Source: Thermotoga caldifontis AZM44c09 | Lineage (GTDB): Bacteria; Thermotogota; Thermotogae; Thermotogales; DSM-5069 | Assembly: GCF_000828655.1 (NCBI RefSeq) | Contig: NZ_AP014509.1 | Location: 62,001 to 126,000 of the forward strand | Reading direction: 5' to 3' | Length of the DNA: 64,000 nucleotides | Part shown: piece by piece, positions 1 to 64,000 of the stretch | Layout of the letters: the number at the start of each line of letters is the position of its first letter | Numbering within the stretch: the first letter of the stretch is position 1 | The notes under the pieces: generated by a model | What the model was told of the DNA's origin: nothing | The model's input: only the letters and a program-made list of their open reading frames with translations | The model's database searches: none | Position numbers and translations under genes: made by a program

Positions 1-426
1 TTCGTTATAATGAAGAGACACGTGGTCGACACGTATTACATGCTGGAACGTGCGGACCTCAGAGTTTTTTCCATCATCGGTGCGGCGCACCACGAGAGAC
101 TCGATGGGAGCGGTTATCCTCTCGGATTGAGAGATGAACAGCTGCTGTACCACCAGAAGATCATACAGATCTGCGACGTTTTTTCCGCGCTCGTGGAAGA
201 AAGGCCATACCGAAGTGCGCTGAGCATCGAAGAAGCGCTCGGGGTGATCGAAAAAGAGGTTGCACACGGTAAACTCGACGCAGGCATCTTTGAAAGGCTC
301 AAGGCAATAGCCCGCAACTACGACCTTAAAGAACTAATCTCTTTCAAACACGTGTTTGAAGAACTGTTCCAAGAGGATGTTGATGAAGTGAGTCAGATGA
401 TCAGCCTGGAAGCGGAAAAAATTTAA
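1..426 (+). CDS. HD-GYP domain protein, 3' part (5' end outside window)
   Basis: The reading frame is open to the window edge, so the start is missing; the first internal ATG is at 10. What remains is the C-terminal half of an HD-GYP domain: the HHE-R-DGSGYP signature (about residues 27-37 counted from that ATG) and the following helix with [13 protein letters not shown] are intact. HD-GYP proteins are metal-dependent phosphodiesterases that hydrolyse cyclic di-GMP. The N-terminal HD pair and any sensor domain lie upstream and cannot be assessed. The gene stops 20 bases before the H-NOX chemoreceptor and is probably in the same transcript, so the two may belong to one signalling route (inference). 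Confidence 0.85.
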
Positions 427-446
427 TCTTTCCGGGAGGGAAGGAC

Positions 447-2267
447 ATGAAAGGTTTCATCGTCAACGTTTGGTTGCAAACCTGGTCCAGAATGTTCGGC
501 GCAGAGACCGTGAAGAGGTTGAAGGAAAAGTACGGTGTGCCCCTCGACACTTTCTACAAACCGATCGAAGACGTGCCGGATGATCTACCTGTCAACATGT
601 CGAAAGAACTGGCAGCGATGAAGAATCTCACTTACGAAGAACTCTGGTATCGAACTGGTAAGGAAAACCTGAGAACGTTCTTCGAACACTACCCTGAATA
701 CTTCAAGAAATCGGGTTTTCTCTCGTTCATGGCCGCGATGGACGCGGTCCACAGGGTGCTGACCAGAAGGATCAAGGGTGCGACGCCACCGAGGGTCTTC
801 TTCAAACTGGTCGATCCGCACAGAGCGATCGTGAGGTACGAGTCCAGGAGAAACTTCAAGAACTACTTTTTGGGCCTGATGGAGGCGGCCTCCGAGCTGT
901 TCAACGATCCAGTGAAGTACAAAATTTTACGGGAGGGTAGTGCCGACGGAAAGAATTTCCTCGAGGTTCAAATAGAAGCGACGAAAGCGTACGGAAGGTT
1001 CGAAAAGCTCAGGAGCCTGACGGTTCTGGGTCTTGGGTTCATCAAGTCGATCGTTCCCATCAACGTGCTGATGATCCCGTTGTTCAGTTTTCTCATCGTG
1101 TTTCTGGTTTTCACCTTCGTACCAGCTGGGAACCTCATCAGATCGATCATCAGTGCTCTGGGTATCTCTGCCCTGATGTTTTTCGACGTCAAAGGTTTGG
1201 AGAAGGGTTTGAAAGTGCTGAAAGAGACTGTGGGGTTGATCTCCAGAAAGAACTTCGATAATCCCGTTTTGATCGGCAACGTGAAAGAATTCTCCGATCT
1301 CTCTGAAAGCCTGAACGAATCTGTGGAGAAGATCAAGGAAGTGTTCCTGGGAATATCCGGTGACATCCAGGAGATAAGCACCTACTCGTCTAAGGTGATA
1401 GACGCCGTGAACAGCATGAGAGAACAACTCGACACCATGGGCTCGCTTTCGAACGAGATAGCCAACACCGCGGTACAGATAAGCAACGACACCGAGAGGA
1501 TCTCGAACGCGGTGACGTCGAACGTTGACACCATCACGGCCATAATATCTGAACAAACGCAGATCGTGAAATCTCTCAACGAAGCTGTTTCACTGATCGT
1601 CCGTTCGGCGGGCAACGTCGAGCAATCCGCAGACGGCATAGTCAAAATGAGTCAGAGGTTCTCCAACCTCGTGGAAGAGGCAAGAAAGTTACAAGAACAG
1701 GCCGGCATGATCATGCAGGTTGCGGCGACCGTGTCGAGCATCGCGGAACAGACCAACCTGCTCGCGCTCAACGCCGCTATAGAAGCCGCGAGGAGCGGGG
1801 AAGCGGGAAGAGGCTTCGCGGTCGTGGCAGACGAGATAAGAAAGCTCGCCGAGGAGAGTCGAAATTCTTCTTCGAAGATAGCCGAATTCCTCTCGTCCAT
1901 AAACACTGGCATCGACAGATTGGTTCAAACCATCCAGGCAGAGTTCAACGAGATGAAGGAACAATCGAACAGATTGCTCGAAAGCTCCGAGAAAAACAAA
2001 GAATCCAGTAACGTGATCTCCAACATATCGCGCAAACTCAACGAACTGATAGACACTCTCAACGAGCAGGCCAGCAAACTCAACGGCATAACGAGCAGCA
2101 TTCAGAACCTGCTCGCGATCTCCGAAGAGAGCTCCGCGACGGCAGAAGAGATAAGTTCTTCGATACAGAACTTCTTCGCGCAACTCAAAGTCGTGCTCGA
2201 CAACGTGAACGAAACGATCAAGTTGCTCTCGATGATAAGGGAGAACTTCGAAGGAATGGTCCTGTGA
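447..2267 (+). CDS. Methyl-accepting chemotaxis protein with N-terminal H-NOX heme sensor domain
   Basis: 606 residues. Residues 1-185 match the H-NOX (heme NO/O2 binding) fold: MKG start, His102 as proximal heme ligand, Pro115 under the heme, and the YxSxR heme-propionate motif at Tyr131, Ser133, Arg135. The numbering coincides with the Thermoanaerobacter tengcongensis Tar4 H-NOX. The distal-pocket residues Trp9, Asn74 and Tyr140, known in that protein to stabilise bound O2, are also present. A hydrophobic segment at about 197-250 anchors the protein, and a long coiled coil leads to the conserved chemoreceptor hairpin tip ([20 protein letters not shown], about residue 434). No periplasmic domain is visible, so sensing is probably cytoplasmic. 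It should signal through CheA/CheW. An AGGGAAGG-like site precedes the ATG. Confidence 0.93.
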
Positions 2268-2491
2268 CCCTCACGGTTCAGCGATTTTCGAGATCCTCTA
2301 TTCTTAGCCCTTCGCGGATCTGAGAAACGAACGTTCCGTCTCGAATCGGCCCTGGCGGCCGTTGGGAACTTCCCGGCGGACCAGTCAGTGAGTGTCCGTG
2401 CGTTCATTTTGCAGTATAATTACAGGAGTGAAATATTTTTGCACAACCCAATCAGGAACGAAAACGGTCGAAGGGTTGGGAGGTTCGCAGG
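2268..2491. promoter_or_regulatory. Intergenic region with a -10-like box before the PAS/GAF HD-GYP gene
   Basis: This 224-base gap holds no gene I can support. A perfect TATAAT lies at 2415-2420, about 70 bases before the TTG start at 2492, but no convincing -35 box is found 16-18 bases upstream. GC-rich inverted segments around 2350-2390 are imperfect and lack a T-tract, so I do not call a terminator. The ribosome site GGGAGG at 2478-2483 supports the downstream TTG. Confidence 0.35.
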
Positions 2492-4792
2492 TTGAAACGT
2501 CTTTCGACGTTGATGATCTTAACTGGTTACTACGTTCTCACCCTCGTACTCTTGTTCTGGGTAAGGCTGGACATTGTGATCATCGCGGGCATGCTCCTAC
2601 TTCCAATGTTGCTTGCGGCGTTCTTCTGGAAACTGAAAGGTGCCGTGGTTTCGGCTCTTATAAACTCTTCACTGTTCGTTCTGGCATACTCAGCTTTCAA
2701 GCCGTTGAGCTTTCCAAGGCTCCTCGTCGCTGCGATTTCTTATTTGATCGTCGGACTGGTACTCGGTGTGCTGATGAACCTCCTCGAAAAAGAGAGGAAG
2801 AAGCTTTTTGCGAGTGAACAGAGATACAGGAGATTGTACGAGGAGTTGAAGACCTACCTTGAGCTGGTTCCCGTCATGGTTGTCGCCCTCGATCTTGAGG
2901 GTAACGTCAAATTTGTGAACAAAAAAGCCTGCGAGATACTCGAGTGCTGTGAAGAGGAGATCGTCGGTAAGAACTGGTTCGAAAATTTCCTGCCCGATCC
3001 GATCAAAGACGAAGTCAGAGAGGTCTTCGAAAGAATCAAAAATGGAGAACTCGAGCCGGTCAGGGTTCACGAGAATCCCGTGATCACCAGAACGAAAAAA
3101 GAGAGACTGATCCTCTGGCACAACAGTTTTCTCAGAAGCGAAAACGGCCAGATCGAATTCATCGTCAGCGCTGGGATGGATGTCACCGAGCGCAGACAAC
3201 TTGAATCCAAACTCGAGGAAGAATTCCGGATGACGCAGATATTGCTCGAAACGGCAACGGGTTTGCTGATGAGTGATCTGAACGCTGAAGAAAGGGCAAC
3301 GATCGTCACGAAAACCTGCGTGGAAAAACTCGGAGCTTCCCTGGCCTGGGTCGGCTACGCTGCTCCCGACAGGAGCGTACAAATATTTGGAACCTATCCA
3401 CCGAACCATCCCTACGTGCAGGGCTTGATCGTCCGCTGGGACGACAGCCCATACGCGCAAGGAGCGGCGGGTAGGTCCATCAAAACGGGTAAGCCTCAGA
3501 AGATAGAGGACACCTTGACGAACCACAGGTTCGAAGCCTGGCGCGAGAAGATCGCCCCGTACGGTTTGAGAACACTCGCGGCGTTCCCAATGATCGATCC
3601 GAAGGGCGTCTACGGTACGCTCGTCGTCTACAGCGACAAACTCGGGTTCTTCGACGAGACCAGAATGCGGTACTTTGAAATTCTGGCTCACATTTCCGCC
3701 GCAGCTTTGGAGAACGCGAGACTGTTCGAGGACTTGAAGAACAGTTTTCAGAAGCTGCAATCTGTACAGAAGGTGGATAGAGCGATCCTCACGTCGAAGG
3801 ATCTGAAAGAAAGCCTGAACGTGTTACTCGATGAGATCGTGAGCCAGCTCAGAGTAGACGCCGCGGCGATCCTGCTGTACGATCCCGAGGAGAAAACGCT
3901 GGTATACTCTCTCGGAAAGGGTTTGACGGACGTGTCAGTACAAACGATCGCCTCCAGAAGGGCGAGGTATACAGACTCAGGGCAGATAGATCTGGAAGAT
4001 GAACACATCAAGAAAGTCATGGAGCAGGAAAAGTTCGCATGGCGCTATGCTCAACCACTCACGACGAAAGATGAACTTCTGGGAGTTCTGGAGCTGTTCG
4101 GCAGGTCACACTTCGAACCCGATCACGAGTGGCTCGAATTTTTGAAGCTGATCGCCCAACAAGCGGTCATAGCGATAGAACGAGTTTTCATGATCGAAAA
4201 GCTCGAAAAAGCCAACACTGAGTTGCTCAAGGCCTACGATGAAACCATCGAAGCTCTGGTCTACGCGATAGACTTGAGGGATGAAGAAACGGAGGGACAC
4301 AGCAAAAGAGTGGCGTCACTGACCGTTGAAATCGCGAAGGAATTCATGAACGAAGAAGAGCTCGTTCATGTCTACAGAGGAGCGCTCCTGCACGATATAG
4401 GTAAGCTGGCGGTTCCCGATCACATACTGCGGAAACCTGGCAGGTTGAGTGACGAGGAGTGGAAAATAATCAAAATGCATCCGGTTTACGCATACGAAAT
4501 GCTGTCCAAGATCGAATATCTCAAACCGGCGCTCGATATACCCTACTGCCACCACGAAAGGTACGACGGAACTGGTTATCCGAGAGGGTTGAAAAAAGAA
4601 GAGATTCCCCTGGCTGCGAGAATTTTCGCCGTTGTGGACGTGTACGACGCACTCACGCACGACAGGCCCTACCGAAAGGCGTGGTCAAGACAGCAGGCGA
4701 TAGAGTACATCAAAGAAGAAAGCAATAAACAGTTCGATCCGAAGGTTGTGGAGGTTTTTTTGAGAGTCATCGAAGAGAAGGGTTGGGAGTAA
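2492..4792 (+). CDS. Membrane PAS-GAF-GAF HD-GYP phosphodiesterase
   Basis: 766 residues. Three to four membrane helices occupy about residues 5-100, followed by a PAS domain (about 120-235, ending in the typical DVTERRQLE linker), two GAF-like domains (about 245-410 and 425-570) and a C-terminal HD-GYP domain. The metal-binding HDIGK pair (about residue 634) and the HHERYDGTGYP motif (about residue 687) are intact, so c-di-GMP hydrolysis is expected. The TTG start is chosen because GGGAGG lies 8 bases upstream and the hydrophobic N-terminus starts there. It is followed directly by a GAF-GGDEF cyclase whose start is 2 bases past this stop, a common pairing of opposing activities. The signal is unknown. 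Confidence 0.92.
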   Translation: MKRLSTLMILTGYYVLTLVLLFWVRLDIVIIAGMLLLPMLLAAFFWKLKGAVVSALINSSLFVLAYSAFKPLSFPRLLVAAISYLIVGLVLGVLMNLLEKERKKLFASEQRYRRLYEELKTYLELVPVMVVALDLEGNVKFVNKKACEILECCEEEIVGKNWFENFLPDPIKDEVREVFERIKNGELEPVRVHENPVITRTKKERLILWHNSFLRSENGQIEFIVSAGMDVTERRQLESKLEEEFRMTQILLETATGLLMSDLNAEERATIVTKTCVEKLGASLAWVGYAAPDRSVQIFGTYPPNHPYVQGLIVRWDDSPYAQGAAGRSIKTGKPQKIEDTLTNHRFEAWREKIAPYGLRTLAAFPMIDPKGVYGTLVVYSDKLGFFDETRMRYFEILAHISAAALENARLFEDLKNSFQKLQSVQKVDRAILTSKDLKESLNVLLDEIVSQLRVDAAAILLYDPEEKTLVYSLGKGLTDVSVQTIASRRARYTDSGQIDLEDEHIKKVMEQEKFAWRYAQPLTTKDELLGVLELFGRSHFEPDHEWLEFLKLIAQQAVIAIERVFMIEKLEKANTELLKAYDETIEALVYAIDLRDEETEGHSKRVASLTVEIAKEFMNEEELVHVYRGALLHDIGKLAVPDHILRKPGRLSDEEWKIIKMHPVYAYEMLSKIEYLKPALDIPYCHHERYDGTGYPRGLKKEEIPLAARIFAVVDVYDALTHDRPYRKAWSRQQAIEYIKEESNKQFDPKVVEVFLRVIEEKGWE

Positions 4793-4794
4793 GT

Positions 4795-5853
4795 ATGTCA
4801 GCAGATCTCGAAGCGTGTGTGGAGGTATTCAGAGAGATAGGCGCGATAGCGTCGATGCTCCTGAGCGAACAAACAGAGGATGTTTACCAGCAAATCCTGG
4901 AAAGGTCCATCAAGATAGTACCGGGCGCCCAGGCTGGTTCGGTACTCGTGAGAGAAAACAACAGGTTCAAGTACGTTGCGGCGGCTGGCTACGATCTTGA
5001 ACAGCTCAAGAAAATCAGTTTCAGCGTTGAAGAGGAGGAATTCTGGGCCGGAAAGGATAAGGATCACGTTATTCTCGTCAGGGATAACGTGATCGCGTTC
5101 AACGAAACCATTGTGAAGGATGAACGCCTCGAAGTGTTGAAGGAAGCCGGCAGCCTCAGGAAAGTCAAATCCACGCTCGTCATACCCGTGAGGGTCAAAG
5201 GTGAGCTCAGGCTGGTGCTGAACCTGGACAATTTTGAAAGCAGCGAGGCGTTTGACAGCAACTCTGTCATCATCGCCAAGGTGCTCGCAAACATGCTGGC
5301 CACGATCTTCAAAAGGCTCGAACTCGAAAAGGAACTCATGGAAAAGAATCGACTGCTCGAGTACATGTCCTACCACGATGTTCTGACGGGACTTGCGAAC
5401 AGGAGAATGTTTGAGGAGTTCGCCGAGAAGATGCTTTTACTCGCGAAGAGAGAAGAGAAAACGCTGAGCGTTCTGTTCCTGGACCTTGACAAGTTCAAAA
5501 GCGTGAACGATCTGTACGGACATCACACGGGAGATGAGGTTTTGAAACGCGTCGCCTGCAGGCTCGAAAGGTGCGTGAGGGCGAGCGACATGGTGTCAAA
5601 GTTCGGGGGAGACGAGTTCGTGATCTTGGCGTACGACTGTTCAAAACCAAAGGCAAAGCTCCTCGCAGAAAGGCTCATAAAGGCTGTAGAAGAACCCATA
5701 AAGGTGGGCGATCTCACCTTCGAACTGAGCGCGTCGGTCGGCGTTGCCACCTTCCCGGAAGATGGTGGCGAACTGGCCGAACTGATACGTCTCTCGGACG
5801 AAAGACTTTACATGGCCAAGAAGGGCCGTTCGAAAATCGTTGTGAGCGGTTGA
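4795..5853 (+). CDS. GAF-GGDEF diguanylate cyclase
   Basis: 352 residues. An N-terminal GAF domain (about 15-175) is joined by a short helix to a GGDEF domain (about 190-350). The active-site motif is an intact GGDEF (about residue 271) and the product-inhibition I-site RASD lies five residues before it, so the enzyme should make c-di-GMP and be feedback inhibited. No membrane segment is seen, so it is probably cytoplasmic. The ATG at 4795 is preferred over an in-frame TTG at 4783, because the GGGAG at 4785-4789, inside the end of the preceding HD-GYP gene, is well spaced for it. It is translationally coupled to that phosphodiesterase. Confidence 0.93.
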   Translation: MSADLEACVEVFREIGAIASMLLSEQTEDVYQQILERSIKIVPGAQAGSVLVRENNRFKYVAAAGYDLEQLKKISFSVEEEEFWAGKDKDHVILVRDNVIAFNETIVKDERLEVLKEAGSLRKVKSTLVIPVRVKGELRLVLNLDNFESSEAFDSNSVIIAKVLANMLATIFKRLELEKELMEKNRLLEYMSYHDVLTGLANRRMFEEFAEKMLLLAKREEKTLSVLFLDLDKFKSVNDLYGHHTGDEVLKRVACRLERCVRASDMVSKFGGDEFVILAYDCSKPKAKLLAERLIKAVEEPIKVGDLTFELSASVGVATFPEDGGELAELIRLSDERLYMAKKGRSKIVVSG

Positions 5854-5939
5854 ATCTCTGTCATCTTTCCCTCACGTTGAGGACATCCTGCGTGTTAGAA
5901 TGCCTACTGTGATGAATCATCTCCTGGGAGGAACGAGCG

Positions 5940-7343
5940 ATGCTGAAGATCGTTTTTGTCGGTGCTGGAAGTGTTCGGTACACCATAAAACTGGTTGGGG
6001 ACCTCGCCACCCAGCAAAAACTTCACGGTTCAAAGCTCGTTTTGATGGACATAGATGAAGAAAGGCTGAAAGCCACGCACGTTCTTGTGAGAAAGTATTT
6101 AGACGAACTCGGCGCGGAGTTCGAGGTGGAAAGCACCAGGGATCTTGAACGTGCACTCGAAGGAGCGCAATTTGTGATAAACACAGCGCTCGCGCGAGCC
6201 GAAGGGCACGAAGATGGTTACGTTCAGTACGAAATCGTGAGGCAGATTGGAGAAAAACATGGCTATTACAGGGGCATAGACAACGATGGGTTGAACATGG
6301 TCTCGGATTACTACACGCTCTCGAACTACAACCATTTGAAGATGAACTTGGAAATAGCTAGGGCTGTCGAGCGAGTCGCACCGGACGCGTGGCTGCTTCA
6401 AACTTCGAACCCGGTTCTTGAAATAACTCAACTCGTTAAACGACTCACCAGAGTCAAGATCGTCGGCCTGTGCCACGGATACGCGCACGTGTTCAACATC
6501 GCCAGAACGATCGGACTCGATATCGACAAACTCGACTGGCAGGTCGCTGGAGTGAACCACGCGATATTCCTGAACAGGTTCAGATACGACGGAAAAAACG
6601 CCTATCCCATCCTGGACGAATGGATCGAGAAGAACGCGAAGAGCTTGGAATCGAAAAGCCCCTGGGATCTGGATTTTTCCCCTGCAGCGATAGATATGTA
6701 CAGATTCTACGGCATGTACCCCATCGGCGATACGGTCAGATCGGGTGGATGGAAGTACCACTTCGATCTGGAGACGAAGAGAAGATGGTACGGCGAGCAT
6801 GGTGGTATAGACAACGAAATCGAAAGGCCCAGGTTCTACGAACAGCTGAGAGAAACCAGAAGAAAACTGATTCAGCTCGCAAAGCAAGTGGAGGACGAAC
6901 CTTCGATATGTTTGACCCGAATGTGGCCGGAAGTGTTCACGATCAGAGGTGAAAGCGTCGAACAACACGTTCCGTTCATCAACGCCATCGCGAACGGTGA
7001 AAGAACACGGCTCGTCCTGAACGTTGAAAACAGAGGTACCATCCCTCATATAGCAGATGACGTCGTGGTGGAAGTTCCTGTGATCGTCGATGGGAACGGA
7101 CTCCACCCTGAAAAGATCGATCCACCATTGAATGAAAGGATACTGAAGTTCTATTTGATTCCAAGGATTTTGAGAATGGAATGGGCACTGGAGGCGTTCA
7201 TCTCTGGCGACAGGAGAGTGCTCGAAGAGATCTTGTTGAGAGACGTCAGAACCAGATCCTACCATCAGGTGCAAACGGTGCTCGACGAAATAATGGATCT
7301 GCCGTTCAACAAGCGAATGAAGGAACATTATTCGGCGAAATGA
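5940..7343 (+). CDS. Glycoside hydrolase family 4 (alpha-glucosidase-like, NAD- and Mn-dependent)
   Basis: 467 residues, the usual GH4 length. A Rossmann NAD-binding start (VGAGSVRYT) is followed by the family hallmarks: Asn157-Pro158, the metal-binding CHG triplet at Cys178-His179, and His207 in VNHAIF. The Cys-His spacing of 29 equals that of Thermotoga maritima AglA (Cys174/His203), and long stretches (YYRGID, NMVSDYYTLSNYN, SPAAIDMYRFYG) look like AglA. GH4 enzymes cleave glycosides by an oxidation-elimination mechanism needing NAD+, Mn2+ and reducing conditions. An alpha-glucosidase is most likely, but other GH4 specificities cannot be excluded. It has a GGGAGG site and stands alone, with no transporter beside it. 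Confidence 0.9.
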   Translation: MLKIVFVGAGSVRYTIKLVGDLATQQKLHGSKLVLMDIDEERLKATHVLVRKYLDELGAEFEVESTRDLERALEGAQFVINTALARAEGHEDGYVQYEIVRQIGEKHGYYRGIDNDGLNMVSDYYTLSNYNHLKMNLEIARAVERVAPDAWLLQTSNPVLEITQLVKRLTRVKIVGLCHGYAHVFNIARTIGLDIDKLDWQVAGVNHAIFLNRFRYDGKNAYPILDEWIEKNAKSLESKSPWDLDFSPAAIDMYRFYGMYPIGDTVRSGGWKYHFDLETKRRWYGEHGGIDNEIERPRFYEQLRETRRKLIQLAKQVEDEPSICLTRMWPEVFTIRGESVEQHVPFINAIANGERTRLVLNVENRGTIPHIADDVVVEVPVIVDGNGLHPEKIDPPLNERILKFYLIPRILRMEWALEAFISGDRRVLEEILLRDVRTRSYHQVQTVLDEIMDLPFNKRMKEHYSAK

Positions 7344-7371
7344 GAAGCTGTTGAAGACCGAGTTCTTCACT

Positions 7372-7398
7372 TGCAATTTCTCGAAGTTATATTATAAT
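7372..7398 (+). promoter_or_regulatory. Promoter of the tRNA-Ser/tRNA-Arg pair
   Basis: A perfect TATAAT at 7393-7398 lies 12 bases before the tRNA-Ser 5' end, with TTGCAA at 7372-7377 as a -35-like box. The 15-base spacer is shorter than usual, so the -35 assignment is less certain than the -10. Confidence 0.6.
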
Positions 7399-7410
7399 GA
7401 AAGTTGGCCC

Positions 7411-7503
<93 letters not shown>

Positions 7504-7507
7504 GCGC

Positions 7508-7584
7508 GTGCCCGTAGCTCAGCTGGATAGAGCGCCAGACTGCGGATCTGGAGGCCGGGAGTTCAAATCTCCCCGGGCACGCCA
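7508..7584 (+). tRNA. tRNA-Arg (anticodon GCG)
   Basis: Acceptor GTGCCCG (7508-7514) pairs with CGGGCAC (7574-7580), discriminator G, encoded CCA at 7582-7584. The anticodon stem CCAGA/TCTGG holds a loop with GCG at 7542-7544, so it decodes CGC and CGU without inosine. Most bacteria use an ACG (inosine) tRNA for these codons. The 3' two-thirds of the gene overlaps the end of the convergent ppx/gppA reading frame. Confidence 0.95.
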
Positions 7585-8436
7585 AGGCCTTTCGATCCTT
7601 CCCCTTTCCAGCATCCTCGCCAGCGTGTACCTGAAACCTTTCGTCGATACGATCATTGGTTCGCATTTTGTTATCGCCAGCGCCACCGCGCATCCCGCCA
7701 CGATCGTTCTTTCCCTCCCTGCTGGGATCACTTTCCAGTCCCTGACCTGCTCCAGTGTGTTACCTTTCAGTCGCTTAAAGGCAGATTCAACGTCGCCTTG
7801 GTTCAGGACGATCCCATCGAGAGCCTTCAAATCCCACGCGCCCAGTTTCAGTGCAGCGATGGCAACGAAGGAACCTCCTATGCCAACAGGGTTTTCGAAA
7901 TCTGGCAGCCTGCTCTCGACGTGTTTCACCGCCTCGTGGAACTGGGGAGCGTTCGGCAACGAGAGATCGAACAAACGGTTCAGAACGTGTGTTCCCAGCG
8001 GAAGACTCACGAACCAATCCTTTCTGACGATCTCCAGACTTCCCCCACCGAGGTCGAACACCGTGATATCCTTATCGAAATTCGGATCCACGCTCATGTA
8101 CGTGAAATAAGCCTCATCCTCTTCAGACAGGATCTGCCCGTTGAGATCGAACGCTCTGAGGATCCTTTCGAACAGCGCTGGTCTTTCACGAAACACGGCC
8201 GTCCCGAAGGCGTACAGAGTGAGGTCGGGAAATCTCGCCTTGATCCGCGAGATCACCCGACTCGCCAGTCTGAAAGCCTCTTCTTCATCTTCGACAGATC
8301 TCAACCCGACTTCGTAAACTTCTTCGAGGACCGTTCGCTCTCCTTCCTGAACGAGCAGTATGAAAGAATTCGAACCGAGATCGAGCACGCCGACCGTAAG
8401 AACCACCCCGCGAACGTTCATCACACTGAATACCAT
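7519..8436 (-). CDS. Ppx/GppA-family phosphatase
   Basis: 305 residues. The N-terminal signature VGVLDLGSNSF and the second phosphate-binding motif VFDLGGGSLEIV place it in the ASKHA-fold exopolyphosphatase / guanosine pentaphosphate phosphatase family. A GGSFVAIAALK segment follows. At about 280 functional residues it is the short, single-domain type without the HD region of larger Ppx proteins. The reading frame has no stop until 7519, inside the opposite-strand tRNA-Arg, so the last 22 codons are the antisense of a tRNA. The start is uncertain: the ATG at 8421 or another start close to the VGVLDLG motif is as likely as 8436, and none has a strong ribosome site. Substrate (polyP or pppGpp) cannot be told. 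Confidence 0.85.
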   Translation of the reverse strand: MVFSVMNVRGVVLTVGVLDLGSNSFILLVQEGERTVLEEVYEVGLRSVEDEEEAFRLASRVISRIKARFPDLTLYAFGTAVFRERPALFERILRAFDLNGQILSEEDEAYFTYMSVDPNFDKDITVFDLGGGSLEIVRKDWFVSLPLGTHVLNRLFDLSLPNAPQFHEAVKHVESRLPDFENPVGIGGSFVAIAALKLGAWDLKALDGIVLNQGDVESAFKRLKGNTLEQVRDWKVIPAGRERTIVAGCAVALAITKCEPMIVSTKGFRYTLARMLERGRIERPWRARGDLNSRPPDPQSGALSS

Positions 8437-8498
8437 ACCACGCCCCGCGATCGAGAGAACACACGAGCCAGCGTCGCCGAAGCTGGTGTTAGGAGTCG

Positions 8499-9491
8499 AT
8501 GAAGGGTTCAGAGAAGAATTTTCTGGGAGGATCGATTCTGCCAGAAAAGGAGAAGAGGAAAGGCAAACTACGGGCGTTTTTGAAGGCGCTCGCCATAGTG
8601 CTCATTTTAGGCTTCACCGTACTGGTGTACGGTTATTTCGCTTTCGAGTTTCAGAGGCTTCAGGGTCTCGGGATAAGGCCGATAGAAGATTGGAGGAGCT
8701 ACATCTCTTTCCTCCTTTCGAAGATACCTTACGTGAACAGATTCATCAAGTACGAACCGTTACAGATCCTTCTGCCTTCGCAGTACTTCGAAAGGATGGC
8801 GAGCGCCACCACGGAGAGGGTGCAGCAGATGTTGCAGCAACTAAAACAGGAAAGAGAACAGCTCGAGAAGGAGAGACAGAAGATCGAGGCTGAAAGAAGA
8901 CTGGTTCTCGAGATGAGAAAGACCTGGGAGGAGAAAAACCTTCAGCTCGAAGCTGCACTGAGGAAGGCGCAAACCCCTGAAGACGTCGAGAAGGTCTCGC
9001 AGACCATCGCGAACGCAGATCCTGCGGCGATCGCCCCAGTTCTGGCGAGCGAGAGTTACTCCGTTGAGTCCATCGCTCTGGCGCTTTTAAGGCTCGATGC
9101 GACGACCCGTGCGGACGTGATCACCGAGCTTGGAAAGTTGAACCCGAACAAGGCTGCCGAGATCATGAACAACATCGCCAGCTTTGAGATGATAAGCAAA
9201 AGGCTCGGCGAGCTGAACAAACAGCTCGAAGAAAGACAGAAACAGATCAACGCGCAGCTTTCTTCCTTGATCGAAGCGAGCACGATCCAGACTCTGTCAG
9301 TCGAGTTCCTCAGACAGCTGAGCGACAACGAAATACTCGACATGATCGAATCATTATCACTCGATGAGAACGCCGTGATGGTGTTATTTTCCAAGTTCCA
9401 GCCTGATCGCATCAAGGAACTGATGAAAAAGCTGAAAGATCGCAACGAGCAACTGTTCCAGAGACTCATCGTTCGGGGGGTGGGCCTATAA
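8499..9491 (+). CDS. MotE-like flagellar protein (membrane anchor, coiled coil, MgtE_N-like domain)
   Basis: 330 residues. One membrane helix at about 28-48 is followed by a long charged coiled coil (about 105-160) and a C-terminal helical repeat (residues about 165-320) with the LRLDATTRADVITELGKLNPNKAAEIM pattern seen in MgtE N-terminal domains and in MotE/FlbB-type flagellar proteins. In other bacteria such proteins act as periplasmic chaperones for stator or flagellar assembly factors. It heads the flagellar operon, with fliK directly downstream. The role is inferred from context and architecture, and identity as MotE is tentative. AGGAG lies 3 bases before the chosen ATG, which is tight, so the start could be slightly downstream. 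Confidence 0.7.
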   Translation: MKGSEKNFLGGSILPEKEKRKGKLRAFLKALAIVLILGFTVLVYGYFAFEFQRLQGLGIRPIEDWRSYISFLLSKIPYVNRFIKYEPLQILLPSQYFERMASATTERVQQMLQQLKQEREQLEKERQKIEAERRLVLEMRKTWEEKNLQLEAALRKAQTPEDVEKVSQTIANADPAAIAPVLASESYSVESIALALLRLDATTRADVITELGKLNPNKAAEIMNNIASFEMISKRLGELNKQLEERQKQINAQLSSLIEASTIQTLSVEFLRQLSDNEILDMIESLSLDENAVMVLFSKFQPDRIKELMKKLKDRNEQLFQRLIVRGVGL

Positions 9492-9502
9492 AACCCCAAC
9501 CT

Positions 9503-11539
9503 GTGAACGAGCAAGTGCAGATCGTTGTCGAGAACAACAATTTCACCAAGAAAGGTTCGATCTCCTTCGCCGAAGTTTTGAAACTTGTTCAGCAGAGGAT
9601 CATGAACCAGCAGAACGAAGGCTTCTTCACGCTGCAGAAAGTTCCGAACGCACAGGGATCGACACAGGAAGACTCGAAAAAAACCACACCACCGGTTCTT
9701 CAGAACGGTGTGAAGCCTTCGAACTCTGTGACGGTGGAAGATATCCCTAAACGGGCTGACGCTCCGATTCTCAAAACGATCACGGATCAGGGCTCGAAAG
9801 AAGATTCGAGCAAGACTGTCGCTCAAGCCAGGAACGATCCGGCCCAGAACGAAGCAAACTCCACGACTCAACTTCCAAAAGACAACACTTCCACGGTGCA
9901 GAACGGATCTGTTCAAATGGGAACAGCTTCCCACACGAAACCATCGGGCGACGATCATGTTGTGTCAGAGCAGGAAAAAGATTCAGAAAACTTCGATTCA
10001 GCAAAACCACTCGATCTCAGACCTTCTGGAAAGGAAAAAATCGAACCTTTCTCGCAACCGAACCGTCCCGCTGCCCAGAACACGACAGCCTTGAAAGAAT
10101 CAGACACACAAAAACTGTTATCCCGCCCTTCAAACGATGTTGTTCCGAACATGCAAAGAACAACCGTGAACCAGAACGGTGCCGAAGCGTCATTCCAGTT
10201 CGTCCAAACTGGCTCTGCTTCACAGAAAAAGGAAACTTCGGATCGAAACGTTCAAAGTTCCACCGTTCATGAAACCCACCACGTCGTCGATCTGCTGCAA
10301 GTAAGAAAGAGCGATAAAAAAAGCGTTCTGACTGAAAACGACACACCGATCCGACAGCAAAATCTCACGATGATCCAAACACAATCTGAAGGCACAGAAG
10401 TTCAGGCAAATTCGTTCGACATTCCCCATCACGTGAACTCACCGAATGAACGAACAAATCCATTCAAGCTTTTCACACAACCACAATCATCGCGACAGGA
10501 GAACCTGACAACGGTCTTTTCAGAGAATCAGTTGAAGGTGAAAAACCATCCGATCGAGTTGAAGGGAGAGAAAGAAACCGAACAGAACCAACTTTTGAAG
10601 AAGTTCTCGATCCACAACGTTCCGAAAACTTCAGATACGAAACCTGAGAGTGAGTCTGTAGAAGCGGAAACGATCAAACCGACTGGACACAGGATCGTGC
10701 TCTTCGTACAGCAAGTGCAGATCGAATCGAACGGTGCGAAGAACGATTCTTCAACGAGAACAAACCTTTCAACCGTTCAATCCACCGCCCAGCCTGTGGC
10801 AGTGCTGAGTGCCGCACAGGTGAGGCTGATCGTCGACAATCTTTCTCGCTACGTGGAAGAAGTGAGCAGCGAAGTGACCCAGTTCAGACACGTGAAACGG
10901 GAACTTCCAGAGACGATCAAAGTCACAGAGCCCATCAAGATAGAGACCTTCAAACTCACGATTGCGAAAGAGATCAAACGGATCGATCAGGAACCGTTCC
11001 ATGTGAAAACCGAAAGGATCGAGAGTGCCGAACAGCTGAAGGAGGCTCTGAACAACAAGCTCGCGAAGAAAGCCTACGAACATGAACAGCCAGCCGTTCA
11101 GCACCTCAGAGTCGAAGAGAGAAACATCGATCAGGTGGTTCTGAGAGTGGAGCGAGAACAGAGCTCTGACAATCTTCAGACCATCGTTGAAACGATCAAA
11201 CAGCTCAGAGAAACCTTCACGGAGAAGGCTGAAATCCAGCTCTCACCACCATCGCTCGGAAAACTCGAGATAGAGCTCGTCAAACAGCAGGACAGATTGA
11301 CCATCCTCATGAAGGTTTCCACACCGGAGGCCAGAGAACTCATCGAAAGCAGTTCCAAGGAATTGGTCTCCAGGCTCTCCAGTCTGGGTTTCAAAGTCGA
11401 ACAGATCGAAGTCAGGATGAACCCGAGGCTCGAACAGGAACAGACCGGCGAAGAAAGACAACACAACCAGCAGTTCGAAGACCAGCAACAGCGCCAGCAG
11501 AGGCATCGGGAGGGTGATGAAGATGATAAATCCGATTGA
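9503..11539 (+). CDS. fliK: Flagellar hook-length control protein FliK
   Basis: 678 residues. A long, low-complexity, Gln/Ser/Thr/Asn-rich region (about 1-560) without predicted fold precedes a C-terminal Flg_hook domain (about 565-650: EIQLSPPSLGKLEIEL...LSSLGFKVEQIEVRM) and an acidic, glutamine-rich tail. FliK is the secreted ruler that ends hook growth and switches export to filament proteins. It sits between the motE-like gene and flgD, as expected. The GTG at 9503 is poorly placed relative to the only strong ribosome site (GGGGGGTG, 9475-9482). An in-frame ATA at 9488, overlapping the previous stop as ATAA and 5 bases past that site, is an attractive alternative that adds five residues. 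Confidence 0.88.
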   Translation: MNEQVQIVVENNNFTKKGSISFAEVLKLVQQRIMNQQNEGFFTLQKVPNAQGSTQEDSKKTTPPVLQNGVKPSNSVTVEDIPKRADAPILKTITDQGSKEDSSKTVAQARNDPAQNEANSTTQLPKDNTSTVQNGSVQMGTASHTKPSGDDHVVSEQEKDSENFDSAKPLDLRPSGKEKIEPFSQPNRPAAQNTTALKESDTQKLLSRPSNDVVPNMQRTTVNQNGAEASFQFVQTGSASQKKETSDRNVQSSTVHETHHVVDLLQVRKSDKKSVLTENDTPIRQQNLTMIQTQSEGTEVQANSFDIPHHVNSPNERTNPFKLFTQPQSSRQENLTTVFSENQLKVKNHPIELKGEKETEQNQLLKKFSIHNVPKTSDTKPESESVEAETIKPTGHRIVLFVQQVQIESNGAKNDSSTRTNLSTVQSTAQPVAVLSAAQVRLIVDNLSRYVEEVSSEVTQFRHVKRELPETIKVTEPIKIETFKLTIAKEIKRIDQEPFHVKTERIESAEQLKEALNNKLAKKAYEHEQPAVQHLRVEERNIDQVVLRVEREQSSDNLQTIVETIKQLRETFTEKAEIQLSPPSLGKLEIELVKQQDRLTILMKVSTPEARELIESSSKELVSRLSSLGFKVEQIEVRMNPRLEQEQTGEERQHNQQFEDQQQRQQRHREGDEDDKSD

Positions 11540-12179
11540 TCCTTATTCCAGTTTCTACGTTCCTTCTCAGCGAACGGCGAGCAAAGAGCTGGACAAGAAC
11601 GCGTTCCTGCTTCTGCTCGTGACTCAGTTGAAAAACCAGAACCCCCTGGAACCCATGGAGAACAGAGAGTTCATCGCACAGCTCACCCAGTTCTCCACGC
11701 TCGAACAGATCGCCAACATGACGAAGTCCATACAGGATTTCCTGAAGCTTCAGCAGGGAGCGCTCCAGGCACAGGCCGCTTCGCTGATCGGAAAACACGT
11801 CGTCGTGCAGTCGAACCAGATCAACGTGTCCAACCAGCGGGCTGAAAGCATCGTGTTCGAGCTCGACGAAAGAGCACCTGTGGTTGTCAGGATCTACGAT
11901 TCGAACGGAAATCTCGTCAAGCAGGCCACGAGCGGTGTGCTCGATGCAGGAGTTCACGCCTACGTGTGGGATGCGAGAAACGATTCTGGCCTTCCTGTGG
12001 CCAACGGCACCTACACCTACACGGTGAGCAAGATCACCTCGAGCGGTGAAGTAACGATAGGCGGTGTGCAGTCAGGCGTTGTGGAATCCGTCAAGTTCAA
12101 AAACAACCAGATCTTCGTGTACGTGAACGGAAGAGAGTATCCCTTGGCATCCGTCATCGAGATTTCACAGGAGGGGTGA
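11523..12179 (+). CDS. flgD: Flagellar hook assembly scaffold FlgD
   Basis: 218 residues. The N-terminal FlgD signature (FLLLLVTQLKNQNPLEPMENREFIAQLTQFSTLEQ, broken here only by position) is complete. The C-terminal part has the FlgD Ig-like/Tudor domain with IYDSNGNLV and the typical VWDARNDSGLPVANGTYTY pattern. FlgD caps the growing hook. Start candidates are GTG 11514, ATG 11517 and ATG 11523; the last is chosen because GGGAGG at 11508-11513 is 9 bases upstream. It overlaps the end of fliK by 17 bases and precedes flgE. Confidence 0.95.
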   Translation: MINPIDPYSSFYVPSQRTASKELDKNAFLLLLVTQLKNQNPLEPMENREFIAQLTQFSTLEQIANMTKSIQDFLKLQQGALQAQAASLIGKHVVVQSNQINVSNQRAESIVFELDERAPVVVRIYDSNGNLVKQATSGVLDAGVHAYVWDARNDSGLPVANGTYTYTVSKITSSGEVTIGGVQSGVVESVKFKNNQIFVYVNGREYPLASVIEISQEG

Positions 12180-12185
12180 AATGCC

Positions 12186-13856
12186 ATGATGCGCTCGATG
12201 TTCAGTGGCGTTTCCGGTATGAGAAACTTCCAGTACGAACTCGATGTGATCGGCAACAACATCTCCAACGTCAACACTGTGGGTTTCAAAGGTTCGCGCG
12301 TCACCTTTCAAACGGCTTTGCTCCAAACTTTGAAAGCCGCACGCGCCCCGCAGAACAACATCGGAGGCACCAACCCGATACAGATAGGGCTCGGTTCACA
12401 GCTCGCAACCGTGGACAAGGTCATGACGCAGGGCTCGTTCCAGAACACGGGTAGAAAACTCGATCTCGCGATACAGGGTGACGGGTTCTTCGTGCTCGGC
12501 GACGGTCGCGGTTATTACTACACGCGCGCTGGAGCGCTCGACGTGGACATGAACGGCACGCTGATACACGCCTCTACAGGTTTGAAGGTGCAGGGCTGGC
12601 GCGCCGTACAGGATCCGGCCACAGGTTCACGCTACGTCGACACGAACCAGCCTATAGGCGACATAGTCATAAGTGCGGGAATGACCATGCCGGCGAGGGC
12701 AACGACCGCTGCAAGGATAGAAGGGAATCTGAACTCGACTTCTGGAATACTTCCGTTCTCCATGACCGTCACGGACGACGGCGGCAAACAGCACACGGTG
12801 AGGTTTGTCTTTTCGAAAACTGAAGCTGACATCAAAGAACAGGACGATCCGTTCGCGGAGAACCAGAGATACACCTGGACGGTGTACGATGAGAACAATG
12901 ATGAGATCGCCAGCGGTTACATCGTGATCAACCAGTTTGGAAGGGTAGTCATATCTGAGGTGTTAAGTGGAGGAGCGGGAAGCGAAATAACAGCCATCGG
13001 AGGTGGCGCCAACATCACCATCCCCACCGCCGGTGAGATCAGATTCTACGAATCCGACAATCCTTCCAACTTCGTCACGGCGCAGTTCAACAGCCCAAGG
13101 TACGTGACCGCAGTTCAGGTCTACGACACGCTCGGAAATCCGTATTCTCTGCACATCGAGTTCATCAGATTGGGAAAGTTCGACACCATGAACAACGCCT
13201 GGATCTGGAGAGTTTACACGGCGAGCGGTGAACCCATAACCTACATCGATGCGGAAGGTGATGAGAACTACGCAGGTGGTATCATCGACTTCAACGATTC
13301 CGGGCGCATCACGGCCATGTACGGTTTCAGTTGGAATGGGACCGACTTCACTGTCGGCAACACAGAACTGAGAACCATTCGGTTCGACGCTTCACACATG
13401 GGCGACGGCACTGTGACGATCAATCTTGATCTCACAGCACTCACCCAGTTCGCCGGTGCCAACAGCGCTTCGTTCACCTGGCAGAACGGAAACGCCCTGG
13501 GAGCGTTGCAATCTTTCGCCATCAACGAGAACGGCGAGATAATAGGCACCTTCAGCAACGGCTTGACCGACATCCTCGGACAAATAGCGCTCGCGGTCTT
13601 CAACAACCCTGCGGGCTTGACCGAGGTCGGCAACTCGCTGTATCTACCGTCTGCGAACAGTGGACTGGCACAGATAGGGACCGCGGGAAGTGGTGGTAGA
13701 GGCACGCTCATCCCTGGTGCGCTCGAGATGTCGAACGTGGATCTTGCGGAAGAGTTCACACGGATGATCATCGCCCAGAGGGGATTTCAGGCGAACGCGA
13801 GGGTCATAACCACCGCCGACACCATACTCGGTGAACTCGTGGCGCTGAGGAGATAA
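12186..13856 (+). CDS. flgE: Flagellar hook protein FlgE
   Basis: 556 residues. It has the flagellar rod/hook N-terminal motif (SGVSGMRNFQYELDVIGNNI, then SNVNTVGFKGSR), the FlgE D1/D2 insert with the FlgE-type KLDLAIQGDGFFVL segment, and the C-terminal FlgBB domain (LEMSNVDLAEEFTRMIIAQR, then GFQANARVITTADTILGELV). It is longer than the roughly 400-residue enterobacterial hook protein, in the range of Gram-positive and Thermotoga forms with extra surface domains. GGAGGGG lies 9 bases before the ATG. An ATG at 12189 is an alternative. Between flgD and flbD. Confidence 0.97.
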   Translation: MMRSMFSGVSGMRNFQYELDVIGNNISNVNTVGFKGSRVTFQTALLQTLKAARAPQNNIGGTNPIQIGLGSQLATVDKVMTQGSFQNTGRKLDLAIQGDGFFVLGDGRGYYYTRAGALDVDMNGTLIHASTGLKVQGWRAVQDPATGSRYVDTNQPIGDIVISAGMTMPARATTAARIEGNLNSTSGILPFSMTVTDDGGKQHTVRFVFSKTEADIKEQDDPFAENQRYTWTVYDENNDEIASGYIVINQFGRVVISEVLSGGAGSEITAIGGGANITIPTAGEIRFYESDNPSNFVTAQFNSPRYVTAVQVYDTLGNPYSLHIEFIRLGKFDTMNNAWIWRVYTASGEPITYIDAEGDENYAGGIIDFNDSGRITAMYGFSWNGTDFTVGNTELRTIRFDASHMGDGTVTINLDLTALTQFAGANSASFTWQNGNALGALQSFAINENGEIIGTFSNGLTDILGQIALAVFNNPAGLTEVGNSLYLPSANSGLAQIGTAGSGGRGTLIPGALEMSNVDLAEEFTRMIIAQRGFQANARVITTADTILGELVALRR

Positions 13857-13867
13857 GGTGATGCGCG

Positions 13868-14092
13868 ATGATCTGGCTGACGCGCCTCAAAGGTCAGAGG
13901 TTCGTGCTCAACGCCGAGATGATAGAAACAATTGAAGCTCTACCGGACACGACGATAACGCTCTTCAACGGCAAAAAATACATCGTGCAGGAGAGCGTCG
14001 AAGAGGTCGTCCGCCGAGTGATAGAATACAAAAAGCAAGCCTATCCGGTGCTCGATTTGCTCAGGTATATCCCTCACGAGAGGGAGGGATGA
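13868..14092 (+). CDS. flbD: FlbD-family flagellar protein
   Basis: 74 residues, the usual size of the small SwrD/FlbD family (Pfam FlbD). The pattern MIWLTRLKGQRFVLNAEMIE, then IEALPDTTITLFNGKKYIV is characteristic. In Bacillus the homologue SwrD raises stator power, which fits its position immediately before motA and motB. The short C-terminal part is helical. It ends 3 bases before the motA start. Confidence 0.93.
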   Translation: MIWLTRLKGQRFVLNAEMIETIEALPDTTITLFNGKKYIVQESVEEVVRRVIEYKKQAYPVLDLLRYIPHEREG

Positions 14093-14095
14093 TGC

Positions 14096-14884
14096 GTGGA
14101 TCTATCGACGGTCCTTGGAGTGTTGATGGCATTCGGAATGATATTCTTTGGGATATTCATCGGAAAATCTGCTCCATCCGCCTTCTTGGATCTGCCATCC
14201 GTGTTCATAACGATCGGTGGCGCGTTGGCCTCCACGATCGCTTCGCACCCCAAGGAACGAAGTTTCAGAATCTTCAACGTGATCATGTCCACGTTCAAAG
14301 AACCGAAGATCGACAACATCGGACTCGTGAGAACGCTCGTGTCTTTCTCGGAAAAGGCGAGGAGGGAGGGTCTGCTCTCTCTGGAAGAGAACCTGAACGA
14401 GATCGACGATCCTTTCATGAAGAAAGCGTTGCAGCTGGTGATAGACGGCACGGACCCGGAACTTTTGAAGAGCATGATGGAGGCCGAGATGGACCTCATA
14501 GAAGAGGATCTCATGGCGAACAAGGCGATGATGGATTCGGCTGGAGCCTTCGCCCCCGCGTACGGAATGATAGGAACGCTCATCGGTCTGATAGGCATGT
14601 TGAGGACTTTGAACAACCCAGAAACCATTGGACCGAACATGTCCGTCGCACTGGTCACGACCTTCTACGGCTCGATCCTCTCGAACGCGGTGTTCCTACC
14701 CATGGGTGAGAAGCTCGGAAGGAGGGCGATAAAGATTCTGAGACAGAAACAGATGATCCTCGAGGGCGTGCTCTCCATCCAGGCAGGAGAAAACCCGAGA
14801 GTACTGGAAGAAAAGCTCAAATCCTTCCTCACCGCTGAAGAAAAGGCAGCCTACGAAGCTTCACTCGGCAGGGAGGCCGCCTGA
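14096..14884 (+). CDS. motA: Flagellar motor stator protein MotA
   Basis: 262 residues, four membrane helices (about 1-20, 27-45, 145-170, 180-200) with the large cytoplasmic loop between helices 2 and 3 that carries the FliG-interacting charged residues. The PomA/MotA signature around AFAPAYGMIGTLIGLIGML is intact. With MotB it forms the ion-driven stator. The GTG start at 14096 is supported by GGGAGGG 6 bases upstream. It overlaps motB by TGATG. Ion type (H+ or Na+) cannot be settled from sequence alone. Confidence 0.96.
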   Translation: MDLSTVLGVLMAFGMIFFGIFIGKSAPSAFLDLPSVFITIGGALASTIASHPKERSFRIFNVIMSTFKEPKIDNIGLVRTLVSFSEKARREGLLSLEENLNEIDDPFMKKALQLVIDGTDPELLKSMMEAEMDLIEEDLMANKAMMDSAGAFAPAYGMIGTLIGLIGMLRTLNNPETIGPNMSVALVTTFYGSILSNAVFLPMGEKLGRRAIKILRQKQMILEGVLSIQAGENPRVLEEKLKSFLTAEEKAAYEASLGREAA

Positions 14885-15753
14885 TGCCTCGAAAGAAGAG
14901 AAGCTACGAGGCACCGAAGGCGAGCTGGCTCACCACCTACGGTGACATGGTGACGCTGCTTTTGACGTTCTTCGTGCTCCTGTTTTCCATGTCCACGATA
15001 AGCCCTGGAAAGTTCCAGCATATCGTTGTCGGTTTGAGATCGCCACTCACGGGAATGCCCCCGAGCGTCCTGACGGGTGGAAAGAGTCTGGCAGAGGAGC
15101 CCCTCATCACGTCAAGGCGGGGAGTTTACGAAGAACTCATGAGGATCGGCGAAGAATACAAGGGCAAGATCACGATACAGGAGAGGGATGAAGGTACGGT
15201 CATAATCATGCAGGACATGGCGTTCTTCGAACCCGCGAGCGCCAAGCTCACAATCGAGGCGAAAACACTCCTCGGAAGGATCGGTTCTCTGATCATCGAG
15301 CACACGATGAACGTGATACAGGTTTACGGTTACGCCGACGATCGTCCGGTCCCGGCAGATTCCATCTACGCTTCGAACTGGCATTTGAGCAGTGCGAGGG
15401 CCGCGAGTGTTATACAATTTTTTACGGACGAATTGAAACGCCGCAGGGCCGTTGAAAGACTGGCGGACGTCAGGGCGGGCAGATTCGATCCGGACTACTT
15501 CTACGATCCCCAGAGGTTCTACCCTATAGGAATGGGAGACTGGCCGATAAGAAAAGAGATAGAGGCACTCCAGAAAGAAATAGAGATCGAAAGGAACCTG
15601 CTCTTGGAAAAATTCAGAGCTGGAGAGATCTCGAGAGAACAGTACACAGCCTCGCTGAACGAGCTGGATAACCGTTACGAAGCGCGTCTGAACCAGCTTC
15701 GGAACGTTTACCGCAGGATAGACATACTCATAAAACGCGAGAGGGCAAAGTAG
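14884..15753 (+). CDS. motB: Flagellar motor stator protein MotB
   Basis: 289 residues. One membrane helix (about 17-40) contains the ion-binding aspartate in TTYGDMVTLLLTFFVLLFSM. A plug region follows, then an OmpA-like peptidoglycan-binding domain (about 105-250) with YGYADDRPVP and NWHLSSARAASV. The OmpA domain has a long basic/acidic insertion around residues 195-260 that ends in coiled coil; this is longer than usual. It starts inside the motA stop codon, so translation is coupled. Confidence 0.96.
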   Translation: MPRKKRSYEAPKASWLTTYGDMVTLLLTFFVLLFSMSTISPGKFQHIVVGLRSPLTGMPPSVLTGGKSLAEEPLITSRRGVYEELMRIGEEYKGKITIQERDEGTVIIMQDMAFFEPASAKLTIEAKTLLGRIGSLIIEHTMNVIQVYGYADDRPVPADSIYASNWHLSSARAASVIQFFTDELKRRRAVERLADVRAGRFDPDYFYDPQRFYPIGMGDWPIRKEIEALQKEIEIERNLLLEKFRAGEISREQYTASLNELDNRYEARLNQLRNVYRRIDILIKRERAK

Positions 15754-15763
15754 GTGATGATGA

Positions 15764-16267
15764 ATGGCTGACGAAGAAGTCAAGGAAACCAAGAAAAGGG
15801 GTATAGGTGGTTTGCTGATGTCGATCATCGTACCGGCCGTCGTTGCCGTCGGCGCAACTGCTGTCACCATCATGTTGCTGGGCACGAACCTGACACAGCC
15901 AAAACAGCAGCCAGTTCAGCAGGCGCCGACCGAGATCAAGGCGGTGGTCATTCAGCCCGGTACTTACACCACGTTCATGCTCAAGGGTGGAAAGGAAGTG
16001 GCCGTGATAGATTCTTTAACGTTGACCGTGGCGAGCGATGCGTGCCGGGCCGCGATCGCGGAACGTAGAGACATGATCATGGACGGTCTCATGCTCATAT
16101 TTCTGAGCAAGGAAAGGTCAGAGCTCAACACGGCCGCGGGCATAGAACTGCTCAAGAAACAGATACGCGCCATGGTGAACGAAGTCACCGGGTTCACGGG
16201 TGAGAGAGAAAGGCTCGGAGTCATAGGGGTTTACCTGTACATAAAGGCCATCAGCTCCGTCGAGTGA
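15764..16267 (+). CDS. fliL: Flagellar basal-body protein FliL
   Basis: 167 residues: a lysine-rich cytoplasmic start, one membrane helix (about 14-38), a short proline/glutamine linker, and a periplasmic domain typical of FliL ending with the MVNEVTGFTGERERLGVIGVYL pattern (positions about 135-157). FliL surrounds the stator and supports torque. It lies between motB and fliM, as in many flagellar operons. The ATG follows an AGGTGATG ribosome site 10 bases after the motB stop. Confidence 0.94.
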   Translation: MADEEVKETKKRGIGGLLMSIIVPAVVAVGATAVTIMLLGTNLTQPKQQPVQQAPTEIKAVVIQPGTYTTFMLKGGKEVAVIDSLTLTVASDACRAAIAERRDMIMDGLMLIFLSKERSELNTAAGIELLKKQIRAMVNEVTGFTGERERLGVIGVYLYIKAISSVE

Positions 16268-16281
16268 AGGGGTGATGGTGC

Positions 16282-17265
16282 TTGTCCGACGTCCTCAGCC
16301 AGGATGAAATAGATCGGCTGTTGCAGGCACTGAAATCCGGAGAACTCTCGGCCGAGGAGATCAAACGGGAAGAGAAGAAGGTCAAAGTCTACGATTTCAG
16401 AAGACCGAGCAAATTCTCGAAGGAACACATCCGCGTGTTCGACATGATACACGAGAACTTCGCACGCTCGGTCTCAACCTACTTGTCCGGTCGCGTGAGA
16501 ACCTTCGTGAGCATAAATTTGGCGAGCATAGACCAGATCACCTACGAAGAGTTCATAAGGTCTCTGCCAGCCCCGGCGTTCATAGTTGTTTTTTCGGCTC
16601 CAGAATTCGTTGGCAGTGCGATCCTTGAAATGAACCTCGAGCTGTTCTACACGATCCTGGATCTGATCCTCGGAGGACCTGGCATTCCGAACGTCAAGCG
16701 ACCCCCTTCAGAGATAGAGATAAGCATCATGAGAAAGGAGATCATGAACATCCTCGCGAACCTGGCACAGGCGTGGAGCGACGTCTTCAGCTTCTCACCG
16801 ACGATAGAGAGCATCGAGAACAACCCGCAGTTCGTGCAGATAGCCCCGCCGAGCGAGATGGTCCTTCTGGTTTCGCTCTTTCTGACCATCGGAAAAACGG
16901 AAGGTTTCATGAACGTGTGCTGGCCATCGTCCCTGACGGAACCGTTCATGGACCGGTTGAGCTCCCGCAACTGGTTCAAGGTGGCCAAGAAAGAACAGGT
17001 TTCCGAAAAAATGCAAAAGGATCTGTTGACCAACCTGAACCAGATGAACATCGTTTTGAGTGCGGTGCTCGGCGAAGCGATCCTGACGGTACGGGAAATA
17101 CTGGAGCTGGAAGTTGGAGACGTGATCAGATTGAAGTCACACAAAGACGAAGACATCGTCGTGAACGTTCAGGGTAAACCGAAGTTTCTGGCGAGACCCG
17201 GAACTTACAAAGGCTACAGGGCCGTGAAGATCACCAGGATCATCGAACCGGAGGTGGAAGAATGA
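16282..17265 (+). CDS. fliM: Flagellar motor switch protein FliM
   Basis: 327 residues. The N-terminal CheY-P binding peptide is present (VLSQDEIDRLLQAL), then the FliM middle domain (KVYDFRRPSKFSKEHIRVF... with GGPGIP at about 130) and the C-terminal SpoA domain (about 250-320). It forms the C-ring with FliG and FliY. The TTG start is supported by AGGGGTG 7 bases upstream. It overlaps fliY by ATGA. Confidence 0.97.
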   Translation: MSDVLSQDEIDRLLQALKSGELSAEEIKREEKKVKVYDFRRPSKFSKEHIRVFDMIHENFARSVSTYLSGRVRTFVSINLASIDQITYEEFIRSLPAPAFIVVFSAPEFVGSAILEMNLELFYTILDLILGGPGIPNVKRPPSEIEISIMRKEIMNILANLAQAWSDVFSFSPTIESIENNPQFVQIAPPSEMVLLVSLFLTIGKTEGFMNVCWPSSLTEPFMDRLSSRNWFKVAKKEQVSEKMQKDLLTNLNQMNIVLSAVLGEAILTVREILELEVGDVIRLKSHKDEDIVVNVQGKPKFLARPGTYKGYRAVKITRIIEPEVEE

Positions 17266-18260
17266 GTGATTTTCTCTCTCAGGATGAGCTCGACGCGTTG
17301 CTGAAAAGTTTCTCGGAATCGCTCCCGGAAGAGGATAAGAAGATGATAGAAAGCATAGTCACGTTGATCTTCGATCCCGCTTCTTCCGCTCTCGGCATGA
17401 TCGTTGGGAGAGAAACGCGGATAAAAATCACTCAAGTAACGCAGACGTCTCTGAAAGACTTCATCACGAAGGCGACAGAAAGGATCGTCCTTGCCGACAT
17501 CAAGCTGAGCGATGCTCTGCAGTTGAACATGTCCATAGCGATGCCTGCATCGTTGGTGTTGAAGATGGTCGATCTGATGATGGGTGGCTCGGGCGAACCC
17601 ACCGATCAGAACATCGACGACATAAAACTCAGCGCGTTGAACGAAGCGTTGAACCAGATGATCGGTGCGAGCCTGACGCTCCTGGCTGAAAAGGCGAAAG
17701 GCAAAGTTTCCCTGGCAAAACTCGACATCAAGCCCGTGGACGATATCGAAAAGATCAGCACGCTCTTCAATCCCACAGAACTCCTGGTGTGCGCTGAGTG
17801 CCGGGTAGAAATGGAGAACTCTTCCTCGTCGAGTTTGTGGCTGTTCGCACAGCTGACAGCTCTCAGGGAAGTCAACGAAAAGCTCTTTCCGAAAAAGAAG
17901 GAAGAGAAAGTCAAGGTCCAGCCTGCGAAGTTCGAAGAGTTCACACCGGCCGAGACGGAGGTCCCGTTGCAACCATCTGAGATCCAGCAGAAGCTCGAGC
18001 TGCTATTCGATGTGCCTTTGAAGATCGTTGTGGAACTCGGCAGGGCGCGCATGACATTGAAGCAGGTCATGGACCTGACGGTCGGATCGCTCATAGAACT
18101 GGACAAACTCACCGGTGAGCCCGTGGACGTGCTGGTCAACGGCCGGTTGATAGCGCGCGGAGAAGTTGTTGTCATAGACGAAAACTTCGGTGTGAGGATC
18201 ACGGAAATAGTGAGTCCGAAGCAGAGACTCTATTCGATAAGGGAAACGAACGGCGTATGA
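17262..18260 (+). CDS. fliY: Flagellar motor switch phosphatase FliY
   Basis: 332 residues. The N-terminal CheY-P binding peptide (SDFLSQDELDALLKSF) is followed by a CheC/CheX-like phosphatase domain (about 20-210), a linker, and a C-terminal FliN SpoA domain (about 245-325). Of the two ExxN catalytic elements of CheC-like proteins, one is intact (NEALNQ in the second half). The first-half equivalent reads ESIV, lacking the Asn, so only one site appears active. FliY replaces FliN in the switch and dephosphorylates CheY-P. It is coupled to fliM upstream and to the next gene by ATGA. Confidence 0.94.
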   Translation: MSDFLSQDELDALLKSFSESLPEEDKKMIESIVTLIFDPASSALGMIVGRETRIKITQVTQTSLKDFITKATERIVLADIKLSDALQLNMSIAMPASLVLKMVDLMMGGSGEPTDQNIDDIKLSALNEALNQMIGASLTLLAEKAKGKVSLAKLDIKPVDDIEKISTLFNPTELLVCAECRVEMENSSSSSLWLFAQLTALREVNEKLFPKKKEEKVKVQPAKFEEFTPAETEVPLQPSEIQQKLELLFDVPLKIVVELGRARMTLKQVMDLTVGSLIELDKLTGEPVDVLVNGRLIARGEVVVIDENFGVRITEIVSPKQRLYSIRETNGV

Positions 18261-18856
18261 GAAAGTGTTTCACCGTCTTTCTTCTCGTTTGCTCGGTGCT
18301 CTCTTTCTCTGCAAACTATCTCTTCGATCTCGTCGAACAACTGGCAGGTGTCAGGGACTTCGTTGTGGATTTCGATCTGACGGCGGAAGTGAAGCAGAAC
18401 GCCGAGAGCAGAGTCTTTCACACATCTTGTCTGCTCGCGGTCAGGAACCTTGAAGACTTCTACTTCCTTGTGAAGAAACCGGATTTTCTTTCGAATCTGT
18501 CGTTCATGTACCTTTCACGCACCAGAAGACTCGTGTTCGGCACCGGAACATCGCAGGACTTTGAAACTATCGATATTCCAACCGCTTACATAACACAGTC
18601 TGTTCTGTCAGCGCTCAGACTGTTGCAAACACCTCTGGTCGGTATAAGGTCTGAAGGTGACTATCTCATCCTGACGTTTTCGAAACTCGTGGCGCAGCAG
18701 GTGGAAGAACCCATCAAGGTGAGGCTCGAAATCAGAGATTCACAGTTGAAATCGATCGAGATACTCAGCCCATCTGAGGAAGAGAAGATAAGCGTGAAGA
18801 TCAACAGACTGGTGCTAAACGCGAAGACAGACGAGTACTTTCAGCTCCCGCGCTGA
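18257..18856 (+). CDS. Secreted LolA-like protein at the end of the flagellar operon
   Basis: 199 residues. A clear signal peptide (MRKCFTVFLLVCSVLSFSA) is followed by a beta-rich domain whose layout (DFDLTAEVKQ..., FYFLVKKPDFL, VRLEIRDSQLKSIEILSP) resembles LolA/LppX lipoprotein-carrier folds. The identity is tentative. It starts within the fliY stop (ATGA), so it is cotranslated with the switch protein. A link to flagellar function or to the outer sheath (toga) is only suggested by this position. Its 3' end overlaps the convergent MBL-fold gene by 16 bases. Confidence 0.6.
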   Translation: MRKCFTVFLLVCSVLSFSANYLFDLVEQLAGVRDFVVDFDLTAEVKQNAESRVFHTSCLLAVRNLEDFYFLVKKPDFLSNLSFMYLSRTRRLVFGTGTSQDFETIDIPTAYITQSVLSALRLLQTPLVGIRSEGDYLILTFSKLVAQQVEEPIKVRLEIRDSQLKSIEILSPSEEEKISVKINRLVLNAKTDEYFQLPR

Positions 18857-19587
18857 TGTAGAAGGTTCTCCAGGCTCCAGCCGAAGAGCTCTGGAAACCT
18901 CCTCTTCGAAAAATTCTCGTCCGACATGACGTCCTGAAGGTTCAAAGCCCCCTCAATGAGCCTCTTCATTTTCATCAGATAACGCTCCATCGCCTTGAGA
19001 CTCTCCGTATTCGCGATCTCACCGTGTCCTGGAACGATCCAGACCGGTTTCAACGTCTCGACGAATTTCAAAGCGTCGATCCACGCATCCAGGTCGCTGT
19101 CGGCGACGATTTCAGGATGAAACCCGTTGAACAGCAGATCGCCCGCGACCACGAGCCTTTCCTGCTTGAAGAAGACGATGGAAGAATCGGGTGTGTGACC
19201 ACCCAGCCGTTTGACCAGCAGGTTCCTGTCCTCGTACTCTTCGTCGAACAGGAAGCTGGGAGTGACGATCTTATCGATCCTCGGCAACTTCGACAGGTAC
19301 TCTTCGTCGAACGATTCCATGAGCGACTTCGTGAGCTCACTCGAGACTATTTTGAACTCTTCAAAAGCGACGTTTCCGAAGGTGTGATCCGGATGGTAGT
19401 GCGTGTTCACGACGAGACCGATCGGCCTTCTGAAAAAGTCGTTCACGAATTCTTTCACTTTCCTGGCTTTTTCTGGAAAGAGCGATGTGTCAACGACGAC
19501 GACACCATCCTTAGTCAAAACAGCCGTCACGTTCGATGAACCTTCCGCACCGATGACGACGGTCCGATCGTTCAGGGCCTTTATCAA
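18841..19587 (-). CDS. Metallo-beta-lactamase-fold hydrolase
   Basis: 248 residues from a TTG at 19587, chosen because GGAGGTG sits 7 bases upstream; the frame is open further but that part overlaps csaB and its start region. The metal motif HYHPDH (His63, His65, Asp67, His68) and the later GGHTPDS and VPGHGE histidine motifs are intact, so a binuclear metal site is expected. Similar proteins include thiolesterases, glyoxalase II-like and beta-lactamase-like hydrolases. The substrate is unknown. It is divergent from csaB, with only 57 bases between the starts. Confidence 0.85.
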   Translation of the reverse strand: MIKALNDRTVVIGAEGSSNVTAVLTKDGVVVVDTSLFPEKARKVKEFVNDFFRRPIGLVVNTHYHPDHTFGNVAFEEFKIVSSELTKSLMESFDEEYLSKLPRIDKIVTPSFLFDEEYEDRNLLVKRLGGHTPDSSIVFFKQERLVVAGDLLFNGFHPEIVADSDLDAWIDALKFVETLKPVWIVPGHGEIANTESLKAMERYLMKMKRLIEGALNLQDVMSDENFSKRRFPELFGWSLENLLHQRGS

Positions 19588-19609
19588 CTCCAAACACCTC
19601 CGGTATAAT
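19581..19609 (+). promoter_or_regulatory. Promoter for csaB
   Basis: TTATCA (19581-19586) and a perfect TATAAT (19604-19609) are separated by 17 bases, the optimal spacer. It lies about 36 bases before the csaB TTG. The -35 box overlaps the first codons of the divergent MBL-fold gene. Confidence 0.65.
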
Positions 19610-19644
19610 TCATTTGATACTTCTCGCTGAGGAGATGCTTTTCC

Positions 19645-20649
19645 TTGACGACAGCCACGTTGTTCGGTTACTACGGTTACGACAACCTCGGAGACGAACT
19701 GCTCTGCGAGGAGAGCATCAGAATCCTCAAAGAGGCAGGTTTTGAAAGGATCTACCTTCTGCTGAGAAAAGAAAAGCTGAAAAGTTTCTCTCGACCAGGC
19801 GTGATTCCCATCGACAGGTTCAATCCCGCAAAAGTTCTTGGAGCGATCCTGAGAAGCAAAGTGGTCGTGTGCGGTGGAGGAGGAATCCTCCAGGACGAAA
19901 CGAGCTTGAAGAGCTTGATTTATTACTGCTCCATAATCTACGCCGCTTCGATCCTGAACAAACCTGTACTGCTCTTGGCGAACAGCCTGGGGCCTTTGAA
20001 GCACGGGATCTCCAGATGCCTCGTGAGTAACATCCTGCGCAGAAAGAACGTTTTTTTCATCGCCCGCGACAGGGTGAGTTACAGGTACGCCAGACTCGTC
20101 GGTGCGAAGAACGTTTCCCTCGGAACAGACCTCGCGATTGGGGCTATGGAGTATTTGCAATCTCAGGAGAAACAGAGAAAAATCAGCCTGTGCCTGAAGA
20201 AAGAATTCGACCTCGATCTGATAATAGAATCGGCGAAGCTCTACGGCTTCGAACCCGTCCTCGTTCCACTGAGCCCGCAGGACGAGCCCGCGTGTCTGAA
20301 ACTGGCGAAAAAATACAGTTTACCGATCTCTCACCAGCTCGTGAAGGACCTTCTCTCTTCCTCGCTCGTCGTATCGCAACGTCTGCACGGTTGTCTTTTG
20401 GCGGCTCTGACCGGCTCACCCTTCATTTCTCTGAACAGCTCGAAGAGCAAGAGATTCCTTGAAAGATACTTCCCCAAGTACGAGGGTTTCTGCATGAAAG
20501 AAGACCCAGCGCAGATCGTACTCGCCATGGTGAGACTGAAAGACATCAGGCTCGAAGCGAAGAAGATGGTCGAAGATTTCACGAAGATGCGTCAGGAAGC
20601 GATCGACCTTCTGAGAACCGTTTCGAGTAGAAAAAAGGAGAGGGGCTGA
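19645..20649 (+). CDS. csaB: Polysaccharide pyruvyl transferase CsaB
   Basis: 334 residues. The CsaB/WcaK family pattern is clear: GYYGYDNLGDELL at the N-terminus, VVCGGGGILQDETS, NSLGPL, and the C-terminal sugar-nucleotide half with SQRLHGCLLAALTGSPF. CsaB adds pyruvate ketals to cell-wall polysaccharide, which in Gram-positives anchors SLH-domain proteins. In Thermotogales SLH proteins such as Omp-alpha tie the toga to the wall, so a similar anchoring role is likely (inference). The TTG at 19645 follows GAGGAG by 10 bases. The stop is adjacent to the encapsulin stop on the other strand. Confidence 0.9.
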   Translation: MTTATLFGYYGYDNLGDELLCEESIRILKEAGFERIYLLLRKEKLKSFSRPGVIPIDRFNPAKVLGAILRSKVVVCGGGGILQDETSLKSLIYYCSIIYAASILNKPVLLLANSLGPLKHGISRCLVSNILRRKNVFFIARDRVSYRYARLVGAKNVSLGTDLAIGAMEYLQSQEKQRKISLCLKKEFDLDLIIESAKLYGFEPVLVPLSPQDEPACLKLAKKYSLPISHQLVKDLLSSSLVVSQRLHGCLLAALTGSPFISLNSSKSKRFLERYFPKYEGFCMKEDPAQIVLAMVRLKDIRLEAKKMVEDFTKMRQEAIDLLRTVSSRKKERG

Positions 20650-20659
20650 TCAGCCCCTC
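20631..20659 (-). terminator. Intrinsic terminator of the encapsulin operon (inside csaB 3' end)
   Basis: Bases 20640-20659 form a perfect 20-base palindrome (GAGGGGCTGA/TCAGCCCCTC) centred on the two back-to-back stop codons TGA|TCA of csaB and the encapsulin gene. On the minus strand it is followed after three bases by six T residues (complement of 20631-20636), the layout of an intrinsic terminator. On the plus strand no T-tract follows, so it seems one-directional, although the hairpin would also form at the end of csaB mRNA. Confidence 0.75.
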
Positions 20660-21444
20660 AGCGCGCATATCGAATTGGGTTCTTTCACAAGCAACGTCAA
20701 GCTCTCAGAGACGTAGAACTCTAAAGCGTGGTCCTTCGGACCGATGAAACCTATCGACAGATCCTGACCGAGGATGAGGGAAGCGTAGAGCGGAGAATCG
20801 CAGATCAGTACTCCAGAATTCTGCAGAATCGGTGCCTTGTAGATCTTTTTGACCATCGTGAGCAGATGTTCCATCTCCGTCTGGTTGCCATTTTCGTACC
20901 TTCTGAACAGTTTGTTGTACCTGTCCGGAGACAACGCGAGCAGATAAGGACCGTGAAAGCCCGCTTCATCCAGTTTCGTGATCGCCGTGATCACGTCTTC
21001 CACCGCCTGACCAACCTTTTTCCAGTCGCTCAGGTTCACTTCCACACCCGCCAGGCTCAAGAGTCCTTTCTGGTCAGCTATACCGTGGAAGATCAACTTC
21101 TCTTCGAATTGAACGCATTCCAAAACCGCCCTGGTGAAATCCGAAAGATCGATCGCGACCTTCTCTCTTTCGAACGCGGCGATGTCCCTCACGGAGAGCT
21201 CGAACGTTCTGTGCACGTAGTAAAGTGGCAGACTCTTCGAGACGAACACACCGTTCTCAAGCTTTTCGTCCGCCAGAGAAACCTGCTTGACACCGACACC
21301 GAGCGGTCCAACGAGGTTCAAAATCTTCCTTCCGGTGAGGTTCGCCTTCGCCAGTTCCAGCATGGATTCGTTCAACAGCTTCCACAGTTCCTCACTTATC
21401 GGTGCTTCTTCCTGCATCAAATACCTGTTCGCCACGTCAATCAC
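20650..21444 (-). CDS. Encapsulin nanocompartment shell protein
   Basis: 264 residues, the size of the HK97-fold encapsulin shell. Segments such as GPLGVGVKQV, KSLPLYYV, DLSDFTRAVL and the C-terminal SLILGQDLSIGF align by eye with Thermotoga maritima encapsulin. The shell self-assembles into an icosahedral protein compartment. It is the second gene of a two-gene operon and overlaps the cargo gene by 8 bases. In the T. maritima protein a Trp (W87) in the segment after KSLPL stacks on bound flavin. Here the matching segment reads ELSVRDI with no Trp, so flavin binding at that site is doubtful. ATG start with an adequate upstream site inside the cargo gene. Confidence 0.93.
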   Translation of the reverse strand: MIDVANRYLMQEEAPISEELWKLLNESMLELAKANLTGRKILNLVGPLGVGVKQVSLADEKLENGVFVSKSLPLYYVHRTFELSVRDIAAFEREKVAIDLSDFTRAVLECVQFEEKLIFHGIADQKGLLSLAGVEVNLSDWKKVGQAVEDVITAITKLDEAGFHGPYLLALSPDRYNKLFRRYENGNQTEMEHLLTMVKKIYKAPILQNSGVLICDSPLYASLILGQDLSIGFIGPKDHALEFYVSESLTLLVKEPNSICALRG

Positions 21445-21778
21445 CTTCTTTCAGCGAACCAACGGTTGGCTCCTCGTCGTCCCCTTCGGCCATCAGTTGT
21501 TCGACCTCTTTGAACCCTTCTTCCATGAACTTCGCCTCATCTTTCGTGAGTATGTCCAGAAGCTTCGTGAACTCACCGATGTGCACCCTCTCTTCGTTGG
21601 CTATGTCGATGAGAACCTTTCTGGCCAGCGGATGATCCGTCGCATCGGCGATCGCCATGTACTGATGGACCGCTTCGTGCTCGGCGGCGATGTTCAACCT
21701 TATGGCGCGGACGAGTTCTGACAGCGTGAGCTTCCTGTCCGGAACCTTTCCACTGAAAGGATTGACGAATTCAGGCAT
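21437..21778 (-). CDS. Encapsulated ferritin-like cargo protein (EncFtn/Flp type)
   Basis: 113 residues from the ATG at 21778, with AAGGGGTG just upstream. Two helices carry the half-ferritin di-iron residues: Glu33/Glu35 in AAEHEAVHQY and ExxH at Glu63-His66 in IANEERVHIGEF. Such proteins dimerise to build a ferroxidase site. The C-terminus is an acidic linker ending in PTVGSLKEGD, which matches the TVGSL-type cargo-loading peptide of encapsulins. So the protein should sit on the inner shell surface and oxidise Fe2+ for storage. A longer in-frame start at 21805 is rejected because it lacks a ribosome site and runs into the promoter. Confidence 0.92.
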   Translation of the reverse strand: MPEFVNPFSGKVPDRKLTLSELVRAIRLNIAAEHEAVHQYMAIADATDHPLARKVLIDIANEERVHIGEFTKLLDILTKDEAKFMEEGFKEVEQLMAEGDDEEPTVGSLKEGD

Positions 21779-21795
21779 TCTATCACCCCTTGTCA

Positions 21796-21801
21796 ATTGT
21801 A
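21796..21801 (-). promoter_or_regulatory. -10 box of the encapsulin operon
   Basis: TACAAT on the minus strand (complement of 21796-21801) lies about 18 bases before the cargo gene ATG, giving a short leader that begins near its AAGGGGTG ribosome site. No strong -35 box is seen. No clear palindromic Fur site was recognised in the 137-base gap between the two divergent iron genes. Confidence 0.45.
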
Positions 21802-21915
21802 GCACAAAAATGGATCAAAACCATTCCTTAGGCTTTGAGAAAAAACACAGTTCCAGATCCCCGGTGTTGTTCGTTCAACGAATTAGATTTAGAATTTGAA
21901 CAGGAGGGAAACGGT

Positions 21916-22764
21916 TTGGAACCGAGTGGCGATAAAACCGTCCTGCTGAGAATGCAGAAGGCGGAGATGACGGAATACATAGTCTATTCAAAACTTGCCA
22001 GAATGGACGAGAAGAACTCCGAGGTTCTCTCGAGGATCGCGAAAGACGAGCTGGCGCACTACAAGAAGCTGAAAAGCTTCACGCAGACCGACGTGACACC
22101 GAGCTGGTGGAAGGTGATCTTCTATCTCTTCCTCGTGAAGCTTTTAGGTATAACCTTCACCTTGAAGCTGATGGAGCAGAACGAAGAGGAGGCGCAGAAA
22201 AAGTACAGCGACATCGGGCAAACGGAACTGCTGAGCGACGAAGAGGAGCACGAAAAATTGTTGCTCAAGCTTATAGACGAAGAGAGGATCGAGTACATAG
22301 GCTCGATGGTCTTAGGGTTGAACGATGCGCTCGTGGAACTAACGGGCGCGCTCGCAGGTTTAACGTTAGCGATACAGAACGCGAAGATAGTGGCGCTGTC
22401 CGGTATCATCACGGGACTCGCCGCCGCACTCTCCATGTCCGCGTCGGATTATCTGTCGCGGAAGTCTGAAGGTGGAAACAAGAAACCCTTGAGGTCCGCC
22501 CTCTACACCGGCATCGCGTACCTGATCACGGTACTGTTTCTGGTCTTTCCGTACATCGTTCTGAACCGTCCCATCGTGTCGCTCTGCTGGACCATAGCGA
22601 ACGCAGTTCTTGTGATATTCGTTTTCACCTTCTTCGTGTCCGTGGTCAGGGAGGAAAACTTCAAGAAGAACTTTTTGGAGATGCTCTCGATCAGCATGGG
22701 CGTCGCGGCCGTTTCGTTCTTCATAGGGCTGCTGGCACGAAAGTTTTTCAACATAGAGGTATAG
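21916..22764 (+). CDS. Ferritin-like/VIT1 membrane protein (MbfA-type iron or manganese exporter)
   Basis: 282 residues from TTG 21916, which has AGGAGGG 7 bases upstream. The N-terminal 130 residues form a rubrerythrin/ferritin-like domain with two E...ExxH sets (KAEMTEY...DELAHYK and EQNEEEA...DEEEHEKL). The C-terminal half is a VIT1/CCC1 transporter: five hydrophobic segments, with GLNDALVELTGALAGLTLAI, the SMSASDYLSRKSE motif and two late helices. MbfA-like proteins of this build export iron from the cytoplasm. It is divergent from the encapsulin-ferritin operon with 137 bases between, a coherent iron-handling locus. It could also move Mn2+. Confidence 0.9.
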   Translation: MEPSGDKTVLLRMQKAEMTEYIVYSKLARMDEKNSEVLSRIAKDELAHYKKLKSFTQTDVTPSWWKVIFYLFLVKLLGITFTLKLMEQNEEEAQKKYSDIGQTELLSDEEEHEKLLLKLIDEERIEYIGSMVLGLNDALVELTGALAGLTLAIQNAKIVALSGIITGLAAALSMSASDYLSRKSEGGNKKPLRSALYTGIAYLITVLFLVFPYIVLNRPIVSLCWTIANAVLVIFVFTFFVSVVREENFKKNFLEMLSISMGVAAVSFFIGLLARKFFNIEV

Positions 22765-22767
22765 CAC

Positions 22768-23568
22768 GTGAAAATCTACTGTGAACCTCTCATGCGAAAG
22801 GTTGAACTTTCAAACAGAATCGAGAGGATCGTGAGCCTGGTTTCAGGATTCACCGAAACCATCTTCGAGATGGGCCATGGCAGCCGTGTGGTGGGCGTGT
22901 CGAAGTACTGTGCACGGTACGTGAGGAACCTCAACGCCGAAGTGGTTGGAGATTATCTGAACGTCGATCTTTCGAAACTGAGATCGCTCGAACCGGACCT
23001 GATACTCTTAACGACGGGTGTTCAAATGAAGCTTGCGCTCGATCTGGTACGGGAAGGCTTTCCCGTCTTCGTCCTGCCTTTGCCGAGGAGCATCAACGGT
23101 GTTTGGGAGAACGTGGTACTGCTGGGCGGTCTTTTGAACGACGTAGAAGCTGCGCGCAGGCTCGTCATGGAATGGCAGAAGGTGTTCCTGGAAGGTTGCG
23201 AAACCCATCGGGATAAACCTTCCGCCTATGTGGAGCTGTGGTTCGGAAGGCATCTGAGAACTGTGGGTGCTATGAGCTTTGTGAACGACGTCGTCGAATA
23301 CGCAGGACTGAAAAACATCTTTTCGAGCGTCAACGAAGCGTTCTTCATACCACCCCTGGACGAAGTGAGTTCACAAAGACCGAGGTTCGTCATCTTCTTC
23401 CACGAACCGGAGTACCCCGTCGATCCACGAGAGCTCATCGCATCGAGAGGTTGGAACTGGGATATGAAACTGATAGAATCCACGGTGGAGGCCGGAAAAA
23501 ACCTGATACACGACGGACCATCGATGATGCGCACGGTGAGATGGCTGAGGGAACAAATCTGGAGGTGA
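22768..23568 (+). CDS. BtuF-like corrinoid/metal-chelate binding protein without signal peptide
   Basis: 266 residues. The fold pattern is that of class III periplasmic binding proteins for cobalamin or siderophores: RIERIVSLVSGFTETIFEMG, VVGVSKYC, VVGDYLNVDLSKLRSLEPDLIL, then a second lobe. No signal peptide or lipobox is visible, which is unusual for BtuF. Similar cytoplasmic-looking versions occur as lone genes. No BtuC or BtuD gene is adjacent. It starts 4 bases after the VIT1 gene with a weak GAGGTAT site and is followed by the MFS gene, so it may be cotranscribed with both. The ligand is unknown; the AdoCbl-dependent KamDE enzyme elsewhere in the window makes cobalamin plausible. Confidence 0.7.
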   Translation: MKIYCEPLMRKVELSNRIERIVSLVSGFTETIFEMGHGSRVVGVSKYCARYVRNLNAEVVGDYLNVDLSKLRSLEPDLILLTTGVQMKLALDLVREGFPVFVLPLPRSINGVWENVVLLGGLLNDVEAARRLVMEWQKVFLEGCETHRDKPSAYVELWFGRHLRTVGAMSFVNDVVEYAGLKNIFSSVNEAFFIPPLDEVSSQRPRFVIFFHEPEYPVDPRELIASRGWNWDMKLIESTVEAGKNLIHDGPSMMRTVRWLREQIWR

Positions 23569-23573
23569 GTCAG

Positions 23574-24830
23574 TTGAAAGAGTTCAAGTACTGGAAGATT
23601 TACCTTCTGGGACTTGGGTTCTTCGGTATAAGTGTCCTGTGGCCACTGTACAACGCTTATGTTCCCATCTTTCTGAAAGACTTCGCCTTGCCATCGTTCA
23701 TCGTAGGCTTCATCATGACCATCGACAACCTTTTCGCGATCTTCATGCTTCCTTACATAGGAACGCTGAGCGATCAGACCAGGACGAAGCTTGGAAGAAG
23801 AAAACCGTACATACTCTTGGGAGCTCCACTGGGTGCTCTGTTCTTCGCGCTGATTCCTTTCTGCAAGGACTCCGGTTCTCTCGCTTTGATGATGTTCGTC
23901 ATAATCCTGATGAACTTCTCCATGGCGCTGTTCAGATCACCACTGATCGCGCTCATGCCAGACATAACTCCCTCCGAGAAACGAAGCCAGGCGAACGGGA
24001 TCATCAACTTCATGGGAGGTCTCGGAGCCTTACTGGCTTACTTTGGAGGCAAGCCCCTGTACGATGCCAACAAGGCCTATCCGTTCATCGTGGGCGCCAC
24101 GCTGATGCTGGTGGCCAACTTGCTGGTGGTGATGTTCATCCAGGAACCCAAGCAGTACAGAACCAAGATGGAAAAACTGAACGTCGTCGAAACAGTGAAG
24201 AAAGGTTCCTCCGAGCTGGTAGAAAACCTGAAGGACGTGTTCGGTTCCGAGGAAAAGAGTTTGCTGATGATGCTCCTTTCCATCTTTTTCTGGTTCGTCG
24301 GTTTCAACGCGATAGAGACCTTCTTCACCAGCTACGCAAAGTTCCACATGAACATCAGCGAGAGCACGGGAGCGCTCGTTCTGGGCGTGTTCTCACTCGT
24401 CTTCATGGTGTTCGCACTGCCTGCAGGTTTCATAGGCGCGAGGCTCGGCAGGAAGAGGACCATAAGGTTCGGATTGACCACGATAGTCGTGTGCCTGCTG
24501 GTGGCGGTCTTGATGTCACGCCTCCTCCCCAGGAGCACGCTCCTTTATTTGTTCTACGCGATTTTTGCCATCAGCGGTGCTGGCTGGGCGTTGGTGAACG
24601 TGAACTCTCTGCCCATGGTGGTCGATATGACCAGGTCCGAAAAAGTTGGTGGCTACACTGGACTTTACTACTTCTTTTCGATGGCTGCCAACATCGTGGC
24701 ACCTCCACTCGCAGGTGCTTTCATAGATCTGACTGGCTACGGCTCGCTGTTCGTCTTTTCCATAGTCTTTCTGGTTCTGTCGTACGTGACCATGGGCTTC
24801 GTGAGGAGAGGAGAAAGAATTGAAGAATGA
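23574..24830 (+). CDS. MFS transporter, sugar/cation symporter type
   Basis: 418 residues with about 12 membrane helices. The loop 2-3 motif GRRKPYILLGAPLGALFFAL (near residue 65-85) and loop 8-9 GARLGRKRTIRFGL are typical of major facilitator proteins, and the RRKPYILLG form resembles sucrose/maltose-type (SLC45-like) carriers. Substrate is not established. Start TTG 23574 is supported by GGAGG 8 bases upstream; the longer frame to 23238 overlaps the preceding gene and is not used. It overlaps or abuts the aminotransferase gene downstream. Confidence 0.87.
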   Translation: MKEFKYWKIYLLGLGFFGISVLWPLYNAYVPIFLKDFALPSFIVGFIMTIDNLFAIFMLPYIGTLSDQTRTKLGRRKPYILLGAPLGALFFALIPFCKDSGSLALMMFVIILMNFSMALFRSPLIALMPDITPSEKRSQANGIINFMGGLGALLAYFGGKPLYDANKAYPFIVGATLMLVANLLVVMFIQEPKQYRTKMEKLNVVETVKKGSSELVENLKDVFGSEEKSLLMMLLSIFFWFVGFNAIETFFTSYAKFHMNISESTGALVLGVFSLVFMVFALPAGFIGARLGRKRTIRFGLTTIVVCLLVAVLMSRLLPRSTLLYLFYAIFAISGAGWALVNVNSLPMVVDMTRSEKVGGYTGLYYFFSMAANIVAPPLAGAFIDLTGYGSLFVFSIVFLVLSYVTMGFVRRGERIEE

Positions 24831-24846
24831 GAGGAGGAATTGCACG

Positions 24847-25983
24847 ATGATTTCAAAAAGGATCAAGAGCGTAGCTGGTTCTAAAACCCTTGAGATCAAC
24901 GCACTGGCACAGTCGATGAAGCAGAAAGGCATCGACGTCGTCAACCTCACGGCGGGTGAACCAGACTTTCCAACCCCTGAACCCGTCGTCCAGGCGGCGA
25001 TAGAAGCTTTGAAGGCTGGTCTAACGAAGTACACAGATTCTTCTGGAATTCCACAGCTCAGAGAGAAAATCGCCGAGTACGTTTCCAAAAGGCACAACGT
25101 ACCGTGCACTCCAGAACAGATCGTCGTGACCAACGGAGGAAAACAGGCGATCTTCAACTGTCTCGCTGCGCTCGTGGAAGAAGGCGACGACGTACTGATC
25201 ATAGATCCGTGCTGGGTGAGCTACGAACCGATGGTCCGCATGCTGGGTGGCAACGCCGTGCACGTCAAGACGAACTTTGAAAGCAACTTCATACCGAGTG
25301 TGGAACAGATAGAACACGCCATCACTCCCAGGACGAAAGCTATCGTGCTGAACAGCCCGAACAATCCCACAGGTGTCGTGTACGATGCCCAGCTGTTGAG
25401 GAAGATACACGCTCTGGCGATGGAGAAAAACATATTCATCGTATCGGACGAGGTCTACGACTGTTTGGTGTACGACGGTGATTACGCCTCCATGTACGCC
25501 ATCGCAGGTGGAAAGAACGTCGCACTCGTGAACGCATTTTCGAAATCCCATTCGATGACCGGATGGCGTGTCGGTTACCTCGTGGCACCGATCGAGATCG
25601 CCAAAGCGGCCGCAAAAGTACAGGCACACACCACTTCGAACGTGAACACGATCGCTCAGTACGCAGTCCTCAAAGCCTTCGAGGTGGATACGAGCTACAT
25701 GTTCGAAAAATTCAAACAGAGGCGAGACCTCGTCTGCAGGCTCCTCGAAGAAGCCAGGTTCAGTTTTGTCAGACCGAGTGGTGCGTTCTACGTGCTCGTG
25801 AACGTGAGCGAGTTCGATGAGAACGACGTGAATTTCTGCACACGACTGTTGCAGGAAGCCCACGTGGCACTGGTGCCTGGTTCTGCGTTCAACGCGCCCG
25901 GATTCGCAAGGCTTTCGTTCGCGACGAGCGAAGAAAATCTGATCAAAGGAATCGAGAGAATGAAGAAGTTCGTTGGAAGGTGA
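24847..25983 (+). CDS. PLP-dependent aminotransferase, class I (aspartate aminotransferase-like)
   Basis: 378 residues. The fold-type I landmarks are all present: GEPDFPTPE at 37-45, NNPTG at 172-176, the PLP aspartate in SDEVYD (Asp201), the Schiff-base Lys233 in FSKSHSMTGWRVGYL, and the substrate arginine in ARLSFATSE. This is the subgroup Ib of bacterial and thermophilic AspAT (AspC/AspB). Substrate may include aspartate, glutamate or aromatic amino acids. The ATG at 24847 has GAGGAGG 8-14 bases upstream; an in-frame upstream start lies inside the MFS gene. Likely cotranscribed with the MFS and ABC genes. Confidence 0.92.
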   Translation: MISKRIKSVAGSKTLEINALAQSMKQKGIDVVNLTAGEPDFPTPEPVVQAAIEALKAGLTKYTDSSGIPQLREKIAEYVSKRHNVPCTPEQIVVTNGGKQAIFNCLAALVEEGDDVLIIDPCWVSYEPMVRMLGGNAVHVKTNFESNFIPSVEQIEHAITPRTKAIVLNSPNNPTGVVYDAQLLRKIHALAMEKNIFIVSDEVYDCLVYDGDYASMYAIAGGKNVALVNAFSKSHSMTGWRVGYLVAPIEIAKAAAKVQAHTTSNVNTIAQYAVLKAFEVDTSYMFEKFKQRRDLVCRLLEEARFSFVRPSGAFYVLVNVSEFDENDVNFCTRLLQEAHVALVPGSAFNAPGFARLSFATSEENLIKGIERMKKFVGR

Positions 25984-25987
25984 TGCT

Positions 25988-27715
25988 GTGCTCAGAGATT
26001 TTGTGAAGAAACACTGGCCCAGCTACCTCGCCGGCGTTCTGGTTTTGATCATCGTGGATCTTCTCCAGTTGTACATCCCGAGGTTCACAGGTCAGGTGGT
26101 GGACCACTTAAAATCTCCACAAGCTTCGATGAACTTCGTGACGGTGATGGTCGGCTGGATCCTTGGAATTGCGATCGCGATCGCTATCATGCGTTTCCTC
26201 TGGAGGTACTTCATCATAGGAAATTCGAGGCGCTTCGAATATCTCGCCCGAAGGGTGCTGTTCGACAAACTTCTCTCGCTCTCCTTAGGATACTTCGACA
26301 GAACCAGGAGCGGCGATCTGATGGCTAAATTCACGAACGATCTGCAGGCGGTTAGAATGGCCCTCGCTCAGGGTGTCGTCATGACGGTCGACGCAACCTT
26401 CATGGCGATCATGACCGTTCTGTTCATGGGTCGGACCGTCAGCTGGAAATTGACCTGGCTCGCATCCATCCCGCTACCGGCGCTCGCACTGGTCGCGCTC
26501 TTCTTTGGACGGATCATCCACAAACGCTTCATGGAAGTTCAGAACCAGTTTTCAGCGGTGAGCGAGCTGACCGAAGAAACGATCTCAGGCATAAAGATCG
26601 TCAAGAGCTTCGCCGCGAACGACAAGTTCTCGCAGATGTTCCAAAACCGCTCCTGGAACAGTTACAGGGCAGGGATGTCCCTCGCGAAGGTCTCGTCCGT
26701 GTTCTTTCCCTTGATGATGTTTCTGGCTTCTCTCGCCCACGTGTTTGCGCTCCTCTTCGGTGGGCCCATGGTGGTGCGCGGTCAGGTCAGCCTCGGTGAG
26801 TTCATCGCCTTCAACTCTTATTTAGGCATGTTGACCTGGCCCATGATGGCGCTCGGATGGGTTCTGAACATGGTTCAAAGCGGTAGAGCTTCATACAAGA
26901 GGATCATGCAGGTGATGAAAGAAATGCCGCAGGTTGAAGAACCGAAACGTCCTATCAGGATAGACCGCATCGAATCGATAAGGTTCGAAGACCTCACGTA
27001 CAGATATCCAGGTACCGAAAGATGCGTGTTGAAGAACGTCAGCTTTTCCATCAAGAAAGGCGAGATGGTGGGAATCGTCGGCACAGTGGGTAGCGGTAAG
27101 TCCACCATCGTGAAACTGCTCGCGAAACTGTATCCGGTTGAGCGTGGTAAAATTTTCATCAACGGTGTGGACATCAACGACGTAAGTTCTGAAAACGTGC
27201 GCAGTTTGATAGCCTTCGTTCCGCAGGAATCCTTCCTGTTCTCGGATCAGATAAAGAAAAACATAGCCTTCGCGCAGGAGCACATCGACATGGAAAGGGT
27301 CATCGCGTGTGCGAAACTGGCTGCCGTCCACGACGAGATAATGAAATTCCCGGAAGGTTACGACACGATGGTCGGCGAGAGGGGAGTCACGCTCTCCGGT
27401 GGACAGAGGCAGAGAGTTACCATCGCCCGAGCACTGTACACCAACAAGGATGTGCTCGTGTTCGATGACTGTCTCTCCGCGGTCGATCCCGAAACGGAAG
27501 AGAAGATCATAGACTCGCTCAGGAATCAATTCAGAGACAAAACCATGATCATCATCACGCACAGGTTGAAGGTGCTGAAAGATGCCGATCTGATAATCGT
27601 TCTCGACGAGGGAAGGATCGTCGAAACCGGCACGCACGAACATCTCATGAACCTCGATGGCCTGTACGCACGCATGTTCAGACGGCAGATGATCGAAGAG
27701 GAGCTCGCAACATGA
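25988..27715 (+). CDS. ABC exporter half-transporter (MsbA/MdlA type)
   Basis: 575 residues: six membrane helices (about 10-300) and an ATPase domain with Walker A GTVGSGKST (about 365), Q-loop FVPQES, signature LSGGQ (about 469) and the switch His (about 525). Walker B ends in Asp-Asp rather than Asp-Glu (LVFDDCLSAVD), so the catalytic glutamate is replaced by Asp. That is the mark of the degenerate half of heterodimeric exporters such as TM287 of T. maritima or MdlA. No partner gene lies next to it. The GTG at 25988 follows GGAAGGTGAT and is preferred over a TTG at 25973. The start overlaps the aminotransferase end region closely, and the next gene begins in its stop. Confidence 0.92.
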   Translation: MLRDFVKKHWPSYLAGVLVLIIVDLLQLYIPRFTGQVVDHLKSPQASMNFVTVMVGWILGIAIAIAIMRFLWRYFIIGNSRRFEYLARRVLFDKLLSLSLGYFDRTRSGDLMAKFTNDLQAVRMALAQGVVMTVDATFMAIMTVLFMGRTVSWKLTWLASIPLPALALVALFFGRIIHKRFMEVQNQFSAVSELTEETISGIKIVKSFAANDKFSQMFQNRSWNSYRAGMSLAKVSSVFFPLMMFLASLAHVFALLFGGPMVVRGQVSLGEFIAFNSYLGMLTWPMMALGWVLNMVQSGRASYKRIMQVMKEMPQVEEPKRPIRIDRIESIRFEDLTYRYPGTERCVLKNVSFSIKKGEMVGIVGTVGSGKSTIVKLLAKLYPVERGKIFINGVDINDVSSENVRSLIAFVPQESFLFSDQIKKNIAFAQEHIDMERVIACAKLAAVHDEIMKFPEGYDTMVGERGVTLSGGQRQRVTIARALYTNKDVLVFDDCLSAVDPETEEKIIDSLRNQFRDKTMIIITHRLKVLKDADLIIVLDEGRIVETGTHEHLMNLDGLYARMFRRQMIEEELAT

Positions 27716-29286
27716 GGAAGATCACCTTCCTGTTGTTACTGGCAAGCTGCGTTCTACTCGCCTCGGTGAGCTACCAGTTCAAAGGTTCAAAACTGTTCAT
27801 ACTCGGGCTCGATGCCTACGATGAGGTCGAGATAGAAATAGAGGGTAAAAAGAGTGTCCTGCGGACCTCCGAGCTGGTCATTCCCTGGAGGAAGAACTAC
27901 AACACGACGCTGGTGCTGACACCCATCAAGAACAAGGTCAGAGGTGAGAACGTACGCCTCTACATCGATGCGAGCAAGGACAGACCACCCTCGGTCAGAT
28001 TGAAAGTTCCAAGCTACGTTCCGCTGGGAAAACTGGTGCTGGACCTTTCGGTTGAAGACGACTGGGATGAACCGCAGATGCTCCGTTTCAGCGTCTATCT
28101 GGACGGCGTGAGAATCGATCCTCCCAAGGACAACAAACTGGTGCTGGACACGTTTTTCATGCATTCAGGTGAGAGGAGACTCAGGATCGTCTGCAGAGAC
28201 AGTGGCTCAAACGTCGTCGATCAAACTTACAGGTTCGTCGTCACTCCTCTGCCACCGGCTCCCCCACAGCTCGGTCAAGGTAAGATACTTTCCAGCCGCG
28301 TTCACAGAATCTACGTCGTGCAGGACGGGACGATCCAGACGTACGAAACCAGATCGAACGAGTTGAAAGAGCTATTCGCCTTCGTGTGCGATCTGGATGC
28401 TGCGGGCAACGAGAGTTTCCCCGCGTTGCACGTTGGAGAAACGAATCTTGCAGAGTTTCAAAGTCCCATCGTCATGAACCTCAACAGCAGTTGTTCACTC
28501 TCGTCCGAGCACAGCGTCTTCGGTAAGGTCGTCGTCCCTGCCGATCAAACCGTGGTTGTCAGGGCAGGTTCCACCCTGAGGTTGAACGCGGGCTGTGAAC
28601 TGCTGGTGCGCGGAACGCTCGTTCTGCAAGGCGGTTCGAAATTGATAGGTCCTGGAAGCCTGTCGGTGGTGGATTCTGGCAGATTGATCGTGACGGGCGG
28701 TACGATAGAAACGAACGTCTCGATAGATGGCGCGACAACCGTGTGGTTCTCGGACGTGGATCTTTCGAAAACGAACCTGAGAATAGGTAGATCGCTGCTC
28801 TTCGCCATGAAGAACGTTAGGGCGGATCGATTGAATCTGGAAAACACGAGAAAAATCTGGATAGATTCATCGAATTTCAAAGCCCTGGAGATCTCCAGCT
28901 GTCACGACGTGGTGATTTTGAATTCGAAGATGTCGCAGCTGAAGGTTTCCCGGAATTCTCGTGTGAGGATGCACTCCTGCTCGATCACCTCGACCGGGAC
29001 CGCGATGTCTGTGTCGGATCTCTCGATCCTCGAGATCGTCGACAGCTGGGTCAGTGGAAAGACGGGAGTGAACGTGGAGAATTTCTCGATCTTCCGTGCG
29101 AGGAGTTCTCAGATCAACGCCGACACGGCCCTTTCTGCCAGCGGTTATTCCGTGATAGACAGCTTCGCGTCCGTGTTTGCAGGCACGAGAGCTCTCTGGC
29201 TCAGAGACACCAGATTCACGTTCTCCAAAACGCAGATCCTCGGAGGGACGACGAAACTTGGCGTCGTCGAGTTCGTTGAGAGATGA
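27712..29286 (+). CDS. Secreted protein of unknown function with beta-helix-like repeats
   Basis: 524 residues; I recognise no named family. A signal peptide (MRKITFLLLLASCVLLASVS) leads to an Ig-like, beta-rich N-terminal half (about 25-180). From about residue 255 on, short irregular repeats rich in Val, Ser, Asn and Asp (patterns such as LRLNAGCELLVRGTLVLQGG and SNFKALEISSCHDVVILNS) suggest a right-handed parallel beta-helix. The gene starts in the stop of the ABC exporter (ATGA), so it is cotranslated with it. It may be a cell-surface or toga protein. The end overlaps the methyltransferase gene. Confidence 0.75.
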   Translation: MRKITFLLLLASCVLLASVSYQFKGSKLFILGLDAYDEVEIEIEGKKSVLRTSELVIPWRKNYNTTLVLTPIKNKVRGENVRLYIDASKDRPPSVRLKVPSYVPLGKLVLDLSVEDDWDEPQMLRFSVYLDGVRIDPPKDNKLVLDTFFMHSGERRLRIVCRDSGSNVVDQTYRFVVTPLPPAPPQLGQGKILSSRVHRIYVVQDGTIQTYETRSNELKELFAFVCDLDAAGNESFPALHVGETNLAEFQSPIVMNLNSSCSLSSEHSVFGKVVVPADQTVVVRAGSTLRLNAGCELLVRGTLVLQGGSKLIGPGSLSVVDSGRLIVTGGTIETNVSIDGATTVWFSDVDLSKTNLRIGRSLLFAMKNVRADRLNLENTRKIWIDSSNFKALEISSCHDVVILNSKMSQLKVSRNSRVRMHSCSITSTGTAMSVSDLSILEIVDSWVSGKTGVNVENFSIFRARSSQINADTALSASGYSVIDSFASVFAGTRALWLRDTRFTFSKTQILGGTTKLGVVEFVER

Positions 29287-29944
29287 ATTCGACCCGGATG
29301 TCCTCAGATGCGTTCTCGTTCCTGACGCTGGCAGAGAGCACAGACCCACTCACGCGTCCAGCCTGCTCGCCTGGTACACGAGGCCTAAAAGGAGCGACCG
29401 CATCGTCGAGCTGGGTTGTGGAACGGGCATAGTCTCAGCCTACCTCGCGATGAACCACGACGTTGAAGTCCACTGCATCGAAAGGAACGAACTTCTGGCC
29501 AAATTGGCGTGCGAGACGGTGAAGATGAACTCGCTCGAAGGCAGAATGTTCGTTCACCACGCTTCGTGCGCTCAGGTAAGAGAGCTTTTCCCCGCCGAGC
29601 AGTTCGACATCGTCGTGTCGAACCCTCCTCACCACCTGACGGGAATGCCGAGCCCATCGCAGCTGAGGAGAGAAACCAGATCGATAGACTTCAACGAGGC
29701 AGAATCTTTCGTGGAGGCCACCGCGTACCTGCTGAGAAACAGAGGAAAATTCGTCTTCGTTCTGTCCTGTGAGTATCTGATGTTCTGGCTGAACGAGTTC
29801 GTCAAACGGAAGTTGCAACCCAAACGTCTGATACCGATCTACGGCGATCCCAAAAGAAACGCGATCCTGACGATCATCGAAGGTGTCAAGAACGGGGGCA
29901 TCGGCCTGAGGCTCGAGCCCCCGATCGTGCTCAAAAGAGTCTGA
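29258..29944 (+). CDS. SAM-dependent methyltransferase, TrmN6-like
   Basis: 228 residues. The Rossmann motif I is [15 protein letters not shown], and the catalytic NPP motif ([10 protein letters not shown]) is that of N6-adenine or N5-glutamine methyltransferases. The layout ([16 protein letters not shown] before motif I) matches tRNA1(Val) A37 N6-methyltransferase (TrmN6/YfiC). TTG 29258 is chosen because GGAGGG at 29242-29247 is 10 bases upstream. A TTG at 29276 is an alternative. The gene overlaps the preceding beta-helix gene by 29 bases and the convergent ackA by 14. RNA versus protein substrate cannot be decided. Confidence 0.8.
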
Positions 29945-31151
29945 ATTCCTTCACTCTGTTCTCGACTATGTACTTCGTGTCGCGCGCGATGACGAGCTCT
30001 TCGTTGGTGGGGACTATCAGCACGGCAACTTTGGAATCTGGAGTGCTGATGATCCTTTCCACACCCTTCACATCGTTCAGCTGTCTGTCGATCTTCACTC
30101 CGAGGAACCCGAGGTACTCGCAGACCTTTTCCCTGACGTAGGGTGAGTTCTCGCCGACACCCGCGGTGAACACTATCGCATCCACCCCGTTCATCGCCGC
30201 CGCGTAGGCGCCGATGTACTTGGCGATCCTGTATATGTAGATGTCCAAAGCCAGCTGGGCGATCTCGTTGCCCGCCTGTGCCGCGTCTTCTATATCCCGC
30301 ATGTCAGAACTGAGGTTCTTCGTGAGCCCCAGCATCCCACTCTTCTTGTTCAACAGATCGTAGACCTTCTCGACCGACATGCCCAGATTCTGCTGCAGGT
30401 AGATCACGATCGCCGGGTCGATGTCACCGCACCTGGTTCCCATGACGAGACCTTCGAGCGGTGTGAAACCCATCGAGGTGTCGATGGATTTGCCGTGCCT
30501 GATGGCCGCTATCGAGGCACCGTTTCCCAGGTGGCACGTGATCACCTTGAAATCGTAATAATCTCTCCCGAGTATCTCCGCTGCCCTTCTCGAAACGTAC
30601 CTGTGGCTCGTCCCGTGGAATCCGTACCTCCTGATCCTGTACTTCTCGTACAGTTCGTAAGGCAAACCATAAAGGTACGCCTTCTTCGGCATCGACTGGT
30701 GGAACGCCGTGTCGAAAACCCCGACGTTCGGAACGTTCGGCAAAAGTTTTTGAATCGCCTTGATTCCCATTATGTTGGGTGGATTGTGCAGCGGAGCCAG
30801 ATGCACGTTCTCTTCCAGAACCTTCAACACCTCGTCGTCGATCAAGACAGAGCTTGCGAACTTCTCACCACCGTGCACGACCCTGTGTCCAACCGCATCG
30901 ATCTCCGAAAGGTCTTTGATGACTCCAATTTCCGGATCGATCAGTACTTCCAGGACGATCTTGAGTGCTTCTTCGTGGTCCTTCATGGGCCTTTCGATGA
31001 CGTGCTTGTCGTTGTTCACCCTGTGCACGAGCCTGCTTCCTTCAATACCTATCCGTTCCGCAAGGCCTTTGCACAGGACTTTTTCTCCGTTCATGTCGAT
31101 GAATTGATACTTGATGGAAGAACTACCGCAGTTCACAACGAGTATCTTCAA
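29931..31151 (-). CDS. ackA: Acetate kinase
   Basis: 406 residues, full length. Landmarks of the acetate/sugar kinase fold are present: [12 protein letters not shown] (N-terminal phosphate motif), [21 protein letters not shown], the [15 protein letters not shown] signature, CHLGNGASI and the adenosine motif [14 protein letters not shown]. It converts acetyl phosphate and ADP to acetate and ATP, the main substrate-level ATP step of fermentation. It is the last gene of the minus-strand run that includes rnf and dprA, 6 bases behind dprA, so it may be cotranscribed with the Rnf complex. No pta gene is in the window. Confidence 0.97.
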
Positions 31152-31157
31152 CGCGAT

Positions 31158-32177
31158 CTACCTCCCCACAATATGATAACGTCCATCTTCGAGCTTCACC
31201 AGCTTGCCATTCAGCTCGTACTCGGTGAGTTTCACCAGAAGCTCTGCAGGATCCATCCCGAGCATGTTCACCATTTCGTCAAACATGAGAGGTCCCTGAG
31301 AAAAGATCTTCAAGAAATCGTCCTGACCACGATCTGAGCGATCATCGAGCCCGTAATATTGCAGAATCTCTGAAGGATGTGTGAGTGGTATCGCTCCGGC
31401 TTTCAACAACCAGTTACAACCCTCACTCGAAGCCCTATCGACATCACCGGGCACAGCGAACACGTCTCTGCCCATGTCTGCGGCAAACTGCGCCGTGATC
31501 AGCGCCCCACTGTCTTTTGGAGCTTCAACGACAATCGTGGCTCTGCTCAAACCCGCGATGATCCTGTTGCGCGCGGGAAAGTTCTGTTTCGCCGCCTTCG
31601 TTTGCATGGGAAATTCGCTCACAATGCATCCATCCTGAGCGATCCTTTCGTAAAGCTTCCTGTTCGAAGCCGGGTAGGGAACGTCCACACCGGTTCCGAG
31701 CACCGCGATCGTCTTTCCACCGGCTTCCAGTGCGGCACTGTGAGCGCAGCTGTCGATACCGAAGGCGAGTCCGCTCACCACGACCAAACCCGCCCGCGCC
31801 GCTGTGAAAGCTGTTTCGTGTGCGATCTTCTTTCCATAACTCGTCATCCTGCGCGTTCCGACGATCGAAACGCACTCTCTTTTCAAAAGCTTCTCGTCGC
31901 CGAGACAGAAGAGAACCACCGGAGCCGATGAAGATTCTCTCAGAAGCGGTGGATAGCCTTCATCCCAGAAGCTGATGACCTTCGCCTTCGCCCTTTCAAC
32001 AGACCTTTGCTGTTCTTCTGCGAACCTCCTCACGGCGTCGAAGTCGATGCGTTCAAACTCGAAGAGCTTCGATCTGGACGCTTCTTCGAGGCTTTCGAAC
32101 CTTTCGTCGAAATTCTTGAGGGTTTCAAGATCGTACTTTCCAAACTTCCAGAGCGAGAAGATCTCAACTGGGCGCAT
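31158..32177 (-). CDS. dprA: DNA processing protein DprA
   Basis: 339 residues. An N-terminal helical region precedes the Rossmann-like DprA/Smf core (about 70-275): SIVGTRRMTSYGKKIA, SGLAFGIDSCAH, AVLGTGVDVPYPASN, and FPARNRIIAGLS. A C-terminal winged-helix domain (about 285-338) follows. DprA loads RecA on incoming single-stranded DNA in natural transformation. comEC lies elsewhere in the window, and transformation is known in some Thermotoga strains. It overlaps rnfB by 14 bases and sits 6 bases upstream of ackA. Confidence 0.95.
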   Translation of the reverse strand: MRPVEIFSLWKFGKYDLETLKNFDERFESLEEASRSKLFEFERIDFDAVRRFAEEQQRSVERAKAKVISFWDEGYPPLLRESSSAPVVLFCLGDEKLLKRECVSIVGTRRMTSYGKKIAHETAFTAARAGLVVVSGLAFGIDSCAHSAALEAGGKTIAVLGTGVDVPYPASNRKLYERIAQDGCIVSEFPMQTKAAKQNFPARNRIIAGLSRATIVVEAPKDSGALITAQFAADMGRDVFAVPGDVDRASSEGCNWLLKAGAIPLTHPSEILQYYGLDDRSDRGQDDFLKIFSQGPLMFDEMVNMLGMDPAELLVKLTEYELNGKLVKLEDGRYHIVGR

Positions 32178-32451
32178 TCTGTTTCAAAATCTCCTTTATC
32201 TTTTCAGCCACACCCGACGCCCTACCGGGGGTGCACATGTCCGGCGTAACCTTGCCAGCGACAACAGCTTTCGCGAACGCCTCACAACCGGCATAACCAC
32301 ATGCCCCGCAGTTCGCACCGGGTAGGGCTGCCTTCACCATTTCTACGCGCGGGTCTTCTTTCACTTCGAACTTCTTCGCTGAATACGCAAGAAAGGTGCC
32401 GAAAGCAAAGCCGAGGATCGCCATGAGCAACGTTGAATAAACGATCAGCAT
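32164..32451 (-). CDS. rnfB: Rnf complex subunit RnfB, short form with one iron-sulfur module
   Basis: 95 residues. An N-terminal membrane helix (1-24) is followed by the RnfB-type four-cysteine module: Cys48, Cys51, Cys56 and Cys73 (CGACGYAGCEAF ... DMC). The protein then stops at residue 95. Typical RnfB proteins carry one or more further ferredoxin-like CxxCxxCxxxC domains, and these are absent. The downstream sequence is dprA in another frame, and I saw no leftover ferredoxin motif there. It is the last rnf gene, placed 9 bases after rnfA. Either this RnfB is genuinely reduced or a separate ferredoxin serves in its place. Confidence 0.88.
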   Translation of the reverse strand: MLIVYSTLLMAILGFAFGTFLAYSAKKFEVKEDPRVEMVKAALPGANCGACGYAGCEAFAKAVVAGKVTPDMCTPGRASGVAEKIKEILKQNAPS

Positions 32452-32460
32452 CTTACCACC

Positions 32461-33036
32461 TCACAGTTTTATGAGCCCCTGAAATCCCATGAACGCCATG
32501 GAGATGATGGATGCGAGGATCAGAGCGATCGGAAGTCCCTCGAACGGCTTTGGAAGTTCGTAGAGCTCGATCCTCTCTCTGATGCCTGCGAAGATCACCA
32601 GAGCTAAGAGAAAACCGAGTCCGGCTCCCAGCGCATGGAAGATCGCTTCGAACAAGCTGTACTTCGCCTGCGCGTTCAGTATCGCAACGCCCAGGATGAT
32701 ACAGTTCGTCGTGATCAGCGGAAGGTATATTCCGAGTGCCTCGTACAGCGAAGGACTGTTCTTCTTTATGACGAACTCAACGAACTGAACGAAGGTTGCG
32801 ATGACGAGTATGAAGGAAACCGTTCTGAGAAATTCGAGTCCCGCAGCAACGAGAAGCTTGTTGACGAACCATGTTATGACGGAGGACATCACCAGCACGA
32901 AAGTTGCCGCAAAGCCCATTCCAACTGCGGTATCCAGTTTCTTCGAAACTCCCAAGAACGGGCAGATGCCTAAAAACCGAATGAACACGTAGTTGTTTAT
33001 CAGAAGCGCCGAGAAAAGTATCAAAAAGACTCTCAT
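32461..33036 (-). CDS. rnfA: Rnf complex subunit RnfA
   Basis: 191 residues, six membrane helices; the RnfA/NqrE signature FLGICPFLGVSKKLDTAVGM (about 22-41) and YLPLITTNCIILG (about 104-116) are intact, the two cysteines being those thought to hold an iron-sulfur centre between RnfA and RnfE. It overlaps rnfE by ATGA. The Rnf complex oxidises reduced ferredoxin with NAD+ and pumps Na+ or H+. Confidence 0.96.
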   Translation of the reverse strand: MRVFLILFSALLINNYVFIRFLGICPFLGVSKKLDTAVGMGFAATFVLVMSSVITWFVNKLLVAAGLEFLRTVSFILVIATFVQFVEFVIKKNSPSLYEALGIYLPLITTNCIILGVAILNAQAKYSLFEAIFHALGAGLGFLLALVIFAGIRERIELYELPKPFEGLPIALILASIISMAFMGFQGLIKL

Positions 33037-33635
33037 TTCTGTTCACCCCTCTTGCGTTTCAGAGAGATCGCAGTGAAGAGCGCCGCGAGCAAACCAAGCA
33101 TCATGTAACCACCAGGAGGAAGTATCATCGTGAACACGTTGAAGTTGTTCCAAAGCTTGATACCGAAGATCGTTCCGTTGCCCAGGATCTCCCTGATCGA
33201 GCCGAGGAGCACGAGCGAGCCCGTGAAACCGAGCCCCACACCCAGTCCATCCAGCGCCGAATTCAGCACGTCGTTCTTCGATGCGTAAGCCTCCGCACGT
33301 CCCATGATGATGCAGTTGACAACGATCAGGGGTATGAAAATACCCAGCGCCTTCCACAGATCGTACAAGAAAGCGTGCATGAGCAGATCGACTATGGTCA
33401 CGAAGGTCGCTATCACAGTTATGAAGATGGGAATCCTTATCTTGGCAGGTACACCTTTTCTGATGGATGAAATCACGATGTTGGACATGGTGAGAACTGC
33501 GGTGGCGGCGAGTCCCATACCGAGTCCGTTGGTCGCGTTCGTAGTCACGGCGAGTGTGGGACACATACCCAGCACCTGAACGTAAGTGGCGTTCTCTTTG
33601 AAGAAACCTTTCGTGAACTCTCTCAGTCGACTCAT
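33033..33635 (-). CDS. rnfE: Rnf complex subunit RnfE
   Basis: 200 residues, six membrane helices, homologous in layout to RnfA in inverted topology: VLGMCPTLAVTTNATNGLGM and FIPLIVVNCIIMGRAEAYAS are the paired cysteine segments. The GGYMMLGLLAALF ending is typical. It starts in the stop of rnfG and ends overlapping rnfA, so expression is tightly coupled. Confidence 0.96.
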   Translation of the reverse strand: MSRLREFTKGFFKENATYVQVLGMCPTLAVTTNATNGLGMGLAATAVLTMSNIVISSIRKGVPAKIRIPIFITVIATFVTIVDLLMHAFLYDLWKALGIFIPLIVVNCIIMGRAEAYASKNDVLNSALDGLGVGLGFTGSLVLLGSIREILGNGTIFGIKLWNNFNVFTMILPPGGYMMLGLLAALFTAISLKRKRGEQK

Positions 33636-34300
33636 CTTTTCACCCCCGACAGGTAACGGAGCATCGCGTTCAGGGCGTTCGCCACAGCACGCGGCGTGAT
33701 CGTGGCACCCGTCATCACGTCGCTCACCTTGGCTACACCTTGCTTCTTCGCTTCTTCAGGTGAAAGATGCGTTAGATTCGCGTCCTTGTCGACCCTGATG
33801 CCGTTCGTGAGCGCGGAAGCTTCCATGGGATAGAACCTCTTCTGAATCTCTACATCCCCTATCTTCGCTCCAAGGCCGGGTGTTTCCTGAGAAAAATCCG
33901 TCACCTTCAGAGAAAACAGTGCGAAACCTTCGGGCTTCTTTATAAAACACGCCACGACCGTCACAGGCCCACCGTATCCCAGACTCGAACCTGTGAGCAC
34001 GTAAACCTTACCGAGGTCCGAATCGAACTCATAGACAGGAGAATAAACCTTGCCCTCTGAACTCTCGAAGATCACCTTCGATTCCTGATCGACCTTGCTG
34101 ACGGCTGCCCTGAGCTGATCCAGAGAGACTATGTAGTTGCCTGATTCGTCTTTGAGAACCTGCTCGACGGCGCCGAGTTTTTCCTGAATTTCAGTCATCG
34201 CGATCCTGTCCTTGGTTATCTGATAAACCACCCCAAGCGCGAGTCCCGCAACGACACAATAAACCATCAATATGAGACCAGTTTTTATGTATTCTTTCAT
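33632..34300 (-). CDS. rnfG: Rnf complex subunit RnfG (covalent flavoprotein)
   Basis: 222 residues. One N-terminal membrane helix anchors a periplasmic FMN-binding domain. The flavinylation motif appears as TGATIT within SDVMTGATITPRAV (about residue 197-205), the threonine being the FMN attachment site. An ApbE flavin transferase would be required; none is in the window. Overlaps rnfD and rnfE by ATGA. Confidence 0.95.
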   Translation of the reverse strand: MKEYIKTGLILMVYCVVAGLALGVVYQITKDRIAMTEIQEKLGAVEQVLKDESGNYIVSLDQLRAAVSKVDQESKVIFESSEGKVYSPVYEFDSDLGKVYVLTGSSLGYGGPVTVVACFIKKPEGFALFSLKVTDFSQETPGLGAKIGDVEIQKRFYPMEASALTNGIRVDKDANLTHLSPEEAKKQGVAKVSDVMTGATITPRAVANALNAMLRYLSGVKR

Positions 34301-35271
34301 ACTTTGACCTCCCCGAAGATCTTCGGCTTGAAGGCCCGATCGATGAGCGGTACCAGAGCGTTCATCAAGAGGATCGCGAGCGACACACCCTCAGGATATC
34401 CAGCGAACAGTCTGATGATCATCGTCACCACGCCACAACCTATTCCAAACACCGCCTGGCCCTTGATGGTCATCGGGCTGGTTACCATGTCCGTCGCCAT
34501 GAACAGGGCCCCGAGGAAAAGTCCTCCGCTGAGTATGTGGAAAAGCGGTGTGCCAAACTTTTCGGCGTTCACCAAGTACATGATGCTCGCAAAGGCGAAG
34601 ACGGTACCTATGTAAGTGGCGGGGATGACGGGATTGACGCGCTTCCTGACTAACAGATAGATGAATCCGAGCAGGAGGACGAACGCGCTCGTTTCACCGA
34701 TGCATCCACCCACGTTTCCGAAGAACAGATCTGTGTAACTGAACCTTTGGATGGCTGCCGAAAAACCGGAATTTTTCAAAATCCCCAGGGCAGTCGCGGA
34801 AGTCATCGCATCCCAGACGGATTTCGTGAAGCCTCTAACCGGAGAAACCCATCTGGTCATCAACGTCGGGAAGGATATCAGCAGGAAGACTCTTCCAACG
34901 AGGGCAGGGTTGAATATGTTCTGGCCTATTCCACCGAAGGCATGCTTGGCCACGCCGAGCGCAACGAGAAGGCCTATCAACAGCAGCCACCACGGGGCGG
35001 TAGGAGGAAGGTTCATCGCGAGCAACAGACCCGTCACGGCCGCGCTGAGATCGAAGCTGAAGTCTTTCTGCCCGCGCAGCACTCTGACGATGAACCACTC
35101 GATCAGTTCTCCGACTACCGCACCGAACAGGCAAAGGAACAGCGCGTACCAGCCGAAGAAGAACGTCGCCACAGCCACAGCCGGTGCGAGCGCCAGGAGT
35201 ACGTCCAGCATGATCGACCTGACGGAATCTTTCGTCCTTATGTGTGGAGCATCGCTCTGGATCAGTTTCAT
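34297..35271 (-). CDS. rnfD: Rnf complex subunit RnfD
   Basis: 324 residues, about ten membrane helices, with the NqrB/RnfD core. The covalent FMN motif is seen as SATAL in DAMTSATALGILK (about residue 176-188). The segment HAFGGIGQNIFNPALVGRVF is diagnostic. It forms part of the membrane ion channel of the complex. Translation is coupled to rnfC (ATGA) and rnfG. Confidence 0.96.
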   Translation of the reverse strand: MKLIQSDAPHIRTKDSVRSIMLDVLLALAPAVAVATFFFGWYALFLCLFGAVVGELIEWFIVRVLRGQKDFSFDLSAAVTGLLLAMNLPPTAPWWLLLIGLLVALGVAKHAFGGIGQNIFNPALVGRVFLLISFPTLMTRWVSPVRGFTKSVWDAMTSATALGILKNSGFSAAIQRFSYTDLFFGNVGGCIGETSAFVLLLGFIYLLVRKRVNPVIPATYIGTVFAFASIMYLVNAEKFGTPLFHILSGGLFLGALFMATDMVTSPMTIKGQAVFGIGCGVVTMIIRLFAGYPEGVSLAILLMNALVPLIDRAFKPKIFGEVKV

Positions 35272-36584
35272 TTCTTACCACCTCTCAGTGCCTGGTAAAC
35301 CCTCTTGGTGAGCTTTATGACCCTGACATGGTCGATTTTCGATGGGCACACGTACGCGCACACACCACACTCTATGCAGGCCATCAGGCCTTCCTCGACC
35401 GCCTGATCGTACTTCTTCTTGTTGCCGAGCAGATACAGCAGATAAGGCTGCAATCCCATCGGGCACGAAACGACGCACTTCGTGCACCTGATGCACGGCT
35501 TTTTGATCGGTTCCTTCTCGTGGGCGAGCACGGTGATGCCGGACGTGCCCTTGAGGATCGGGATGTCGAGTCTGTTCACCGCGATGCCCGTCATGGGACC
35601 GCCCATGATCAGTTTCTCGGCGTCTTCCTTCATGCCACCCGCGAAGTCCACGAGCTGCTGGATCGTTGTACCGACACGTGCGACCACGTTCATCGGATTG
35701 TTTATCGCTTCACCGGTTATCGTCAACGCACGCTCGATCAGCGGTTTCCTGTCAACGACCGCTTCCTTTATCGCGATGACGGTTTGAACGTTCTGCACGA
35801 CCACTCCAACGTCCATGGGTAGTCCTCCGACCGGCACCTTTCTCTGCGTGATCGCGTAGATGAGCTGTTTTTCCGCTCCCTGGGGGTACTTGGTTTTCAG
35901 CAGGACCACTTCCACGTCGCTGTCGGCGCAGACCTTCTTCAAATGTTCGTACGCGTCCATCTTGTTCGATTCGACCCCGATGTAAGCCTTCTTGGCGTTG
36001 AGGATCTTCTTGACTATCTTCACACCGAGCACAAGATCTTCGGCCCTCTCGAGCATGAGCCTGTGATCTACCGTCAGGTATGGTTCGCACTCGGCTCCGT
36101 TCACGATGAAGGTATCTATCGTCTTTCCAGCGGGCGGATTGAGCTTGATGTGCGTTGGGAACATCGCTCCTCCCAGCCCAACTATTCCCGCCTTTTTAAC
36201 GATCTCCAGGAGCTGTTCTCTGCTGAGCGTTTCCCAGTCTGAGTGCTCGAGAAGTTGCCACTGATCCTCGTCGGTCCTTTCGATCACGACGACCTCCATG
36301 GGCCTACCCTGCACGGGATGATAGAGTTTATCTATCTTTCTCACCACGCCAGTCACGGGCGAATGCAGGTACGCAGAAACGAAACCTCCAGGTTCGCCTA
36401 TCACCTGTCCCGTTTTCACAACATCTCCTTCCTTAACGATGGGCTTCGCGGGAGCCCCGGCGTGGTTCGACAAAAACACATAAACAAATTGCGGTGGATC
36501 CATCCTCACGATGGCTCTGTCTTTCGCCAGTTCTTTCTTCTCAGGAGGATGGGTTCCACCCTTGAACGTTAAAAGCTTCATCAT
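35268..36584 (-). CDS. rnfC: Rnf complex subunit RnfC
   Basis: 438 residues. N-terminal barrel-sandwich segment, an NADH/FMN-binding Rossmann part (GLGGAMFPTHIKL, then NGAECEPYLTVDHRLM), SLBB domain, and two [4Fe-4S] motifs near the C-terminus (CIRCTKCVVSCP at about 370 and CIECGVCAYVCP at about 410). It is the NAD-reactive subunit. It is the first rnf gene, beginning in the stop of the radical SAM gene, with a GGAGGTGAT ribosome site. A second ATG one codon on is an alternative. Confidence 0.96.
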   Translation of the reverse strand: MMKLLTFKGGTHPPEKKELAKDRAIVRMDPPQFVYVFLSNHAGAPAKPIVKEGDVVKTGQVIGEPGGFVSAYLHSPVTGVVRKIDKLYHPVQGRPMEVVVIERTDEDQWQLLEHSDWETLSREQLLEIVKKAGIVGLGGAMFPTHIKLNPPAGKTIDTFIVNGAECEPYLTVDHRLMLERAEDLVLGVKIVKKILNAKKAYIGVESNKMDAYEHLKKVCADSDVEVVLLKTKYPQGAEKQLIYAITQRKVPVGGLPMDVGVVVQNVQTVIAIKEAVVDRKPLIERALTITGEAINNPMNVVARVGTTIQQLVDFAGGMKEDAEKLIMGGPMTGIAVNRLDIPILKGTSGITVLAHEKEPIKKPCIRCTKCVVSCPMGLQPYLLYLLGNKKKYDQAVEEGLMACIECGVCAYVCPSKIDHVRVIKLTKRVYQALRGGKK

Positions 36585-37471
36585 ATCACCTCCAGCGAGT
36601 TCAGCATTCCTTCACTGTGCACGTTGTAAAGAGGCCCTGATGGATTCTCGTTGTAATAAGGCCTGGTACAGCCCGGACAACCACTCGTCATGAAGGCCCT
36701 GTTGAAATCGTCTGGCAGAGTCCTGAAACCTCTGATGGAATCGTTCTCGAACTCGATCAGATTTTCGAGTCCTCTGTACACCAAGAAGCGCGCCAGCTGA
36801 ACCTTTCTGTACCTTTCGAGAGAGGGCCTCGGATGGTTCTCAAGAGGGGTACCTTTCAGGGGGATGAAAGCGAACAGCGCGGTTTCGACACAGATGTCTC
36901 TCAGCCAGAGCATCGTTTCGAACAGTTCCCTGTCGCTCTCACCGAGACCAACGATGAGGTGCGTGGTGATCCTTCCAGGATGATTCTTTGCCAGCTGTTG
37001 TATCACCCGTTTGAGTTCTCGAAGGCTCCCACCTCTGTACTTTCTGAACAGTTCCTCGTTCACCACATCTATCGCTATTCCGATCCTGTCGACACCGCTT
37101 TCGAACAATTTTTCACCGAATTCGACATTCGTCACGCGAACGGAAACCGACACGGCTTTTCTCGAATTTTTCAGCCGTTCGATGAGTTCGAGCAGGTCCA
37201 TTTCGAAACCTTTGTAAGAAACGACCTGAACACACACCCTCTCAAAATCGCTACGACTCAGTCTTTCGAAAAAAACGTGCTGATCCTCCACTTCGGGCCA
37301 GAGAACTCTGCTGAGGAAGGGAGATCTTCCAACAGTCGAGGCGTGTGTACAGTAACCACAGTTGAACTGGCACACACCATCGAGCATCAGGTACGCCGTT
37401 TTCATGGGTCCAGAGGGACCTTTCCTCAAACCAAGTTTGTACAGCGTCCCCGCAGACGATCTCAGCTTCAA
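36581..37471 (-). CDS. Radical SAM protein of unknown substrate
   Basis: 296 residues. The cluster-binding CxxxCxxC motif (CQFNCGYC, about residue 34-41) and the radical-SAM barrel pattern (SVSVRVTNVEFGEKL, GLGESDRELFETM) are clear. Two further cysteines near the end (SGCPGCTRPYYNE) may bind an auxiliary cluster. The size and C-terminal pattern recall lipoyl-synthase/biotin-synthase-related proteins (LipS-like), but I cannot assign a substrate. It is translationally coupled to rnfC downstream (ATGA) and to the pseudopilin-like gene upstream. The TTG start has only a moderate AAGGTGAG site. Confidence 0.82.
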   Translation of the reverse strand: MKLRSSAGTLYKLGLRKGPSGPMKTAYLMLDGVCQFNCGYCTHASTVGRSPFLSRVLWPEVEDQHVFFERLSRSDFERVCVQVVSYKGFEMDLLELIERLKNSRKAVSVSVRVTNVEFGEKLFESGVDRIGIAIDVVNEELFRKYRGGSLRELKRVIQQLAKNHPGRITTHLIVGLGESDRELFETMLWLRDICVETALFAFIPLKGTPLENHPRPSLERYRKVQLARFLVYRGLENLIEFENDSIRGFRTLPDDFNRAFMTSGCPGCTRPYYNENPSGPLYNVHSEGMLNSLEVI

Positions 37472-37761
37472 CGTGGCTCACCTTCGTACTCGTATCCAAA
37501 AACACGATCAGCGATCCTCAACACAATCTTACCATCACGCAGAGTCAATTCAAAACCGTTGAGTACCTCGGGCTGTCCACAGCCTGCCAGATCTCTCACC
37601 ATCACGTTCGTGACCGTCCGATGCGCCAAATCTGAGAGGTACAATTTATCCACAACGGACCTCTGATTCTTCGTCCAGGCAAAAACCACCAGTGCCACGA
37701 TCGAGACAACACACATCCCCACTACGGCGTCGAGCAGAACGAAGCCTCTTCTGTGTTTCAT
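37468..37761 (-). CDS. Small type IV pilin-like (pseudopilin) protein
   Basis: 97 residues. The N-terminus is MKHRRGFVLLDAVVGM followed by a hydrophobic helix: a basic leader, Gly before the cleavage point, then a methylatable Phe and 20 hydrophobic residues, as in class III signal peptides cut by prepilin peptidase. The usual Glu at +5 is replaced by Asp. A Cys-containing small C-terminal domain follows. It lies between an unknown tail-anchored protein and the radical SAM gene with ATGA overlaps on both sides. It may be part of a DNA-uptake or secretion pilus, given comEC and dprA in the window, but no other pilus gene is adjacent. Confidence 0.72.
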   Translation of the reverse strand: MKHRRGFVLLDAVVGMCVVSIVALVVFAWTKNQRSVVDKLYLSDLAHRTVTNVMVRDLAGCGQPEVLNGFELTLRDGKIVLRIADRVFGYEYEGEPR

Positions 37762-38783
37762 ATCAGGAAGAAATACGATGCGATCAGTAGAATTCCGATT
37801 ATCAGAAGCGTTATCAGGAACGCTATGAGGAAATCTCCGCTGCCGACCTTCGTCGGCGAGGACACCTTCACCTCCGCTCTGGAAGTCTGCGAAGGTTGCT
37901 GAGAAACCATCTCGTTCAGTTTCTGTTCCCAGTTCTGCTGGACGTTCGCCATGGAAGAAACTTTTTCCTGAAATCTCGAGTAATCCGCCATGACCTTTAT
38001 CGACTTCGGCACCAGGCCCTTTCCGATCAGTCCTTCTCCAAGATCGACTTTTATCAGGTAGTATTCACCTTTCTTGCCCTTGACGAGTTCTTTCCCAATG
38101 AGCGCACCAGACAGGGGAACGACGCCTTTCGTCTGCGAAAAATGTTTTGGGTACATCTGTTTCAACTTCTCAAGCTTTTCCTTGTCCTTCACGCTCAATA
38201 TCAGGAAGAACACGGTATCTCCCAGATCGAACTCGGAAAGGGGCTTGCCGAGGACTGGATCCACCAGAGGAAAAACCTCAGGATAATCGGCCAGATCGGG
38301 ACGCGTCATCAACTGACCGAGCCCTTCAGCCTCGAAATCTTCCCACAGTTGCATGTAGCTTTCGGCAGAAATGTCCTCGTAGCTCACCTGCTTGAAAAAG
38401 GCATCGACTTCGATCTTCGGTGCCCAGTCTTTGAACAGTTCCTGAACGATGTAACGGACGAGTTCCTCATCGTTGTCCCTCACGGCCGCGGTGAGCTCCG
38501 CACCCAACAGCTGTGGGCCTCGCATGTTGATGGTGCTCCTCAAATGGCTGAGCAGCTCCCTGGACATGTCCTCGGTCTCTGGATACTGCGAGAAGAATCT
38601 GTTCTTCTGCTGCGCGAAGGCCTTCATGAACGAACTGTAGTCGGCGTTCAGATCCAAAACGATCTGATTGAGCAGTCTCGTGGGAACGACGAACACGTCG
38701 TACTCGGGCGCGTCGTTGCTCTTACCGAAGAAATATCCAACGCCGAATTCGGCCGTTACCCTGCTCTTCAATCTGTAGGTCAC
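37758..38783 (-). CDS. Tail-anchored membrane protein of unknown function
   Basis: 341 residues; I recognise no family. A soluble, helix-rich and charged N-terminal region (about 1-285) with no cysteines or catalytic motif is followed by a Gln/Ser-rich linker and one strongly hydrophobic helix at the very C-terminus (about 319-341), so it is likely tail-anchored facing the cytoplasm. The GTG start at 38783 lacks a ribosome site. A CTG eight codons upstream has GGGAGTG at proper distance and may be the real start. It lies 21 bases behind glgC and overlaps the pseudopilin gene by ATGA. Confidence 0.7.
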   Translation of the reverse strand: MTYRLKSRVTAEFGVGYFFGKSNDAPEYDVFVVPTRLLNQIVLDLNADYSSFMKAFAQQKNRFFSQYPETEDMSRELLSHLRSTINMRGPQLLGAELTAAVRDNDEELVRYIVQELFKDWAPKIEVDAFFKQVSYEDISAESYMQLWEDFEAEGLGQLMTRPDLADYPEVFPLVDPVLGKPLSEFDLGDTVFFLILSVKDKEKLEKLKQMYPKHFSQTKGVVPLSGALIGKELVKGKKGEYYLIKVDLGEGLIGKGLVPKSIKVMADYSRFQEKVSSMANVQQNWEQKLNEMVSQQPSQTSRAEVKVSSPTKVGSGDFLIAFLITLLIIGILLIASYFFLI

Positions 38784-38804
38784 GAAGTAAAAGTCCAGAA
38801 CCGA

Positions 38805-40067
38805 TCACTCCCTGTGGAGGACGAACCCGCCCGAGGGGAGTTCCTTCGAGGTGAAGTCCTGCTCCGTCACACCCACACCCACGACGCAGTTCTTTCCGAT
38901 GCGCGTATTTTCAGGAATTCTTGAATACATACCTATCACGGTGATCAGGCCCGTGTAGACTTCCGGGTCCAGACTGCTGGGCGCGTCTTCTCCCACACCG
39001 ATCTGCACGTTGTCAGCGATGATCACCCTCTCGGCTACGATGCTGTTCTCTATGAAGCAGTTTCTCCCGACGATCGTGCCGGTCATGACCACGCTATTTT
39101 TGATGACGCTCCCTTCTCCAACGTGAACACCCTGGAACAGCACGCTGTTCTCGACGGTTCCGTGTATCTCACACCCTTCGCTGATGATGGAGTTGGAGAT
39201 CTTGGACTCCGGCGCGCAGTAAGCGGGTGGCATCTCTTCGGTCTGCGTGTAGAACCTCCAGTGTCTGTCGTAAAGGTTCAACGGGGGCAGAGGCCTTGTG
39301 AGCTCGAGGTTGCTCTCCCAGTACGATCTGATCGTTCCCACATCGCGCCAGTAACCGCTGAATCTGAATGCGAAGATGCGCCTGCCTTCTCTGATCATCC
39401 TTGGGATGACGTCCTTGCCGAAATCGTGTGAACTGTTCTCGTCCTGAGCGTCCTTCATGAGGTACTCTCTCAAGAAAGACCAGTTGAAAACGTAGATACC
39501 GAGCGACGCCAGGTTGGACCTCGGTCTGGCGGGTTTTTCCTCGAAGTCCACGATGCGAGATTCCACGTCCGTCACCATGATCCCAAACCTGCTCGCTTCG
39601 TCCAAGGGAACTTCCATGCAGGCGATGGTCCCTTCGGCGTTCTTGAGTATGTGAAAATCGAGCATGTCGTTGTAATCCATCGCGTACACGTGGTCTCCTG
39701 AAAGTATCAGCACCCTTTCTGGATTCACCTCATCCACGAACTCGATGTTCTGATAGACCGCATCGGCCGTTCCCCTGTACCATCCCGCAACCCCACCGAG
39801 GTAAGGCTGAAGAACGAACAGCCCACCCTTCTTCCTGTCCAGATCCCACGGCCTGCCGATACCGATGTGGTTGATCAGAAGGTGTGGTCTGTACTGCGTC
39901 AGCACCCCGACGTGGTATATTCCCGAATTGACGCAGTTGCTCAGTGTGAAGTCTATGAGCCTGTACTTTCCTCCGAAAGGTACCGCCGGCTTCGCGATCT
40001 TCTCCGTTAGTACACCAAGCCTTTTTCCGTGACCACCCGCAAGGATCAGCGCCAGCACGCGTCTCAC
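38805..40067 (-). CDS. glgC: Glucose-1-phosphate adenylyltransferase, catalytic subunit GlgC
   Basis: 420 residues from GTG 40067, which has GAGGTGG upstream; a longer in-frame start lies inside glgD. Nucleotidyltransferase core ([49 protein letters not shown]) and a left-handed beta-helix C-terminus. It makes ADP-glucose for glycogen synthesis and keeps the catalytic lysine/arginine segment that GlgD has lost. It overlaps or abuts glgD upstream, and the two should form a heterotetramer. Confidence 0.95.
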
Positions 40068-40077
40068 ACGAACCACC

Positions 40078-41184
40078 TCATAAGACTGCCCTCTTTTCCA
40101 TAACGACCAGTTTTTCTTTTCCAACGAGCCTTCCTTGCTGTCTGATCAGCACTTCCTTGTCTAAAATCGCGTTCTTCACCACGGCACCCTCTTCGATCAC
40201 CGTGTCCTGCATCACTACAGCGTTTTCCACAACAGCCCCGGCTTTGACTATCACTCCTCTGAAAAGAACGGAGTTTTCCACATGACCGTTGACGATGCAA
40301 CCGTCCGAGATGATGCTGTTCTTTATGACGGCGCTGGAACCGATCTTCGGTGGTGGCAAATCTTTCAGCTTCGTGTAGACCTTGCCGTACTTGTAGAAGA
40401 GTTCCTCTCTGATTTCCTTCTTCAGTGCGTCCATGTTTATCCTGAAGTACTCGTCGATACCCTTCTTCACGTTCCTCCAGTAACCTTCGAAAACGTAACC
40501 GTGAACCTTCAGTCTGCCGAGCTGCGATACGATTATGTTGAGCAGATCGTTCTCACCCTTCGTCACGTAGTTGTAGAGCAGCTCCATCAGGAGGTACTTG
40601 TTCATGAAGTAGATGCCCAGAAAGGCCAGATTGCCCTTAGGACGTTGAGGTTTTTCTTCTATCGAGACGATCCTGTGCCCTTCCATCTGAACGATGCCGT
40701 ACTGAGTCAGATCGTAAGTTTCATCCAGGTACTTCACCAGGAGTGTGATGTCCGCACCGGTCGAGAAGTGGAAGTTGAAGACCTGCGTGAAATCTATTTT
40801 GTATATGTGGTCTCCCGAGCCGATGAGCACGTAATCTTCCTCTCCACGCCTCAGTATCGTCATGTTCTGGAAGATGGCGTCGGCCGTGCCCTTGTACCAG
40901 TACGAACCTTCCGCGCTCACGTAAGGTTGAAGGATGAAGAGTCCGCCGTTCTTCCTGTCCAGGTCCCACTCCTTACCGGAGCCAAGGTGGTCCATCAAAC
41001 TCCTTGGGTTGTACTGCGTCAGAACGCCAACCTTTCTGATGCCCGCGTTGACCATGTTGCTCAGCGTGAAATCGATGGCGCGGTACTTTCCGAACACCGG
41101 TAGCGCGGCGCTCGCACGCTTCGAAACGAGTGGACCTAAGGATTCGCTGTGCCCGCCCGCCAGGATCAAACCGAGGACTCTCAA
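40078..41184 (-). CDS. glgD: Glucose-1-phosphate adenylyltransferase, GlgD subunit
   Basis: 368 residues. It has the same architecture as GlgC, but the active-site segment reads [20 protein letters not shown] where GlgC has KPAVP, so catalytic Lys is lost, as is usual for the GlgD regulatory subunit. [13 protein letters not shown] and the beta-helix repeats are kept. TTG 41184 is preferred over GTG 41190 because the GTG is inside the GGAGGGGTG ribosome site. It is the first gene of the long minus-strand cluster and divergent from rbgA. Confidence 0.93.
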
Positions 41185-41220
41185 AAACACCCCTCCGCGA
41201 TTATTCTACCACCACGATGC

Positions 41221-41226
41221 TACAAT
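41221..41226 (+). promoter_or_regulatory. -10 box before rbgA
   Basis: TACAAT at 41221-41226 lies 19 bases before the rbgA ATG, in the only gap between the divergent glgD and rbgA genes (about 60 bases). No clear -35 box accompanies it. The opposing glgD promoter must overlap this region. Confidence 0.4.
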
Positions 41227-41244
41227 CTTCTGGGAGGACGCAGC

Positions 41245-42045
41245 ATGTGGTATCCAGGTCACATGGCTAAGGCGTCGAAACAACTGTCTAAAATCGTCAA
41301 ACTCGTCGATGTGGTCATAGAGCTGCTCGATGCCCGGGCGCCTGTGGCCACCCGATCTTACAGCAGAGCGCCCTTCAAAGCGAAGAAGAACCTGATATTC
41401 CTCGGCAAATCTGACCTGGCAGACGCGAAGACGACCGAGCTGTGGAGACAGCACTTTCAGAGCCAGAAAGAGGCCGTCTTCGTGTTCGACAAAGACACGG
41501 ACAGAAAGAAAGTGATAGATTTTCTCGCGAAACACGTGGATCGAGGTTCGCTCCTGGTCGTCGTCGGTGTGCCAAACGTGGGAAAATCGACTCTGATAAA
41601 CAAACTCAAGGGCAAGCGTTCGGCCCAGGTGGGTGCCGTGCCCGGCATCACGAGATCTCTACAGTGGTTCTCCGTGGAGGGCCTGTTCAGAGTGCTGGAC
41701 ACGCCGGGTCTGCTCTTACCGGAACTCTGGAGCGTCGAGCTGGGTGCGAAACTGCTTCTGATCGGGAGCCTCACCGTCGAAATGGTGGATGAGAAGGTCT
41801 TGCAACGCGCGTTTCAGATATACTCAACCGTTGCGGGCATCGAAGATCATGATCTCAACAGCTTTCTGGAGAAGTACGCACTCGAAAAGGGCATGCTGCT
41901 GAAAGGCGGCGCACCCGATTTAGACAGGGCGAAAGTCAATTTCTTCAACAGCATCGCGCAGGCAAAATTTGGAAAGATAAGTTTCGAAACTCCGCAGGAG
42001 GTGGATCAAGATAAAGGCGATAGTCTATCTTCCGCTCAAACCTGA
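41245..42045 (+). CDS. rbgA: Ribosome biogenesis GTPase RbgA (YlqF)
   Basis: 266 residues. The circularly permuted GTPase motif order is visible: G4 (GKSD, 54-57) precedes G1 (GVPNVGKST, 108-116) and G3 (DTPG, 152-155). The N-terminal WYPGHMAKA is characteristic of RbgA, and a C-terminal helical domain contacts 50S ribosomal subunits. The ATG has GGGAGG 7 bases upstream. Its 3' end holds a perfect GGAGGTG site that appears to serve the next gene, whose start overlaps its last codons. Confidence 0.95.
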   Translation: MWYPGHMAKASKQLSKIVKLVDVVIELLDARAPVATRSYSRAPFKAKKNLIFLGKSDLADAKTTELWRQHFQSQKEAVFVFDKDTDRKKVIDFLAKHVDRGSLLVVVGVPNVGKSTLINKLKGKRSAQVGAVPGITRSLQWFSVEGLFRVLDTPGLLLPELWSVELGAKLLLIGSLTVEMVDEKVLQRAFQIYSTVAGIEDHDLNSFLEKYALEKGMLLKGGAPDLDRAKVNFFNSIAQAKFGKISFETPQEVDQDKGDSLSSAQT

Positions 42046-42109
42046 CCGTGCGAAACAGCTGAACCTTCCCATAAAGCTGCCGGTTCTCGCCGAGGACCTG
42101 CCTTCGATC

Positions 42110-43669
42110 GTGGATCAGGATCGGATACCGCTGGACGTGATCGTTCGCGGACTCGAGGCGCAGTACAGCGTCTCGAAGGATCCGTACTACGAATCTTACC
42201 TGCTCTACTTCTACTACGAAAAAGTGAAAGCCGCCCTGAACGTGGACGATCTGGACACAGCGAACGACTACGTCGAGCGGGCTGGGAAGATCTCGAAGGA
42301 TTACAGGTACGACTTCTTCAAAGGATTGATCTACGTCAAGAGACAGGAGTTCGAGATGGCGGAGATCTGTCTGAGATCGTGCATTTCGAGGAATCCAAAC
42401 TTCGCGCTGGCACACTACGAACTCGGGAACATCCTGCGTGCCAGAAAAGAATTCGAAGACGCCATAGAAGAGTACCAGAAGGCTTACGAACTCGACCAGC
42501 AGTTCCTCCTGCCCGTCGTGAGGATAGGCGATTGTTATTTAGAGATGGGAGAAACGAGGATCGCGTGCGATTTCTACCAGGTTGCCGCGCAGAAGGACCC
42601 AAATTTCCACCTCGCGCACGCAAGGCTGGGCGTCGCGTGTAACATGCTGCAGAAATACTCCATGGCGGAGAAAGCGCTCAAGAGGGCTCTGGAGCTGAAC
42701 GGTGAGGATCTGGAAAGCGCCTTCAACCTCACTCACACGCTCTCGAGGCTCGGAAAGCACTTCGAAGCATTGCAGATCTTCAAAAAGCTGATCGAGAAAA
42801 ACCCCGAAGATCCTGTGCTGCTCAACGAGTACGCGCTGTGTCTCAGACGGCTCGGCTTCTACGAAGAAGCTAAAGAACAGATAGACAGAGCGTGCAAGTT
42901 GAGCGACGAGGCCTTCATCCATTACAACAGGGCACTGCTCACACTCTTCGTCGACAGAAAGAGGGCCATCGAACTGCTCGAGAACGTGCCGGAACAGTTC
43001 AAGACCAAGGCCCACGAGCTGATCGACTTTCTGAAGCTCTGGAAAGGCAGATTGAAGCCTTCGGCGTGCGTTGAAGAGATGGTTTCGAAGATCGAAAAGT
43101 GTATCGTTCGAGGAGAACTGAACCTTCAGAGGCTCGCGTTCGTTTTTCCAGACAGCGAGAGATCGAGAATGATAAAGCAGGGCCTTTTGACCATGCAGGA
43201 CGAGCAGATCGACGATGCAAACTGGATGAAATTCCTGCTCGCCGTTGCTCTGGCGAGCAGTGAAGATCCCGTTCAGATGGAGAAGAACGTCACTATGGCG
43301 GTGGTCGCATTCTGTCCGAGTGGCATCATGCTCGCCGTCGCGATAGCTCTGATAAGGCTTTTGATGCACGTGAGAGTTCATGCGGGATTCGATCTGGAAT
43401 CTTACATCGACGATGTGGTGCACGATCTTCAGGAGTACCACTGGGAGTTCGCGAGGAAGGTCTCCCAGATCGAAGATGAAACCTTCTCTCTCGAAGAGAT
43501 AGAGAACGGAGACTTCACGACGGCGAGTGAACTGTTCCTCACGCTGCTTAAGGTTCTCTCGACGGATCCAACCCTCGATGAGGTGATTGCAATGAAGGAT
43601 GAAAATCTGAAATGTCTTTCTACCAGCGTTCTGGAGGTGATAAGGTGTACGACAGACAGCAGCTTCTGA
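42110..43669 (+). CDS. TPR-repeat protein of unknown partner
   Basis: 519 residues from GTG 42110, with at least seven tetratricopeptide repeats from about residue 65 to 300 (patterns like ALAHYELGNILRARKEFEDAI and AFNLTHTLSRLGKHFEALQIF), a further helical C-terminal region, and no signal peptide. The frame continues upstream without stop, and the peptide it would encode (from 42011: KAIVYLPLKPDRAKQLNLPI) looks like real protein. An ATA codon at 42011 lies 7 bases past a perfect GGAGGTG at 41997-42003, so the true start may be ATA, giving about 552 residues. It overlaps rbgA and apgM, so it is part of their operon. Likely a protein-protein interaction factor. Confidence 0.85.
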   Translation: MDQDRIPLDVIVRGLEAQYSVSKDPYYESYLLYFYYEKVKAALNVDDLDTANDYVERAGKISKDYRYDFFKGLIYVKRQEFEMAEICLRSCISRNPNFALAHYELGNILRARKEFEDAIEEYQKAYELDQQFLLPVVRIGDCYLEMGETRIACDFYQVAAQKDPNFHLAHARLGVACNMLQKYSMAEKALKRALELNGEDLESAFNLTHTLSRLGKHFEALQIFKKLIEKNPEDPVLLNEYALCLRRLGFYEEAKEQIDRACKLSDEAFIHYNRALLTLFVDRKRAIELLENVPEQFKTKAHELIDFLKLWKGRLKPSACVEEMVSKIEKCIVRGELNLQRLAFVFPDSERSRMIKQGLLTMQDEQIDDANWMKFLLAVALASSEDPVQMEKNVTMAVVAFCPSGIMLAVAIALIRLLMHVRVHAGFDLESYIDDVVHDLQEYHWEFARKVSQIEDETFSLEEIENGDFTTASELFLTLLKVLSTDPTLDEVIAMKDENLKCLSTSVLEVIRCTTDSSF

Positions 43670-44853
43670 GTGAGCTGGTTCAGACTGCGAACAGCAAGAT
43701 CGTTCTGCTGGTCATGGACGGTGTGGGAGACATCCCGGCAGAGAACGGTAAGACGCCGTTGCAGGCCGCGAGAAAACCGAACCTGGACAGGCTCGCGAAG
43801 GAATCGGACCTCGGTCAGACGATCCCCGTGATGCACGGCATCACCCCGGGGAGTGGTCCGGGACACCTCGCGCTGTTCGGTTACGATCCTGTGAAATACC
43901 AGATCGGTCGCGGCATACTCGAAGCGCTCGGTTCGGACGTGCCGGTGGATGAGAAGGACGTCGTAGCGAGGGCGAACTTCGCCACGATCAGGGAAAACGT
44001 CGTCGTCGATCGCAGGGCGGGCAGGCCCTCGACGGAAGAAAGCTCCAAAGTCGTTGAAAAGCTTGCCAAAGCGATCCAGTCCATCGAAGATGTGAAGATC
44101 TCGTTCTATCCTGGAAAAGAGCACAGGTTCGTGGTGAAGCTCACGGGCGAAGGACTGGACGACAGACTGAGCGATGCGGATCCACAGAAAGAGGGAAAAC
44201 CCTTCGTCTACACGCAGGCTTTGGTGAAGGAAGCGGAGAAAACTGCGCGCATAGTGAACAAATTGCTCGACGAGATAAGAAAGGTACTCTCGGACGAGCC
44301 GAAGATGAACTGCGCCCTCATGAGGGGATTTTCGAAGTATCCAAAGCTTCCGCAATTTCCAGAAATCTACAAGCTGAAGGCTGCCGCGATCGCCACGTAC
44401 CCCATGTACAGAGGCATAGCGAAGCTCATCGGGATGCAGATCGTTCAGACGGGCAACACCGTGAAGGAAGAGTTCGAGACTCTGAAACAGGTGTGGAACG
44501 ACTACGATTTCTTCTACGTGCACGTTAAGAAGACAGACTCCTACGGAGAGGACGGTAACTACGAAGGCAAGGTGCACGTCATCGAAGAGGTCGATGAGGC
44601 CTTACCGACACTGCTGGAGCTGAAGCCGGACGTGCTCGTCGTCACGGGCGATCATTCCACTCCGGTGGCCCTGAAGGCGCACAGCTGGCATCCCGTACCA
44701 CTGATGATCCACTCGAGGTACACGAGGAAAGGGCTGAGCAACGCGTTCGATGAATTCGAGTGCGCCAGGGGGAGTCTGGGAACGATCTACGCCGTCGACG
44801 TGATGGGACTGGTACTCGCTCACGCGCTCAGGCTTGAAAAATTCGGCGCATGA
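43645..44853 (+). CDS. apgM: 2,3-bisphosphoglycerate-independent phosphoglycerate mutase, archaeal type (ApgM)
   Basis: 402 residues. Alkaline-phosphatase superfamily pattern: VLLVMDGVGDIP with the metal aspartate, then the ITPGSGPGHLALFGYDP motif with the catalytic Ser, VVDRRAGRPS, YVHVKKTDSYGEDG, and VTGDHSTPVALKAHS near the C-terminus. It interconverts 3- and 2-phosphoglycerate in glycolysis. This archaeal-type form is common in Thermotogales. GTG 43645 is supported by GGAGGTG 5 bases upstream; a longer frame is inside the TPR gene. It overlaps comEC by ATGA. Confidence 0.95.
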   Translation: MYDRQQLLSELVQTANSKIVLLVMDGVGDIPAENGKTPLQAARKPNLDRLAKESDLGQTIPVMHGITPGSGPGHLALFGYDPVKYQIGRGILEALGSDVPVDEKDVVARANFATIRENVVVDRRAGRPSTEESSKVVEKLAKAIQSIEDVKISFYPGKEHRFVVKLTGEGLDDRLSDADPQKEGKPFVYTQALVKEAEKTARIVNKLLDEIRKVLSDEPKMNCALMRGFSKYPKLPQFPEIYKLKAAAIATYPMYRGIAKLIGMQIVQTGNTVKEEFETLKQVWNDYDFFYVHVKKTDSYGEDGNYEGKVHVIEEVDEALPTLLELKPDVLVVTGDHSTPVALKAHSWHPVPLMIHSRYTRKGLSNAFDEFECARGSLGTIYAVDVMGLVLAHALRLEKFGA

Positions 44854-46151
44854 AATTCTTCTGGCTCACAGCGTTCGTCGGTTTGTCGACTGGGGTGATC
44901 CTCTCCCCAGTCTTTCCTTTAACCCTTCTGGCATCCTTGCTGTTGTTCTTCAAGAAGAGGTACCTGATCGCCTTCGTCGTCTTCTTCTGTCTTGGAAATT
45001 TTCTCGCATCGGTACAGAGAATCAGTGGATCTTGCGAGATCGTGGGCTACGCCACGGTGGAAAGGTCGAACCACGTGATCGCCACGAACGTCAAGGTCTT
45101 CTCGAACGGTGGATGGGAAAGAATTCTGCACAGTGTGAAAATCTACAGCGAAGACATTCAAGCAGGTGAGAAGTTCTACGCTTTTGGAAATCTCAGTTTT
45201 CAGTTCGCCTATCCCGCGTTGACGATGAAGGCAGACTTCGCTTCATCGACGAGGTACGGAAACGAAGGTTTCGAGAAGCTCCATTCGAAGCTGATCGATT
45301 TCAAAAGGAGGATCGTCGATTTCTTCCGCAAGAACGTTCCAGACTACGCCGAACAACTCTCCACGCTCGTCTTCTCGGATCCTTCCTTCGATGCGTCCCA
45401 GGCCGAGAGAGTGAGGAAGAGTGGCCTGGCACACCTGTTCGCAGTTTCCGGACTGCACGTTGGGATCGTTTACACATTGTTCGACTTACTCGTATCGCTC
45501 TTCACCCACAACCTCTTCGTGCGGAGACCTCTGTCCACCCTGCTGACCTTCACGTTCGCACTCATGACGGGACCTTCTCCATCGGCGCTCAGGGCCGCGA
45601 CGATGCTCGCGGTGTGGAACCTCTTCAGGTCGATCGATTATCCCATAGAACCGCTGAACCTGCTCGGCCTGGTTGCGACGATGAACCTTCTGTTCGAGCC
45701 TTTCGTGGTTCTGTCTCCATCTTTTCTGATGAGTTATTCGGCCGCCGCAACCCTCGTCGCGATCCAGGAAAGGTTGAGAAATCTGCACGGTGCGATCAAG
45801 AATCTTCTGATCTCTCTGTTCGCCTTTGCGGGCGTGGCACCGTTCTTGCTACTCTTTTCCACATTGAACCTTTTCGCTCCGCTGCTCAGCGTTCCAGCCA
45901 TTTTGATCGCCACGCTGATTCTTTGGACGTGCGTTCTCGTCATGTTCCTGCTCACGATGAATCTACAGAGCGCCGCAACCATCCTGATCCGCGGCGCCAC
46001 ACCCCTGTTCTGGTCTCTGCAGGGATTGATCGATCTGTCCTCGAAGTTTTTGAACCTGTCGGGTAACTTCGTGGTTTATTTGATCTCCTCCGCGTTGCTC
46101 TTGTTTTTACTCTGGCACTTCGGACAGAGTCCGAAGAACTTCACGTCGTAA
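44850..46151 (+). CDS. comEC: DNA uptake channel ComEC/Rec2, without C-terminal hydrolase domain
   Basis: 433 residues with about 9-11 membrane helices. The Competence domain is recognised by AHLFAVSGLHVGIVYTLFD (about residue 195-213) and the TGPSPSALRAATM segment, preceded by a DUF4131-like N-terminal region. The metallo-beta-lactamase-like nuclease domain found after the channel in many ComEC proteins is missing; the protein ends at the last helix. ComEC carries single-stranded DNA across the inner membrane. It starts in the apgM stop and overlaps the convergent fur gene by 76 bases. Confidence 0.88.
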   Translation: MKFFWLTAFVGLSTGVILSPVFPLTLLASLLLFFKKRYLIAFVVFFCLGNFLASVQRISGSCEIVGYATVERSNHVIATNVKVFSNGGWERILHSVKIYSEDIQAGEKFYAFGNLSFQFAYPALTMKADFASSTRYGNEGFEKLHSKLIDFKRRIVDFFRKNVPDYAEQLSTLVFSDPSFDASQAERVRKSGLAHLFAVSGLHVGIVYTLFDLLVSLFTHNLFVRRPLSTLLTFTFALMTGPSPSALRAATMLAVWNLFRSIDYPIEPLNLLGLVATMNLLFEPFVVLSPSFLMSYSAAATLVAIQERLRNLHGAIKNLLISLFAFAGVAPFLLLFSTLNLFAPLLSVPAILIATLILWTCVLVMFLLTMNLQSAATILIRGATPLFWSLQGLIDLSSKFLNLSGNFVVYLISSALLLFLLWHFGQSPKNFTS

Positions 46152-46537
46152 TCCATCACGGTGTAACCTGTTTGTTTTTCAACGTTCCTCACCAGCTGCT
46201 TGACGAGCTGCTCGTCTATCTCCAGCACTTCACCACAGCTCTTGCATATCACGTGCTGGTGCACCGTCTCCGCATCCGGCGCGGCCAGTTCGTAGCGGTA
46301 CACGCCTTCACCGAATTCGAGTCTCCTCAAGAAGCCGAGCTTGCTCAAAAGCTCCACGGTTCTGTAAACGGTCGCTTTGCTTATTCTGTACCTCTTCTCC
46401 AAAAGTTTCCTGTACACATCCTCCGCGCCGAGATGCCTTTCACCCGATTCGGCAAAGACCTTCAGCACGATCTCCCTCTGGGCGGTCATTCTATACTTCC
46501 TCGATCTCAGTTCTTTTCTCAGCGATTCGTAGAGCAT
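46076..46537 (-). CDS. Fur-family metalloregulator
   Basis: 153 residues. A winged helix (about 10-85, RYRISKATVYRTVELLSKLG as recognition region) is followed by the metal-binding dimer domain: HQHVICKSCGEVLEI and the C-terminal CPKCQ give two CxxC pairs for structural zinc, and several histidines form the sensory site. It could be Fur, Zur or PerR, which cannot be separated by eye. The iron locus at 20.6-22.8 kb is an obvious possible target. It follows nusA closely (13 bases) in the rimP-nusA transcript and overlaps comEC at its 3' end. Confidence 0.93.
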   Translation of the reverse strand: MLYESLRKELRSRKYRMTAQREIVLKVFAESGERHLGAEDVYRKLLEKRYRISKATVYRTVELLSKLGFLRRLEFGEGVYRYELAAPDAETVHQHVICKSCGEVLEIDEQLVKQLVRNVEKQTGYTVMDYDVKFFGLCPKCQSKNKSNAEEIK

Positions 46538-46550
46538 GTTTTACCTCCCT

Positions 46551-47585
46551 TCACACGTTCATGACGGGCTTTATGTCTATCTTCCACCCGGTCACCTTCG
46601 CCGCCAGCCTGGCGTTCTGTCCACCCTTACCGATCGCTAAGGACAGCTGCGTCGGTGGTACCAGGACTCTGGCCGCTTTCCTTTCCGAATCGAGGATCTC
46701 AACACTCACAACCGAAGCGGGTGCGAGCGCGTTCGCGATGAGCTGTTTTGGATCGTCACTCCATTTGAACACGTCGACCTTCTCGCCTTTGAGTTCTTTC
46801 AAAACTGCGGCGATCCTGCTGCCACCCTCTCCGATGCACGCACCGACGGGATCCACCTGCGGGTTGGTCGAAATCACACCCACCTTGGTGCGGACACCGG
46901 GCTCCCTCGCGATGGCCTTCACCTGAACGATTCCGCTCTCGACTTCGGGAACCTCGAGCTTGAGAAGGCCTATGACGAACTCTGGAACGATCCGGCTCAC
47001 CAAGATCTTCGGACCCTTCTTGTCCTTCACCACGTCCACGATGTAGACCTTGATCAGATCGCCCGGCCTGATCGTCTCACCGGGGATCCAGTCCCTCTTC
47101 AAAAGTCTCGTTTCGATCTTTCCCACCCTGATGTCCGCCCAGTCCGGCGTGACGCGCATCACCTCGCAGGTGGTCACGTCGCCGGCGAGCGCGGAGTAAT
47201 GCTCGTACTGCCTTTCTTTCTCGAGTTCTCTTATCCTCTGTATCAACACCTGCTTGGCGGTCTGCGCGGCGATCCTGCCGAACTCCTTGACGTTTATCCT
47301 CTTGTAGACTTTCTTCCCAATGTCTGCCAGAGGATCGAGCTTTCGCGCCTCTTCGAGGCTCATCTGGGTCAGCTCGTCGGTCACGTTCTCCACCACGTCG
47401 AAAACCTGGTAGAGCTGTATGTCTCCCGTCATCCTGTCTATCTTGACCTCGACGTTCTTGCTCGTACCGAAGTTCTTCCTGTAAGCGCTCACGAGCGCTT
47501 TTTCCAGAATTTCTATCACTTCATCTTTCGAGATGCCCTTTTCCTCCTCAAGCTGTTCCAGGGCCTCAAGAAGGTTCAGATTCAT
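46551..47585 (-). CDS. nusA: Transcription termination/antitermination factor NusA
   Basis: 344 residues from ATG 47585, with GGAGGTGG upstream. The N-terminal RNA polymerase-binding domain (about 1-125), S1 domain (about 130-200) and two KH domains (about 205-344, with GACIGEGGSRI and LSLAIGKGGQNARLA) are all present. C-terminal acidic repeats of proteobacterial NusA are absent, as in Thermotoga. It regulates pausing and intrinsic termination. It follows rimP by 12 bases and is upstream of fur. Confidence 0.97.
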   Translation of the reverse strand: MNLNLLEALEQLEEEKGISKDEVIEILEKALVSAYRKNFGTSKNVEVKIDRMTGDIQLYQVFDVVENVTDELTQMSLEEARKLDPLADIGKKVYKRINVKEFGRIAAQTAKQVLIQRIRELEKERQYEHYSALAGDVTTCEVMRVTPDWADIRVGKIETRLLKRDWIPGETIRPGDLIKVYIVDVVKDKKGPKILVSRIVPEFVIGLLKLEVPEVESGIVQVKAIAREPGVRTKVGVISTNPQVDPVGACIGEGGSRIAAVLKELKGEKVDVFKWSDDPKQLIANALAPASVVSVEILDSERKAARVLVPPTQLSLAIGKGGQNARLAAKVTGWKIDIKPVMNV

Positions 47586-47597
47586 GATCTCCACCTC

Positions 47598-48041
47598 CTA
47601 AAACTCGACTTCGAGCCGACTGCGTTTCACATCCTCGGGCCTGAACGTGACCTTCTCCCCAGACACGTCCAGAACGATCCGACCTTCCTCCGCGCTCTCG
47701 ATCCTGCCCACGTGCACCTGACCGTCCACCAGCCAGAACTTCGCGAGTCTTCCGACGAACCTTCTGTAATCGTTCAGACCCCGAAGGGGTCTATCCAGTC
47801 CTGGCGACGAAACCTCGAGCACGTAACTGTGCGGGATGGGATCCTCACGGTCCAGATAATCGGACACCTTCACGGAGACGCTCTCGCACTGCGATACGCT
47901 CACGTATCCGTTCGGATCGTCGATGACGATCCTGAGCACCCAGCGGCCGCGCTCCTTTTTGAAAGAGATATCGAAAAGCTCAAGGCCCATGTTCTGCAGG
48001 ATCCTCTCGACCTCGGGTCTGATACTGTCCAGCACGTCCAT
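47598..48041 (-). CDS. rimP: Ribosome maturation factor RimP
   Basis: 147 residues, full length. The typical layout (GLELFDISFKKERGRWVLRI, YVLEVSSPGLDRPL) marks RimP, needed for 30S subunit maturation. GGGAGG lies 8 bases before the ATG. It forms the conserved rimP-nusA pair and follows an intrinsic terminator and tRNA-Ser on the same strand. Only 20 bases separate it from the terminator. Confidence 0.95.
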   Translation of the reverse strand: MDVLDSIRPEVERILQNMGLELFDISFKKERGRWVLRIVIDDPNGYVSVSQCESVSVKVSDYLDREDPIPHSYVLEVSSPGLDRPLRGLNDYRRFVGRLAKFWLVDGQVHVGRIESAEEGRIVLDVSGEKVTFRPEDVKRSRLEVEF

Positions 48042-48060
48042 ACATATGCCTCCCTACTAC

Positions 48061-48085
48061 TGAAAAACCGGGACAGACGTCCCGG
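48061..48085 (-). terminator. Intrinsic terminator between tRNA-Ser(GGA) and rimP
   Basis: CCGGGAC (48068-48074) and GTCCCGG (48079-48085) form a perfect 7-bp stem with a 4-base loop; on the minus strand it is followed by TTTTT (complement of 48063-48067). It sits 5 bases past the tRNA CCA end and 7 bases before the rimP ribosome site. There is no T-tract on the plus strand. It would end the tRNA transcript and limit flow into rimP-nusA-fur. Confidence 0.85.
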
Positions 48086-48089
48086 TACC

Positions 48090-48180
48090 TGGCGGAGAGG
48101 GTGGGATTTGAACCCACGGGTGGCTTTTGACCACCACACGCTCTCCAGGCGTGCGCCTTAGTCCGCTCGGCCACCTCTCC
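48090..48180 (-). tRNA. tRNA-Ser (anticodon GGA)
   Basis: On the minus strand, acceptor GGAGAGG (48180-48174) pairs with CCTCTCC (48100-48094); the anticodon stem CACGC/GCGTG holds a loop with GGA; a long variable arm and the T-arm (GTGGG-TTCAAAT-CCCAC) follow; discriminator G and encoded CCA end at 48090. It decodes UCC and UCU. It is the first gene of a transcript that continues past a terminator into rimP and nusA. A -10-like TATAAA on the minus strand lies at 48208-48203. Confidence 0.96.
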
Positions 48181-48248
48181 GATCTGATCCTTTGCACTCT
48201 TATTTATACCACATCCGACCCGGACTATGGAAGTGTCCTTTTTCTAGT

Positions 48249-48254
48249 GGTATA
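48249..48254 (+). promoter_or_regulatory. -10 box for the Cache HD-GYP gene
   Basis: TATACT at 48249-48254 lies about 31 bases before the GTG at 48285 and is the best -10 candidate in the short divergent gap with tRNA-Ser. No good -35 box is seen. Confidence 0.35.
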
Positions 48255-48284
48255 CTAAGATGAGTTCAGAGGTGGAAGGCGGCC

Positions 48285-50033
48285 GTGTCCGTGAAGAACA
48301 GGCAAGCTTCGAAAAAATCTGATGAACTTCCAAAACTCGCAGACTTTCTGGAAAAACGCGTCGTTCGTCTCGCGACGGTGATCGTGAGCATCCTTTCGCT
48401 CGTCATCTTCTTCACGTTCTTCAGATTGACTGAACGATCTTTTCTCGACCAGGAACTCTCACGCGTGCTGCAGTTAGAAAAAGAGTGGTCCAGCAGGATA
48501 GATTCCTTCGGGAAACTTCTGTGTGTTCTCTCTGTGCAGAAAGATCTTTTCCAGGATGAAGAAAAGCTTTTGAAAACGCTCGAAGAAATATACAAACGCT
48601 ACTCACCATTGGTTGCCTATCCAGCCTTCGGAAGGGCAGACGGGAAAATGCTTTCCTACCCGCATTACGATTACGGCCCTGAGTACGATACGAGGAAACG
48701 GCCCTGGTATCAGGCCGCACTTCAAAATCCTCACACTTACGTCGTGGTCAAGCCGTTCATGCATGCCGTACTGAACGAGCCAGCGATCGCCGTGGTGAAG
48801 GCTGTGCTCGACGAAAACGGTGAGGTGCTCGGCGTGCTCGGACTCGATCTGGTTTCGAGCCGTCTGGCAGAGGCCTTCCTCACAGACGGTTCTTACATCG
48901 TGGACGAAACGGGACAGACCATCGCAAAGAAAGGCCGCATCAAAGCCATCTTCGATCCAGGATCGGTTAAACAGGACCTCACGACCCACCTGAGCGGCTT
49001 AACTCACTACGTCGCCAAAGCCTCCATCGCTGGAACGTACGTGGTCGTTGAACACAGCATCGCGAACCATCTGATCTTCTCCCTGATCCCATCTTTGAGC
49101 GTGTTGGGCACTCTGTTCGTTGTGAACTTCTTTGTCAGTCGCAGGATCAGGAGAACGTTGAAGGACAAGGTGGTTTCTCCCATCGAGAAGATCACGAAGG
49201 CGGCGCAGGATTATCTTTCAAAAAGGCACTTCGATCTCGAGCATGTAGAAGATGATGTTTACGAAATCAAAATGATGATCAACGAACTTTCAGACATGGT
49301 CACGATCATCGAATCACAGATGCAGGAGCTCGAAGCAAGTTACAGCGAGCTCGAAGCCTCACAGTCCCAGATCGAAGAAGCCTACGAGATCCTGAAAAGA
49401 AAAGAGAACGAGATCGAACAGGCGTACAGAGCGATCGTGGAAAAGCTGGACATGATCGTTGAAAAGTTCGATGAACCTACGGGAAAGCACGTTGTGAGGG
49501 TGAGCAGGCTCTCTCGATTCTTGGCCGAGAAACTCAACCTTCCCAACGAACTGGTCCGTCAGATCGAACTCTACTCACCGCTGCATGACATAGGAAAGAT
49601 CTTCGTTCCAAAAGAGATCCTGACCAAGCCGGGTAAACTCACGAAAGAAGAGTTCGAAATCGTCAAAACCCACACGGTGCAGGGTGCGAGCCTTTTCGAA
49701 AACGACGAAAGGTTCACCGTGGCCAGGAACATAATCCTGTACCACCACGAAAGGTACGACGGTTCCGGCTATCCTTTCGGTCTCAAAAACGGTGAGATCC
49801 CCATAGAGGCACAGATCGTGGGTCTGGTGGACGTCTACGACGCCTTACGTTCAGAAAGGCCTTACAAAAAACCTGTGAGCCACGAGGAGGCTTTGAAGGT
49901 TATACTGTACGGTGACGAAAAGACCAACCGAGCACAGTTCTCCCCGGAGCTTTTGAAAGTTTTTCTGGAACATGCGGATGAAATAAACAAAATCTGGGAA
50001 GAATGTTCTTCTCCTGCTGCTATGTTAGAATAA
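48285..50033 (+). CDS. Membrane HD-GYP phosphodiesterase with extracellular Cache sensor
   Basis: 582 residues. A basic N-terminus, one membrane helix (about 30-50), an extracellular Cache-like region (about 55-250, with [20 protein letters not shown] and [12 protein letters not shown]), a second helix (about 253-275), a coiled coil, and a C-terminal HD-GYP domain with HDIGK (about 432) and [14 protein letters not shown] (about 487). It should hydrolyse c-di-GMP in response to a small external ligand, perhaps an amino acid or organic acid. GTG 48285 or 48291 start; a GAGGTGGAAGG site precedes. The next gene is a chemoreceptor with a related sensor, 49 bases on. Confidence 0.93.
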
Positions 50034-50082
50034 AACTAAGCCCGCAGGATTCAAACATCCCACGCTTCAGGGAGGTGAAGGT

Positions 50083-52086
50083 GTGAAAACCCTGCGAGGT
50101 AGAATGTTGCTTTTGATCTTGCTTCCCGTGGCCGTGCTCTCTGCGCTCATCGCCTTTTTGACCTACCAGCAGGTTAGAACAAGCACCACGAAGATTATGG
50201 AAGAATCAGCATTCAAGCTGGTACATTCTGTGTCACACATAATAGACGAATGGATCAACGGGATCGTGAGCGAAGTCAAAACCTTCGCTGAGAGAAACGT
50301 CGTGATCAACGCGCTCAAAACGGGTGAATGGAAAGATCTCATCGAAAAAGATCTGAAGCCAAAAGTTGCTGAAAGACCTTACATCGAGATGTTCTTCATA
50401 GCCTATCCGAACGGGGATGCTCCAACTACGCTTGGAAACGTGATCAACGTTGCAGACAGAGACTATTTCAAAAAGATCATGCAGCAAGGTGCCGATCTTG
50501 CCATAAGTGACGGGCTGGTGTCCAAAGCAACTGGCAAGAACATCTTTGCCGTCGCTGCACCAGTAAAAGATGAAAACAAAAAGACGATCGGTTTGTTCGC
50601 AGCAACGATCCTGCTGGACAGTCTGAACGAGAGACTCAAAAACGCACAGCTGACCAGATCTACCACGGTTTGGGCTTGCGATTCTTCTGGTTTGATCATC
50701 GGAGACACGAGCGGGCAGTTCTGGATGAAGCTGAACATAAAGGAAGCTTCAAAGATGGACATGCCAGATCTTGAAAAGGCAGCTTCCAAGATCCTTTCCG
50801 GTGAGAGTGGTTCTTTCAAAATGAAAATGCCAGACGGTTCGATAGATTACAATTACTACGTACCAATAACCGCAGTGAAGGGCTGGGCTTTGGGTGTGAT
50901 GATACCTGAAAAAGAACTGCTTGAGGGAGTCAACCAGCTGTTGAGAACCGTTCTGATACTGTTCATCGTTCTCATCGCCGTAGCTGCAGTGGTGATCTTC
51001 TTCGTATCGAACAGCATCTCCAAGCCCATCAAAGTTCTCGCAGGAAGGGCACTGGAATTTGGCAAAGGAGACCTCACGGTCAGGTTCGAAGCGAAAGGCA
51101 GAGACGAAGTTGCACAGATGGCCCAGGCACTCAACCAGATGGCAGACACCTTGAGAGAGTCCATGAAGATCATAAACGAATCTTCCACGCAGGTCCACGA
51201 TTCTGCACAGAATCTTGCAAGCACTGCACAGGAACTGAGTGCTTCATCACAAGAACTTGCATCGCAGATGGAAGAAGTCAACAGATCTGCCCAGAACGCG
51301 TCCGCTTCGATAGAAGAAGTCACAAGCGGCATAGAAGAAGTTGCAGCCAGTGCACAGAACGTATCCAAAGCTGCCCAGATGCTTTCTGAAAGATCCAGCC
51401 AGGTGAACGCTGCTGCGAAGGAAGGAGAGAAGGCCATAAAGAACATAGTGGAGATGATAAAACAAGCGAAAGACAAAGTGGAACAGACGGCTTTAGTAGT
51501 GAGCGAGCTGAATGAACAAGCGAAGAACATAGGTCAGATACTTCAGACGATCAACTCGATAGCAGAGCAGACGAACCTTTTGGCGTTGAACGCGGCGATA
51601 GAGGCAGCGAGGGCGGGAGAAGCAGGCAGAGGTTTTGCGGTGGTTGCGGACGAGATAAGGAAGCTTGCAGAAGAGAGCAAGAGAGCGACGGACCGGATAG
51701 GGCAGATACTGAGTCAGATAAGTCAGGGTGCGATGAAGGCGGATGGGGCGACGAAGGAAGTTGTGGGAGTGGTTGAAGGGATAAGCAAAGATGCAGAAGG
51801 GGTGGAGGGTCAGTTCAGGAAGATAGCGGAGCAGATAGACGGTATGGTGAGTCAGATAGAGAGTCTGGCTGCGAGTGCAGAGGAGCAGAGTGCGGCGGCT
51901 GAAGAGATGAGCAGTGCGATGGACACGGCGACGAAGTCGATCAGCACGATAGCACACCAGATAGAAGAGATGGCGAAGGCGGTGAAAGAGCAGGCGAACG
52001 CGAGCCAGGGTGTGAGCGGTTTGTCTGAAGAGATGTCTTCGATCGCGGAGAGTTTGGTAGAGCAGGTGAGAAAGTTCAAAATCTGA
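50083..52086 (+). CDS. Methyl-accepting chemotaxis protein (dCache-HAMP-MA)
   Basis: 667 residues. Membrane helix 1 (about 8-30), a double-Cache extracellular domain (about 35-285, with [15 protein letters not shown]), membrane helix 2 (about 288-310), HAMP (about 311-365) and a long signalling helix with the hairpin tip near residue 494 ([20 protein letters not shown]). GGGAGGTG lies upstream of the GTG. The last 600 bases (about 51,480-52,080) use AUA for Ile and GCG for Ala almost exclusively, unlike the first two-thirds, which suggests copying from a paralogous receptor. It ends in a strong terminator. Confidence 0.95.
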
Positions 52087-52107
52087 CGAATCCGGTTCAA
52101 AAGAACA

Positions 52108-52140
52108 AAAGGTCCCCTTCTTGGGGACCTTTCTCTTTTT
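52108..52140 (+). terminator. Terminator after the dCache chemoreceptor
   Basis: AAAGGTCCCC (52108-52117) and GGGGACCTTT (52123-52132) form a perfect 10-bp stem with loop TTCTT, followed by CTCTTTTTC. On the other strand the stem is also followed by T-rich sequence, so it may work in both directions. Confidence 0.9.
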
Positions 52141-52500
52141 CGATCCTTCGCGTTCACCTTGATAAAAACTTAATGAATTCATCTTCTCTTTCCAGCTTCA
52201 TGAGGACTTCGATCGACTCGTTTCATGGTCAGACGTTTTGATCTTCCTTGTTCGCCACACAGAGGGAGCGCATTATCCTTATTTTTATAGTTCAACTCAA
52301 CGAAGTTTCCCGCAAAGACTCAGACCATGCCCAACGCAACACCGAACCACACGGTGTCTTTCAGGAGCGCTCCCCACTTATTAGATACGCTTACCTGCTT
52401 TGAAAAGAAGTAACGATACGCAGACAGAAAGATGAAACCAACGGGACCCGCACCCGCCCGGGTTAGTTTTATGTTCGGAGTGCGAACAGGGGTGTGAGCA
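52141..52500. other. Intergenic region, possibly holding a gene remnant
   Basis: No intact gene is supported here. On the minus strand, frames between about 52,465 and 52,240 read like a short membrane-protein end (GPVGFIFLSAYRYFFSKQ, then LLKDTVWFGVALGMV), then a stop at 52320, and the same frame continues with a plausible VFAGNFVELNYKN. This looks like the decayed end of a small membrane-protein gene, but it may be chance. No start or ribosome site is seen on that strand. The MATE gene start at 52501 has only a weak upstream site (GGGGTGTGAGC). Confidence 0.3.
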
Positions 52501-53907
52501 ATGGAGCGGCAGACGAAAGGCGTTGAACTCCTCAGGTCCGATCCGAAACGAGCGATAATGAAACTCTCGTTACCCATGATGACCGCCATGCTGGTGCAGG
52601 CGCTCTACAACCTCGTCGATACGATCTGGGTCTCGGGTGTGGGACCTGAGGCCCTCGCCGGTATCGGGCTGTTCTTTCCCATCTTCATGGTCATACTCGC
52701 CTTCGCAGGAGGCATCGCGGTCGGTGCGAACTCGCTCATCTCCCGGAAAGTCGGTGAAAGGAACAAGCCAGAAGCCGACAGGGCCGCGAGTTCCGCGATA
52801 GTACTGGTGTTGATCTTGGGCTTGATTGCGAGCGTGGCTGGAAATTTAGTCATGAAACCGTTGCTGAGCCTGACGGGTGCCTCTGGCCAGACGTTGAAAC
52901 TCGCTATGGATTACGCTAACATCCTTCTGACCTCCATCACGTTGTTGATGTTCAACAACGTGGTGAACGGCATTCTCAGGGGCGAGGGCGACACGAAGAG
53001 GGCAATGTACGCGATCAGTTTCGGTGCGGTTCTGAACATGTTTCTCGATCCACTGTTCATATACACCTTCAAGCTCGGTGTGAAGGGCGCGGCCTACGCG
53101 ACCGTCATCTCCATAGCCGCGTCCTCCATGCTGATGATCCACTGGCTCTTCATAAAGAAAGACACGTACGTATCGATGAGCTTCAGACACCTGAAAGGCA
53201 TCAGAAACACGATCTTCGAGATCCTTCGCGTTGGTGTTCCTTCGTCCTTCGCACAGATCATCATGTCCACCTCGATCTTCATACTGAACGTGTTCATCGT
53301 GAAAGCTGGAGGAGACCTTGGGGTTGCGATCTTCACGAGCGCCTGGAGGATCATCAACTTCGGGACCATACCCATGATGGGCATCGCGGCCGCCGTAACA
53401 TCGGTCACGGGAGCCGCGTTCGGTGAGAGGAACGCCGTGAAGTTGAAATCAGCTTATCTTTTCGCTGTCAAGTTCGGCCTGCTCGTCGGTCTGTGCGTCA
53501 ACCTGCTGGTGCTGCTGTTCGCTCCGAAACTCGCGCTCCTCTTCACTTACTCGGAAAGCTCGCGCGTCATATTCGACGATCTCGTCAAAGCTTTGAGAGT
53601 TCTGAGCTTCTTCATTCCCACCGTGCCCTTCGGTATGTTCACCTCCGCGATGTTTCAGGGGATCGGCCATGCCTTCAAGGGCTTGGCGGTCTCCATCTTG
53701 AGAACGGTGGTGCTCCACGTGCTCTTCTCGTACCTCTTCGTGTTCGTGTTCAACCTCGGCCTGATCGGGGTGTGGCTGGGAATACTGATGGGCAACGTCG
53801 TGGCGGAAGCGATCACCTTCCTGTGGGGTTTGGCAACTTCGAACAGGCTGAAATCGCAGTTCGAAGCGAAGCTGCAAGAGCAGTTCAACCAGAGCAGGTC
53901 TATCTGA
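52501..53907 (+). CDS. MATE-family multidrug efflux transporter
   Basis: 468 residues with 12 membrane helices in two MatE halves (about 15-180 and 240-400). The family pattern is clear: PMMTAMLVQALYNLVDTIWV, GNLVMKPLLSLTGASGQTL, NVVNGILRGEGDTKRAM and the second-half GMFTSAMFQGIGHAFKGLAVS. It exports cationic compounds by Na+ or H+ antiport. Its end overlaps the convergent lipoprotein gene by 8 bases. No regulator gene is next to it. Confidence 0.94.
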   Translation: MERQTKGVELLRSDPKRAIMKLSLPMMTAMLVQALYNLVDTIWVSGVGPEALAGIGLFFPIFMVILAFAGGIAVGANSLISRKVGERNKPEADRAASSAIVLVLILGLIASVAGNLVMKPLLSLTGASGQTLKLAMDYANILLTSITLLMFNNVVNGILRGEGDTKRAMYAISFGAVLNMFLDPLFIYTFKLGVKGAAYATVISIAASSMLMIHWLFIKKDTYVSMSFRHLKGIRNTIFEILRVGVPSSFAQIIMSTSIFILNVFIVKAGGDLGVAIFTSAWRIINFGTIPMMGIAAAVTSVTGAAFGERNAVKLKSAYLFAVKFGLLVGLCVNLLVLLFAPKLALLFTYSESSRVIFDDLVKALRVLSFFIPTVPFGMFTSAMFQGIGHAFKGLAVSILRTVVLHVLFSYLFVFVFNLGLIGVWLGILMGNVVAEAITFLWGLATSNRLKSQFEAKLQEQFNQSRSI

Positions 53908-54799
53908 ATTTCTCGATCAGGAGTGCGAGCACGGTGCGGCAGAAGAGCACGCTGGTTTTAATCTGTGCCAGATCCACAGCTTCGAACAGATTTTCGAAGT
54001 AATGAAGGTTCAGTAGCTCGAAAGTGTACAAATCCTTTTTTCCATCCGTGTTCAGAAGAGAGTCCGCATCGGCGAGGATCTGTCCCAGGCCAACGGAAAC
54101 GGCCCTGACAGATCCGTTTTCGACTTCACACCTGAACGCCGCCGGAAAGAACCTCGATTCTCTGTAACAGATCGCCAGAACCAGCTCGACTGGAACCGTT
54201 GAAAGATCGACCTCAGGAACGAAGAAACTCGATTCGATCTGCGACGATCTTTTCAATTCTATGTTTGAAGAAGATTCACAAACTCCTGTCAGAAACTCTG
54301 CGTAGAGCGGGATGTCTTCCTCACTCACACCGATGGAGTATTTTTCACACCATTGGTAGAAAAAGCCTCTGTTTCTCCAGTCGTTGATCAACAACGTTTT
54401 GACCCGTTCGATCAGTTCGGAGCGAACCGAACCTCCTTCCACGTTCCAGTCGTTCGCAGCCGCCGGTCTGTCGAAAAGATCGACGAGTGCTGCGGGCGAA
54501 GTTCCATCGATCGAAAGACTGTCCTTCAGAACGTTCAAAATCCTTTCATCGTAGACATCCCACGCCTTCGTTTCAATGAGCTTAGGAAAACTTCCAGTTT
54601 TGAAATACTCATAGTAAGCGAGCACCTCATCGTCGTAGTCTGTGCGTTCGGCGATCTGCGCGAGCGTTTCCTTCGACAGACCGTAGCCGTACCTGTAGGC
54701 GAGCACGGCGTAGCGAAGAGCATCTTCGCTCGTGGAATTCTCCATTCGCACACAGGAAAACAGAAAGAGCGATAGGACAACGATCAAAACCAGCTTCAC
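53900..54799 (-). CDS. Lipoprotein with lysozyme-like (lytic transglycosylase) domain
   Basis: 299 residues. The signal peptide ends in LFLFSC, a lipobox with Cys16 as the lipid site. The helical C-terminal part contains VELVLAICYRESRFFPAAF (catalytic-type Glu in RES) and, about 25 residues on, SVGLGQI, the spacing of the SLT/lytic transglycosylase core (ES...GLMQ). It would cleave peptidoglycan at the envelope. The N-terminal region (about 20-160) is helical and unassigned. It is divergent from the beta-lactamase-like gene. Confidence 0.75.
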   Translation of the reverse strand: MKLVLIVVLSLFLFSCVRMENSTSEDALRYAVLAYRYGYGLSKETLAQIAERTDYDDEVLAYYEYFKTGSFPKLIETKAWDVYDERILNVLKDSLSIDGTSPAALVDLFDRPAAANDWNVEGGSVRSELIERVKTLLINDWRNRGFFYQWCEKYSIGVSEEDIPLYAEFLTGVCESSSNIELKRSSQIESSFFVPEVDLSTVPVELVLAICYRESRFFPAAFRCEVENGSVRAVSVGLGQILADADSLLNTDGKKDLYTFELLNLHYFENLFEAVDLAQIKTSVLFCRTVLALLIEKFR

Positions 54800-54805
54800 G
54801 ACCTA

Positions 54806-54811
54806 TATAAT
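54806..54811 (+). promoter_or_regulatory. -10 box for the beta-lactamase-family gene
   Basis: A perfect TATAAT at 54806-54811 lies 22 bases before the GTG at 54833, in the 33-base gap between two divergent starts. The -35 position (about 54,783-54,788) reads ATCAAA, a weak match. Confidence 0.45.
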
Positions 54812-54832
54812 ACCAGCAAGGGGGTATGGTGT

Positions 54833-56191
54833 GTGGAGTTTTCGAAGCTCGAAGATTTCATACTCGAAAAGATGAGACAGACCAAAATGCCCGCTCTGAG
54901 CATCGCCCTGATCCAGGACGGTCAAATCGTCTACAAAAGAGGGTTCGGCTTCAGAGTTTTAGAAACGTACGCGCCAGCGGACGAGAACACCGTGTACGGT
55001 GTGGGATCCATCACGAAGAGTTTCACTGCGCTCGCGATCGTCAAACTCGCGGAAGAAGGCAAGATCGATCTCGAAAAACCGGTCGAGGAGTATTTACCGA
55101 TCAAACTCAGGCCCTTCGGTGAACCGGTGCGGGTGAAGCATCTTCTCTACCACGCTTCTGGAATCCCCTCGCTCGGTTATGCGGAAGCCTTCATCGACGG
55201 TGCGTTCGGTCTCGGTGACGGTTGGCTCCCCGTGAAGGATCCACAGGACGTCCTTCTCTTCGCGAAGGATGCAGAATCGTGGGCTTTCACGAAACCCAAC
55301 GAGAGATTCTTTTACTCGAACAGTGGCTACGTGATGCTCGGAAAGATCGTCTCAACAGTCACAGGGATGTCGTACGAAGAGTACGTGAAAAGATACATCC
55401 TCGAACCGCTCGGAATGACGCGCTCTTATTTCTCCAGAGACGAGGTGGAGAAAGATCCGAACGTTGCGGCCGGTTACGTTCTCGATCCACAAGGACACCA
55501 CGTGAGGAAGCCGTTTCCCTACGGCATCAGTTCGGATGGGGGACTGCTCAGCAACGTGATGGACCTCTCCAGATACCTGATCTTCTACATGAACGGAGGA
55601 GAGTTCGAAGGGAAACGCATAGTTTCAAAACGGTCCATCGAAACCATGGTCACAGGCCACATCCCCGCACCCTGGGAAAGTTTCGGAGACGAAACCTACG
55701 GCTACGGCTGGATCGTTCATCCGAACTTTCTCGGTGAGAGGTTGATCGAGCACAGTGGTTCGGTGTTGATCTACACGGGTTTCGTCGGCTACGTTCCTGA
55801 AAGAAAGATCGCTGTTGCGGTGCTGTCGAACTGTGCGGGCTATCCCCTTTCGAACATCGGCATGTACGCGCTCGCCCTCATGCTCGACAAAGACCCGGAA
55901 GAATCGCTCGAGTTTGTCAGATCTGACAGGGTCCTGCAGAGCCTGGTCGGTCGGTACGAGGGCTACAGGAAATCCGTGGCGTTCGACGTGAAGAGAAGTG
56001 GAGAATTTCTGATCATGGAAATGGTGAGCAGGAACCTGAAACTGAGTTCTATCCTCGTGCCCGAGAAGGTGGAAAAAGACTACGTCAAATGCTTCACGCT
56101 GCAGAATTTCAGAAAGATGGATGTGGAGTTCTTCATAGAACCGAACAGGATCGTTCTGCTCTACGAAAGGTACAAACTGATCAAGAGCTGA
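54833..56191 (+). CDS. Serine hydrolase of the beta-lactamase/D-aminopeptidase family
   Basis: 452 residues. The penicillin-binding-like triads are intact: SITK (Ser59, Lys62), YSN (about 162) and HSG (about 305). A C-terminal extension of about 90 residues (from about 360) is beta-rich, as in class C-related esterases and D-stereospecific peptidases. No signal peptide is visible, so it may be cytoplasmic, an esterase or peptidase rather than a secreted beta-lactamase. GTG 54833 has AAGGGGG about 6-10 bases upstream. Substrate unknown. Confidence 0.9.
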   Translation: MEFSKLEDFILEKMRQTKMPALSIALIQDGQIVYKRGFGFRVLETYAPADENTVYGVGSITKSFTALAIVKLAEEGKIDLEKPVEEYLPIKLRPFGEPVRVKHLLYHASGIPSLGYAEAFIDGAFGLGDGWLPVKDPQDVLLFAKDAESWAFTKPNERFFYSNSGYVMLGKIVSTVTGMSYEEYVKRYILEPLGMTRSYFSRDEVEKDPNVAAGYVLDPQGHHVRKPFPYGISSDGGLLSNVMDLSRYLIFYMNGGEFEGKRIVSKRSIETMVTGHIPAPWESFGDETYGYGWIVHPNFLGERLIEHSGSVLIYTGFVGYVPERKIAVAVLSNCAGYPLSNIGMYALALMLDKDPEESLEFVRSDRVLQSLVGRYEGYRKSVAFDVKRSGEFLIMEMVSRNLKLSSILVPEKVEKDYVKCFTLQNFRKMDVEFFIEPNRIVLLYERYKLIKS

Positions 56192-56195
56192 ACCA

Positions 56196-57287
56196 TCACT
56201 TTGAAAGCGAGCCAGTTTCGAGAGCGATCACGTAGATGTCTTTACCCGTGATCGGGTTGTCCGATTCGCCGTAGAGCAGGATCTGCTCGTTCCACAACAG
56301 CAACCCTTGAATTGATTGATCGTTCGGTAAGGGTACAGTTTTTGTGTTTCGCAACACTCCATTTCGATCGAGCACGAGGATCACGGGATCAAAACGCGTC
56401 TCTTTCTGCCACAACGTTCCGTACACGAGCAAGCGATCCTCGACAACGGCCATGCCTGAAGGTGAAAAGTCCGATCCCAGATCGAGGAGTTGCTGATTGA
56501 GGATCTTTCCTTTCTCAGAGAGCTGCAAGAGCGTTCCGCACCTGTAGGGTGCGTAAGACGTTGTCCAGCCGAGCACGTGTATCTTTCCATCGAATTCGAT
56601 CGCATCGATCGCCTTGTCCCAATCTCTTTCACCGAAGGTGCGTTCGAAGATCTTTCGTCCCTTTCTGTCGAACATGCAGATCAGCATGTCGCCCTTACCT
56701 TTACCTCTGCTCTCGGTCGAACCGACGCATAAAAGGTTCGAACCCACGAACCTGACGCGGTGGAACCAGTCGTCCGACAGTCCCCCAACCGTTTTGTACC
56801 AGGCAACATCGAAGTTTCGATCCAGCCGAAGCAGGAGCGCATCGAACCAGCCTTTCGTGAGCGTGTTGTAACCACCCGCAACGTAGAGAGCGTCCCGTTC
56901 ATGAACGAGACTTTCAGCCCAGGCCTCCGCGCCCGGAAAATCCAGCGTCCTCTGCCTCAAAAGCTTTCCATCCGCATTGAACCAGCAAAGATAGACCGAT
57001 CTGTGGTACGGTCCTCTCAGCGAATATCCCACCACGATCAACCCTTCTTCAAACAGCGCGGCGTCGTTGATCCTCTCCGCTTTCACACCGTCCATTCGTC
57101 TGATCTCAGCGACTTTCAAAGCTTCATCCAGCAGGATGAGAAAGACTTCCTTGCTGAGATCTTCCTGCACTACGAGGAAGAAACCAGCTTCACTCCGAAA
57201 CAGGGCGATGGCCCTTTCCTGGCCTGGAAGCGCTATCGAAGTGGCGAGAAGGGTGAGTGGAAGAAACAAAAGAAGGAGCGTGCGCAA
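56196..57287 (-). CDS. Secreted protein with propeller-like repeats, function unknown
   Basis: 363 residues. A signal peptide (MRTLLLLFLPLTLLATSIA) precedes repeats of about 45-50 residues that share a pattern such as DALLLRLDRNFDVAWYKTVGG and DMLICMFDRKGRKIFERTFG, ending in GKDIYVIALETG. The repeated D-x-x-x-L-D-x-x-G...W-x-x-T-x-G pattern is that of beta-propeller (quinoprotein or kelch-like) domains found in extracellular proteins. I cannot name a family or function. It ends 5 bases from the convergent hydrolase stop. The start is 68 bases from the divergent SAM hydrolase. Confidence 0.72.
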   Translation of the reverse strand: MRTLLLLFLPLTLLATSIALPGQERAIALFRSEAGFFLVVQEDLSKEVFLILLDEALKVAEIRRMDGVKAERINDAALFEEGLIVVGYSLRGPYHRSVYLCWFNADGKLLRQRTLDFPGAEAWAESLVHERDALYVAGGYNTLTKGWFDALLLRLDRNFDVAWYKTVGGLSDDWFHRVRFVGSNLLCVGSTESRGKGKGDMLICMFDRKGRKIFERTFGERDWDKAIDAIEFDGKIHVLGWTTSYAPYRCGTLLQLSEKGKILNQQLLDLGSDFSPSGMAVVEDRLLVYGTLWQKETRFDPVILVLDRNGVLRNTKTVPLPNDQSIQGLLLWNEQILLYGESDNPITGKDIYVIALETGSLSK

Positions 57288-57355
57288 AGGATTCCCCCCT
57301 TCTGGATCTTCGCAGTGTTATGATACCATTTTGCGTGTGGAGGTGACATGGAAAG

Positions 57356-58141
57356 ATGATCGGTTTTCTCACCGACTGGTCCGTCAGGAGCCATTACGTT
57401 GGAGTGGCGAAGGCAGTCATGAAGAGAATAAATCCTTCTGTGGAGATCATAGACATAACCCACGAGATAGAACCGTTCAACGTGAGGATGGCCTCACACA
57501 TACTCCTGAGGGCTTCGAAGGATTTTCCGCCCGGTTCCATATTCGTCGCGGTGGTCGATTACGGGGTGGGCACGAGCAGGAAGGCCATCTGCATGAGGAC
57601 GAAGAATGAACAGTTCTTCGTGGGCCCGGACAACGGCATCTTCACGCACGTCGCGCTGGAGTACGGTGTGAAGCAGGTAAGAGAGTTGAACAACAAGAAA
57701 TATCACTACGCTTCTTCGTACACCTTCCACGGCAGAGACATCTTCGCACCCGTTGCGGCGCACCTTTCCAGGGGTGTGCCGTTCGAGGAGCTGGGAGACG
57801 TGCTACCAAACTTCGTCGTTCTTCCCGCGAAACAGGCCGAGATCGTGAACGAATCCATCGTCGCGGAGATCGCCTACTTCGACAGTTTCGGAAACGTTCA
57901 AACGAACGTTCCGATCCAATTCGCAGAGAGGCTCGAATGGCAGATGGACGATGTGATCCTCATCAACGAAACCTTCGAGGCGACCTACGTGAGAACGTTC
58001 GGTGATGTTCCAAAAGGCGCCCTGTTGGTACATCCGGACAGCTCTGGATTCCTCGAGATAGCGATAAATCAGGGTTCGGCCGCAGAGAAACTCAAACTCA
58101 AACAGGGTCAGCAGATAACTTTGAGGAGGAAGAAGGCTTGA
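57356..58141 (+). CDS. SAM hydroxide adenosyltransferase (DUF62 family)
   Basis: 261 residues. The DUF62/SAM hydrolase pattern is present: IGFLTDWSVRSHYVGVAKAV, IIDITHEIEPFNVRMASHIL, VVDYGVGTSRK, VGPDNGIFT, FHGRDIFAPVAAHL and the C-terminal beta-barrel. Members hydrolyse S-adenosylmethionine to adenosine and methionine, unlike the related halogenases. The physiological reason in hyperthermophiles is not settled. ATG 57356 is chosen, with GGAGGTG 10 bases upstream. It overlaps the next gene by 4 bases. Confidence 0.93.
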   Translation: MIGFLTDWSVRSHYVGVAKAVMKRINPSVEIIDITHEIEPFNVRMASHILLRASKDFPPGSIFVAVVDYGVGTSRKAICMRTKNEQFFVGPDNGIFTHVALEYGVKQVRELNNKKYHYASSYTFHGRDIFAPVAAHLSRGVPFEELGDVLPNFVVLPAKQAEIVNESIVAEIAYFDSFGNVQTNVPIQFAERLEWQMDDVILINETFEATYVRTFGDVPKGALLVHPDSSGFLEIAINQGSAAEKLKLKQGQQITLRRKKA

Positions 58142-60771
58142 AGCTCATCGTGGGTCACAGGAACCCGGATTTCGACTGTTTCGCTTCGGCCGTGGCGGCA
58201 CAGAAGCTCTATCCAGACCACACGGTGCTCCTCAGCGGGGTTGCTCAGCAGAACCTCGCACAGTTCCTCGCTATCTACGAGGAAAAGTACAGCTACATCA
58301 CCGAGAGCGATCTGACCGACGAGGGCGTGGAATCTCTGATCATCGTCGACACGGCTTCCTTCGAAAGGCTCGGCCAGAAGGTTCAGAAGATCCTGAACAG
58401 AGCTTCGAGAATCGTGATCTACGATCACCATCCGGACATCAAGGAGCAGACCATAACCGGCGAAAAGAAGATAGAGAGCGTTGGGGCAACGGTGACACTG
58501 CTCATCGAAGAGATCGCGAAGAGAAACATCGACATCGACTCGATCGATGCGACCCTGTTCGCCATAGCGATCTACGAGGACACGGGCAGTTTGCTCTACA
58601 CGAGCACAACGCTGAGAGACCTCGAGGCTGTGAAGTTCCTCCTGCAAAGGGGAGCGAACCTCTCGGAGGTTGCGGAGTACATAAGGTACGATCTCAACTT
58701 CGAACAGAAGCAGTTACTCGAACAGCTGCTTTCGAACGTCGAATCCCATCAGATCGACGGCTTGACGGTCCACATCGCCACCGCGGAGACGGAGAAGTTC
58801 ATCGGCGGACTCGCGGCCGTTGCGAGCAAGCTCTGGAACCTTGAAAACGTTGAGACTCTCGTGTGCATAGTCCGCACCGGCAAAAAGATCCACGTGATCA
58901 TGAGGACCTCCTCCAACGAAGTGGACCTCGGAGGGGTGGCGAACGAGCTCGGAGGGGGAGGTCACAGGAAGGCTGCGAGCTTCACGGTGAACGATTCAAA
59001 CATCGCGTCGATCAAGAAGATCGTCCTCGAAACGTTGAAACGCTACGTCAACAGGGGTATCCTTGCGAGAGACATCATGTCTTCACCCGTTCGTGTGGTC
59101 TATTCCGATATGAGCATCGGTGAGGTCAACAAGATCATGGAACGCACGGGCCACAACGGACTGCCCGTCATAGAGGGAAACAGGCTGGTGGGGATCGTCA
59201 CGAAGAAGGCCGTCGACAAGGCGATGAACCACGGGATGCAGAACCATCCTGTGAAGGCCATAATGTCGAGCAAACTGATCGTCGTGGACGCCAACACACC
59301 GCTGAGCAAGGTCAGACAGATCATGGTCGAGAACGACATAGGACGCATACCCGTGCTCGAAAACGGTATACTGGTGGGCATAATAACGAGGACGGACGTG
59401 ATGAGATCGAGCTTCGCGGATGCCGTGAAGAAAGTTGCGAGGAAGGCCGTTTACGAAGAAGACCAGCAGCAGTTCGTGGACGTTCGAAATCTGCTCATCT
59501 CGAAGCTTCCAAGGAGGATCTGCGATCTTTTGAGGCAGCTGGGCCGATTCGGGGACGAACTGAACCTGCCCACCTACATCGTCGGAGGCTTCGTCAGGGA
59601 CCTTTTGATGGGCAATCCCAATTTGGATCTGGACATCGTCGTGGAGCGTGACGGGCTCGCTTTCGCTGATCATGCTGCAAAGAACCTCGATGCCACCCTG
59701 GTCAAACACGAGAAGTTTCTCACAGCTTCTCTGTTTTTAAAGGATGGAACGAGAATAGACATCGCCACGGCACGGACCGAGTACTACGAAGCTCCAACGG
59801 AACTTCCCCAGGTGGAGATCAGCACGATCAAAAAAGATCTGTACAGGAGAGACTTCACGATCAACGCGATGGCGATAAAGCTGAACCAGAAAGATTTCGG
59901 CCTGCTCTTAGACTTCTTCGGTGCGAAGAAAGACTTAGAGAACAAAATCATCAGGTGCCTCCACACACTGAGCTTCGTCGAAGATCCCACGAGGATCCTC
60001 AGGGCTGTCAGGTTCGAGACGCGCTTCGATTTCCACATCGAAGAAAGGACGGCACAGCTCATGCTCGACGCCGTGAGACAGGGTTACCTCGAGAAGGTGA
60101 GTGGACAGAGACTGCGTCAGGAGTTCGAAAAGATCCTGGAAGAACCCAAGTGGCTCTCCGCATTGAGAAGGCTCTCGGACTTCGAAGTGATCAAGCGCAT
60201 GTTCCCGGGCGTTTTTTACACGGTGACCATGGAGCAGAAGCTGAGATCGCTGGCAGACTTTTTGCCGTGGGCTGAGGAATTTTTCGAGAAAGTGGACAGG
60301 TTCTACGCTGTGATGTTCGTCTTCCTTGAATACCATGGAGACACGGCCATAGAACAGATGAAAGAAAGGTACGGTCTTTCGAACAAATTCGTGGACGAGC
60401 TCAAACTGCTGAAGAGGATGATAATCCCGCTTTCGAAGGTCGTATCGAACAGGTTGAACTTCTCGGACATTTACAAGATGACCAAGGGTATCTCTCCGGA
60501 AGGCTTCTGTTACATCGCGAGTTATTTGGATCCAGAATCGCAGGAATACCTCAAGCAGTTCCTCGAAAGACAAAGGAACACGAAGCTGGTGCACGTGGAC
60601 GGCAGAACGATCGTGGAGAAGTTCGGCCTCAAGCCGTCCAGGCTCGTCGGCGAGCTGCTCGAAGAGGTTTACTGTGCGAAGCTCGACGGGTTGATCAGCG
60701 ACGAGCAAGAGCTACAGTTCGTCGAGAGGAAGCTCAGAGACCTCGCTTCTTCAAAAGCTCCTGGACGATGA
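58138..60771 (+). CDS. DHH phosphoesterase - CBS pair - CCA-adding/poly(A) polymerase fusion
   Basis: 877 residues. Order: DHH/RecJ-like phosphoesterase (GHRNPDFD at 6-13, YDHHPD at 95-100), DHHA1 (GGGGHRKAASF, about 276), two CBS domains (about 310-430), then a class II nucleotidyltransferase with GGFVRD at 483-488 and the LDLDIV metal aspartates (about 498 and 500), and the poly(A) polymerase RNA-binding C-terminus. Such fusions are known in Thermotoga and some other bacteria; the nucleotidyltransferase half is taken as the tRNA CCA-adding or poly(A) enzyme and the DHH half as an oligonucleotide phosphodiesterase. The CBS pair suggests adenine-nucleotide control. TTG start with GAGGAGG. Overlaps kamE by 38 bases, convergent. 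Confidence 0.92.
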   Translation: MKLIVGHRNPDFDCFASAVAAQKLYPDHTVLLSGVAQQNLAQFLAIYEEKYSYITESDLTDEGVESLIIVDTASFERLGQKVQKILNRASRIVIYDHHPDIKEQTITGEKKIESVGATVTLLIEEIAKRNIDIDSIDATLFAIAIYEDTGSLLYTSTTLRDLEAVKFLLQRGANLSEVAEYIRYDLNFEQKQLLEQLLSNVESHQIDGLTVHIATAETEKFIGGLAAVASKLWNLENVETLVCIVRTGKKIHVIMRTSSNEVDLGGVANELGGGGHRKAASFTVNDSNIASIKKIVLETLKRYVNRGILARDIMSSPVRVVYSDMSIGEVNKIMERTGHNGLPVIEGNRLVGIVTKKAVDKAMNHGMQNHPVKAIMSSKLIVVDANTPLSKVRQIMVENDIGRIPVLENGILVGIITRTDVMRSSFADAVKKVARKAVYEEDQQQFVDVRNLLISKLPRRICDLLRQLGRFGDELNLPTYIVGGFVRDLLMGNPNLDLDIVVERDGLAFADHAAKNLDATLVKHEKFLTASLFLKDGTRIDIATARTEYYEAPTELPQVEISTIKKDLYRRDFTINAMAIKLNQKDFGLLLDFFGAKKDLENKIIRCLHTLSFVEDPTRILRAVRFETRFDFHIEERTAQLMLDAVRQGYLEKVSGQRLRQEFEKILEEPKWLSALRRLSDFEVIKRMFPGVFYTVTMEQKLRSLADFLPWAEEFFEKVDRFYAVMFVFLEYHGDTAIEQMKERYGLSNKFVDELKLLKRMIIPLSKVVSNRLNFSDIYKMTKGISPEGFCYIASYLDPESQEYLKQFLERQRNTKLVHVDGRTIVEKFGLKPSRLVGELLEEVYCAKLDGLISDEQELQFVERKLRDLASSKAPGR

Positions 60772-61477
60772 AGTTCGCCACCTCGCTCGGGGTCGTTCCA
60801 CTGCCGAAACCTGCATCGTAACCCAGTTCGAGCGCCAGTTCGTGTGTTATCCTCGGACCACCCACTATGACGAGCAGTCTGTCCCTCAAACCTTCGGCGT
60901 AAAGCAGTTCCATCAATTCTGTGAGGTGCTGTATGTGAATGTTCCTCTGCGTCACAACCTGCGAAACGAGGACCACGTCGGCGTTCACTTCCCTGACCTT
61001 CCTGACCAGCTCGATGGGAGGAACCTGCGCCCCCATGTTGTACACCCTGAAGGCCTTGTACCTCTCCAGGCCGTAGTCTCCATGGAAACCTTTCATGTTC
61101 AGTATGGCGTCGAGGCCTATGGTGTGGGCGTCGGTTCCGATCGTCGCACCCACCACGACGATGGGACGCTTGAACTTTTCCAGGACCAGCTCGTCGATCT
61201 TTTCCCGCGGAAGTTTTTGGATCTTCGGCGCGACCACTCTGATCGACGAGAGGTCCACAGAGACGTCAGTCTTTCCGTACACGACAAAGAAAGTGAAACC
61301 TTCGTTGAGGTCCTCCATCGTCGCTATCGTGACTTCATAAAAACCGAGTTTTTCGCACAACTTCTTCGCCGCTTCCCTCGCGAGCGGCCCGTAGGGAACT
61401 GGCAGGGTGAAGGAGAGCTGCACCGCTCCATCGTCCATCTGATCTCCGTACGGTCTCACGAACCTGCGTTCGTTCAT
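60734..61477 (-). CDS. kamE: Lysine 5,6-aminomutase beta subunit KamE
   Basis: 247 residues. N-terminal VRPYGDQMDDGAVQLSFTLP is the KamE/OraE head. The cobalamin motif is GTDAHTIGLDAI with lower-ligand His118. Lys129 in NMKG has the 11-residue spacing of the PLP lysine (Lys144 in the Clostridium enzyme), so the PLP site is kept. C-terminal GSGTTPSEVANFI is the cobalamin-tail motif. With KamD it moves the terminal amino group of D-lysine or beta-lysine using AdoCbl and PLP. It starts in the kamD stop (ATGA). Confidence 0.95.
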   Translation of the reverse strand: MNERRFVRPYGDQMDDGAVQLSFTLPVPYGPLAREAAKKLCEKLGFYEVTIATMEDLNEGFTFFVVYGKTDVSVDLSSIRVVAPKIQKLPREKIDELVLEKFKRPIVVVGATIGTDAHTIGLDAILNMKGFHGDYGLERYKAFRVYNMGAQVPPIELVRKVREVNADVVLVSQVVTQRNIHIQHLTELMELLYAEGLRDRLLVIVGGPRITHELALELGYDAGFGSGTTPSEVANFIVQELLKKRGL

Positions 61478-63042
61478 TCTTTCACCCCCAGTTTGCGTTC
61501 GAGCGCGTCGCGGATCGGATTCTCGTAAGTTTCACTCTTTCTGAACACTCCTTCCAGTCCTTTCCCGCCGTTCCTGCTCCTTTTTATGTCGGCGAACACA
61601 CCCTGCTCGATCGCGCTGAACAGTCCCACATCGCTTATGTGTTCCAGCAGTTCAACGGCCTTTCTCAAAACCTCGTTCGCCCTTCTCTCTATGAACCCTC
61701 CCGGTTTGAACAGGACCTCGTCGCCCAGATGTCTCGTGGCAGAGAAGACGTAATTCGCGTTGACGAGCGCGAGGTATCTGTCGTGCATGTACGGTGTGTG
61801 GATGGCCTCCGTGAGGATACCGAGCAACTGGATGGCCTGACCGGTCATGGAAGACACGAGATTGAAGAGCGTGTTCATCGCGTAGCCTTTGAATATGTTG
61901 CCCGTCATGTACCTCGTGGGTGGCATGTACTTGACGGGACAATCCGGGAACAATTCGCGCGTGAGCATGGCGTGCGCTATCTCGTAGAGCAGAGAATCTT
62001 CAACGTCCGGGTTTATCTCGAACGCGTGTCCAAGGCCCATCAAATGGGGCTTGAGACCCGCTTTGATGGCGAACTGTTCGTTGATGAGCTGTGAAGCGGT
62101 GACGGTGTGCGCTTTCTCTATCGCGTCCGCGGTCGTCAAATAGTTGTCCTCACCCGTGTTTATCGTGATGTTCGCGTACGCACACACCAGTCTTGAAATG
62201 TACTGGTCCGTGAAGGTTCGGAGCATGTTGATGTCTCTGAACAGAATGCCGTACATCGCGTCGTTCAGAAGGATGTCCAGTCCCTCGAATGCGGCCATGA
62301 CCGCGATTTCTGGCATGCACAGGCCCGAAGCGTAGTTCACCTGCCTTATGTAACGTCCCACCTTTCGCGCCGCATCGTCCAGGGCCTGTCTCATGATCCT
62401 GAAATTCTCCTGAGTCGCGTACGTTCCACCGTAACCTTCCGTGGTCGCACCGTAGGGCACGTAATCGAGCAAGCTCTGCGCTGTGGAGCGTATCACCGCG
62501 ATGATGTCCGCACCCTGAAACACCGCGGCGCGCGCCTGAACGACGTCCTCAAAGATGTTTCCCGTCGCCACGATGAGGTACTTGTAGGGTTTCGGAGGAT
62601 CCCCGAGCTCCTCCAGCAGTGCGTCCCTCTCTTCGCTCCTGCGTTTTATTCTCTCTAAGGCCTTCTCGACCAGCTGTTGGGAGAACTCCTCGTAGACGTG
62701 CCTCTTCGGTTGTGGCAGCGTTCGCAGGTCCAGCCCGTCCGCCACAGCCTCACACACCTGCTGGACATCTTTATCGAGAACGATCGAAGCGCTCACGATG
62801 GGCCTGAAAACTCCACCATCCAGCATCTTCCACTCTTTGAGCTTGTCCACGACCACGTTCACCAGAGGTATCTGATCCTCACCCACCACGCCGTCCACAC
62901 CCAGAATTCTGAGCGTGGCGCGCTCGGTGGAGACAGTTGAGTGCTCGTCTATGATCTTCTGGACATCGTCGGTGATCTTCTTTGCGAGCGATCTGGCGTA
63001 CTCAACGAGTTTCGAATCGAGCTTGATCGTTGGTCTCGCCAC
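61474..63042 (-). CDS. kamD: Lysine 5,6-aminomutase alpha subunit KamD
   Basis: 522 residues, about the family length. The TIM-barrel KamD/OraS pattern is visible in GVDGVVGEDQIPLVNVVVDK, LIVATGNIFEDVVQARAAVFQG, YGATTEGYGGTYATQENF and the strongly conserved HLMGLGHAFEINPD. It binds AdoCbl with KamE in a heterotetramer. GTG 63042 has GGAGGTG 5-9 bases upstream. No other lysine-fermentation genes (kamA, kdd, kce, kal) lie in the window, so the pathway cannot be shown complete here. Confidence 0.95.
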   Translation of the reverse strand: MARPTIKLDSKLVEYARSLAKKITDDVQKIIDEHSTVSTERATLRILGVDGVVGEDQIPLVNVVVDKLKEWKMLDGGVFRPIVSASIVLDKDVQQVCEAVADGLDLRTLPQPKRHVYEEFSQQLVEKALERIKRRSEERDALLEELGDPPKPYKYLIVATGNIFEDVVQARAAVFQGADIIAVIRSTAQSLLDYVPYGATTEGYGGTYATQENFRIMRQALDDAARKVGRYIRQVNYASGLCMPEIAVMAAFEGLDILLNDAMYGILFRDINMLRTFTDQYISRLVCAYANITINTGEDNYLTTADAIEKAHTVTASQLINEQFAIKAGLKPHLMGLGHAFEINPDVEDSLLYEIAHAMLTRELFPDCPVKYMPPTRYMTGNIFKGYAMNTLFNLVSSMTGQAIQLLGILTEAIHTPYMHDRYLALVNANYVFSATRHLGDEVLFKPGGFIERRANEVLRKAVELLEHISDVGLFSAIEQGVFADIKRSRNGGKGLEGVFRKSETYENPIRDALERKLGVKE

Positions 63043-63142
63043 CCAACCACCTCCACCGTTATCGTATCATATTTATTTCATCCACGTGAATTAGTGAAAC
63101 GACACCGTAAAGATGATAGAATTTTTCAGAGGTGATCTCGAC

Positions 63143-63646
63143 GTGAAGGCCTTCTGGAAGGTTCTCATCTACATGGTCCTTTTTTCCGTTTTCCACTTTG
63201 GATACGAGCTCACAGGCTGGAACTTTCTCAGGATTTTCTGCGGCACGGACGAATCGGTCTTTGAACACCTCAAGATGGGATTCTGGGCGTACTTCTTCGC
63301 GAGCACCATCGAATTCGCCGTCGCGAAGAAGAGAGAGAACTTCTGGCCCTCAAGGCTGTTCTCAACCATCCTCGTACCCTGGTTCATAGCGATCGTGTGG
63401 TACATGGTGCCGGCGATCTTTGGAAAGCTCGAAAGCCTGGCGCTCGAACTGATCTGGGCCTTCGCAGTCGTGATCATCTCGGGTCTTTTCGGGATCGCTG
63501 CAGAAAGACAGCTCGAAGCTGTGAGAGTTTCGAGAAGCTTCAACACGATCTTAGCGATTCTCTTCATCGTCTCGGTGGTGTTCTTCGTGAGGTTCTCTTT
63601 GACCAAGCCCTGGATAGACCTGTTCGTTGACCCGTCCACGTTGTGA
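63143..63646 (+). CDS. DUF6512-like membrane protein
   Basis: 167 residues, about five to six membrane helices with no charged catalytic motif. The pattern FHFGYELTGWNF...GTDESVFEHLKMGFWAYFF near the start recalls the DUF6512 family of unknown function. GTG 63143 is preferred because GAGGTGAT at 63129-63136 is 6 bases upstream. An in-frame ATG at 63113 would add ten residues but lacks a ribosome site. It stands between kamD (divergent) and aspS. Confidence 0.65.
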   Translation: MKAFWKVLIYMVLFSVFHFGYELTGWNFLRIFCGTDESVFEHLKMGFWAYFFASTIEFAVAKKRENFWPSRLFSTILVPWFIAIVWYMVPAIFGKLESLALELIWAFAVVIISGLFGIAAERQLEAVRVSRSFNTILAILFIVSVVFFVRFSLTKPWIDLFVDPSTL

Positions 63647-63694
63647 GACTTTGCTGTATTATTTTCTAAAAGGGAACGCACAGGAGGTTGGTTT

Positions 63695-64000
63695 ATGCTG
63701 CGAACACACACGTGTGGAGAACTCAGAATCAGCGATGTTGGGAAGAAGGTTAAACTGGCGGGCTGGGTCGACAGGATCAGAGACCTCGGCGGCGTGAAGT
63801 TCGTCATGCTGAGAGACAGGTACGGTCAAACCCAGATCGTGCTGTCGAAGGATTTCGATCTCGATCTGAAACGAGAAGCCGTGATCTCAGTCGAAGGTAT
63901 CGTGAAAGAAAGGCCGAAGGACACGATCAACAGAGAACTCCCAACGGGCGAGATCGAAGTGATGGCCGAACGCATCGAGATCCTCTCTTCACCTGAAAAG
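63695..64000 (+). CDS. aspS: Aspartate-tRNA ligase AspS, 5' part (continues past window)
   Basis: Only the first 102 codons are in the window, and the frame is open at its edge. The translation ([20 protein letters not shown], then [20 protein letters not shown] and [13 protein letters not shown]) is the anticodon-binding OB-fold of bacterial aspartyl-tRNA synthetase. AGGAGGT lies 6 bases before the ATG. Whether it is the discriminating or non-discriminating type needs the missing part. Confidence 0.93.

Follow-up and report, generated by a model that had tools for sequence, protein, structure and literature searches.

Among the described systems, the encapsulin locus of Thermotoga maritima (PDB 3dkt, 7kq5) combines a family 1 shell with a directly upstream gene for a ferritin-like cargo that carries a C-terminal loading peptide, and the EncA shell of Myxococcus xanthus is served by several cargos including EncB and EncC. 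In characterised relatives of the encapsulated ferritins (EncFtn), the cargo oxidises Fe2+ and the shell holds the mineral. The fate of the iron in encapsulins has been called unclear in a review, which also limits the MbfA-type iron exporters to alpha-proteobacteria (PMC7762939, from 2020). In MbfA of Bradyrhizobium and Agrobacterium an N-terminal ferritin-like domain is fused to a VIT1 transporter; the ferritin-like domain gathers cytosolic Fe2+, the VIT1 part exports it, and iron is what the bacterial examples cited in that review export (PMC7762939). In Bradyrhizobium, MbfA is the partner of an iron store: Irr represses it together with bacterioferritin (Bfr), combined loss of the two is synthetically lethal, and a two-hybrid assay detected binding between the ferritin-like domains of both proteins (PMC4902296). 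Archaeal rubrerythrin-VIT1 fusions have the same domain order and, as far as the accessible text of that report goes, have not been reported beside encapsulins (PMC8773360).

We analyzed a stretch of 64,000 nucleotides from the thermophile Thermotoga caldifontis AZM44c09 (GCF_000828655.1, NZ_AP014509.1 positions 62,001-126,000), called the window in the following, and all coordinates refer to it. An initial annotation had proposed a gene for an encapsulin shell, one for its cargo and, 137 bp away on the other strand, one for a ferritin-like domain fused to a VIT1 transporter. All three genes were found with the proposed coordinates, and 137 bp indeed lie between the ATG of the cargo (21778) and the TTG of the putative exporter (21916):

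20640..20659, minus strand: strong intrinsic terminator GAGGGGCTGATCAGCCCCTC with T-rich tail where the shell gene ends, closing the cargo-shell operon
20650..21444, minus strand: family 1 encapsulin shell, 264 aa, GTG start at 21444 (alternative GTG at 21435, 261 aa)
21437..21778, minus strand: EncFtn/EncB-family ferritin-like cargo, 113 aa (NF058679, phmmer)
21452..21466, minus strand: core TVGSL of the cargo-loading peptide at the cargo C-terminus EEPTVGSLKEGD
21581..21592, minus strand: ExxH (E63-R-V-H66; EERVH) of the predicted cargo ferroxidase site, together with E33
21779..21915, no strand: divergent promoter region of 137 bp between the cargo and exporter starts
21809-21825, no strand: palindrome (imperfect or perfect) AATGKAKCRAAAMCATT in a conserved block
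21870-21882, no strand: palindrome (imperfect or perfect) TTCGTTNAACGAA in a conserved block
21916..22764, plus strand: ferritin-like + VIT1 (CCC1-type) membrane protein, 282 aa (PF01988), TTG start after AGGAGG
21934..22278, plus strand: N-terminal ferritin-like diiron domain, aa 7-121 (invariant Glu/His set, low-confidence AF2 helices)
22288..22761, plus strand: VIT1 transporter part, aa 125-282 (phmmer to EgVIT1 6iu3)
22768..23568, plus strand: Peripla_BP_2/TroA-like protein (PF01497 4e-14, NF038402), 3 bp past the exporter

On the minus strand the cargo gene precedes the shell gene. The GTG at 21444 results in an 8-bp overlap with the cargo gene, and the GTG at 21435 matches the Met start of relatives. 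We assume with moderate confidence that this trio represents a module for iron sequestration and iron efflux. Its parts are known, whereas we came across no description of their conserved arrangement in the literature searched: no paper in the open-access collection used combines Pseudothermotoga with encapsulin, an absence that is no proof of novelty, and a transporter or exporter is not mentioned in a large encapsulin survey, at least in its main text.

The shell matches the NCBIfam profile encap_f1 (NF041155; E=2e-63, 214 bits, cut-off 100) and the Pfam profile Linocin_M18 (PF04454; E=9e-69, 232 bits), and its AlphaFold2 model (pLDDT 91.6) has M. xanthus EncA as best structural match (Foldseek E=3e-26, TM about 0.84), which together confirm the proposed shell gene as a family 1 encapsulin with HK97 fold. 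EncA is also the nearest solved shell by sequence, with 119 bits versus 90 bits for the T. maritima shell, although the identity to EncA is 32% and the E-loop region of the present shell is shorter. The identity to the T. maritima shell is 29%, and the flavin-stacking tryptophan of that protein (Trp87/90, which stacks FMN) is absent; the aligned position is Arg86, a residue that is near-invariant within the present shell lineage. The present shell is a lineage separate from the T. maritima shell and structurally nearest to Myxococcus EncA.

The cargo follows the same pattern. It matches the NCBIfam profile EncB_fam (NF058679; 112 bits, cut-off 90), and the nearest solved relatives in phmmer searches are M. 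xanthus EncC (1e-13) and the EncFtn of P. furiosus (2e-12). E33, E63 and H66 are invariant in the cargo alignment, and a C-terminal (T/S)(V/I)GS(L/M) motif is present in all f1/f11 cargos with an intact end, mostly as TIGSL or TIGSM in the Chloroflexota and methanogen relatives. The annotated ExxH residues and TVGSL-type loading peptide are thus real features (EERVH and EEPTVGSLKEGD) that are kept in shell-bearing relatives. An EncB-family cargo with such a peptide is again a likeness to M. xanthus, whereas several cargos are found there and one here, where an exporter lies alongside. The T. maritima cargo belongs to another subtype with the loading peptide GGDLGIRK instead of TVGSL. In genome G090 the cargo is likewise of another subtype and ends with the T. 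maritima loading peptide GGDLGIRKL. The shell of this genome shares 29% identity with the present one, and the exporter homologue is located 283 kb away. The suspicion that the head-to-head exporter is not part of the T. maritima locus was correct, as no exporter is found there (L104, L105), but this locus is an unsuitable yardstick because its shell and its cargo are both of another lineage.

A scan of a genome collection detected the present shell lineage in Thermotogota, Chloroflexota, Atribacterota, Armatimonadota, Planctomycetota and methanogenic archaea. Each locus has a cargo gene just upstream of the shell, and most of the loci show a TIGSL- or TVGSL-like tail. The Thermotogota sequences form one clade that groups with Atribacterota (100/100; 92/97 in a midpoint-rooted tree), which suggests that this lineage has probably been spread by horizontal transfer. 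The comparison shows that two distantly related encapsulin lineages exist within the Thermotogota, so T. maritima cannot serve as model for all of them.

Close homologues of the cargo (46-66% identity) are also encoded without a shell in 36 Thermotogota genomes outside both trio-bearing families (L072-L089; e.g. L110:5877-6224). The loading peptide is absent in all 18 intact shell-less homologues whose C-terminus was read. These homologues and the T. maritima-type shell (34 genomes) never occur together, with an expected overlap of 13.8 if phylogeny is ignored.

The divergent gene product matches the Pfam profile VIT1 (PF01988) with 64.6 bits at a cut-off of 28.1. In this protein by itself the N-terminal ferritin-like domain reaches E=0.022 for Rubrerythrin, which is under the Pfam cut-off, but Rubrerythrin matches were obtained for 8 of 11 close relatives (best 1.2e-5), and all 11 aligned Thermotogota exporters share the diiron-type residues E20, E45-x2-H48, E87/E90 and E109-x2-H112. 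The AlphaFold2 model, built from four sequences, has a pLDDT of 57, and its Foldseek matches are mostly ferritins with E about 1, hence we take it as weak support only. A phmmer comparison with plant EgVIT1 (6iu3) aligned aa 126-188 to positions 11-73 and aa 188-256 to positions 140-208, which means that the VIT1 part is devoid of about 67 residues located between TM2 and TM3 of the plant protein. In plant VIT1 a cytosolic metal-binding domain sits at this place. As this insert is missing, the N-terminal ferritin-like domain probably takes over its role.

Calling this protein MbfA-type, as had been done initially, is appropriate for the domain architecture, but the NCBIfam MbfA equivalog NF045676 (cut-off 450 bits) gave no match to it even at E<=10; the exporter homologue of T. 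maritima scores 33 bits against this profile. The protein is also shorter than MbfA, with about 280 aa against a model of 318 positions, and the partner store is an encapsulin here and a bacterioferritin there. Orthologous ferritin-VIT1 proteins are encoded in Chloroflexota, Atribacterota and methanogens carrying the same encapsulin lineage (L143-L154).

To follow the gene pair across relatives we surveyed 103 Thermotogota genomes. The exporter is head-to-head with cargo and shell in four genomes of the genus, including that of the window, in genome G062 of the sister genus and at two loci of genome G101, which belongs to another family of the class, and the coding regions of these trios are separated by about 80-150 bp. 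In three further genomes of the sister genus (G063, G064 and G065) other genes are inserted and the exporter is 1-7 kb away from cargo and shell. The exporter is unlinked only in G057. The genes flanking the trio are flagellar/fliM-type genes and a polysaccharide pyruvyltransferase in the genus of the window, genes which we take from the starts of their proteins to be purE/purC on one side and pyrE on the other in G062, and, in G101, valS as well as glutamate kinase/aldehyde dehydrogenase. As the flanking genes differ between the groups, the three genes either stayed linked or travelled jointly. In the exporter tree the G101 proteins nest inside the family of the window as sister to G062 (88/92), whereas the identity of the G101 valS is 85% and 73% to its own family versus 64-68% to the family of the window. 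Exporters from one family next to a native valS fit a joint transfer of all three genes. Contamination as source of this trio is unlikely for contig C38, since the adjacent valS groups with G101's own family. A second trio on contig 27 of G101 (L100:2975-4497) has a shell cut to about 86 aa with intact cargo and exporter, and a copy in G102 (L102:5929-7066) is broken by stop codons.

As a control we used the 19 genomes that hold a T. maritima-type shell and the same exporter, and in none of them are the two linked. Linkage that is kept in several contexts and absent from the control points to a lineage-specific but repeatedly maintained trait; the pairing first noticed in a single genome is conserved and no chance neighbourhood. 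Outside the Thermotogota, linkage was sought in 24 genomes and none was found; in 13 genomes with the present shell lineage and a located exporter, distances or contig extents place shell and exporter apart. The same exporter is also encoded in many genomes without the present shell.

The 137-bp region between the divergent genes contains two blocks (21793-21830 and 21866-21900) that are conserved in an alignment of four species of the genus, and each of them includes one of the palindromes. A genome-wide search returned no other occurrence of TTCGTTNAACGAA and three further matches with two mismatches for AATGKAKCRAAAMCATT, one of which lies some 3 kb past the feoAB start and not at the promoter. 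A shared operator for the trio was rejected as neither palindrome recurs upstream of feoAB, and since they recur nowhere meaningful in the genome, neither defines a regulon. A scan for sigma-70 promoters performed no better than on shuffled sequences. One of the two Fur-family regulator genes of the genome is located in the window (46136-46498, minus strand), about 24 kb from the locus. The genome also encodes one ordinary ferritin, so that the encapsulin is not the only iron store, and together with FeoAB this makes the trio one part of the iron economy of the host.

Since several related species have kept the three genes together or received them jointly, storage and expulsion of iron may well be coupled functions, and the module is best read as a putative functional analog of the Bradyrhizobium Bfr/MbfA pair. 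By comparison with characterised relatives, the EncFtn cargo would act as ferroxidase on Fe2+ and the shell would store the ferric mineral formed by the cargo. The divergent gene would provide a VIT1-type exporter of the inner membrane, whose cytosolic ferritin-like diiron domain would capture Fe2+ and hand it over to the five-helix transporter, and the VIT1 part would expel the iron from the cytosol; activity and direction would be those of the characterised proteins of this architecture. Storage and export would each reduce the free Fe2+ of the cytosol, and both arms would be required simultaneously at high iron or following an oxidant burst. The initial proposal of a locus for sequestration and release holds with regard to the conserved pairing, but "release" has to be understood as export of cytosolic iron, as nothing indicates removal of iron from the compartment. 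A conserved and transferable pair of encapsulin and exporter offers a concrete candidate partner for the exit of iron in a heat-stable system. A more far-reaching version, a mobile three-gene cassette for storing or expelling iron whose EncA-lineage encapsulin and ferritin-VIT1 exporter are switched on jointly from one divergent promoter region and in which the ferritin-like domain of the exporter is coupled to the compartment, seems unlikely to us; if it were true, iron could be routed either into the mineral or out of the cell.

The trio could also reflect history: shell and cargo may have landed by horizontal transfer beside a resident exporter in one ancestor and have not been separated everywhere, with no joint function beyond general iron homeostasis. 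The exporter lies by pyrE both in the linked state (G062) and in the unlinked state (G057) and may therefore have been the gene already in place, no such link is seen in other lineages with the present shell, and the searches with the two palindromes revealed no shared operator. This explanation is nevertheless rather improbable in our opinion, as the head-to-head arrangement with short spacing occurs in at least four flanking contexts, two of the loci belonging to another family of the class, and the unrelated T. maritima-type shells never adjoin the exporter (0/19). Synteny is often retained between partners that touch each other physically, and a direct hand-off is conceivable in which the ferritin-like domain of the exporter docks on the EncFtn cargo or the shell, so that iron leaving or reaching the compartment is passed directly to the membrane. 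The binding of the MbfA ferritin-like domain to bacterioferritin in the two-hybrid assay is in line with this idea (PMC4902296). The shell surrounds the cargo, however, which means that the exporter must bind either the shell or unassembled cargo, and members of the exporter family are also encoded where a shell is missing. We know of no such contact for any encapsulin and regard a hand-off of this kind as very unlikely.

Considering that VIT/CCC1 proteins can move Mn2+ as well as Fe2+, the divergent protein might export another metal such as Mn2+, or it might mainly be a membrane-bound diiron peroxidase in a locus for general oxidant or metal stress. The resemblance of its N-terminal domain to rubrerythrin argues in this direction, and the archaeal rubrerythrin-VIT1 fusions are proposed to act in peroxide defence (PMC8773360). 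But the genes next to it encode a ferroxidase compartment dedicated to iron, and the review PMC7762939 cites bacterial proteins of the same architecture that have been characterised as iron exporters; we consider this explanation highly improbable. We prefer the module that both stores and expels iron.

The exporter gene is followed by the Peripla_BP_2/TroA-like gene, whose product has no apparent signal peptide by eye and is possibly a cytosolic binder of metal or cofactor. In each of the four examined genomes of the genus this gene adjoins the exporter, an arrangement seen only in this genus, and genes for an MFS transporter, an aminotransferase and an ABC exporter are located further downstream.
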